NCBI RefSeq assembly: GCF_029633865.1
Contig: NC_079215.1
Coordinates: 49,676,343-49,740,342 of the forward strand
Length of the DNA: 64,000 nucleotides
Origin: Lampris incognitus
Lineage: Eukaryota > Chordata > Actinopteri > Lampriformes > Lampridae
Direction: 5' to 3'
The notes under the pieces were generated by a model. It was not told the origin of the DNA and made no database searches. It saw only the letters and a program-made list of their open reading frames with translations. This document shows, piece after piece, positions 1 to 64,000 of the stretch. Positions within the stretch are counted from its first letter, which is position 1. The number at the start of each line of letters is the position of its first letter. The position numbers and the translations under genes were made by a program.

Positions 1-780
1 ACTTCCTCCCAATAGTCACCTGTTAGCTAAATATCTAGTTCCTTCTGCCGCTTTGCTTTGGTTTTCTGAGTCGAATGATTTTCTGAGCTTAAGAGGCTCT
101 CATACAAGAATGATATTAGCCCTTGTTGAGCAGGGAGGGTAGGGTTTATCATGTTTTCCCAAGCGAGTTGGGGTGGAAGAGAAGGAAATGAAGGAAACTG
201 TTTATGTATAAAGTTACGCACTTGAAAAATCCTGAACATATTGGAGCAAGGTAAATTATATTTATCATGTAGATCATCAAGGCAGGGAAATGTGTCATTG
301 TGAAATAAATCTTTAAAACATTGTAGACTTACATCTTTCAACTTGGAAAAAGTAGAGTCAAGGGTTGAGGGAGGGAATAGATGATTGTTGGTGATATAGG
401 TCCTAATACAGATGATGTTTTGAATTTGTAGTGACCTCGGAATTGGATCCATCTTTTTAAAGTAGAAAGTACTTATAGGGTTCGAGGTGTAGAGAGATGG
501 TTTTATAGGGAGTGATGAAAAGACTAGTGCTGGAGGTGAAGACAAGCGACATTATTGAGCCTCTACTGAGCACCAGCTAGATTCCAGCGCATGGAGCCAA
601 AATGACATTGTTTGTATATTCGCTGCCTAGTAGTAATGGATAAAACTGGGAAGAGCTAAGCCACCCATTTCTTTGTTTCATTAAATTCTGGGGTGTTTGC
701 CTCCCCAAATAAAATGGCTGATTGCGATAAAACCAATATAAATTTGCACAAGCGTAATGATGACAGACAACTTAAAAGTT
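1..780 (-). mobile_element. L1-type LINE ORF2 C-terminal fragment
   Basis: A 172-codon open frame (545 down to 27) reads like the region after the reverse transcriptase of fish L1-type LINEs, with the stretches PIPRSLQIQ, LKDVSLQCFKDLFHND and LPCSNMFRIFQVRNFI. Upstream, to about 780, the same strand encodes a degenerate GKxPRIN-like segment typical of the same proteins. Stops and the missing remainder mark it as a dead fragment. It lies in the ap1m2 intron after exon 5. Family assignment is from remembered protein patterns and needs a database comparison. Confidence 0.6.
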
Positions 781-1030
781 AAGGTACTGGTAAGTACAGT
801 TACTCGAATTGAATCAACATTGAATTAACATTTATACTTATATACAACTGCACCACTACTGCTGCACTCCATCCCCAATCCCAACAGGAGACATTTGGAA
901 AATCCTGTTAATATCCGCGTTCATATAGGACCGGTTACCACATCTCACTGCCTTTAGTGCTCACCAGCGCTACTCCATCTCATCTATTTAACACAGGAGA
1001 TCAGTGAATCAACTCAATATTTTAGCTTAC

Positions 1031-1178
1031 CAGTACATTGATGGACTCGATGACATCAATAAAGACCTCGTTCTTCTTGTATTTGATGCCCTCGGACCTC
1101 CAGGAGACAGCGTTGGTGACAGTCGTTGGAACTTTGGACTTTGCCACCTCCAGCTTGGCACCTTCCTGGGTAATGTAC
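1031..1178 (-). CDS. ap1m2: ap1m2 coding exon 5
   Basis: Encodes YITQEGAKLEVAKSKVP and the first strand of the mu homology domain, ending INVL at a GTAAGC donor in phase 0. This is the last ap1m2 exon in the window. Confidence 0.9.
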
Positions 1179-4086
1179 CTGCATGGGTGAAAGGATCTTC
1201 TGCTACTCTCCCATCTTTGTTGCTCTTGTGTTTGGAGACCAGTGGCTCTCCAAATATAATTAGTATTCTTTTGTATTTGTTTCCTGTCTGTCTACTGAAT
1301 GTATATATACTAGATAGCCAAATCTCATGATACACAAATCAGTGTGTGCACTTGTGTCTGTCTGGCTGAGTCTCACTCCTGTAAGATCTTGCTGTCAGTG
1401 GTTTGGGGAAAGCCGAAGTCCATCAGCTCGTCCAGCAGCTCATAGACGACTACAAAGTTGTCCTGAATACTCTCCTCCTCCAGTTCTTTAAAGTACTCTG
1501 TGAAAACCTTAATTACACAGGATATAGACACACATCAGCCTCCACTTGGTGTGGATCTGCTCAGTTGTGGATTGGTTTCTCGATATCGAGGTTGAATCAT
1601 GTGTCTTTCTCTTCTTTTTACATGGTATTCCTTTCTCTGTGCAACAAAATATTATTCCTGTACTTGGAAACCAAGAGAGCATTGTATTTTCGTTTACACA
1701 CAATGCTTAATATGCTATAACAGCCAAACTCATAATAATCGACATACAACAATAACCTACTGACTTATATAGGAACACAACATGTATGAATAAAATGAAG
1801 AAATGCACACAGGGAAGGGTGCAATGTGCACCTCTGCTATGTACGCCACTAAAATCTGCTTTACACATGAAATAGGATGATAAAAGTGGGGGATGGCAGA
1901 AATTAGTGCTTTCAGATTGTGTAAAGGATCATTTTTGGGAAATTTCAAAATCCAACCAAGATGTTTCACAGCGACTCACCTCGACTAGTTTGTAGAGGAA
2001 GGAGTACACAAGAGAAGCATTTGAGTTTTTGTTTGTAGTGGCCACCACTGTATGGGGATCAGGTCAAGGAAGTCTGTATAACCTATGGGCTATATTATAA
2101 TCATGATAAGTATAACCCATAACCACCATTGTCTAAGCTGAATTGTTTTGGGAGTTTATAAATGAACACTCTGTTGTGATTATCCACATAGATAAATGAA
2201 ATTAATAGATTTAGCATCAAATATATTGAGTTTCTGGTACTAGTTGTTTTATTCACTTTAATTGCCAACCATATGTCACAGGTCGGGGGTGAGCACATTA
2301 CTGTTAAAACTGAGTAGAAGGACTCGTGCCTAAAATGCGACTTTCTCTGTGACATCGGCATCCAAGGCAAAGATACAGTACAGGTTGCTGTGCTTGATCC
2401 ACAGGAAGTGAACATTGCCGTGTGACATCACAGGACAGAGAAGACCCTCCTCTTCCTGTTGCATCAGCAAAGGCAGGAAGTGGTCAATCTCTGCCATGTC
2501 CACGTCGCCCTTATAGTTGCGACAAATCAAAACCTGAAGAAAAAAGAAAAAAAAGAAATGGCATTACATAGGTAGCTAAGACCTGTTTTTCAATCTTGGT
2601 TTGGTAGTTACTGTTTAGATTCAAAATATATCTGAGTAAATAAATTGTATTTATGATGGAGCCACAGGCTAACATGGCCCATTAAAACTACTAATAAGTA
2701 CGGGACTAAATGTTAGAATCAACAAATTTTCAGTAATGACATTTTATTGCTACACACTATGACCAAATACAAACAACGTTGAACTGAGACAACAACAAAA
2801 AAAGTGTGTGTATATACACAGATAAACACTGTAATAAAAAGATATGCAGTGATAATAAAAGCAGTTTGGGAAACTCAATTTGTGAAAAGTGAGAGTTTTG
2901 CCCTTCCAAAGATGTGATGCACATGTGATGGTAGATATAAACAGGTGGGGGCTTTTTACCTTGTCTCTTTAATGTCATGTTTTCTCTCTTTATCTGCAAT
3001 AAGACTGGGCCACGTCCCTTTCCTGACACCTCATTGTGTGTCGATGCCCCCGTGCTTGTCCAAGCACCATCAAGGAAAGGAACTCTAGTAAAACAGGTGT
3101 AATGCCTTGCAGAACATGTTGGCTACAGCCAAATAGGTGAACATAGGATTGTTGGTACTCAGTCTCCTCTTCACATTAACTGACAGGTGTAATATTCAAT
3201 GCCCCCCCTCTTTTTTTCTTTGTCCCCCAATTGTATCCGGCCACTCTTCCGAGCCGTCCCGGTCTCTGCTCCACCCACTCTGCCGAGCCAGAGAGGGTTG
3301 CAGACTACCATACGCCTATTCATCCGTGATCGTTACAATAATAATAATAATAATAAAAACAAGTCATAGTGTCTTACCATCCTACAGTGAAGAAATGTCT
3401 AGCTAACATCAAAACTGGTCTAAACTGATGGGATTCAAGGTGAGTCTCCTTTGAGCTAAAGTCATGGATGGTTAAACCTGGTGGCAAGGCCCAGAGCAGT
3501 GCCTTTGAAATGCCCAGGATGTGTACAGAGAACTGCTGTCAGAGACACACACATCCCCAACACGCAGCCTGCCTCTGACACTTGAAACCAGTCTCTCTGC
3601 AGCCCCGTCTTGCAACTCAAGTTACCATTTCAGCCTTGCAAACATTAAACGGGTCATGGCATTCATCTATAGGCCCGCTGTGACGTCACTGATATGGCAA
3701 CAGAGAGACAATAGGTGTGGGTTATAACTTTGCCAGTTTCAAACTGCCCTTAATAATGAAACACTAACTTCAGTTCAGACTTTGGCCAGTAGCAGAGCAA
3801 CGCACCGCATTTCCACTGACATGTCTCCGGAAGTGGCAATGAATGGACCCTTCGCCTAGTTGCCAATTGTTTTCGGACATATTGTTTTACTAATGAAAGG
3901 ATCGTTTAAAACCTAATCAACATAAAAAGAAGACGAAGAAGAAGAAGAAGAAGAAGAACGGGCCTGTTCTGTTAGACTAAACCCCGATACCCCAACTTAC
4001 CAACAAACTTACAATTTCCCCAGTCATCTGAGGACTGATCTTACCTTTCCTTTCAAATCCAGCACAAAAACAGCGGAGGCAGACAT
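1031..4086 (-). CDS. ap1m2: AP-1 complex subunit mu-2, 5' half (5 coding exons)
   Basis: The product is the medium (mu) chain of the AP-1 clathrin adaptor, which sorts cargo with tyrosine-based signals between the trans-Golgi network and endosomes. Coding exons on the minus strand are 4045-4086, 2377-2533, 1980-2047, 1377-1507 and 1031-1178. All have GT-AG borders, and together they give 546 bases (182 codons) without a stop. The start is an MSASAVFVLDLKGK leader of the kind expected for mu1. The longin-like N-terminal domain covers roughly residues 1-140, and the mu homology domain begins near residue 160 (SWRSEGIKYKKNEVFIDVIE). The KYKKNEVFID wording favours mu-2 over mu-1, which has R and L at two of these sites. 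The rest of the gene lies beyond the left edge. Linkage to ldlr and smarca4 agrees with AP1M2 on human 19p13.2. Confidence 0.93.
1377..1507 (-). CDS. ap1m2: ap1m2 coding exon 4
   Basis: Encodes VFTEYFKELEEESIQDNF through MDFGFPQTTDSKILQ, a strongly conserved mu-chain block. It ends in phase 2 before GTGAGA. Confidence 0.9.
1980..2047 (-). CDS. ap1m2: ap1m2 coding exon 3
   Basis: Encodes LVATTNKNSNASLVYSFLYK and then LVE between an ACAG acceptor and a GTGAGT donor. The 68 bases bring the frame back to phase 0. Confidence 0.9.
2377..2533 (-). CDS. ap1m2: ap1m2 coding exon 2
   Basis: Encodes VLICRNYKGDVDMAEIDHF and on to WIKHSNLY. The true donor is the GT at 2376-2375, after the first base of a Leu codon. 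The open frame runs on into the intron, so the longer open frame is not the exon. It ends in phase 1. Confidence 0.9.
3205..3343 (-). mobile_element. SINE-A 3' part fused to mini-LTR start
   Basis: Read on the minus strand, a (TTA)n run is followed by about 25 bases (TGTAACGATCACGGATGAAT...) that match the start of the LTR at 45823. The sequence then continues directly into the 3' part of SINE-A (from the block TATGGTAGTCTGCA) to its polypyrimidine-complement tail. The 5' tRNA part of the SINE is missing. It lies in ap1m2 intron 1. The junction looks like a retroposition chimera. Confidence 0.6.
4045..4086 (-). CDS. ap1m2: ap1m2 coding exon 1
   Basis: Fourteen codons starting at the ATG at 4086-4084 and ending in GGAAAG before a GTAAG donor. 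The exon ends in phase 0. Confidence 0.9.
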
Positions 4087-6496
4087 CGCGTGCGTTTCAA
4101 AACCCACGTCCGGGGCGCGTATTCGGAACAAACTCTGCGATCTAACGTCAAGCTTCCATACGGGAACTCACTTTCACAGGGTTGTTTCCACCATGAGTTG
4201 TATGTTTGTTGTGTAGGGGTTATCATGGATCCCACCGTTTCTTTTCCTGGAGAAGTCGTGCGCTGACGTCATCACTTCCAGGTAAAACATTGACCACAGC
4301 CGCACTCACCTGAGAATGTGCGAGAGGGGGGTGTTTTGCTCTATGTTTCCGCTAGAGGGCAGTAGAGTTCTACAATTTACCCGCGTCGGCGCACTTTGGA
4401 CCCGTTTTGGACTGTAGCGGATCAAACAGGGTCGTTACGGCCTGTGTTCGTATGGAAGAGTCTAACACATAGTACCTCGCCCACCTTTTAAAACCCTTCG
4501 CAGAGAAAGACACTCTTCATTTTGGTTCATCCTGAGGTGAGGTCCACCAGGGAGGAAAACGACACGGCTATGTGGAAGCCTCGTTTTTCATGTTCAGATC
4601 TGATCTGAGGGACAGTAAAGGAAAAGAGCACCTCAGGCTGTCAGCAGTGTTTTAGAGAAACAAGAGCACTACACGAGCATTTCAGACTAATTTTCAACCG
4701 CTATCAAATATCTTTTCACATGCAAGCCTTCCATTTAAAATGGCTACAATGATGGATAAAAAAAAATCAACAATTTGGCACGATGGGGACATATTTGTCA
4801 AGTGAAATAGAAAGATAAATGCAAGCCCCTATGAGAGACTCTTAAGAATGACTTTGGATCCATGCATCAACAAAGGGTCTCTTTATGCCCTACATTTGAA
4901 GAAACTGACTTGTGTTCATTCACTGTCTATACCTGTGTAACCACATCCAGGATCATTGGGGATAGGAGCCTTTCCCGGCAGAGGTTGCAGACATAAGCTC
5001 ACAAGTCCACTGCAGCCCCCCCCCCCGTACACAAGCAACCACGCACCACTGCAGGCAGTTTAGAGTCTCCAGCTAATCTAACATGCATGTGTTTTGACTG
5101 TGGTGGGAAACCCATGCAAACATGAGAAGGGCATGCAAACTCCACAAAGGGGCTGGGAGCAAATCCAGCACTGTCTCGCAGTTGGGCAACAGTGCACACC
5201 CTGAAGTCGCTGTGCCGCCCTGCCGGTTTCTTATCCCATAGATATGCTCCATCTGTATTAGTGAACATTCACATCTTCCTTTCCATAAGATAGCCCAAGA
5301 GAACAGAAAGTCCCGCTCAGGGACATCTTATATATATAGATGCACAGGTTCACAGAGAATGGAATTAAGTGGTAGAAAAGTAACTGTGAAAATCATTAAG
5401 GTATGTGGATCAGTGTGCATTAGATGGCACAGGACGGGTAGCATGACCATGGAGTTGTCCATGTAAATGTTAAGATAATACAACCATCATCGTATGAATC
5501 AGCAAATAAGACTTTACTCGATCTCTACAGAGTCACATTTGACTGTGCAAGGGCTACGATAGCACTAACGAGATCACACCACAAATTATTAGCACATCCT
5601 GTGCCGTAAAAGTTAAATAGACGAATCCTCAGAGTCAGAGGTGTTTACCTCTAATCAAGTATTTATGAACCTTGCGAGCATCACTCACAAAGTTATCTGT
5701 CAAAGTTACCTACGTCCTTATAAAAGTGTGCCGGCCTTGAGTTGAGACACGTTAACTAAACCGTTCTGTTTTGCAATGGCCTGTAACTTCTGGTTCGGAG
5801 GCGGCTGGTCACATGCTTCAGGAACTTCCTAAGCCGTGAACCCGTAACCCACCTCAGGGCCCCTCTGTGTCATTTGCCCCGAATCCCTTTTCACCAACGC
5901 ACAACTATGTTTCACTGCTACGGCCGAGTTTGTCACGCTTGTGTGAAGAAGGTATGCAAACCTGCGCCGGCCGGAGCCATGTTAGGATTAGTCTTTGTAG
6001 ACCTTCCCCCTCCTTTCTGTTCATATATGGTTAATTTGGGTTAGCTGATAACTTTTTTTATCTAAGTTACACATGTTCACTACTGAGCTATAATAGTAAT
6101 GCCTTACTGAAACACGTGTAATGTTAACAGAGGATATCGTCTATAGCAAAGATGTATCACAGTTATTTACACATGCTGTAATAAGTAACGCATACCAACC
6201 ACCAGTTAACAGCTATCCTGTTGACTCAAGTCGAGTTGGGCATCAAGAAAAATGTGACTTTAAAAAGCTGCTCTTACAGATCAGCATACGCTAAATCCAA
6301 CCATTGTGTACTGTACATTGTATGTATACTGGTACGCTCTGTCATGTCCATCCACCTCAGGCATGTGTGTAAGTAACCTGCTAACATCTATTTCAGCATC
6401 TCTGATATATTCTCTGCACCATTGCACCTTATCACCTCTTATTTCACCTGTGTAAGTCAGTCCTTGTGTATATATCTGAAGATTGTTGTGTTGTAA
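4087..6496. other. Intergenic DNA upstream of ap1m2
   Basis: No coding exon was recognised. The 300 bases next to the ap1m2 start are CpG-richer than their surroundings and presumably hold the promoter, but no defined element was found. About 5030-5240 resembles an old minus-oriented copy of SINE-C, retaining the blocks GACTGTGGTGGGAAACC and ATGCAAACTCCACA. Confidence 0.5.
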
Positions 6497-6505
6497 TGTT
6501 GTTAT

Positions 6506-6948
6506 CCCCCCCCCACCTTTTTTTTTCTCCCCAATTGTATCCGGTCAATTACCCCACTATTCTGAGCCATCCCGGTCGCTGCTCCACCCTGTTTGCCGAT
6601 CCGGGGAGGGCTGCAGACTACCACATGCCTCCTCCGATACATGTGGGGTCGCCAGCTGCTTCTTTTCACCTGAAAGTGAGGAGTTTCACCAGGAGGACGT
6701 AGCACGTGGGAGGATCACGCTATTATTCCCCCCAATCCCCCCCAAACAGGTGCCCTGACCGACCAGAGGAGGAGCTAGTGTAGCGACCAGGACACATATC
6801 CACATCCGGCTTCCCATCCGTGGACACAGCCAATTGTGTCTGTACGGACACCTGACCAATCCGTAGGTAACACGGGGATTCGAACCGGCAATCCCTGTGT
6901 TGGTAGGCAACGAAATAGACCGCCACGCTACCCGGGCGCCCCCCATAG
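6506..6948 (-). mobile_element. tRNA-derived SINE-A, copy 2 (full length)
   Basis: A roughly 440-base element. On the minus strand it starts with GGGCGCCCGGGTAGCGTGGC, carries the B-box-like GGTTCGAATCCCCGTG, and ends in a G-rich/A-rich tail. Target duplication TGTTGTTAT occurs at 6497-6505 and 6949-6957. It sits at the 5' border of the repeat at 6949-7062. Confidence 0.85.
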
Positions 6949-7062
6949 TGTTGTTATTCTATGTTAAGTACACTGAGAGAGCCACGAAACTGGAGTCAAA
7001 TTCCATGTATGTGCAAACCTACATGACCAATAAACATGATTCTGGTTCTGGTTCTGATTCTA
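6949..7062 (+). repeat. 3' end of interspersed retroelement, copy 1
   Basis: About 110 bases beginning TGTTGTTATTCTATGTTAAG and ending in (GATTCTG)n. They recur at 7361-7475 with a few differences. The ending AATAAACATGATTCTGG resembles fish LINE or SINE 3' ends. Confidence 0.6.
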
Positions 7063-7360
7063 ACAGGGGAAAAAGTTTGTGACTGAACGGTAACATGAGC
7101 CTATTAATCCCTCAGCTTCTTCTACACCATATAGTTGAACTGCTGCTCTGTGATAGGCATTAGACTGCAAAGTGAAGGGAGTACAGACACAAAGGCCTCA
7201 CCGCTGAGGTCCAACACCAACATTTGGAAAGACTTTCCAGGTCAGACAAGTTGAAAGCAACGTCTTCCCACCTTCCCACCTTGCGTCTGCATCGACCATG
7301 TTCCAAACCAGCAACAATAATCATATAAAGAGGAAAACTAACAAACAAACAAAATTAAAA

Positions 7361-7475
7361 GTGTTGTTATTCTATGTTAAGTACATTTAGAGAGAGCCAT
7401 GAAACCGGAGTCAGAATCCATGTTTGTGCAAACCTACATAAACAATAAACATGAATCTGATTCTGACTCTGAAAT
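7361..7475 (+). repeat. 3' end of interspersed retroelement, copy 2
   Basis: Direct repeat of 6949-7062, including the motif GAGAGAGCCATGAAACCGG and the AATAAAC(A)TGA(A/T)TCTGA tail. Two independent insertions or a local duplication are both possible. Confidence 0.6.
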
Positions 7476-7659
7476 TACCTTGACAACTCTTATTGCGGTT
7501 TGTTTGGGGTTTTTTGCGTTTTACAAGGTAGTGGTTGTAGATGTAGTACATTGACGTGTATTCAGCAAGGGGAACGTTGGATGATCTTGGATTCAGAAAA
7601 ACATCTTGGCACCAAGATCCTCCCAAATCAATTGCAAAAAAAAAAATATAAGCCAGCAC

Positions 7660-7957
7660 CTGACCTGCCTGTCTTTGGACTATGGGAGGAAACCCACACA
7701 GCCACGGGGAGGACATGCAAACTCCACACAGAGGACGACCCGGGATGTCCAGAGACATGTAGGTCAGGTGAATCGGCTATACTAAATTGTCCCTAGGTGT
7801 GAAGTGAATGTGTGTATGTGTGTGTCTGTGGGCCCTGTGATGGACTGGTGGCCTGTCCAGGGTGTCTCCCCGCCTGCTGCCCAATGACTGCTGGGTTAGG
7901 CTCCAGCATCCCCATGACCCTGAGTAAGGATAAGCAGTTTAGATAATGGATGGATGG
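7660..7957 (+). mobile_element. tRNA-derived SINE-C with inverted 5' arm
   Basis: The 3' arm (about 7756-7957) is in plus orientation and ends in (GGAT)n. The 5' arm (7660-7755) is the preceding part of the same SINE in minus orientation. The whole is flanked by ATAAGC(C/T)AGCAC at 7648-7659 and 7958-7969. A single duplication around both arms indicates one insertion event with twin priming. Confidence 0.8.
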
Positions 7958-7969
7958 ATAAGCTAGCAC

Positions 7970-9138
7970 GGTGCCGTGGGAAAGACGGCTCTCGGTCGTG
8001 CTGCGGCAGCCCCTGCAGGCGGTCGTCCACCCGGGACGCCGCTGTAAAACACAACGTTGTCAGGTCGGCCCTATTCAGCTCAGCATGGCACTTTAGAATG
8101 AAATAGATCTTTCAATAAACCTCCGGTGATGCGGTCCATGACAGTGATATACCCACTTGTTACTTCGGAAAATGATACCGAGGCAACCCAACAGAGACGC
8201 TTCTGACCTCTGACATCTTTGACTTAGGGATCTTCCTCAGTCGAGGCCTTGGAAATCATGAACACATGTTCTGAACCGTCGAATTGAATTTAGCGTTATG
8301 CTTGATTTGGCACAACCATTTCATCCCTGGAGCCTGAAGCTCTGCGGTTCGTCTTGTTTGGCTTATGGTTGCCAAGCTCAGATGAAACAAGCTATTGTTG
8401 AGACCTTATCACCAGGAGAGCCACGACCCCGTCTGGTAACTTGTCAGGAGAACAGCCATCCTTCTTTCTGCCCCCCCCCCCCCATTGTTGTTTTCAACTC
8501 GGTGGTGTGACATCAGACTCCACCCTTCTGTAGCCACACTGGCCAATGGCAGGACAAATGATGTATGTAAATAGTGAGGTGAGGAGAAGATAGGGAGGAC
8601 GGCACCGCAACATCACCGCCCTACCCCCAACAACCACGCACACACACGCTCCTGTCTCCATCCCCGAGGGAGCAGGTGTCATTTGCCGCCTTGGTTTCAG
8701 GTGGATGCTTCTGCAGCGTGGGGCATGGTGCTGCGATAGACGGTAGTTTATTATAAACTGAGCCAAGCGATAACAAGGTTGCTGATGATGATGCAGAGTC
8801 TCTACTGGTGTATGCACTTACAGTATGTCCACTGACGTGATAAGTCCCGTCACTGGCTAGAAAGGCCTTTTCCAGAGCAGGAGACGTGAAACTGATGATT
8901 AAAGTACAACAATCCAGGCCCAGTACCGTTTGTACTACCACATTATCTAGTATTTGGGAAGGCGCAGTCGTTAGGATGATGCAGAAAAGCTATTTTATTG
9001 CTCTTTATCAGTTTGGATTAAGTGCACTTTCACAATGGAATGTGGCTCTCAGTTCTGGGAAGACAACATACCACAGATTCAGTGTTGCAAGTCAGCCACA
9101 GGACCTGTTCCTGAATACTGAAATCAGAGGTCGGTCAG

Positions 9139-9140
<2 letters not shown>
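7970..9140. other. Intergenic DNA, unassigned
   Basis: No gene or recognised repeat apart from a poly-C run at 8472-8484. Open frames here are short and not gene-like. Confidence 0.4.
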
Positions 9141-9176
<36 letters not shown>

Positions 9177-9378
9177 CACACAACTATGCATGTGCACACA
9201 CACAACTATGTACACACATACAAACACAGACAGGCACACGCACACTCACAGCTATGTATATGCAAACACACACACATGCACACACACATGCACATGTACA
9301 CAACTATGCACATGCACAGACACACACACACAACCCCCACACACACAGGCACATGCACACACACACAACTATGTATAT

Positions 9379-9421
<43 letters not shown>

Positions 9422-9490
9422 TAACCCCCTCACACACACGCACATGCACGCACTCACAACTATGTACACACACACACACACACACACACC
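9141..9490. repeat. (CA)n microsatellite cluster
   Basis: Several CA/GT arrays interrupted by repeats of a CACAACTATGTA-type unit. The 211- and 153-codon open frames across it are low-complexity Thr-His artefacts. Confidence 0.9.
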
Positions 9491-10381
9491 AGACCTGTCA
9501 CAGCTTTGTAGTATTGTGTAGTTGGTGTAGTGGAGGTGCACGGGACGAGTCACGTGCTGACATACTAGATGTTGTGTCTGAACAATCAGATTTCAGGCTG
9601 GCCATCCACACAGGAAGAAGCACATACCCTCATGCGAGCTGCAGAGAGTAAAACGTCATCCGTTACCTGTCTTAGAAGTATGGGTACCCCAGAACTGTGT
9701 TGTGTGAGTCCATCCATGACAAAAAGGCTACGCAGCTCACATTATCGATTTGTCATTTGGGGCACCGGGCTGAAACATTTGAGAAAAGCACGCTACATGC
9801 CACAAGAATACTGTATCCTCCTCTCTGCTGCACACAGCCAGGAAGTTAGTTGTGTGATTTAGATTTCTATTTTCTGTAATCCTTGAGCCACTGAAACGGT
9901 TCAGCCGGTCTATATGTTGTCTTATGCTAACAGGTAAGCTAATGTTTGCTATGTCACAAGCTAAAATGCTGACTTCAACATTACCATTGAAAGCTAATGA
10001 TGTTACACATCTTGCATCACTGGAAACAGCCACCCCAAACACCCCTTTCACTCACTCGTTCTCTTTATCTATCCATACAGCTTTCCACCTCTCGTTCTCT
10101 GAAGCACAGATGGGGCGGGGAGTTACAGGAAGGGGCTGCCATTATGGATGAATTATGAATGATGATGACTACTGTGGCAGGATGCTGCCTTTATGGGCGC
10201 GTCAGGTCAGCGGTCCATGTGGACTCGACAAAAGCCAAACGTATGATTCATTGCAATGTCTGTTCTTCGATCTGCCGTGTGTGAAACGTCTTGATTCGCA
10301 TCCTAAATGTGAGATGTATTCAAATGTGCCTAAACTCACGCTGTCCTCTCATTTACAAAAACATATATGTATCTATACATA

Positions 10382-12038
<1,657 letters not shown>

Positions 12039-12125
12039 TCAGATTTCTTGCAACAAGAGGTGATGAAGACTGAGAGACGGAGGAAGTTATGCACAGCATC
12101 TTCTCTACGGCAAAAAGTAGTCACT

Positions 12126-12562
12126 TCGGGCGTCCGGGTAGCGTCGCGGTCTATTCCATTGCCTACCAACACAGGGATCGCCGGTTCGAATCCCCGTGTT
12201 GGCTCCAGCTTGGTCGGGCGTCCTACAGACAAATTGGCCGTGTCTGCGGATGGGAAGCCGGATGTGGGTATATGTCCTGGTCGCTGCACTAGCTAGCGCC
12301 TCCTCTGGTTGGTGGGGGTGCCTGTTCAGGGGGAGAGGGAAGTGAGGGGAATAGCGTGATCCTCCCACGCGCGCTACGTCCCCGTGACGAAACTCCTCAC
12401 TGTCAGGTGAAAAGAAGCGGCTGGCGACTCCACGTGTATCGGAGGAGGCATGTGGTAGTTTGCAGCCCTCCCCGGATCGGCAGAGGATGGAGCAGCGACC
12501 GGGAAGGCTCGGAAGAGTGGGGTAATTGGTCGGGGAGTGGAAAAAAAAGAGAGGGGGGGGTG
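12126..12562 (+). mobile_element. tRNA-derived SINE-A, copy 3
   Basis: Full-length plus copy with GGTTCGAATCCCCGTGTTGG, the block AAAAGAAGCGGCTGGCGACT and a G-run tail. Flanked by AGTAGTCACT at 12116-12125 and AGTAATCACT at 12563-12572 (one difference). Confidence 0.85.
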
Positions 12563-12572
12563 AGTAATCACT

Positions 12573-13260
12573 CACTGCTGATGAAACGTCCAGAGAGAGA
12601 GAGCAGTTGTGTTTTTCAGCGTCAAATTCGTCTCTCCATTGACCCAGTGACGTAGGCTGCCGTCACCGCAGTTGAAGTAGGGGGGAGGCATTCTGTGTGG
12701 TTCCCAGGGGAGCACTTAAAGGAAAACCCAAATCATTACAGGATACGTCGGGAGATATGATCTAGGTGCAGACGGCCTCCAGTTTACCCCACGTGGATAG
12801 TCTTGGTCAAACCACCTTGGAGCCAAACAGGAAACGAGACTTGTTCTTGATACTTATCCTCGACTGACCAACAGGTTGAGCCGCAGGCAACAAAAGACAA
12901 GCGAGACTGCGCCGACCAACAAGCACAAACCTGCTTCTCCAGTAGTAATTGGTGGTGTGCTGAGTGACAACAGGAGCTGAGTGGAAAACTGTGAGAGGAA
13001 TTTGTCTTAAGTTAGCCTGGATGAAGGCACGCCGCATTCGCTGCCATAAGACCCCGGCATGTGATAAGAAATCCGGACGTTAAATAAAGGCAGAGAGCAG
13101 ACAAAAGAAGACGGTGATTAGTCTGACCAGTCGTGCATTTTGTGGGTAGATGTCTAGTGTAGGATCCATAGAACTTGAGTGAGAGTCGAAGGGACATTCC
13201 CATTCAAATCAGCATAGCAGGCTGGTCAGGGCGGCGGCCATTTTTAATTGAACCGCTGCC
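12573..13260. other. Intergenic DNA, unassigned
   Basis: Nothing recognised: no exon-like open frame with splice signals and no known repeat block. Confidence 0.35.
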
Positions 13261-13264
13261 ATTG

Positions 13265-13488
13265 CAAAGAAGATAAGATAAGATGTACTTTATTAATCCC
13301 TGTGGGGGAATTCCTCTCTGCATTTAACCCATCCTATTGTATAGGAGCAGTGGGCAGCTGCAGCGCCCGGGGACCAACTCCAGTTCTTCTTTTCATTGCC
13401 TTGCTCAGGGGCACAGGCAGGAATATTAACCCTAACATGCATGTCCTAAAAACATGCATGTTAGGGTTTAGGGTTAGTCTAGGTATGA

Positions 13489-13565
<77 letters not shown>

Positions 13566-13830
13566 CCAGCCCTGTGTGATGGCCTGGCAACCTGTCCAGG
13601 GTGTCTCCCCGCCTGCCGCCCAGTGACTGCTAGGATAGGCTCCAGCATCCCCATGACCCTGAGACAAGCAGTTTGGATAATGGATGGATGGATGGATGCA
13701 TGTCTTTTTGATGGTGGGAGGAAACCGGAGCACCCAGAGGAAACTCACACTTAAAGGACCTGGGACGGCCTGGGGTTCGAACCCTGGACCTTCTTGCTGT
13801 GAGGCCACAGTGCTAACCACTGGCCCACAT
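13265..13830 (-). mobile_element. SINE-D interrupted by a SINE-C fragment
   Basis: Outer element pieces 13265-13446 (GATGTACTTTATTAATCCC, GGGCAGCTGCAGCGCCCGG) and 13703-13830 (GGGGTTCGAACCCTGGACC, a B box in reverse orientation) join as one minus-oriented tRNA-SINE. Between them lies a 5'-truncated plus-oriented SINE-C (to 13698) with an expanded (GT)n at about 13489-13562. ATGCATGTC on both sides is the likely target duplication of the inner insertion. Confidence 0.7.
13489..13562. repeat. (GT)n microsatellite inside SINE-C
   Basis: About 37 GT units. They grew from the short (TG)n normally present in the middle of SINE-C. Confidence 0.9.
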
Positions 13831-13918
13831 GAACTGTGACAGAGGCCCAGTCCCAATGCCCCCCCCTAAAGCTTAAAGCCTAAACCCTCACAGATTTAGT
13901 GAACACGCCTCAAAGTGT

Positions 13919-15010
13919 GTGGACATTCAGTGAAAACAAAAATGGCAAGGAGCATTGGAGTTCTGGGAAAGGCAAGTCACATTCTGGATCATAAAGCGCT
14001 GTACATTCTGTATTATTCACTTGTATTGCCCTATTTGAATTACAGTGTGGAGGTATGGGGGAACACCTACAAAAGCAACCTACAATCGTTATGCCCATCC
14101 ATCCATCCATCCATCCATCCATCCATCCATTATCTGAACCGCTTATCCTGCTCTCAGGGTCACGGGCGTGCTGGAGCCTATTCCAGCAGTCATTGGGCGG
14201 CAGGCGGGGAGACACCCTGGACAAGCTGCCAGGCCATCACAGGGCCGACACACACACTCATACCTAGGGACAATTTAGTACAGCCGATTTCATCTAATTT
14301 ACATGTCTTTGGACTGTGGGAGGAAACTGGAGCCCCTGCAGAAAACCCACGCAGACACGGGGAGAACATGCAAACTCCACACAGAGGACGACCCGGGATG
14401 ACCCACCAAGGCTGGACTACCCCGGGGCTCGAACCCAGGCCCTTCTTGCTGTGAGGCGACCGCGCTAACCCCTGCGCCACCGTGCTGCCCTACAATCGTT
14501 ATGTGTACTACAAAAAAAAAGAGCAATAGGGATGGTAAACAACGTAGGATACAGGGAACACACTAACAAACTGTTTTTAAATTCACGGGCTACGAAGTTC
14601 ATGGACCTGGCTGAATTCAAGACTGCAGAAATGTTGTACAAAGCAAGATATAATCTGCTTCCTGGCAACAAACAACAATTGTTCTCACATAGAGAGCGGG
14701 GTACAATTTAAGAGGAACGTTGAATTTTAACACTGTGTTCGTACCACTCACAAAAGTATGTGTATTTCAAATTGTGGGGTAAGTTTGTGGAATGGTTTCA
14801 ATGAGGAACTCAGCGAAAGTGCAAACTGAAATCAATTCAAAAAGAGGTACAACAAAACTGTTGTAAAGAGGTACAAGGATGAGGAGGAGGTTTTGCTCCT
14901 CTCATGACCGTGACACCCAGAGCGGATGCTGTTGTTGTCGTTTTTTGGAAATCATTTTTATTGTTTTTTTTTATTGCTTTTATTGTTTTTTTATCGAGTC
15001 GTTGTGAGAT
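13919..15010 (+). mobile_element. Non-LTR retrotransposon, RT C-terminal fragment
   Basis: Plus-strand reading GVLGKASHILDHKALYILYY, then LPYLNYSVEVWGNTYKSNLQ up to 14079. It resumes after an inserted SINE with RAIGMVNNVGYREHTNKLF and AEFKTAEMLYKARYNLLPGN. This is the thumb and downstream region of a LINE reverse transcriptase. Stops accumulate after about 14710. Confidence 0.7.
14094..14489 (-). mobile_element. tRNA-derived SINE-C, full length
   Basis: On the minus strand it starts GGCAGCACGGTGGCGCAGGG, has the B-box-like GGGTTCGAGCCCC, and ends in (GGAT)n. A perfect 14-base target duplication CTACAATCGTTATG occurs at 14080-14093 and 14490-14503, inside the LINE fragment. Confidence 0.9.
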
Positions 15011-15761
15011 ATTGAGAATGACACACTCTGATGTGTGAAAAAGTTTATTATTGTTTTATTAATTCAGCATTAGAGAGAGGACAGGAAATTATAAGTAGTA
15101 ACTTCCTCCTGCTCCTTTTCGAACATATGATATTTGTTGGATTCTCTATTGAGAATTATTTTTGTTGAATTCTTCTGATGTTTGGGGTTTTTTTTAATGC
15201 TTGGTAAATTTTTTAAAATTTTATTTTGCATGTTCGAAATAAAGACATTTGAAGTGAGGTCTTTCAGTAATGACCAAGCGAGCAGTGGAGTAGCACGAAC
15301 GCTGAACTGCGTTGTTGTCACCATGACAACTAACAACAGTCGCCATTTTCTTCTGAACTACTCAAATGACCGCGGCAAACGGTTCTGTTTCCGTTCTGCT
15401 CTCATACCACTGGATCACAGGCAAAAGTCGGGCAGTATCCAAAAAAAAAAAGACAACTGATACATTAATAGAGATTACTGTTAATATTGATAGAGATTGA
15501 CGAAGAACAATTGGTGACGACTCCGTTTTCACATCGGTGAAGTTCATAAAAAAATATTTTTTTAAGTTCAGCTCTTGGTTGTATCCATAGCTCATGAACT
15601 CAACGTACAGTTGCAATCAAAAATATCCAACCCTCATTGCATATTAGGTTTATTGGCTAAATGTAAAAATTTTCAGCTGTTTGCAATAAGCAAATTACGC
15701 AATAGTTCAGTAAAACTAATATTACAAGGGTTTTATCCAAATTCAACCCAAAATGTTACTT

Positions 15762-15897
15762 TGGTAACCGGTTATTTTCTTGCCCGGTGCGGGATTCGAT
15801 ACGGAGTGCACGGCACCACAAGGCGACATCACCAACCGCTCGGCTAAAGGGTCAGACTCGTTCTCTGGGGACTAACGTGTCTTATTAGTAGTTTACA
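15762..15897 (-). mobile_element. Solo mini-LTR with tRNA-like segment
   Basis: The minus strand reads TGTAAACTACTAATAAGACA to CCGGTTACC, 136 bases, closely matching the LTRs at 48871 and 49108. It contains the A-box-like TAGCCGAGCGG and B-box-like TATCGAATCCC. It lies exactly between the tail of a SINE-B and that SINE's target duplication. AAAG on both sides may be its own 4-base duplication. Confidence 0.75.
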
Positions 15898-16235
15898 CTT
15901 TTTTTGTTTAAATTTATTTCTGATTTTCCCCTTTTTCTCCCAGTTTAGTGGCCAATCGATCCCTATTTTAGTTGAAACGCACTGCATGCGTTCACCAACT
16001 GCATCTCTCCGGCCGGCAGTCTCGAAGGAGTCGCAGACCGAAACACTGCACCCAGAGACGCATTCATATGACGAACACAAGCCGACTCCGCCCCCCTCCC
16101 GAAGACAGCGTTGCTGCTTCATCGAGTCCGACCATAGTCGGATCTGACGAGACCGGGGCCCGAACCCCGGTCCCCAGTGGGCAACTGCATCGACACAAAG
16201 CCGATGCTTAGACCACTACACCACCGCGGACCCCC
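15898..16235 (-). mobile_element. tRNA-derived SINE-B, copy 1
   Basis: On the minus strand it begins GGGGGTCCGCGGTGGTGTAG and carries GGGGTTCGGGCCCCGGTC. Flanks AAAACGTTACTTT (right) and AAAATGTTACTTT (left, beyond the solo LTR) are the target duplication. Confidence 0.8.
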
Positions 16236-17049
16236 AAAAACGTTACTTTTAATGACTACTGCAGTTTCAAAATTATTCAACCCCCTGAATAGAATCCCAC
16301 ATAAGAGCACACATTTCCAAATCAGGTGTTGTCTCAAGCACACCCGGTGCAACTAATCAATGGCTTCATTAGTTGCATCAGGTGTGCTTGAGCTAGAACA
16401 CATCAAATACCTGGACTGGCTTGGGGTTTGTTGACGGTGACGTTTGATTGCATGTTAGAAATATGGCCAAGTCAAGAGAATTGTCCAAAAAGTTAAGAGA
16501 AGAGATCATTGCCTTGCACAAACAAGGAAAAGGATACAAAAAGATAGCAAAGGCACTGACTGTTCCCAGAGATACAGTTGGAAGCATAGTGCGCAAGTTC
16601 AAAGTTAAAGGAACAGTGGCTACACTACCTGGTTTTTGGATTCTGTTCTGTGGAGCGATGAAACAAAACTGGAACTTTTCGGGGCTATGGATCATCGATA
16701 TGTCTGGAGGAGGAAGAATGAGTCATACGCTGATAAGAACACCCTGCCTACAGTGAAGCATGGCGGCGGCTCGGTGACGCACTGGGCTGCTTTGCTTCCT
16801 CTGGCACTGGAAACCTGCAGCATGTGGGGGGCAAGATGGATTCAATCAAGCATCAGGAAATCCTAGGAGAAAACGTCATGCCGTCTGTGAGGAAGCTGAA
16901 GCTTGGGCGTAATTGGACCTCCGAACAGGACAATGATCCCAAGCATACCTCAGAGTCCACCAAAGTTTGGTTTCAGAAGAAGTCCTGGAAGATTCTAGAG
17001 TGGCGGTCACAATCGCCTGACTTGAACCTCATAGAAAATCTCTGGTGGT

Positions 17050-17446
17050 GGGGTCCACGGTGGTGTAGCGGTCTAAGCATAGGCTCTGTGTCGATGCAGT
17101 TGCCCACTGGGGACTGGGGTTCGCGCCCCGGTCTCGTCAGATTTGACTATGGCCGGACTCGATGAAGCAGCAATCATTGGCAACGCTGTCTTCGGGAGGG
17201 GAGCGGAGTCGGCTTGTGTTCGTCACGTGAATGCGTCTCTGTGTGTGTCGGAAAAAGCAGTGGTTCGGCCTGGAGTCGCCTTGTCACGAAAGTGGGGGGG
17301 CGTCTCCTTCGAGACTGCCGGCCGGAGAGATGCAGTTGGCGAACGCATGCAGTACGAGGGTGGGTGTTTGAATTAAAACAGGGATCGACTGGCCACTAAA
17401 TTGGGAGAAAAAAGGGAAAAATCATTAATAAATTTATTTTTTTTTT
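17050..17446 (+). mobile_element. tRNA-derived SINE-B, copy 2
   Basis: Full-length plus copy inside the Tc1 transposase, with a perfect 14-base duplication AAATCTCTGGTGGT at 17036-17049 and 17447-17460. The B-box-like block is GGGGTTCGCGCCCCGGTC. The T-rich 3' end replaces a normal A tail. Confidence 0.9.
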
Positions 17447-17850
17447 AAATCTCTGGTGGTATTTGAAGAAGGCGGTTGCAGCACGCAAATCCAAGAATAT
17501 TAGTGAACTGGATGCCATTGCCCGTGAGGAATGGACTAAGATTCCTCAGGAATGCTGCCAGAAGCTGGTGTCTGGCTATGCATCACGTTTGCAGCAGGCC
17601 ATAACAGCAAAAGGGTGCTCTAAGTACTAAAGACGCTTTTCATGAAGGGGTTGAATAATTTTGAGGCTGCAGTAGTCATTAAAAGTGGCATTTTGTGTTG
17701 AATTTGGAGAAACCACTTGTAATATTAGTTGTGCTGAGCACTTTAAATTGTTCTTGTTTGATTTGTTTATGCCAACAGCTGACAGTTTGTACATTTTGCC
17801 AATAAACCTAATTTGCAGTGGGGGGGTTGAGTACTTTTGATTGCAATCCT

Positions 17851-18806
17851 AACCAAAGGAAACTTGAGAGATTGGATAGGATGCCTGAACATCGTGTGGA
17901 CATTTTGTGCAAACAAAACTGTCTCTTATGGAAATAAAACACCAATCAACACATATTTTTCTTTTACTTAACAAAACACGGCAAAAGAACAAACAGGAAA
18001 CAAAATTTAGGCTGCGACTAAAGCAAAGCAAAGTAACAGACTGTTGTTCTCTCGATCCTTCAGACTCGCACATAAAATTTAACACATTGTGCCTTGACAA
18101 TAACTTCACAGTGGAAGGAGAAAGTTTTGAAACAAAATGTATCACATTTTATAACAATGTGAAAGAAAAAACTGAGCAGCAAAGAAAGTTACATTAGCAT
18201 AGCTTTTCAGTGTGTAACGTCTAGCCTACTGTTGGAAATGGCAAGAGCTACCCAGTGGCGATGACCCGTGAAGCTGTCTAAGGACGTCATACACACAGAA
18301 CAGATCATGGTTCCCAACATTTGATTGTACATCACTTGTATAACTTATCTTTAGGTTACAGTGACTTGCCTGGATTAACAGTTCACCCTGTAAACTGCTG
18401 ACGTGTTCACATCTGTACAGCCAGACAACATATCAACAGCCAGATGACACAAATCACATATTCATATAAATAAATAATGAATCTGGACTATTTACAATAT
18501 TTCTAGTTGTAGAATGTACAAACCTAAAAAGGAACATCACAGTGAGCAGTTTTTACAGAAAATTTACAGAAATTATTTACAGTAAAAGCAGTCCCCCACA
18601 ATGCTTTTCAACAAGTGAAAGAAAAAAAAAGGTGTTTTCTTCAATTTGACGGACATCAGAACATTCAGCTGTCTCCACCTGCAATGTAAGCCATCTCTGA
18701 ACCATTAACTTTCTAGATATACACATAAAAGAAAAACTACAAGGTTAACAAATCGGTGTAACAATTAGTTTTTCAAAAAACCTATAGCACATGATAAACA
18801 ATGCCA
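17851..18806. other. Intergenic DNA 3' of ldlr, unassigned
   Basis: A+T-rich, no exon recognised. If the ldlr 3' UTR reaches this far, minus-strand ATTTA motifs around 18465-18480 could act as AU-rich stability elements, but nothing here shows the transcript end. Confidence 0.3.
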
Positions 18807-18818
18807 GACTTCAAGACC

Positions 18819-18935
18819 CTGTGATGGACTGGCGGCCTGGCCAGGGTGTCTCCCCGCCTGCCGCCCAATGACTGCTGGGATAGGCTCCAGCATCCCCATG
18901 ACCCTAAGTAGGATAAGCGGCTTGGATAACGAATG
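18819..18935 (+). mobile_element. SINE-C 3' fragment
   Basis: 5'-truncated copy ending GGATAAGCGGCTTGGATAAC. Perfect target duplication GACTTCAAGACC at 18807-18818 and 18936-18947. It therefore inserted already truncated. Confidence 0.85.
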
Positions 18936-20088
18936 GACTTCAAGACCGGGGGGGGCAACAAACGCAATTCTGACCTTTAACAGAATTGCAGGCAACAAGG
19001 TAATTATGTTTTCTAAGGCAAGTACTAAATTAGTGCACCAAGGTGTGCACCACTACTAGAGATTGGTTTGAAAGGTAGTCCAAACTAGCAGAATCCAGCC
19101 TGTTATGTCTTTGTGAATCATCCACATGCTAAGCCAATTGACCTTTTGCAAAGTCCCACCCCCCTTAGTTACTGTTGCTATGCCCATAAAGCTTTTCAGA
19201 CCCATCCAGGAAGTAGCTGGAAAACACCAAAACACAAAGGAAGAAATCAACGCATTCCCAGAGAAAATAAATGACGTATTTTGGAGTAATTCATCCTTCA
19301 TATCATCCTGTGCAAGGCAGAGGGGGATACAGTATGCGGTGGAGGGATACATTCAGAGTATTAAAATTAACACTGACTTGCGTGGACTCCGGGCCGCCGG
19401 GTGCAACTGTAATTGAGGCTAAGGCTTACCGGTCGCAATCAAAGTATGAGAAACCCCATCAATTAATTTAGAAACACCCAAAATAACATCGTGGACCAAT
19501 CATGTTCTTGCACTGCAAAGTAAAGTAAGCATTTCAGCTATTATTGGAATCTTTTTCATAATCCATTGTCAGTGTCTTCATATTATAGTGCCGACTTTGG
19601 CCAGGGTACGCTGCGGTGTTCTTGTGGAGATGTTTGGTGGCCAAGTGATTGAGCATGTGCGCCCTTGTAAAAAAACGTTTTTGTAAAACGATAAAGCTAT
19701 CTAGAGGTCTTAGTGTTTGCTGTGTACTGCTGTACCATAAAAATTTCGCTACCTATAATGAATGACTTTAGCATTTCTATAAACAAAGCTCTTGCCTCGA
19801 GTTGAATCTGTGCGACATGCCGCGTCACAATTCCAAAAGGCGGTGTATAACATTTCGGCTCAAGAGAACAGATGAGGATGAGCTCGGGATCTAACCCAGT
19901 AAAAACAGTGCCATAAAAATATCAAATAAATCAACACCAAAAGAAGAAAAAAAACAAACACACAATTAAATATGTACAATAAAAACCTATTGTGCTGGTT
20001 TCAGGTAAGCACTTCAATAATGCATCAAATAAGTAAAGAAATCAGAGTCATGGCTCTGATGTGAAAAAAAAAAATCATTTCAACATGC

Positions 20089-20150
20089 ATCTCCGCCACC
20101 CTGAGAGCAGGATCAGCGGTTTGGATAATGGATGGATGGATGGATGCATG
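20089..20150 (+). mobile_element. Very short SINE-C 3' fragment
   Basis: Only the last 60 bases of SINE-C remain, ending in (GGAT)n. It lies about 300 bases past the ldlr stop, so probably in or near its 3' UTR. Confidence 0.6.
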
Positions 20151-20444
20151 CATGAGTCCTTCATTTTAAAGTCACTTTGTGGCCTCCTTCAGTTTTCTTT
20201 TATTCAGTCTTGATAAACCATAACTTAAAGGATATGTTTTCTTTTTTAATCTAAGTCATCTAGATTTTGTCATTTCTTTTCTGAGGGAGACTTGGACGGC
20301 ACAGTGCTGAGGTCAGAGATCACACAGACCACCAAATGAGGTCAATGGGAAGGGGAGGCGCATGTAAGCAGCAGTACAATGGCTATTGTTGCTTCACCTT
20401 TACATCAGAAAAATATCTTTCATTTAAACACCTCCATATCCGTG

Positions 20445-20483
20445 TTATGCAATGTCCATGTCCTCCATGCTCACCATCTGCCT
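20445..20483 (-). CDS. ldlr: ldlr exon 18 (C-terminus)
   Basis: Twelve codons, [12 protein letters not shown], then TAA at 20447-20445. Found by matching the RQMVSLEDD-type end of LDLR after a CTTTTTGCAG acceptor. The first minus-strand AATAAA downstream is at 20204-20199. Confidence 0.88.
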   Translation of the reverse strand, partial: RQMVSMEDMDIA

Positions 20484-21824
20484 CTGCAAAAAGAGGGAAA
20501 CGTTTGAGTGAGAAAAGCTAGAGAACAATGCTTGTCACCTTTCAGAGACAAGCAATAAGGTCTGCTGTATCATTGGTTAAATACAACCAACTTGAGTTGA
20601 GACTCAAGCTGCATGCTGTATGAGTAAAATCAAATCATAAACTGAACTTGTGTAAAAATAATAAGTCGATGCACGGGTGGAAAGGGAAGGTACCTGAGGA
20701 TAAACGTAGCCATCAGAACCAGTCCTGCAGATGTGCAGCTCATCTTCGGTGGTTTTCTGGTACACCGGATTGTCAAAGTGGATGGTGTTGGTGTTCTTCA
20801 GACGCCAGTGTCGCCACAGCAAGCCCGCTCCGAAGAACAACAGACACATCACCACTAGGGGGGGTGAAAACCGATTAAGTAGAAGTTGATCACCCGACTG
20901 ACCAAGTCTATGCTGTGTAATATTCATATTGTTGACAGCGACAAATAGAGAGGCATGCAGAGTGCAAGGCTTTAAGTGGTAAACTTACTTATTGGCAGCA
21001 CGATGTACAGCGCAACAGGATGGGATGACTGCACTTCTTTGGGCATTGCAGCATATCTACTGTTAGCTGAAAGAGCAAAGAATAAAACTCTTTAAGTCAC
21101 ATTATTTCATGCTATGATAATATTATAAAACCGAATGTAATATCTTATAATGTGAAGTAATACTTTGCTAGAGTCATGCACATATTCGGAAAGATCTGTC
21201 CCACACACACACACACACACACACATGTGCGAGCCATACATACCTTGAGCAGTGACCTCAGACTGCCGTGCACTCTGTGTAGAGGTGAGGTCAGGGCCCT
21301 GAGACTGGATGCGGGGGTCAGACGAGGTAGTTGTTGTAGATGTAAGTCTCTTGGCAGCTCTGGTTGTGGTGGTGGTTGTAGTTGTGGAAGTGGTAGAGAC
21401 AGGCTCATTGGGTGTAGGTGCCATGGGAGCCATGGAAGTGACTGGAGAAGGTAATTTGGTTACAGGGGGAATGGCAGCTGAGCCTGTTGGGAAAGCAATT
21501 ATAATTATCAACGAAAGGAAAAAGGTCACAATGCAGTTGATGCATGTGAGACACAAATACACACCACTTTGTCGAAAGCTTGAATGTCTAAATGGTCCTA
21601 TTTCATCATTTGTGTCTGAAAGTGTGCCTTCATGTGCATCTATGGGTTTATACTTACCCGCAACACATTTCCTCATGTCAGCTGCCAGGGTCATGTTGTC
21701 AGGACAAGCACAGGTATATTTAGGAGAGCCCTGGTTGATCACAGGTGCAGGGAGACACAGAAATTCACAGCCTCCATTCATATTGTTGCTTTGTTGGCAC
21801 CAATTTTTACCTATCAGAGAGAGC

Positions 21825-21878
<54 letters not shown>

Positions 21879-24800
21879 CACAAAGATTGAGAGAAAATGC
21901 AGAGGAAAGAGAGACAGAGATGTATATGATTGGATACAGAGCAATAAATAACCCGTGTCATCATCTTGTTTTCATGGTTTAGATTTTTGTAGTTTTAGCT
22001 TTGTTAAAGCCAAAATCCAGGATTTTTCTCCATTATTAAATAGCTATTTATCCATCTGGACCATGGAGTCAGGGTGCATACTACTAACTGGCATCTTTAC
22101 CATGGTTGGAGACAACCTCCATATACTGCTCTAGACATTTGGGTTGGATGAACATTGATGCAGCAGCAATCACATTTCTTCTCAAACAGCAAAAAAGGAT
22201 TGAAACATGATGACGATATGGTGATGCTTCTGCTGGACAGGTCTACCAATTCTACAATCAATATTACCATAGAGCAGTGCTCTTGTATAGTTTGATGTAG
22301 TTGTAATACATGAGATTGCCCGTGTTAGCTTTGGTCCAAGGATGCCATTTTACAAGGGTGGGAACTGTTTACAGCTGAGCTGTTACACCATGTTTGTAGT
22401 TCTCAGTGCCAGAGGGACGGACAGATGGGGAAAATCAAGAATTTCAGCTTTAACAGTAAAGGTAGGGTGTTATATGCTGGAGCATGGTGCACATATGTTT
22501 ACATATTTTATTCCTATCTCTTATCTTCTTTTTCTATTTATTTCCATTTTCTTGTTAATAGTTTTTCTTTACTAGAGCGTGGGTGTCTGTAATAGGACCC
22601 AATTTCCCCTGAGGGATGAATAAAGTATTCTGATTCTGATTTAAAGGTAGTGTTAAAAATCAGGTGAAGTTTCCATACCTATGGGCTGCTTGGAGTTGTG
22701 ATAAAGAACAATGTCGTCTGGCTGGTGCAGGTCCTTTGCCAGCTCTTTGACGTCATTTCCTGTCAGACGGTTAGCGCTCATAATCACATTGTTGTTCACA
22801 TCGGTCCAGAAGACTTTCTCCTGTGAAAAAGGAAAAAGAAAATGCATTTAAAAGTCAATTTTGACAATAACACTAGATTGTTGCATACTAAAGGTGGTTC
22901 CACTAACTAGATGTGCTAAGGCAGATTACATCAGTAATTAAGTTCAAAAGGTTTAACATCACCGATCCTAACTTCTTGTGTATAAAGTGTACACTCAGAT
23001 CTTAAAGTTTTGATTAAAACTATTTTGGCTTAATATTGTTCACTCTATTCGGCTTACGTGGGGCATGACCAGGTTTCTGATGGTTTTAATACAGTGTAAG
23101 CCAGCCGGTTGGCTGAACTCCTTAACAGTGGGTACTGAGTGAGTATAACAATATGTTTGTAGTATTCATAAACTGAGAAAGTTCGACTTGCAGGGATCCT
23201 GGGATTTGATATATCACACAGTTCAACATTAAATTTGTGATTCAGAACCAAAATTTATATTTATTAAAATCTGTTGTTTTTCCTATCATATCCTCATGTC
23301 AGCTGAACTACTTTAGAATTTCTATTATATCAATGTCCATGTACCTGAATGAAATAAATTTGTCCAGCCAGATTACCGCCCAGTCTTTCTAAACAATCAA
23401 ATAAAATTACACATAACATTGTAACAATAGGGCCATTATGTGCCTTCAACTATAGAGATATGGCATACATTTCAGATGGCAATAGAAATTGTAGACTTAA
23501 CATCTTTACTGACCTCAAAGACCGTCAGGGAGATGGGATGGGACAGCTTTTCCTCATCCAAAATTAGATTATGCCTCCTTCCTCCATTCACGTCAATGCT
23601 GGACAGAGTGTGCATCTTGGAGTCCACCCAGTAGAGACGCTGGCTGATCATGTCTGTTCAGAAAGAAAGGAACAAAGAGAGGAGAGGTGAAGCGAGCGAG
23701 AGAGAGAGTGAGAGAGAGGGAAATAAATACAGCGATAGATATTTGGCTGATTTTAGAAAAAATAAATTAGTTTGTTCCCAAGGCTTTGTGAACTTAAATG
23801 AGTGCTTGCTTTTAATGTGTCTAGCTTCCTCTTACCTAAGGTAATGCCGTTGGGCCAGACAATGTTGTCCGTCACCAAAGCAGTACGGTCGGCACCATTC
23901 AACCCACTTTTCTCAATCTTAGCCTCATTGCCCCAGTCAGTCCAGTACATGAAGCTAAAGACGTCAAACAAAACCCCACATGAAAATTAATGCTTCAAAT
24001 ATATATATAAAATTGGAAAATTAAGATTCATCCTAACACTAAGAAGTCACCTTCAAGTCAAGCTTGTTGGAAACTTGAACATCACTCACTTATTTACTGG
24101 ATCCACTACTATGGCTCTTGGCTTCTCTAAATCCTCCGTGATAAGTGTCTTCCTCTTCCAGCCATCTGTGGTTGCCACAGAAATAATCTTCAGCATGCTG
24201 TCAGTCCAGTAGATATTGCCATGGATCCAGTCCACTGCAAGGCCCTCAGGGGCCTCAATGTTGATGTCGACTACTACATTGTGGTTAGAGGAGTTACCAG
24301 CCACGTCCACTTGGGAGCTGCCAGGGTTTAAGAGATGAGGGGGATGAGCTATAAGCACTTATAGATATAATTTCATCCCATGTCTTGCCCAAGTGAGCAA
24401 TTATGTACCATTGCACTCACACAGTGTAGTATTTCAAACTCCATCTACATACGCATCGGCCAACAGGTTGGCCGTATTGTTACTGGCTTTTATGTGGAAA
24501 ACCTGGTTATAAGCCCCATACAACCCCTCCCCTTTCATACACCTACACAAACACACCCTCCACCCTTGAGCAAGCATTTAGTCAGTTCCTTGTAATGTAC
24601 AGCCCCCCCCCCAACACACACACACCCAACCTTGAGCAAGAAACGTCACCCCTACCTGTAGATTTTTTTCAGGGAGAGGTCAGACCAGAAGATCATCTTG
24701 CCAGACATGTCTACATCTAGCGCCACCGCATTCTTCAGCTTGGGGATCAGGCAAACGTAATCACTGCGGTCCATCGTCATCTTCCTCACCTCATGTTTGT

Positions 24801-27800
24801 TGGTGAAGAACAGGTAAGGGACAGTGCCTGGAGGAGATACCACACAATAGCTACAATCAGGTATTTTTCCCCCCAAAATGCACGGCGGTCATGCATCTCA
24901 GTCAGTTGTTTATAGGATACTGTTCATAGGAGGTGAAATAGTTGGTAGCGGCGATGACACTGAAGGTTTAGTCTCCAGCCCGGTGACAATGATGTCGTTC
25001 ATTCGCGTGTACTGCGCCAAATCATCCACCCGGTTCTCCAGGAGACGACTCTCTTTTCCTTCTGTGTTTTGTGGCCTCAGGACCTTGACTTCTTCCACCA
25101 GGTCCAAAATCGTTTTCTGTTGCAGTCTGACAGTTGCGACCTCCTCCGTCAGAAAGTCGAGCGACCTTTTTAAATCGTTGACTTCCTCGGTTGGGGGATT
25201 CTTTTTTTTTTTGTCCCCTGGCGTTTTGTTTGTGCCAGCTAGTTAGCTTAGCCAGTTAGTTAGCTTAGCTAGCCACCGGCACAGCCGTCGTCTTTTTCAG
25301 TCGCAAAAAGAGAACCCGGCTCCGTGTCTCGCTCACTTTCGTCCGCAGTTGCCCAATAATGACTTGATGTAAACAGATGTCTTTCTGTGCAAAATTAGTT
25401 TTTCTTGATGTAAAGAAGAAAAAAAAGGTCAGGTCTCGGAGCTTGCAAAAGGATCGACCACTCACTCCGCCATCTTGACCGGAAGTCTGCGCTACAGCGT
25501 CAGTTAGAGTGACTCACTGAAGCAAGAGGAGTAAAAAACTAACATCCTCAATAAAAATAATTTGCTACAAAAGTCATCCTTTCTTTTTATTAAAACCTGT
25601 ATTAAAAGGCATATTTTGTTTGAATTAACGGCAAAAAATAAAAATAAAAACAATAAAAGAATAGGTCAAATTACGGATTGAAAATAATACCTGATTCAGC
25701 TTTGCAGCTCTTTGTCACGGGGTCCATCTCGTAGCCCATCTTACAATCACACTTGTAGCTGCCAGGTAGGTTGATACAGATCTGACTACATACATCCAAG
25801 TCGGCACATTCATCGATGTCTGCAGGTAAGGATGAGAGGCAAAAGTCAAAAAGGGGAGCATTGGCAAAGCTGACACTGTCATTTTAATTAATTTTTCATC
25901 AGCAATCACTATCATTCAGTACTAATTCATTTTGTTTATATTTTACTCTTGCTTTTACAAGGGTGACAAAAACGATTGATACGCTGGTTGTTTGTAATGT
26001 GTTAGGACCCAAAACTTGATCACTGGTGCATTTGAATAATGCTGTCACGAGTTTGGGTCCCAATGTAAGACATGAAGTTTAGGCACTTTAAAATGCAGCC
26101 ATATTTAGTTTCTGCTCAAATCAGTGCATGTAGATGTGTCACATCCACCTCTCTCACCTTCACAAGTCTTCTTGTCCATCTTTAGGCCGTATCCGGTGTG
26201 GCAGGAGCAGTTGTTGCCAATCTTCAGATCGTTACAAATATGGGAGCAGCCTCCATTTTCAATCAAACACTCGTTGTTGTCTATAGGGCATCGGATACAC
26301 AGAACCAACATTAAATGATGACAGTCTCTTTCCACTGGCAGAGCACCCACTCTCCCAAACCACTCACTGTCTTGGCCAGCAAGCCGCTGCTGTTTAGCCA
26401 GCTGTTTCCCATCATATTTTCCTATTTAAGATGTGGTTTCCCCGCCACCCCCAAAATGATGATATGCCATATCCCCAGATCAGCTAAACCTGTTGACCTC
26501 TACAACGTCTTTTTTTGTGGGAGGGTTTAAGAGCAGGAGGACTGAACAACTGTAACAAACAAAATACATATTGAGCAAACTACAGGGGGGCGGGGGGGGG
26601 GGGGCGGAGAGACTGACCCACAGCTGTTAAAGACAACAAGATGTCATTTCACTCTCACTCACCACACAGCCTGGCAGGTTCATCTGACCAGTCCTTGCAG
26701 TCCTGTCGACGGTTGCACACCCTCTCAATGCTAATGCACTCCCCGCTGCGACACTTGAACATGGTGGGGCCTTCACACGCATTCACTGAAAAGGAGGAAA
26801 AGGAAATATAATCTGATTAGATGGAAATCAACAAAATTTGATGACAAGACAAATTAGAAGAGCAGCCAACTGCAGGGTTGAATTTATAAGAAATTGTTGT
26901 GCATCTAATTTGCTAACCGTATCTTCTTAAGATTAATTATCTTAAGAGACATTAACCTCAAACTAATTGTGAGGTAGCTTGAATGTTTTAGCAGGGCTGC
27001 AACTGACAATTACTTTCACAATAGAATAATCTATTGATTACTGTTTTGATTAATCAATTAGTCTATAAAATGTCAAAAATAATTACATATGCTAATTACA
27101 AGTTCCCATAGCTGAAGGTAGTGTTTACAACTGTTTACTTAGTCTGATCAGCAGCCAAAAAAAACCCCCTAAAATATTGATTTTATTAGAACATGAATCA
27201 GAGAAAAGCAAGCAAATCTCAAATCAGCAAATGTTTGACATTTTCACTTGATAGTGTCTAAAACAATTAATCGATTACCAAAATGACAATTGTTAAACAT
27301 TCTGTCGACTGAATAATGGATGAATCGATTAATTGTTTCAGCACTATATGTTTGTAGAATATATGGAGATAAAAGTTGATTTGATCTGAGATTAAAAAAA
27401 AGAGATAAAGTTTCACCTTTGTGACAGTCAACCTCATCACTGAGGTCCCTGCAGTCGTACTCTTTGTCACACTGACGGCTGCCATGAATACAGGAGCCGT
27501 CCTTGCACTGGAACTCATCTTGGCGACAGGTGGCATGGCCTAGTGAAATCAAAACGGAAAAAATAGATGAAAAGAGAGGAGACACACACTAGACGCATTG
27601 TTTAAGTTGAACACAATGAAGAGGAAAATGGCAATGATGGAAAAGAGAAACCCCAGCCATAAGCAAAAATATCCCCAAAGAAGCCGACTCACTGCAGTTG
27701 ACCTCGTCCGATCGGTCCTGGCAATCGACACTCCCATCACAGTGCCACCTGCCGTGGATGCACTCCCCACTGCCACAGTGAAACTCATGGACCCCGCAGG

Positions 27801-30800
27801 GCTTTGCTGTCTTGTGTGGCTGCCTCCCCGCACAGTTCTGGGGCCACTCGTCTGATCCGTCCACACAGTCTCTGTCTCCATCACATGCCCACAGAGCTGG
27901 CACACACACCGTGTTATTGCACTGGAAGGCAGCTGAGCTACAGGTGGCGGTCGGGCAGGAGGCTTCATCAGAACTGTCCGTACAGTCATTGTCTTCGTCA
28001 CACACGAAAGAGGTGGAGATGCACTGGCCATTGGCACAGCGAAACTCATCCGTCGTGCATTCCTTGGGAACTGTGGTGAGGTGGAGACAGAGGCGTTGAG
28101 AAAACAAAGTGTTTAAGTAGATCTACTAAAAACAGTGACCAAGTAAATCTCTAAGTGCAATCACAGCAGGATGACCCTATAACCCTATATAATGAATTTT
28201 TATGACGTACCACAGCTCTGTTCATCAGCACCATTGTCACAGTCAGCTTTACCATCACATTGCCAAGCCTGAGGTGTACACTGGTTCCTGGGATTGCCAC
28301 AGTGAAACTCTGAGGGCAGACAGGTCTTGGCCTCTGGTGAGGGACACGGCAAACACAGAAAGGGAAGTTGGAAGTAGAGAGATCAAATAATGAGTAATTT
28401 TTGTTGAACATATTGACGTATAATAAGAATATGCCAAATGTCATTTGCCAATTGTTTATGGATCTATGCCTACGAAAGTATAAAATTGATAATAAATTAA
28501 TTACAGCACAACACAGTTTTACAAAACTTCTTACATGGAATCATATCTTATTTTATTTCTATATAATATTTCATAAAATTCATTTGTATTTCACTTGTTG
28601 TACAGGCATATAATGACTCAAGGGATCGTATACAAACTGGAAAGTGATTGGTATTATTTACCACAGGTGGCTTGCAGCTCATCAGTTCCATCTCCGCAAT
28701 CGTCCATCCCATCACACACCCATTTGCTGGTGATACACTTCCCGTTTCCACACCTGAACTGCCGAGTGCTGCATGTTCTGGCTGCATCTATAAGTAAAAA
28801 AAATTTTTTTTAGAAATGCACCAGTCATTCAATATGGTTGAGACAGGCATATATAGCTGTTACACAGATACCAACTGACCTCATTCAGAGGAAGAGATCT
28901 AAATTACTAAGATTTTAGAGGAAATACAGATTTTACTGCTCATTGTGCACTGGTGAAGAGCACTTACACAACAATATATGGGCAAAAGAAAGGTAATATC
29001 CTGGTAAAGCTAATATTTAACTTATAACCAACATAACAAAGGCATAAATCTACAGTAGTAGGCCATAAAGATAAAGACCAACAATTACACCTTGTTATAT
29101 TTACAAGGGAATAATAGAGATGGTAACAGTCCAGTGTGGTTCCTTAACTTCCGCTGGAACAGGATATGAGGAAAGATCCTCTGTACTTCTACTAAAGTAA
29201 AATCATTTCACAAGGGGACCAACACCTGCTGTATCTAGCTTTACCCTCAGTAACAAGCTCACATATACGTACCCACCCCCACAATAACACAAACAGAAAA
29301 GAGGCTATTGCTTTTTCAGAGGTTTCCATTTCATTTGCCTATATACGCAAATGAAATGTGTGGTTTGCAATTTGCTTGTTATTTGACTTCCTGCAAATCA
29401 AACATCTCTTGCTGGATAGGAGTATGTGTGTGTGTGTGTGTGTGTGGGGGGGGGAATCGATACAGCATAGTATCATGATATTTTGCATGTCAATATTGTA
29501 TCGATACATGGCCACCAAGTATTGATATTTTATTATTTACTTATTTTATTTTGTTATTATTCTATTATTATTGATTTTAATTTCATTTAAATTCAATTTA
29601 ACAGCAGTTTACTTTAAAATTCCCCAGTTGCTGACGGGGCTGCACAATTTTTTCATTGCATTGTTCAAAATACCTGTAATATAGTACAGTAGACCACACA
29701 CATTTGCATTCAATTAAGCTGGACTAAGTAGAATGTAATGCAAACAGTTCAGTTTGTCAGGTGCATGCAACATTCATGACAGGTTTTCTAACAGTGTTTG
29801 TCAGTCTGTCTGCTTGCCAATCCCATTTTGATTCCATGAAAATGATTGATGTGCGATGAACAGACTGAGAACTATTTCATTAGATAAAACAGATGGTGAC
29901 AAAGTTTTCCTTTGGGGGACACAATTTGCACTTGAAAAAAAGGTAATAAATCGCATTATATCGCAATATATGGCCTGGCGGCCTGTCCAGGGTGTCTCCT
30001 CGCCTGCCGCCCAGTGACTGCTGGAATAGGCTGCAGGATCCCCGCGACCCTGAGAGCAGGATAAGTGGCACAGATAATGGATGGATGGATGGACATGTAT
30101 TGCAATAGTCAGCATATTGCAAAATGTTTAAAATTGCAATATTACCATATCATGATGATATCGTATTGTGGGGCCTCTGGTGATTCCCATCCCTATTGCT
30201 GGACAATTAAACTTTTATCTAATTGAATACTGTGGCCTATTCAACCTTTCTGCCCCCACAAATAGCCTTCAACATGCAAATACATTCAAATTAGGATTTT
30301 TTCCCCCCTCCTTTTTTTTTTATCCCAATATGACATTTCCAATTCCCTATTCTCCTTAGTTTCCCCCATTGCACAATGCCTACATTGGTTGGGGGGTGGG
30401 GATTAGACTCCACATGAATCCTCAGAAATGTGTAGCAAGCCAATCACTTCTTTTCACCTGCCAGCAGCAGGCTTCTCCTGGGGAGCTCGGCGTGTGTGGG
30501 GGCCCACCTGTAAGAGACACTCTTTATAATGGTGGGATGCAATACCCCTGCTGGCTCCCCATCCAGTAGCATAGACAATTGTGCTCCCTGCGATGCCTGG
30601 CTGAGCTGAAGGGGACACCACAACTGTGAACCTCAGTGTTGGAATGCTATCCATATTAGTCCACTGCCCCTCCTTGAAAACCCCTCAAATCTGGATGAAC
30701 GAAGACCAGAAACCTGATCATCAAAATGTCCACTAACCACACACCTACATTTATTCAAAAAAGGTCGCCAATAGTACGAGACTTAATGACTCACAGCTCA

Positions 30801-33800
30801 AACTGTTGTGACACCTCTTTTTATATTTCAACATCATATCTTAGAGAGATGATCTCAAATTGACCTTGGGTTAGTTTGGGCTCCAGCATCCTGGGACCTC
30901 ACGACCTAAATGACCCCAACAGTCAAACCATGGAAACCATGAGGATGATAGATGATGATGATAGTAGAGTAGAGCAGACATGAAGCGTTGCTCCATAATA
31001 ACTATAGGATTGTGTTTGACATCATCAATCAAATATCCTCAGCCAAACTCTCATATGCCCTCTGGGCATACAGACAGGAAGTTGGACGCAAAAGGGACTA
31101 TCCCTTTAAGACAATAGTATGGGAGGGGTTGAACAATCACACCACCAGTTGCTGATTGGCCCCAGGGTGACATTCTTCATAACTGCCTCACCACAGACAG
31201 AGGAGGGGACTGAGAACATGTCTGTTAGCTTGGACAGTATGTTTGGCTGAGTGATGACAGGGAAAAAAGGGTAACTACGCAATGACACAGATCGGAACCC
31301 CCTCTGAGGATGCCTTCCCAATCGATGGCACTCAACCAAGGATGACTGCTTTCTTGCCAGGAAATAAGAGAGTGCAGATTTAAAGCATCCCAGTAGATAC
31401 AGTTTACAGTATCTCATCTGGCATTATTGTTAGCCTGATTTAGAGAATTCACGGTTGGAATGAGAAAGGAAAAATCTGAGGGGAGGTCCAGTGCTCTCCC
31501 AAAGCACATTCATTACCATACACACGTTTCCAGGGAAGCCACCCACTCACCCCCCCCCCACACACACACATGCAGACAGTGAATGGATACCATGGCCAGG
31601 CATGCTTCCAGAGAAAGTTCCAGGAATAGAGTTTTCCGAGCATTGTCCAGCTGTTCTTGGCCAGACGCATCGACAAATTTACGAGGCTAGCCTACTGCTG
31701 TATGAGCCTTATAAAGTACCTCAAATGCAAATGGAAAGTGAGAGTTTCCCACTACCGGACACACTCTGGGACTCTCACTCACCACACTTTTTTGAAAGCC
31801 ATTCATTTATTGCACCCATGGGAGTGCTACCAAAAGTGGGTCAACTGCTGGACCCTCTGTGACCTCAAATATCTTGAGTCTGCCTCTCTGATGGTGGAAA
31901 CTGTAAACCCGACGGGGAAATGTTTTCAATTTCCACAGCTAATCTTCCTTACACCATCAGCAACTGGGTCAAGAGACTCAAGAAAATAGTTGAGAAGCAT
32001 GCAGAACGATATGCTTAGTTTCCTCCTCCTTTCATTCTTCCTTCCTTTGTGGTGGTCCAGTGCAGTGTGACTCACACTTGAACAATGCAAATTTAACAAA
32101 GTTACTGTCGACCAGATTCGATTTACTTCCAAAGAACCAATTTCTTTGTAAGTCAGAGACGTCGAAATCACATCATCGCAAAATTGCCTCTATCACAGCA
32201 GAGGCTGAAACATGATTATAAAAAAGCCAATTCAAGGTTGAGCAGAAAGGTTGAACTCATAGAACATAACATGGATGCAACCCCCAATGAGCAACCCTTT
32301 CTTCTTCTTGTTTCTCTGAATATCATAAATATACTGTCAGTGTATTCCTACGTATCTGTGAGAAGGTGACTAAGCAAACCTCCTGCTTTTATCAGAGATC
32401 TACTTTAAGTTTCATTGGAGAGAAGCTGCTGTCCTTATAAGACAGTCAGTAATTCCTTTTTTGGGCATTCAGCAGACATAAGCAACTAATTGATGTAAAC
32501 CATCTTTTTGGTTCCTTGCTCCCCTGGCAACGCAACAGAGCCAACTGATACATAATCAGGTTTCCCTCATTTTCAGGCCCTCCAAAACTGAGAGTCACGG
32601 GTGACTGTGACCACTCACTGATCAAAACCCATTCATCCATCCATCATAATAATCTTATATGCATGCAACTGCATCTTATATTCAGACACTCAAACTGAGC
32701 CACATTACTAGCTTTTAGATGGCAAAGCAGTCTAAAAGCTGGGTGTTTGGGTTGTCATCTATGCTACACAGTGTTGCCGGTGGTGGACTGATTCAACTGT
32801 GTACCCTCTGAGCTAACTACAAGACCACATTCTGCAGGTATGAAACCAGTCAGAACTACGGCCAGATCAATTAGCGTTAACTGCTGAGAAACAAGCATCC
32901 CCATTAGATGCTATTAATACCCCCGGTCTGCACCTAGTGACCGGCGTATTGTTCCACAACAACAATACCATGTAAGGCCACTGGGATACCATGGATGAAA
33001 GAGAAGGTCACTCACTCACTGCTTAAAAATGTAAATACACTAACACGGTGAGAAAGAAGGAGAGAGAGAGAAAGAGAGAGGAAAGAGAGATAACTGTAGG
33101 GACAGAAAGGCGGAGACAGAGTGAACAGCGTAAATCTTCACGTCAAAATGCATGAAAAGAGACGGACATGTTGATTGACAGCAGAAACCAGTAGACTGAG
33201 GCGGGAAGTTGCACTGGTCATTAACTTGCATGACAACAATGCTCCTTTGTGACACCCCCCCCCCACACACACACACACAACACACACAGGCCACTGACCA
33301 TCAAAGAAAGGTGTGACTATTTACTTAAATACACAGACCAGGAAAGGCTTGGCTTTTACGCTTGGCTGTTGATTAATAACCAGGACTCACGTGTATCACG
33401 CCAGCCTGCGCCTTACCTTGAAGATCTGGGTTTTATTCTCTCAGTAATCAGGCTGCACTTTGTTTACACTCCCTGACCTAAAAGCAGCTGACCTCTTTTT
33501 TTTTTTAAATCAGAGGCCACTTGGGGCAGTACTAATGCTACTGGTCCCCAATATGGCCACATTTAGCTTGATGTCTAGATGCCAAGAACTTTGGATGTGC
33601 CCCAACCGATCAAGCTGGAGACTGTGATAATTCATGGAACGTAAACGCAACTCTTTAAGGCATGAAACAAGTTGAACAATTAAGTGTCTGCATACTATTC
33701 AGAAGTCGTCAAAGGTTTTATCCTGGGCATTAACCTCATTTCACAGCCACCCCACTGCAGCCACTTTTGTTTACCTGTGTATGAGAATTTGGTTGAACCC

Positions 33801-35452
33801 AGTCAAGGATGCAAAATGGTGTCACAGGTGCCAACCCGTTTAAATTTCATCTGACAGTGCTGCATCAAAATGTTGGTAGATTAGTGAAAGAAACGAATTA
33901 CTTTCGAGCTCTGCCTGTTGACTGACCCAAGTCAAATCAACCCCAAATGTATATCTAGCCCATGCAAAACAACAGACCTCTGGAAGACGTTTAACAGGTA
34001 ATAATAACCCATGTGAAAACACAAAACAACTGCATCGTAATAATGTGAAAGCAAAACTTCAGCACAGATACCCCCCCCCCAACACACACACACACACACA
34101 CACAGAAACAATGCAACTAATCTGACCAAATGAGAGCGTGCCATAGATCGGTAAAACTGGAACTAAATTCTAATCTGAAAATCTCTTTGAGTTGACTAGA
34201 AGATTATTGAAGAGGTTGTCAGAATGGGGCTGCAGCAAGGGTAACTTCTGTGGAGTATTAGGGGGTTTTGTTTTATTGCATGACAATAGCTGTTCATTGT
34301 ATGTAAGAAAGTACTCATGCCTTGGCCTACATTTTGTCACGTGATGAACGTCTGAAGAAAAAGGCGGTCAACACAACAACAAAAAAAAGAGAGGAAAAAA
34401 AGGTGTTCACTTACTGAAAATCAGACAAGGGCAAGATTTATGGTTTGTGTGAATGCCCTTCTGATGCTGCTTAAGGGTTCTGAGAGAGTTCTGACAAGCA
34501 ACGACAGATTCCCTGTTACTGTATAAAAGCACACACACTAGGCCAAGAAAGCCTGGTATAAAATGCGGTTTAGGGTGGTTTACGTTTAACAGTGGGGATG
34601 GACAGTTCCACGTTTGGCTCGGTGCAAGGGAAGTGTCCTGAATTGGAAAGGGAAGTTTTCTGTACACCACAGCCGTGTACAGTCGAGTACTACTTGAGTA
34701 TCTATAGGCCACGCCCTTTCTCGTTGTTGACCGCCGTTTCCTGTCGATCTGAAACATGAGACAAGCCGGCGACACACAAATCTGATTGGCTCGCCCACTG
34801 CGGCGCCCGGCGAGACGCACCAATCGCTTGGCTGTATTTAAATCCCATTCATACACACGCGAAACTATTAACTACAACTTTTATATTACATCTTAACTGT
34901 TTGAAATGTGTAGAGTGAATCCGAGTCAGCTGCAAGGATGAGGAAGGGGTTTCCCAAGAATACAATGGCATAAAAAAAAAAACCCAACTCCCTCCCTCCC
35001 TCCCCACAGGCCCCCGGCCACAACTCATCACGTTAAATTTATAAATTCGTGTAAACAACGACCGCTAAATAAACTTGACACAAGCCATTTTTATAGGTTA
35101 TAAACCAAAAACGTCCGTTTGTTCAAGAAGCCTATGAGCTGTATGCGAAGCCAATATATAAACTGGATAACTCAAATTTCGATTCTGTCTGAGAAGCGTC
35201 TGTCTGTACTGATACGCAGATGCGTGAGATATGCATTCAGTCTGGATATATGGGGGTCAGGGGTGCGTTGCTGGTTCGTGAAAACAAGCAAGGCTTAAAA
35301 AGCCCCCCCCCCTACTTCTTATCTTTAATGATTCAGATCAAATCTGCTCTCTTACCTGCCGGGGATAAATAATGAATCAGCAACAACAGGAGACATGCGG
35401 ACAGTCCGGTGGTTCTCCGCCGCATCCAAACCATCTTCCCTCCGTCAGACAT
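20445..35452 (-). CDS. ldlr: Low-density lipoprotein receptor, complete
   Basis: Cell-surface receptor that binds apoB/apoE lipoproteins, enters clathrin-coated pits and releases cargo in acidic endosomes. Eighteen exons with GT-AG borders join to 2694 bases: 897 residues from ATG 35452, or 891 from ATG 35434, which lies in a tighter signal-peptide context. Residues (long form): signal peptide to about 32; LDL-A repeats 1-7, about 33-323; EGF-A, 324-364; EGF-B, 365-407; YWTD propeller to about 674; EGF-C to 725; Ser/Thr-rich to 805; membrane span about 821-845; NPVY at 860-863. Seven rather than eight LDL-A repeats, the [11 protein letters not shown] tail and the smarca4 and ap1m2 neighbours identify LDLR rather than VLDLR. 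Many exon lengths equal those of human LDLR as I know them. Teleosts may carry two ldlr copies; which one this is cannot be told. Confidence 0.97.
20694..20854 (-). CDS. ldlr: ldlr exon 17 (membrane span and cytoplasmic tail)
   Basis: 161 bases. Rest of the helix ([12 protein letters not shown]), then [20 protein letters not shown] with the NPVY coated-pit signal, ending GSDGYVYPQ. Confidence 0.95.
20989..21066 (-). CDS. ldlr: ldlr exon 16 (start of membrane span)
   Basis: 78 bases. The second half, [11 protein letters not shown], begins the transmembrane helix. Confidence 0.9.
   Translation of the reverse strand, partial: LTVDMLQCPKKCSHPILLRCTSCCQ
21206..21225. repeat. Short (CA)n in ldlr intron 15
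   Basis: About ten CA units close to the exon 15 donor. Confidence 0.7.
21244..21483 (-). CDS. ldlr: ldlr exon 15 (Ser/Thr-rich, O-glycosylated stalk)
   Basis: 240 bases encoding a run of Thr, Ser and Pro ([17 protein letters not shown]-like core). It is longer than the 171 bases of the human exon. The length suggests expansion of an ACC/ACA-rich repeat. Confidence 0.9.
21658..21810 (-). CDS. ldlr: ldlr exon 14 (EGF-C)
   Basis: 153 bases. [20 protein letters not shown], then [10 protein letters not shown]. The upstream intron begins with a long (GA)n run that starts about 19 bases from the exon border. Confidence 0.93.
21829..21877. repeat. (GA)n in ldlr intron 13
   Basis: About 24 GA units on the plus strand, which is a CT tract in the transcript just before the exon 14 acceptor. 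It forms an extended polypyrimidine tract. Confidence 0.85.
22520..22642 (+). repeat. Interspersed retroelement 3' end in ldlr intron 13
   Basis: Ends CCTGAGGGATGAATAAAGTATTCTGATTCTGA in pieces typical of a fish repeat family (GGGATGAATAAAGTATTCTG). Short and 5'-truncated. Confidence 0.45.
22679..22820 (-). CDS. ldlr: ldlr exon 13 (propeller)
   Basis: 142 bases. [20 protein letters not shown] and the end [10 protein letters not shown]. Confidence 0.93.
23514..23653 (-). CDS. ldlr: ldlr exon 12 (propeller)
   Basis: 140 bases. [20 protein letters not shown], then a HPISLTVFE end in phase 0. Confidence 0.93.
23836..23954 (-). CDS. ldlr: ldlr exon 11 (propeller)
   Basis: 119 bases. [20 protein letters not shown] and IVWPNGITL. 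Confidence 0.95.
24090..24317 (-). CDS. ldlr: ldlr exon 10 (propeller)
   Basis: 228 bases. [17 protein letters not shown] and [11 protein letters not shown]. An N-glycosylation sequon NSS is seen near its start. Confidence 0.95.
24656..24827 (-). CDS. ldlr: ldlr exon 9 (propeller blade 1)
   Basis: 172 bases. [20 protein letters not shown] and an FWSD variant of the YWTD motif. Ends in phase 2 at the donor GTAGGG. Confidence 0.95.
24870..25500 (-). mobile_element. LINE 5' end with ORF1-like coiled-coil fragment
   Basis: The minus strand opens with CTTCCGGTCAAGATGGCGGA, a leader seen at retroelement 5' ends. It then encodes [20 protein letters not shown] and [20 protein letters not shown], an ORF1-type heptad coiled coil. 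It stops after about 100 recognisable residues. It lies between ldlr exons 8 and 9. The 5' end is kept and the 3' end lost, the reverse of normal LINE truncation. Confidence 0.6.
25691..25819 (-). CDS. ldlr: ldlr exon 8 (EGF-B)
   Basis: 129 bases. [20 protein letters not shown], then SYKCDC, a calcium-binding EGF module. Confidence 0.93.
26158..26280 (-). CDS. ldlr: ldlr exon 7 (EGF-A)
   Basis: 123 bases. [20 protein letters not shown] is the calcium-binding EGF-A module that PCSK9 contacts in mammals. The residue after KIG is Asn where human has Tyr. Confidence 0.95.
26663..26785 (-). CDS. ldlr: ldlr exon 6 (LDL-A repeat 7)
   Basis: 123 bases. [18 protein letters not shown] has the DWSDEP form typical of the last repeat. 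Confidence 0.93.
26993..27351. mobile_element. Non-autonomous palindromic DNA element
   Basis: Left end AGGGCTGCAACTGACAATTA and right end ATTAATTGTTTCAGCAC are rough inverted repeats with internal ATTAATCGATTA-type arms (TTAATCAATTAGTC / AATTAATCGATTACC). This pattern fits an abundant fish MITE. It lies in the intron between ldlr exons 5 and 6. Confidence 0.55.
27417..27539 (-). CDS. ldlr: ldlr exon 5 (LDL-A repeat 6)
   Basis: 123 bases. [18 protein letters not shown] is nearly identical to the human repeat. Confidence 0.95.
27693..28070 (-). CDS. ldlr: ldlr exon 4 (LDL-A repeats 3-5)
   Basis: 378 bases encoding three repeats in one exon, as in other LDLR genes, with calcium blocks [24 protein letters not shown] and [11 protein letters not shown]. 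An 11-residue linker ([11 protein letters not shown]) separates repeats 4 and 5. Confidence 0.95.
28211..28333 (-). CDS. ldlr: ldlr exon 3 (LDL-A repeat 2)
   Basis: 123 bases, phase 1 to 1, with [16 protein letters not shown] as the calcium site. Confidence 0.93.
28662..28787 (-). CDS. ldlr: ldlr exon 2 (LDL-A repeat 1)
   Basis: Six-cysteine LDL-A repeat with the calcium-binding DDCGDGTDE block. Starts and ends in phase 1. Confidence 0.93.
29426..30200. mobile_element. Palindromic repeat in ldlr intron 1 with SINE-C insert
   Basis: (TG)n and G-run, then GGAATCGATACAGCATAGTA at 29451. At the right, GGCCTCTGGTGATTCCCATC ends the unit near 30195. Internal TATTGTATCGATAC and TATCATGATGATATCG arms match a common fish repeat. 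A SINE-C 3' fragment (about 29973-30097, ending in (GGAT)n) is inserted. Confidence 0.45.
30300..30660 (-). repeat. Possible ancient SINE-A relative
   Basis: Shares CACTTCTTTTCACCTG and a polypyrimidine start with the reverse strand of SINE-A, but the rest is diverged. Weak support. Confidence 0.3.
30661..35355. other. ldlr intron 1, remainder
   Basis: No exon or clear transposon recognised, apart from a short AC run near 34082-34104. A GC-rich patch at 34780-34850 has CCAAT boxes (see findings). Confidence 0.4.
35356..35452 (-). CDS. ldlr: ldlr exon 1 (signal peptide)
   Basis: Two in-frame ATGs, at 35452 and 35434. The reading [20 protein letters not shown] is a basic n-region followed by a Leu-rich core. 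A GTAAG donor follows, phase 1. Intron 1 is 6.6 kb. Confidence 0.9.
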
Positions 35453-35730
35453 CCACACAAACTAGGAAAAATAAAATAAAATGTGTTCTGGGGTGGGGGC
35501 GGTGGGGGAGACCACCCGCTGCCAAATTGACAAGAGAACTGAGAAGTTGAGTGTGAAGCGCAGGTGAGGGAGGAAGTGGGCTTGCTGTCGGAAGGATGCG
35601 GAGGGATGTATGTTGATTCGCCGCCGCTGTTTGGACTGAGAGACCTGAGTGGATGTGAGTCAGCGCCGGCAGGCGGGAGGAAAATGTTTGTGGTGCTCGG
35701 TTTTCGGAGCCCCATCTGAATCATGTCCAC

Positions 35731-35758
35731 GGGGGCGGGGCTAACGCAGTGGTGTGAT
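35731..35758 (-). promoter_or_regulatory. ldlr: ldlr promoter: SRE-like box plus GC box
   Basis: The minus strand carries ATCACACCAC (35758-35749), one base from the LDLR sterol regulatory element ATCACCCCAC bound by SREBP. It continues CTGCG like the mammalian CTGC. Ten bases on is GCCCCGCCCCC (35741-35731), an Sp1-type site in the position of the mammalian SRE-adjacent Sp1 repeat. The pair is about 300 bases upstream of the first ATG. Sterol-repressed expression is inferred. Confidence 0.75.
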
Positions 35759-35861
35759 GTTTGAAACGCGCCGCGGGGAGGAGTCACGAAAAGCCACGAC
35801 GATACTGTTACCACTCTCCCGTCGTCCTTGGCTCACCCCCGTCATCCTCCCAAGTCTCACG

Positions 35862-36212
<351 letters not shown>

Positions 36213-36319
36213 TAGAGAGAAGATGCCCGTATGACCTCTGATGACGAGTAGTTCTGATTTCCTACGTTAAATGCACTTACTGTAAGTCGCATTTGGATAA
36301 ACGCATCAAATGACTGTAA

Positions 36320-36322
<3 letters not shown>

Positions 36323-36388
<66 letters not shown>
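36323..36388. repeat. (GT)n microsatellite
   Basis: About 33 uninterrupted GT units. Confidence 0.95.
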
Positions 36389-36390
<2 letters not shown>

Positions 36391-36469
36391 TTGGGTGATG
36401 TAGAACTGAGAGTCATATAAGACCTGTAAATAGATCTGATGATCAAGAGCTAACCAGTTCACTGTTCAT

Positions 36470-38218
36470 TAATTTACACGCTTTAAAATGTAGCGATCTG
36501 GCTGACTGTCCACGGTCACACATCACGTGCAAAGCTAAAACTAGTAAAATGAAAAGTGCTACCTGCCAGTACTCATGGGCTGTTTCCTATGACAGCTGGC
36601 CGGTGTGAACTCGGGGGAACAAGTACGTTTAAGAAAGAAAGGCTTTGGATGGAAAAAAACAAAACAAAAAAGAATAGATGGATTTCCGTCAGAGGGGTTA
36701 GATTTTGGAACAGTTGTGACGACGAGGAAGTAAGAATGTGTCGTACATTATTAGTTTTAAAAAGAATTAAAACGATAAAAGTGTTAATTTGCTGTTGACG
36801 CCTGATTGACTTGGTACTGTGAGAAAGGCAGGCACAAGCTGAGGCTTCAGTCTGCAGCTTTAGCTCGCAGATTGTTTTTTGTGTGTGTCCTCGGTGTTCA
36901 TTTGGGTTATTACTGGGTTGAATGACTAAAATAAAAGTGAATCTAGGTAAAATAGATCTATACGATTAAATAAACTGTTTTCCTCTGACCGTTTGGTAGT
37001 GTTGGTAGTGAGAAAACAGAGTTTGGTCAACATGGGGAGGAGGGGGGGCATGTATACATACATACAGGGGGTCCATGGGATCCAGCAGCTGGTATCAATC
37101 AACCTGCATGTGTGCCGTGCACAGGAGAGCTGGAGTGTGTATGCCCTATAGCGAGACTCAGTACCGGAGCCCCCTCAGAGGGGCCACATGTACATATAGG
37201 GTCAAATATAAGTCAGTGCAAAAACACAGTTTCCCCACTGAGATGAGGCAGACAGGGCTTTTCACCAACAGCTGTCAAATTCTGACGCATAGAGAACCCC
37301 CCCCCCCGAAACTTGGCTTTCATGGGAACCACCTTCTTATTTACAAGGTGTTTTTACCCTATCGGGTGAGGGGGTGTGTTTATACATGAGAAACCTGAGT
37401 TGTCATAATGTTTTTATGCGTGCTAAATAATCCAGGTAAGGAAATCACAGAAAGGGGAATCAGTTCATCTGGACACAACGTTTACTGACAGAAACCTTTC
37501 ATCACTCATCTAAAAGTGGCCTCTTCAGTTTCAGCTGACTGGAGGTAGTACCCCCACCCTCATAAACAATACAGTAGCATAATGGCCGAAACCAACGAGC
37601 TGAGCTGCCGTGTTGTTTGACATACAGCAAACGGACAAACAAATCTGAGGAAAACAATTTCAATATGATCTGTCATTGTATCTTTTCAAGAGGTTCTTCC
37701 ATCACGGCATCATGCTAGCAGACTCTCCCTGAACATGAACAGATTATTTGCAAAACAAAACCTCTCTGTCACGAATGATAAAACGTGTGTCTCGGATAGC
37801 AAAGTTCCCAGTGTTTGAAATAAGATTTGAGCAGACAAGTGCCACTATGACTAAATGGATGAAGAGCATTTCTGCTGCTGACTAAGATGACTTGCCAGGG
37901 CGTTGCGAAGAACAGATTACCCCGAGAGAAATTCTGCAATTCCCCTCTCTCTAGTCCTCCTTCTTACAGACTGATATCTTCATCACTGAATTATCATCTA
38001 ACGCTGACTTAATCTGTTCCTTTAAATACAGAACTGTCGTTTCTAATGAACTTAACTCCACCTATTCTCATAATTTATTCCACAATTGTTCTTCACACAG
38101 ACTCAGGAAAATGGCCAGGCTATTTTATATGTAGAGTTTACCATCAACCACTGACACTTGAAGATTAGTGAAGATGCAGCTGCTGTTGAGTGGATGGGCC
38201 ATTCTCGAACCTGAGTCG
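36470..38218. other. Intergenic DNA between ldlr and smarca4
   Basis: No gene recognised. About 37437-37690 contains blocks (CAGTTCATCTGGACACAACG, CTTCAGTTTCAGCTGACTGG) that I associate with a common fish retroelement, family uncertain. Confidence 0.35.
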
Positions 38219-38226
38219 CTCTAGAG

Positions 38227-38790
38227 CAGTGTTTCTCAACCGGGGGTCCGCGGACCCCTAGTGGTCCGTGGTGTAATTGCAAGGGGTCCGTGAAAATAAA
38301 ATATCCTTAAAAAAAAGATCCTATGACATTTATAGAAATAGGATTATTTTACTCAAATGTGACTGAGACCTTTATCTACCTAAACTATAAAGGGTAACAG
38401 GACTTTTTTCTCTAATTACATCTGTTTCACAAGTGTAATTTATTGTATTTTAATAAGAGATCTTGCTCCCGTTTGCATTGTTAAAAGTTACTGCGTAAAA
38501 ATTCTGTTGTTACATATATCTGAAAGTTACTGAATACATATTCTGTTTTGTTACATATATCTGAAAGTTACTGCATAAGAATTCGGTTTTGTTAACTATA
38601 TCTAAGTTACAACTGAAAGCTCTTATTTTTGTCCCAAAGTGTGAATAAATGCTATAATGCAATTTAAAATGCAGTTTCTACTGTTTCTATCAAATTGCAA
38701 CCCCCTCCCCCAAGATCAGGTGGAGGGGTCCTCAGGGCAGATCAAAAATACGCAGGGGGTCCAGGACCCCAAAAAGGTTGAGAACCACTG
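38227..38790. mobile_element. hAT-type non-autonomous transposon
   Basis: Ends CAGTGTTTCTCAACC and GGTTGAGAACCACTG are near-perfect inverted repeats. The 8-base target duplication CTCTAGAG lies at 38219-38226 and 38791-38798. No transposase is encoded in the 564 bases. End sequence and 8-base duplication fit the hAT/Charlie group. Confidence 0.85.
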
Positions 38791-39063
38791 CTCTAGAGAA
38801 TGGGCAAGCAGTGATCAAATGGCGATACTCTTTAGTGGAAATGGGAGTTGAGAGTTTTGGTGTGGAAAATGCACGTACTGTGGAGGCTCGTGGTAATGTT
38901 TGTGGGCTGAGTCAGAGAGATTTCGTTTCTGTGAGGATACAGACACAGAACAACCTGTAGTAGGTATTCTTGGAATGTGGACATGGCTGTCGGACTACAT
39001 ATTCTACTGCACCCACCCTCATCACTCAGTACTGACACACCCATGTAGAGGCCGGCACAAAGA

Positions 39064-39095
<32 letters not shown>
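39064..39095. repeat. (GT)n microsatellite
   Basis: About 15 GT units. Confidence 0.85.
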
Positions 39096-39096
<1 letters not shown>

Positions 39097-39127
39097 TTGA
39101 AGGCTTTGATAAAATAAATAAATAGAT

Positions 39128-40310
39128 AAATAATAATAATAATAAACTTTATTAATATAGAACTTTTCACACCAGTTGCTAGCACGAGTAACTGGTTTGA
39201 TAGGTGGCTACTGAAATTGAATCCAGAAAAAGGCAAACATTTACAAATTGGGAAAACAAGCGCCAGCTGGGTTAACAACAAAGTTGGAGATTTAATCATT
39301 CAGCAAGTGGAAGAAGAAAAGGACATCGGTGTCGTGGTCGATAGTTCAACTTAATTTCACACGCACATTTCTGAAAAAATTAAAAAAGCAAACTCTATGC
39401 TGGCGATAATTAGAAGAACTTTTCAAAATTTTGGTAAGGAAATAGTTTTTCCCATGATATAAATCCTTGGTGCGATCTCCTCTTGAATTTGCAAGCTCGG
39501 TCTGGTGTCCTTATGAAGTAAAATATATAGAAAAAACTGAGAAGGTTCAGAAAAGAGCTACTAAACTAACCCAGGTCTGAAAGAGACGTCATATGAAGCG
39601 AGGTTAAGAAATTTACAACTACCAACTTGAGTATACAGGAGACATAGAGGAGACATGATTGACATCTATAAGCTTGTACACAAAATATATTATTTCACAG
39701 CTGAGCCTGTCGTCTATTTGTGGAATAACAGGTATGAGTTAAGAGGGAACGCCTTAAAACTTTTTCTGTTAAAGTGTCACTCTGAAAAGAGAAAAAAAAC
39801 GTCTTTACAATTCGTGTTGTAAGAGCATGGAATGAATTTCCAGAGGATGTGGTGCAGGCTCCTTCAGTTAATTCTTTTAAAAATAGATTAGATACATTTT
39901 GGTCAACAAAGGACTTTTTATATGATTATAAAGCTGAATTGTGATCATTGTGAGTACTGTGTGACTACGATTATTTGTGAGACTAATGTATTTGAGAGAC
40001 TATTGTATTTATGTGATTTGTGATTATTTGTGAGATTATTGTGATTTTAATTACTATATTGTGGTTCTTTTTTGTATGGTTGTTTGTTTTAATTTGTCGA
40101 GTCTGATGTAGAGGATTTGTATCCTGTGCCAGAAAATTTTTCATTAAATTCCATTTAATTCAATTTTCTAAATAAGGTTATGAAGTGCTTCACAGAACTG
40201 GATAAAGTTATTAAAAATGACACATACAACAACAAAAAAATTGTAAGAGAATAAACAAAAAGCACTAACAAATAAAGCCATAAAATAAGGTTACAAAGAT
40301 AGTAGTAGCA
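39128..40310. mobile_element. L2-tail repeat split by a LINE RT fragment
   Basis: 39128-39168 (ATAATAAACTTTATTAATAT) and about 40155-40310 look like two halves of one L2-type 3' region. Between them is a degenerate plus-strand LINE reverse transcriptase end: WLLKLNPEKGKHLQIGK, EEKDIGVVVDSS, ANSMLAIIRRTFQNF and VYRRHRGDMIDIYKLV, with several stops and frame changes. Confidence 0.6.
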
Positions 40311-40639
40311 GTAGTAGAAGTAGTAGGTGTGGGGTGCCCCAGGGCTCAGTGTTGGGACCACTGTTGTTCATATTAGTCATTCGAACCTTGTCTGCTGTTT
40401 ACCACACCTGACTTTGGGTATTTTTCCTTTGGTTTCTGCATGCAAACACAGGCCTCCATGTGCAGAGGTAATAAATAACAGATAGTATTGTTGGTATCTC
40501 TAGAAAAAAACTCATATAATAGCCTACTGTCTTTTGTCTTACGCATGACAGGTGGCATTGCCCTTAAAGAAACAAGTATGGGTACTTTTAGTTCTTGGAA
40601 GGCTGACTTCAGAGATGAGTCCTCTTTTCCCCACATACT

Positions 40640-41585
40640 GATAGTTCAGTTGATGCATGTCATCAAAACATCATCAATCACTATCAGACAATCAGAGTCC
40701 GTTGAGTCCTTTAAATCCAAACTTAAAACTCATATTTTTGCCTTAGCCTACAATTAGTTGACTTTGAGTGCTTCACAACCTGTACTGCATGGTAAGCCAG
40801 TTTCTTTCTCAATGAATTTACCAAGCACTGTTCTGCTGATGAGATTATAGCGTATAGATTATGACTAATTGATGACTTAATTGATTATGACTAATGACTA
40901 TTGCAAACTGTTCTCTTCTCTCACATGTCTTTTCTCTCTCTCTCTGGATGATGTCTTCTCCTTTCTCTTTTTCTGTGTGTGAATGGTGTCATGTGAGTCT
41001 CCCTGGTGTGCACTTGCAGTCGGTCCTCCTTCCAGGTCTCCGTGGTGACGGTGGTCACCACCTGGACGCTGCTTGGCATCCCCCTCATCACATTTTATTT
41101 TTATATATCTTATAAATCCATGTAATTTTGTTATCCTGTTTCAATGTTATATCCTTCTCTCACTAAGATGTGTGACTAACTTTTTTTTTTTTTTACATGG
41201 TGATGCTGGTCGTGTGGCTTGGGTCCTGGGCTGTTCCGGTGGTGTCTGGACACTGCTTGGCATCCTGCGTATCATATTCTTCATAAATTCAATAATTATT
41301 TTATCCTCTTTCAATGTTGTATTCTGTAAACTGTTTAAACACAACATCCATTGCACGTTGTCCGTCTTGGGAGAGAGATCCCTCCTCTGTTGCTCTCCCT
41401 GAGGTTTCTTCCTATTTTTTCTCCCTGTTAAAGGTTTTTTTTTAAATTTTATTTTAGGGAGTTGTTCCTTATCCAATGCAAGGGTCTAAGGACAGTATGT
41501 TGTATTGCTGTAAAGCTCCTTAATGCAAATTTGTAATTTGTGATACTGGGCTATACAAATAAAATTGACTTCACTTGACTTGACT
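40640..41585 (+). mobile_element. LINE 3' end with long 3' UTR (element E)
   Basis: A C-terminal peptide ESVESFKSKLKTHIFALAYN is followed by a 3' UTR ending TTGGGCTATACAAATAAAAT and TTGACT repeats. The middle module (GACGCTGCTTGGCATCC... / GACACTGCTTGGCATCC...) is present twice, about 41060-41160 and 41245-41320. Shorter copies of the same tail are at 52882-53215 and 58250-58552. Confidence 0.7.
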
Positions 41586-42194
41586 TTTGTAATAACACAC
41601 TTCGAATTCCCCCTTGAACAATTTATTCAGCATCCGTTTTACCTGTTTGAGGTCCCTAACACCAAAAACATTGTTTCTGCATTTGAACAAACTTTCTTTT
41701 CATGTGCTACAGCCAAATCAATCTGTTTTATCTCCGTTTGGAGCAGTGCATACAATAAGTGGATGTATGACGGCAGCAGAATGCCTCTGGATTTGAGTGC
41801 GGGCAATAGCCTTCTTCAATGAAGGTACTTAGTGGAATTTTCTTTAATAATTTACATACTATTCTAATGTATGACTTTGGATGCTACAAGTTTCCTACTA
41901 ACAATGATCAATTTCTCGATAGAGATTCTGTCATTGACATGGGAAAAAGGAAATGAAGAACAGAGAGTGACAGGAGAGATTGTGGAACATGAATCGATGT
42001 ATATGTGAACACGTGTTTGTGTCCTTGACCAGTTGCTCAGCCAGGCTGCCATGTGAATGAGTCCTTAGTGTTATTATCATGTTGTACCTCAGAGAATGGA
42101 CTGATGTAATGCCATCATGTTGACTGCTCAAGGCCCATAGATTTGATAAGGCCTCGTGATACGCTGATAGGGCAGTACAGTGAGGACCACTAGT

Positions 42195-42307
<113 letters not shown>

Positions 42308-42886
42308 GGCCTGAGTGGGGGCTGTGATGCTACAAATTACATTATGGGTAGTGATGGTAATATCATTGTAAAAGAGTTGGATAGCATCAGCACTGAGTCC
42401 ATCCAGCCCAAATGACCACTGAAATACACTGGTCGGTACCCACCCAAAACCCCACCCCCACCATCCTGATATGATCATGACTACGGGTGTTTGTCGGCAT
42501 AAGTAGTGATCAGTAATGGAACAATGGAACATATTTTTTTCTCTAAATACCACACAACGTCTTGTGATCTTGTCTGACGTCTCCAAAAGACAAGGCATCC
42601 TATTCAGTAATAAACATTCCCCCCATGTTCCCAGGATTTGCAAATGTATAATAGAATGAATTCGCCTTATGACGCAGAAGTGTCATAGACTCCAATGTTA
42701 ATAAAAAAAAGAGTAGTATACAATAAAATGACATCGAGATCAGGCTATCATAATTTCAAAGCCCTTATTAAAAGACTTCAAATGTGATTATCCATTGTGG
42801 TTTTAAAGCTATAAAATGAACCAAGTTGAATGGCTGCTCTGCTGACTGACATTAATTCATAAAAAAATGGTAAGAAAACATAGCTC

Positions 42887-43331
42887 AGGGGGGCGTCCAG
42901 ATAGTGTAGCCGTCTATTCTGTTGCCTACCAACACGGGGATCGCTGTTCGAATCCCAGTGTTACCTCCGGCTTGGTCGGGCGTCCCTTCAGACACAATTG
43001 GCCGTGTTTGCAGGTGGGAAGCCAGATGTGGGTATGTGTCCTGGTCACTGCACTAGCGCCTCCTCTGGTCGGTCGGGGCATCTGTTCAGGGGGGAGAGGG
43101 AACTGGGGGGAATAACGTGATCCTCCCACGTACTACGTCCCCTGGCGAAACTCCTCACTGCTGGGTGAAAAGAAGCGGCTGGCGACTCCACATGTATCAG
43201 AGGAAGCATGTGGTAGTCTGCAGCCCTCCCTGGATCAGCAGAGGGTGTGGAGCAGCGACCGGGACGGCTCGGAAGAGTGGGATAATTGGCCGGATACAAT
43301 TGGGGAGAAAGGGGGGGGGGTTAAACAAAGA
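42887..43331 (+). mobile_element. tRNA-derived SINE-A, copy 4
   Basis: Full length with a perfect 15-base duplication AAGAAAACATAGCTC at 42872-42886 and 43332-43346. The B box is slightly damaged (TGTTCGAATCCC). Confidence 0.9.
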
Positions 43332-43666
43332 AAGAAAACATAGCTCTGTCATGGGAAATGTTTTATTGTAGCTACTGAAATGATTTCCAGCTGTGACTGT
43401 GATTAATCCTACTCTTGAAATTTCATTTTTATGAAGCTGGGGGAATTACACATAGGGTATTCAAATATAATTTTAGGGTCTTTATTCCGACAGTAAAAAT
43501 TATGGATAGACAAGGATGGATTGTGGACCGGGCATGCTGGGCGAATGCTCCGGGGCCCCGGACCACGACGGGCCCCAAAAGGTCAGGGGTATTGTGTTCG
43601 TGTATAGTAGGGATCCCAAATCATATCCTACAAGTGACGTTTGTTCCAACCCTGCGTCGCAATGCA

Positions 43667-43820
43667 GGGCCCAAGCTAGTCTGTATTGATGCGGGGGCCC
43701 CAAGCTACAGTCTCTACCGATGCAGGGTCCCAAGCTACAAAGTCTCTATTGTTGCGGGGCCCCAAGCTACAGTCTCTACTGATGCAGGGCCCCAAGCTAC
43801 AAAGTCTCTATTGATGCTGT
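43667..43820. repeat. About 32-base minisatellite
   Basis: Around five units of the form GGGGCCCCAAGCTACA-(AA)GTCTCTA-TGATGC, alternating two variants with CTACAGTCTC and CTACAAAGTCTC. It lies just inside the left end of the hAT element. Confidence 0.75.
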
Positions 43821-43927
43821 GAGCTGCTATTCTCATCTGTTTGTTTTGTGATTCAAAATTGTTTTGTACTTTGTAGTCACCATCCGAATCCCATGCAGAT
43901 TGGCATAGTGTCGAATACCATGTTTAA

Positions 43928-43998
43928 CAATTCCTCACCGACGAGATGGCACAGGTGCTCATCCAGACTCTGGTCATCTCCCGGCTGGACTACGGCAA
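43928..43998 (+). mobile_element. Short LINE RT fragment
   Basis: Encodes AQVLIQTLVISRLDYGNFY, the 'SRLDYCN' block of L2/Rex-type reverse transcriptases. Only about 70 bases. Confidence 0.45.
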
Positions 43999-45651
43999 CT
44001 TTTACAGGTAATAGGCAAATTCGACAAAACAGTTGCACAGAAAATCTCAGATAATCCTAGAAATGCTAAATACACGCATCATGATATACAGAATGAAATA
44101 CTAGACATTATGGCAAATAAGATTAGGGATCAGATAAGTTGTGAAATACAAGATGCTGAACTATTTGCATTGATGGTAGCTGAGAGTAGGGATCTGAGTA
44201 AAATGGAACAAGTGTCTGTGGTGGTGCGCTATGTAAAAAATGAAGTTGTGGAGGAATTTCCTCATTTCACTCCAGCTGACGGATTAGATGCCGAGTCGCT
44301 TTTTGCTACGATCAAAGAAACGCTTAGTAAATGTAACATTGATCATCCTGCGTGTATTGCTCAGTGTTATGACGGCACGGCCGTCATGTCTGGCGTTCAC
44401 AACGGGGTCCAGGAGAAATTCAGAGAAGAGGTCCCTCAGGCAATCTACATTCATTGCCACGCACACCGTCTCAATCTTGTTTTGGTGGACTGTGTCAGAA
44501 ATGTGAAGCCAGCGGGGGATTTTTTTGTTATTGTGCAAGACCTGTACAATTTTTTCTCAGGCTCATTTGTTCATGCCCATTTCATTAAGAAGCAAAGGGA
44601 ACTTGATCCTTCACAGCAGCCCATTGAACTCAAGAAACTGTCTGATACGCGATGGTCCTGCCAGTACTACTCGCAGTGGGCAGTGCAAAAAACCCTCCCA
44701 GCCATCATTGCAACTTTAAATGACATTAAGTGGCAGCCAAATTCACGCAGATCGACTGACGCGCGGTCACTACTCTCAGTCATTGATGCTGAATTCATCC
44801 TCCACCTTAGCCTGTTTGAGGATCTGTTCCGCACAGCAAAGTTCATGTCTGACACTCTACAGTGCCCTGATCTTTTGCTCGAGACTGCCACTGACCTCGC
44901 ACACTCGTTCATCACGAGCATAAAAGAAAAGCGCACAGAGGACTCTTGGAGAGCCATATGGAGCAAGGCAGAGGCCCTGTGCGCAATGGTCGGTGTCTCC
45001 GTACAACCCCCACAAGAGAAGAGACAATCCCAACAGCCTCGCCATCTACAGGACTTTATAGTTGAAGCTCCAATTCAAACAGAACATCCATCCATGTCCT
45101 CTCCGGATGAAATCCGAACGCCCTCATTCTACCCTGTCATTGACCGACTTGTGAATGAAATGACCCGACGCTTTTCCACAGAAGCAGGTCTAGTTATCAT
45201 GGGAACGTCAGCCCTCAACCCCAAGCATGTCACATTCCTTCAAAAGGAGAGCCTTGTGCCCATGGCACATCACTATGGAATCAGAGAGGACAATCTGCTG
45301 GTCGAGGTGCACCAAGTGCGCCGGCTCTTGGAAAGAAAAAAAAGAACAGGGCGAGACAGTTGGCAGCACACCTGAATTCCTGTCCATGCTTAAACCTTAC
45401 AAAGACTCCTTCGTGGACATCTATAAACTTTTACGCTTATCTGTCACACTGCCAGTAACCTCCGCGTCATGTGAGCGCAGTTTTTCCTGCATGCGGCGTG
45501 TAAAAACCTACCTGAGAAACAGAATGGCAAACCCTCGACTCAGCAACCTTGCCTGCCTGTCCATACATGCAGAGAGAACCAAGGCCCCGCGCGCTTCAGC
45601 CTATCAGCTCCCTCACGCCTCTGGGCGCACGTGCTTCCGATGACCTCACGG

Positions 45652-45980
45652 TCTCACTTCTGACACCAATGTAGCGAATTCGGAGGGGCATCCCGGCCAG
45701 ACCGTCACAGCTGGGACGCGAACTCGGATTTCCCGCACCGCGGGCGACAACGTTAACCAGCCGATTAAATGGTCCGACCCGTTAGCCAAGGGCTACCGAG
45801 CCTATTCGTCCGTGATCGTTACATTGCCCCTTTCCTTCGGGATTCACGTCTACGCAAATCGCCACAGCCAGGACGCGAACCTGGGGCTCCTGCTCTGCCA
45901 GCAACAACGTTAACCACTCGACTAAAGGGTCCGACCCGTTAGCCAAGGGCTAACATGTCTACTTATTCGTGTACGTTACA
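45652..45980 (-). mobile_element. Tandem tRNA-like mini-LTRs with a tRNA-Leu primer site
   Basis: On the minus strand, an LTR-like unit starts TGTAACGTACACGAATAAG at 45980. It carries an A-box-like TAGTCGAGTGG and a B box GGTTCGCGTCC, and ends in a purine run (GAAGGAAAGGGG). A second LTR follows, 45823 to 45670 (TGTAACG...GCTACA), with its own weaker tRNA-like blocks. Next comes TGGTGTCAGAAGTGAGA (45668-45652), one base from the 3' end complement of tRNA-Leu(CAG). Both share the GTTAGCC...GGCTAAC hairpin with the element at 48871. Confidence 0.65.
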
Positions 45981-46079
45981 GTATTGTTTGCGTAGCCTAT
46001 CTGACAGGGCGCGGGGGGGGGGTGCGTGCCCTGGGACCCCCTGGTGGGTTAATCCGGCCATGTGAATAGATAAGAGGTA

Positions 46080-47236
46080 AGGGGTTCACAACATCCCACT
46101 TAAGCTCTGAGGGTGTGAGAGGGTTTTTTTTGGGAGGGAACAATTGCTGCAGTTAAATGCAGCTCGAAATACAAAAACACTTGCATAAATCCAAATCCAA
46201 ATTCAATAACTACGGCAGCGGCAGCTTCTATGAATGAACATAAACAATATTACACACCACTCTTCGTATTCACAAATGAAAAGACAATGAGAAAATATAA
46301 AAATAAAAAAATCTCTATTACACGGTTGTATTAGCATCACCCTACTGTTGCATTAGCATAAGCCTATTGTCTTGAAGTCTACAACTGCGAAATCAATTAG
46401 CCAACTCTTGTTCTTATGCACAAACATACATATGCAACTCAAAGTTGTACAAATCAAAGTCCTACCGTTTGATTCCCATTTGTAAACGGTTTTAACAAAC
46501 CTCAAAGGCTGAAAGATCTTATGGCGGACACAAAACCCTCGCCATCATCTGGTCCGCAATTGTTCGCATTTTCTGCTATGCATGGTAAAAAAAAAACGTG
46601 TTCACTTCCTGCCAGCGTGATACTGTCACACCCCATTCTTAAAGCGACAGTAGCATAAATGTCACTTGAATCGTGGTTTCCGCGTTTTTATTTAAATGGA
46701 TTTAAATGAATTTATTTACATTCTACACTAATAGTTCTTTACCACCGGGTTACATTTATATTTAACATTGGAGACGATGGCACTTCCGCATCTAATCCCC
46801 CTCATGATCTCAGTTCACCAAACATGGCAGTGAGGTGGATGAAGATTTGGATATCCAGTGGCTTAAGGGAACAGTAATCAAATTCTCAGTTGTTTGAGTA
46901 CAATAATTTACATGCGTGCTCACAGTGCTCAAAGAAACATTGGGCCTGCTGCTTAGACTACATGAACTATTCAACCCAAGACTATTTCTTATGGTTGTAG
47001 GGGAATCTACTCTATCTGCTGCCACATGTATTGTTTTTCTATATCCAGGGGCTGGCCCTGTGTATGAAATACCCTGCCCCTCCCCCTGTGGCAGATGTTA
47101 GCAGTTGGTCCGGAGTTGCTGAAGAGCTCCAGAAGTTCCTAGAAGTCAGGAAACATCCCCCCCTCCTCCTCCCCAGTTTGGAAGAAACGCTTCTAACTTA
47201 AACACTGGCCCCAGTGTCAAAATACTGGGGGAAGCC
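46080..47236. other. Intergenic DNA, unassigned
   Basis: No exon or repeat recognised. Confidence 0.35.
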
Positions 47237-47269
47237 ACACACGCACACACACGCGCGCGCGCACGCGCG

Positions 47270-47336
<67 letters not shown>
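47237..47336. repeat. (CA)n with CG-rich part
   Basis: CACG/CGCG stretch 47237-47280, then (CA)n. Alternating purine-pyrimidine throughout, a candidate for Z-DNA. Confidence 0.9.
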
Positions 47337-47338
<2 letters not shown>

Positions 47339-48039
47339 CTCTTCCATACCGTTTCCCAAAGGGAGACTGTACATTCAGCATATTTCTGTGCCAGCACCCT
47401 TACACAAAATAAACACACCTTTCAGGCATATGTTAAGTGTTTTAATGTCAGCTCAGTTCCGAGAAATCTAACTCTTTGACCTTACTGAGATCTCAATCTA
47501 GGTTGAAATTAAAACTGTATTTTTAAATGCTGGAAGCACATTATAAATTCATGTTGTGCTAAACTTCTGTCTAATTGCCTGGGGAGAAATCACATTTGTG
47601 TAATCATACTTGAATGTCGACTTTTGTCGTTCAGAAATGCGAATGACAACAACAAAACAATGCACGCAAGGCCGGTAAATTTAAACTGAAATGTAGCAGA
47701 AGAATAGCAAACGTGCCATCACGTGTTACTTTCCAGTACCCTCAATATCTTCTGCCAAGGACTGCAATGCAAATCAATTGTTTTAGGGGACAGGGCGTCA
47801 AACCCCGAGTTGAGTTTTATACAAGTTTGTTTCGGTCAGTATTACAAATCACTAACCCCAGTACCAACCATGTTACGTTTCAGAAACAAAAAAGAAACAA
47901 CAAAATATTACACAACGTGTCATGCGGTTTAAGAATTGCCGACTGTATGTTGAGTTGCTGACGGTAAGACATTATGGGGGGACAATAGCCGTAGTCCATA
48001 TTTATTTGGGAAAAACGCTTTATAAGGCACGTTTATTCA

Positions 48040-49500
48040 AGCTGTAGCACAGCGGTCACCAACTGGAGGACTCCGGTCCAAATCCAGACCGTGAGATGCT
48101 TCCATCCGGACCGCGAAGCCTTTGACACAATGGGAAAAAAAGAAAAAAGATTGGCTTTTTTGTGTCATTACAGAGACTTTTTAAACAGGCACAACGAGGC
48201 CAGCTCAGTAGAGACGTCTGGGTCCTCGGACTACGGGTTGCTACGGTAGGTTGCTACGTACACTGTTCAGGTAGAGAAGCGCTTAGACCGAGGCATACAG
48301 GCACATTAACCTTTAATGACTCAAAAAAAACAAAAACAAAAAAACGATGGCATCAAAAAATGAGAAAAGCTGGCAATGAAAAGCTAGTCTTCAGAGATGA
48401 CTGGATAGAAAAGCACGCATTTATTCTTCCTGCTACGAGTTCTACGAGGCCTGTTTGCCTCATTTGCGCCGAGTCTGTTGCGGTTGTCAAAAGTGGAAAC
48501 GTTAAAACGTCGTTAGGACGCTAGACTATGAGACTTACCCGCATCAGCCCGAGTTAAGGACGCGGGAAATGAATGAGCTCTAAGTCCTGTATGAGCGATC
48601 TACACGGGTCCTCTCTCATTCGCCGAGAAGACAAGAGATTTAAACATAAACCTCCTTTTACATATGGGCAAATAGTGAAGGAGTGCACGGATGCCGTGTT
48701 CAGCCTAAAAGAGCGCTTTATTTAGTTTTCCTTCGAGGATGTTACATTTTTATGGACTGAAAGGAAAGCATGTACCATGGAAATTTAGAGATGAAATGTT
48801 TATTGCACTTTTTCCCCTCCATTCATCATGTTTGGACAACACAGGCACTGTATTTTTGCCTGTTTGAGTCTGTAAACTACTAATAAGACACGTTAGCCCC
48901 CTAGCTAACGGATCAGACCTTTTAGCCGAGCGGTTAGTGATGTCGCCTTGTGGTGCAATACACCCGTCTCGAATCCCGCACCGGGCAAGAAAATAACCGG
49001 TTACATTGGTGGCAGCGGTGGGATCCGGAAGTGTGCAGATCCTCAGAAGTCTCTTCGGAGCGCGGGAAGAACAAGCGCGAGGGCGCGCTTCCGGGGAGGG
49101 TGACGACTGTAAACTACTAATAACACACGTTAGCCCCTAGCTAACAGGTCTGACCCTTTAGCCGAGTGGTTAGAGACGACGCCTTGTGGTGCAGTATACC
49201 TCGTATCGTATCCCGCACCGGGCAAGAAAATAACCGGTTACAAGTCTATGAAGGATTTTGTATCTTTACCAAAGCGACCAGGAGCACAGCAGAGATCAAC
49301 GTTCAAAATCCGATACATTTTGTAAAGTATTAGTTATGTCATGCCGAAAACATCATGCTGCAAAACTGAGAACATTTTATACAGTGTTCAGTAAAAATGT
49401 TAACTAAGCTGATTTCTTTCGTCTGGATAAAGGCATGAGCTCATATTTGTATGTATCTAATTGCTCGGACTTCTGCAGGGGAGGAGGGCTGAATGCCCCT
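48040..49500 (+). mobile_element. Degenerate hAT transposon relic (BED-finger part)
   Basis: Begins with a hAT-type end (CAGCGGTCACCAACTGGAGG) near 48048. The plus strand has FRDDWIEKHAFILPATSSTR, then PVCLICAESVAVVKSGNVK, a BED zinc-finger-like segment as in GTF2I/Charlie-type hAT proteins. Many stops. It hosts the mini-LTR element at 48871. Confidence 0.55.
48871..49242 (+). mobile_element. Complete miniature LTR retrotransposon with tRNA-like LTRs
   Basis: LTR1 48871-49005 and LTR2 49108-49242 are 135 bases each, both TG...CA (TGTAAACTAC to CCGGTTACA). The 4-base duplication AGTC lies at 48867-48870 and 49243-49246. Right after LTR1, TGGTGGCAGCGGTGGGAT (49007-49024) is complementary to the 3' end of tRNA-Leu(UAG). 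The interior is only 102 bases and codes for nothing; a GGGGAGGG run near its end is a weak polypurine tract. Each LTR has a CGTTAGC..GCTAACG-type hairpin, then an A-box-like TAGCCGAGCGG and a B-box-like TCGAATCCC ahead of CGGGCAAGA. It resembles a TRIM, dependent on another element's enzymes. Confidence 0.8.
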
Positions 49501-51392
49501 GCTCTAGTGTAATAACGGGGCCTCCTTTCACGGCGTTCAGACTTGTGGTTTTGCGTGTCACCTAGTGGATAGGTAGAGACACCACAACCTAAAAGATTTA
49601 ACAGCTTTTCGTCACTTTGGAGCTGTAATTCTGTTACAAGTCCAGCTTGACATGAGCACCCTGGGAGTACTTTATAAGATCCCTTGTAAAAGTAAAGTGG
49701 CGATGTGTGTCACTGCGTTACAGCATTTCTTTTTTGGCAGTACAAGAGGCCATACTGTTTCATTGCTTACGTCCCTCATTGTGGTTTGACTGTTAGACGA
49801 GAACATAAACAACATTTTAAATCCTCTGTAGATCATAAACACCCGCAGTCCTACAAACACAGACGGGTGCTTTGGATAAAACAGGGCTCAAATTCTAGCT
49901 GCCAGCTAACCATGACTGCTGTAGGCCTATGTATGTCTGTCCAAATCCATCCAAAGTGAACGAATAACAAATTAAAACCCAAATGAAAACGTAAATTTCA
50001 CTGTATTTTATTGTTGCCTTTTGAGTTTCAGTGACATTGGCACGCCACGGACAGATCCAAAAAAACTTAGTGGAGAAAGTACTAACGCTTTGGTTGTATG
50101 TTGTCAATTCTAGTTCACTGTTGACTGTCCTCATGAAGAACGTACAGTAGGTTAGCCTGAAGCGCTATACACACATGCATAAACATTATAAATTAACAAA
50201 ATTACCCTATACACTTTTATCAAACACCATCCAGCCATAGGGCATGCACAAACACAGGAGAGCAACTGTCCCTCTGGTCCTTTGTCTTGAAATCAAAGAC
50301 ATACAAAAAAAAAAAACTCCAAGGTAATTGAACAGTCTACCATTTTGTAATTCTTAAACCACTACACAACGCTAAAAGTTACAGTAATCAATAATGAATT
50401 ACAACCTTCGGAATATTCGTGTTGATTTTTTTTTTGCGTACAACTGACAATTAAAAGTGCTAATGTTGGATGACTACGCAGGAAGGAGGTGGAGTAGGTC
50501 AACTTGAACAGTATGCTTGAGTGAATTGATTTCAACACCATTAACACCCAGTCAAATAAGTGCAGTTAGTTGCTAAAGGGTTTCTGACAAGCCTGAAAAC
50601 CAACCTCAGTCACTGCATGCTACATTTCCACCTCGAACATCGAGCTGTCAGCGAAACATTTGACCAACACACCTAAGTAATCAAGGTGGCTCCATGGGGG
50701 CTGGCCATTAGACCGTACCACTGCAACATATTGGTAATGTTAAACAATACAATGTTTGTTTACATCCATTAGAAAAGTAAGGTAAGGTAAGTAACCCTCT
50801 TATTACACCGACATTAAGTATCAAGGTAGCTTTACGTCCATTCCAATAACTTTAGGAAACATGAAACGTTATGGCAACCTATAATAAAATACATGCTAAA
50901 GAGAAAATAAATACCTTTGAAAAATCACCGGATGAGCTGTGAGATAAGAGGCAATAAATCCAGTTATACTCCATGTGTTTTGCCAACAGACTTTGGGATA
51001 ATTTAGTTTTAAATATCCAAAACGTGAAAGATCTGTATTGTTGTTTTTTTTTTTTACCTCTTTCTTCTTCATATGTCACCAGAACATATTAGATTTGATG
51101 ACTTTAACTGTGTAACGGATATTGCGATACCTCAGCGATTCCTATGGGGGCCATATGAATGGCTCCAGATTGGTGCATCTCCAGCTGGTGGGCATTTGTT
51201 CTTCCACCAGAGACACTTGAGCAGTGCAGATGTTCACCCAGGAAAAACAAAAACAAAAAAACAACTCCTATGTGTCATGTGTATAGCATCTGACTGAGGA
51301 TGCATGGAGTTGACTGCGTGGCATGTTCTCATGTCTGGATTTTTGAGAAAGTGGGCAACCCCTTCATAGCCCTTTACACCTTGCTTTTCCTC
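49250..51392. other. 3' flank of smarca4
   Basis: No other gene recognised. The smarca4 3' UTR extends left from 51392. The nearest minus-strand AATAAA I can find is near 50006, so the UTR may be about 1.4 kb. The plus-strand open frame 51300-51491 is the antisense of the last smarca4 exon. Confidence 0.4.

Positions 51393-64000
<12,608 letters not shown>

Follow-up and report, generated by a model that had tools for sequence, protein, structure and literature searches.

The 64,000-nucleotide stretch of Lampris incognitus DNA analysed here (the window) contains, at positions 48871-49242, a complete 372-bp non-coding TRIM with paired LTRs, a primer-binding site (PBS) and a target site duplication (TSD). 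It belongs to the Helenus type of TRIM, a kind already published and named in 2024 (Kojima 2024, PMC10886601); what is new here is a well-supported candidate for its helper, the element itself being a member, or copy, of the named kind. Reverse transcription of this family starts from tRNA-Leu at the PBS, as shown by cDNA fossils, and LTRs of an unlike Ty3/Gypsy-type family are repeatedly found joined to its internal sequence. We consider it likely that Helenus RNA is made by pol III, that it is packaged, copied and integrated by the proteins of this unlike element, and that hybrids between the two arise through their shared PBS; the shared particles, the identity of the helper and the pol III transcription are the parts of this account that we infer. 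A stronger statement, that pol III-made Helenus RNA is co-packaged with the genomic RNA, a pol II product, of one particular Gypsy family and that recurrent LTR-swapped insertions are the record of it, is put forward tentatively, with slightly less than even confidence.

Structure of the element and its relatives in the window

The 5' LTR (48871-49005, + strand) and the 3' LTR (49108-49242, +) are 135 bp each, run from TG to CA and enclose an internal region of 102 bp (49006-49107, +), and the tetranucleotide AGTC, read from the window at 48867-48870 and 49243-49246, stands on either side as the TSD. These parts, together with a primer site, had been described in the original prediction and were all found in their places. 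The LTRs are identical at 121 of 134 aligned positions (90%), with two gap positions in addition. Each carries a hairpin, which in the 5' LTR has the 7-bp stem CGTTAGC..GCTAACG (48891-48910, +) and in the 3' LTR has lost its outermost pair (49128-49146, +); the pattern GTTAGC N3-7 GCTAAC was present in 66 of the 83 Helenus LTRs read. The PBS, TGGTGGCAGCGGTGGGAT (49007-49024, +), has 18 nt of complementarity to tRNA-Leu(AAG) and occurs once in the window at up to three mismatches, against an expectation of 0.04. A purine tract, GGGGAGGG (49093-49100, +), is a candidate PPT, although it lies 7 bases ahead of the 3' LTR and does not abut it. Short paired LTRs, a short middle, a total length below 1000 bp, TSD, PBS and purine tract are together those of a TRIM, and with the LTRs, PBS and TSD in place an identity as a SINE was rejected.

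The window holds two further relatives. A solo LTR of the same family (15763-15897, - strand), approximately 90% identical to the focal 5' LTR, is flanked on both sides by AAAG (- strand; 15759-15762 and 15898-15901). Near it, at 16240-16150 (-), lies a tRNA-derived block that resembles a SINE and contains sequence like the A and B boxes (ggttcgggcc). A diverged Helenus-like element at approximately 45980-45670 (-) consists of an LTR pair-like repeat, 77% alike and 157 bp apart, and represents a second family, whose different PBS, TTGGTGTCAGAAGTGAGAC, we take to be that of tRNA-Leu(CAA) and whose B box reads GGTTCGCGTCC or AGTTCGCGTCC. A genome search with this second family gave 66 matches and 4132 candidates, many of them in nested clusters.

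Copies across the genome

A search of the window's own genome (1.48 Gb) with the focal element gave 42 scored matches, the best of 3425 first-look candidates. Each of the 41 matches lying elsewhere in the genome was read; they fall in 39 loci and, being those most like the window copy, do not sample the family at random. The focal element had been regarded as a single copy, a view contradicted by the solo LTR and the diverged relative in the same window and by the thousands of candidates in the genome. An exact 4-bp TSD was found in 30 of 41 paired-LTR elements (the window copy included), a TSD with one mismatch in seven and none in four, whereas flanks cross-paired between elements agreed in 25 of 1640 comparisons; the many TSD-flanked copies that had been anticipated do exist. 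Within these 41 elements the LTR pairs are 90.3 to 98.5% alike, the window copy being the most diverged. Several loci are compound: one is an array of three LTRs (L010), one consists of two elements side by side (L028), and in two (L021 and L033) an extra LTR piece adjoins the element. As the 40 further copies outside the window are equally compact, we rejected the possibility that the element is part of a larger one with the same LTR, and the original expectation that these are not fragments of an ordinary LTR element held, the larger partner described below sharing just LTR tips and PBS with them.

Promoter-like boxes of the LTR

Both focal LTRs contain a perfect A box (TAGCCGAGCGG and TAGCCGAGTGG; TAGCC..CGG), at 48923-48933 (+) and 49159-49169 (+), with no mismatch to the consensus used in scoring. 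The B boxes, at 48966-48976 (+) and 49203-49213 (+), have two and three mismatches, respectively, and the box starts are 43 and 44 bp apart, a tRNA-like spacing. Dinucleotide shuffles scored as well as the focal LTRs in 1 of 2000 and 0 of 2000 cases; a two-mismatch score was also reached by 4 of 926 other 135-base pieces of the window (both strands), perhaps SINEs. Across the family, A and B boxes with at most three mismatches and a spacing of 43-44 were present in 81 of the 83 LTRs read, in agreement with the prediction that the blocks are conserved between copies. In most of these copies the B box reads GTATC (the commonest form) or GTCTC, which departs from GGTTC.

Within the window no tRNA was reported by ARAGORN, nor did the focal element match the Rfam tRNA model even at E values up to 10; therefore, the likeness to tRNA consists of two boxes and their spacing only, and tRNA-derived sequence, as in a Helenus LTR, was seen just in these promoter boxes. 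The tRNA-like block proposed as a pol III promoter of the LTR was borne out in its boxes, and the tRNA-model search suggested at the time as a check of the LTR came out negative.

Poly(A) signals and TTTT were compared between this family and its candidate helper. AATAAA or ATTAAA occurs in 2 of 83 Helenus LTRs and AATAAA in all 10 helper Gypsy LTRs, and TTTT in 3 of 83 Helenus LTRs versus 10 of 10 Gypsy LTRs read. The focal element itself has no TTTT downstream of the A box, which is not telling because the stretch is so short and GC-balanced (the same was seen in 1472 of 2000 shuffles). Close to their start, 77 of 83 Helenus LTRs contain AATAAG or AATAAC, which might act as a weak poly(A) signal. 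Judged from the A/B boxes and the absence of pol II signals, Helenus RNA is most likely a product of pol III.

Another explanation is that Helenus is an ordinary pol II TRIM, transcribed from an unrecognised pol II promoter, in which the boxes are the disused relic of a tRNA-SINE. The absence of any tRNA in the Rfam and ARAGORN results, the weak B box and the AATAAG/AATAAC motifs (77/83) are in keeping with this, as is the comparison of the two families, in which the boxes are kept no better than the neighbouring LTR sequence: identity is 0.76 in the A box and 0.74 in the stretch before it, 0.62 in the B box and 0.64 between the boxes, and the best-kept stretch reaches from the hairpin to the A box (approximately 0.74-0.77), so that the promoter boxes do not stand out in this comparison. 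On the other hand, the A box is intact and the 43-44 spacing retained in most of 83 LTRs, 81 of the 83 lack both AATAAA and ATTAAA when 10 of 10 helper LTRs have AATAAA, and conservation of the boxes across Helenus families is reported in the part of the published account used here (PMC10886601). We regard the relic as a serious possibility, though a doubtful one, and retain pol III transcription as the preferred reading.

The primer and its read-through copies

A search of the genome for tRNA-Leu gave 40 matches, of which 11 were read, namely six genes and five partial 3' halves. Among these six genes, the PBS fits best to a tRNA-Leu(AAG) gene (L111), with an exact run of 18 nt including CCA; the two other AAG genes have runs of 13 and 10 nt and the three UAG genes of 9, 9 and 5 nt. 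A tRNA-Leu(UAG) primer, as originally proposed, was accordingly rejected in favour of tRNA-Leu(AAG). The loci read from a genome scan with RF00005 included genes for tRNA-Thr, -Cys, -Lys and -Ala but none for tRNA-Leu; clusters of tRNA genes (Thr, Lys, Cys) lie at G000:C12 39.64-39.77 Mb, C15 30.39-30.52 Mb and C2 37.17-37.21 Mb.

Two of these partial matches (L118 and L120) sit in Helenus copies, where the PBS runs on into the 3' half of tRNA-Leu, up to the variable arm. Their tRNA fragments contain CCA, which is absent from the tRNA-Leu genes read. One fossil lies inside an inverted two-LTR copy (L118), whose flanks, compared by eye, are GTTG and GTTT, and the other belongs to a copy whose 3' LTR is cut (L120). 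The usual stop of primer copying is m1A58, and the simplest cause of both fossils is a primer copied past that stop. Reverse transcription of Helenus thus starts from tRNA-Leu at the PBS, and such read-through copies reveal the primer directly, without reliance on complementarity alone. Two other 3' halves, one without CCA (L117) and one with CCA in another context (L121), were set aside.

A short stretch in the Helenus middle of the window, AGTCTCTTCGGAG (49048-49060), is identical to 13 bases within the variable arm of the tRNA-Leu fragment in L118, and it is at this stretch that L118 switches from Helenus to tRNA. The match was noticed after the fact; it was reached in 0 of 500 mononucleotide shuffles, and it is full only against L118, the six tRNA-Leu genes sharing 7 to 9 bases there. 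It may be due to chance or be a captured piece of the primer.

A candidate helper of the Ty3/Gypsy type

One further tRNA-Leu fossil (L119) adjoins an unlike LTR of 251 bp, which is followed by an RNase H stretch (PF17917, RT_RNaseH, E 3.5e-11). A search with this LTR and its PBS gave 43 matches, with the best 40 distinct places scored out of 548 candidates. What the Gypsy family thus defined has in common with Helenus is confined to the LTR tips and the PBS, a run of 27 bp (GGTTACATTGG..GGGAT) without mismatch, and local comparison of the two LTRs found nothing more beyond 9 to 11 bases. No A/B pair was detected in 10 Gypsy LTRs, the best having six mismatches, near the mode of random pieces (7-8).

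An RT (RVT_1) is encoded 2.1 kb downstream of a copy of the Gypsy-LTR leader (C5; LTR end L172, piece L190). It lies on both sides of a stop codon and is closest, among solved structures, to the Ty3 RT 4ol8 (4.6e-29), and also to 7q5b, which makes it Ty3-type. The RT was found in one of three Gypsy pieces read; of the other two, L189 had no Pfam family at 0.001 and L191 had DUF7041 only. Three other 3-kb pieces (L126-L128) contained neither a Gypsy nor a Helenus LTR. In one copy (L124, in the region of G000:C10:24308388) the Gypsy LTR stands at both ends of an internal region of approximately 270 bp, with the TSD CTTA and a purine tract, GGAGGGGAGGTA; we read this copy as another miniature element, of pol II type, that derives its LTRs from the helper family.

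LTR-swapped hybrid insertions

In 21 of 30 places read, the Gypsy LTR and PBS are followed by Helenus internal sequence and then, usually, by a Helenus LTR. These 30, out of the 40 scored, are the best matches to one query and not a random sample, and the last bases of the query favour Helenus slightly. The other nine (L122, L124, L131, L140, L141, L142, L145, L146 and L168) continue otherwise, and among them three further leader types can be distinguished (L131/L140/L141/L145/L168; L142; L146).

An exact 4-bp TSD spans the two unlike LTRs in 12 of 15 testable independent hybrid insertions; two of the remaining three have one mismatch (L139 and L165) and one has no match (L147), and cross-paired flanks agree in 5 of 210 control comparisons. 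In this count L123 and L125, which have the same flanks, were merged, and L129, L135, L148, L163 and L164 were excluded; in L129 and L148 the Helenus LTR leads on into another PBS, and L164 is an inverted form. Insertions of the order LTR, middle, inverted LTR were seen twice, in L118 with the tRNA in the centre and in L164 with the Gypsy LTR at both ends.

The hybrids do not form one lineage. The nearest neighbour of a hybrid was another hybrid in 3 of 17 cases (shuffled mean 4.8), two of these three being one duplicated locus, and in the other 14 it was a plain Helenus copy, the plain copies having been picked for likeness to the window copy. These 17 come from the 21 hybrids after omission of L130, L135, L163 and L164, which offer no cleanly cut Helenus part. 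The reciprocal junction, with a Helenus LTR ahead of the Gypsy leader, was found in 3 of 20 Gypsy-leader places read out of 40 scored (L169, L186 and L188, the last in a tandem); the other 17 have the Gypsy LTR upstream, and TSDs are not part of this count.

Proposed mechanism and alternatives

When an LTR element is reverse transcribed, plus-strand strong-stop DNA supplies the 5' LTR of the product and the minus strand supplies everything else, and an element with unlike LTRs cannot renew that form by the standard scheme; many unlike hybrids therefore imply many events. We propose that pol III would transcribe Helenus RNA from the A/B boxes of the 5' LTR, and that this RNA would be packaged with the proteins of the unlike Gypsy-type element (251-bp, pol II-type LTRs), which would copy and integrate it, with tRNA-Leu at the PBS priming reverse transcription. 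Where one particle holds both templates, the plus-strand strong-stop DNA of one could anneal, through the PBS that they have in common, to the other's minus strand, and the product would have a Gypsy 5' LTR, a Helenus middle and a Helenus 3' LTR, or the reverse junction. The occurrence of both junction directions, with target duplications around the hybrids that begin with a Gypsy LTR, indicates that both elements are probably copied in the same particles, and it is the hybrids with matching TSDs that point to the identity of the helper.

The hybrids could also have other origins. If they arose by recombination or gene conversion between integrated copies at the DNA level, they would say nothing about particles, and some rearrangement after or outside integration is indeed evident from tandem or inverted arrays (L010, L118, L129, L164 and L188) and from the two copies that pass from a Helenus LTR into a further PBS (L129 and L148); however, recombined separate insertions should have unlike flanks, and with the same outer 4 bp at both unlike LTRs in 12 of 15 we hold such an origin to be very improbable. 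That the hybrid is a replicating family of single origin would suit the many copies of the same architecture, but unlike LTRs are not regenerated by the established scheme and in 14 of 17 hybrids the Helenus part has a plain Helenus copy as its nearest neighbour, which leaves this reading improbable as well. It is also conceivable, though rather unlikely, that Helenus is helped mainly by some other Gypsy family using this PBS and that the hybrids come from occasional mixed particles: only one Gypsy LTR family was covered in reading the users of this PBS, and three leader types besides Helenus and L124 stand behind its LTR. Against this, hybrids with this very LTR are common (21 of 30 places read) and both junction directions were seen.

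Under the proposed sharing of particles between Helenus and this Gypsy family, recognition by the helper narrows to the LTR tips, the PBS and some RNA feature not seen here. If the proposal is true, particles of LTR retrotransposons would regularly carry a small pol III transcript as a passenger and as a partner in recombination, and unknown helpers of TRIMs could generally be traced through hybrid insertions, by a test applicable to any TRIM-bearing genome.

Comparison with known systems

The original prediction knew of no named fish family with this design, but Helenus, to which zebrafish LTR-11_DR and its relatives among other Ostariophysi belong, had already been named, according to the part of the published account used here (PMC10886601). 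As described there, Helenus resembles the focal family in its TRIM size, the tRNA-like A/B block in the LTR, the 4-bp TSD of animal members, tRNA-Leu among the vertebrate primers, thousands of copies and tandem arrays; the likeness is one of design. Most Helenus families have a box A with TRGCY and YGG and a box B with GGTTC (PMC10886601, same part); the focal A box, TAGCC..CGG, fits this description, whereas the B box, mostly GTATC or GTCTC, differs from the conserved GGTTC. Transcription by pol III is the mark of a TRIMp3, and the same part of that source states that pol III function has not been validated for Helenus and proposes Gypsy elements as helpers of animal Helenus families from the likeness of their PBS (PMC10886601). 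It names no helper for fish Helenus, whereas here hybrids and tRNA fossils indicate one, and we found no report of a Helenus helper or of such hybrids in the open-licence literature.

The plant TRIM Cassandra, in the portion of its description considered here, likewise has a pol III-type promoter inside the LTR and forms tandem arrays (PMC7215508). Its promoter is that of 5S rRNA, in contrast to the tRNA-type boxes of the focal family; no Rfam family, 5S rRNA included, reached its gathering score in the window, where the element itself matched just a CRISPR-repeat model (E 5.1), and with no 5S match an identity as Cassandra or Ajax was rejected. A and B boxes at tRNA spacing are common to the focal family and to tRNA-derived SINEs, but unlike these SINEs the focal family has paired LTRs, a PBS and 4-bp TSDs, which point to integration of LTR cDNA. 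A parallel to the argument from hybrids is offered by Dasheng and RIRE2 of rice, a non-autonomous LTR element and its partner, for which, to our knowledge, no pol III-type promoter is described; chimeric copies of the two exist, and these hybrid copies have likewise been taken as evidence of the helper.
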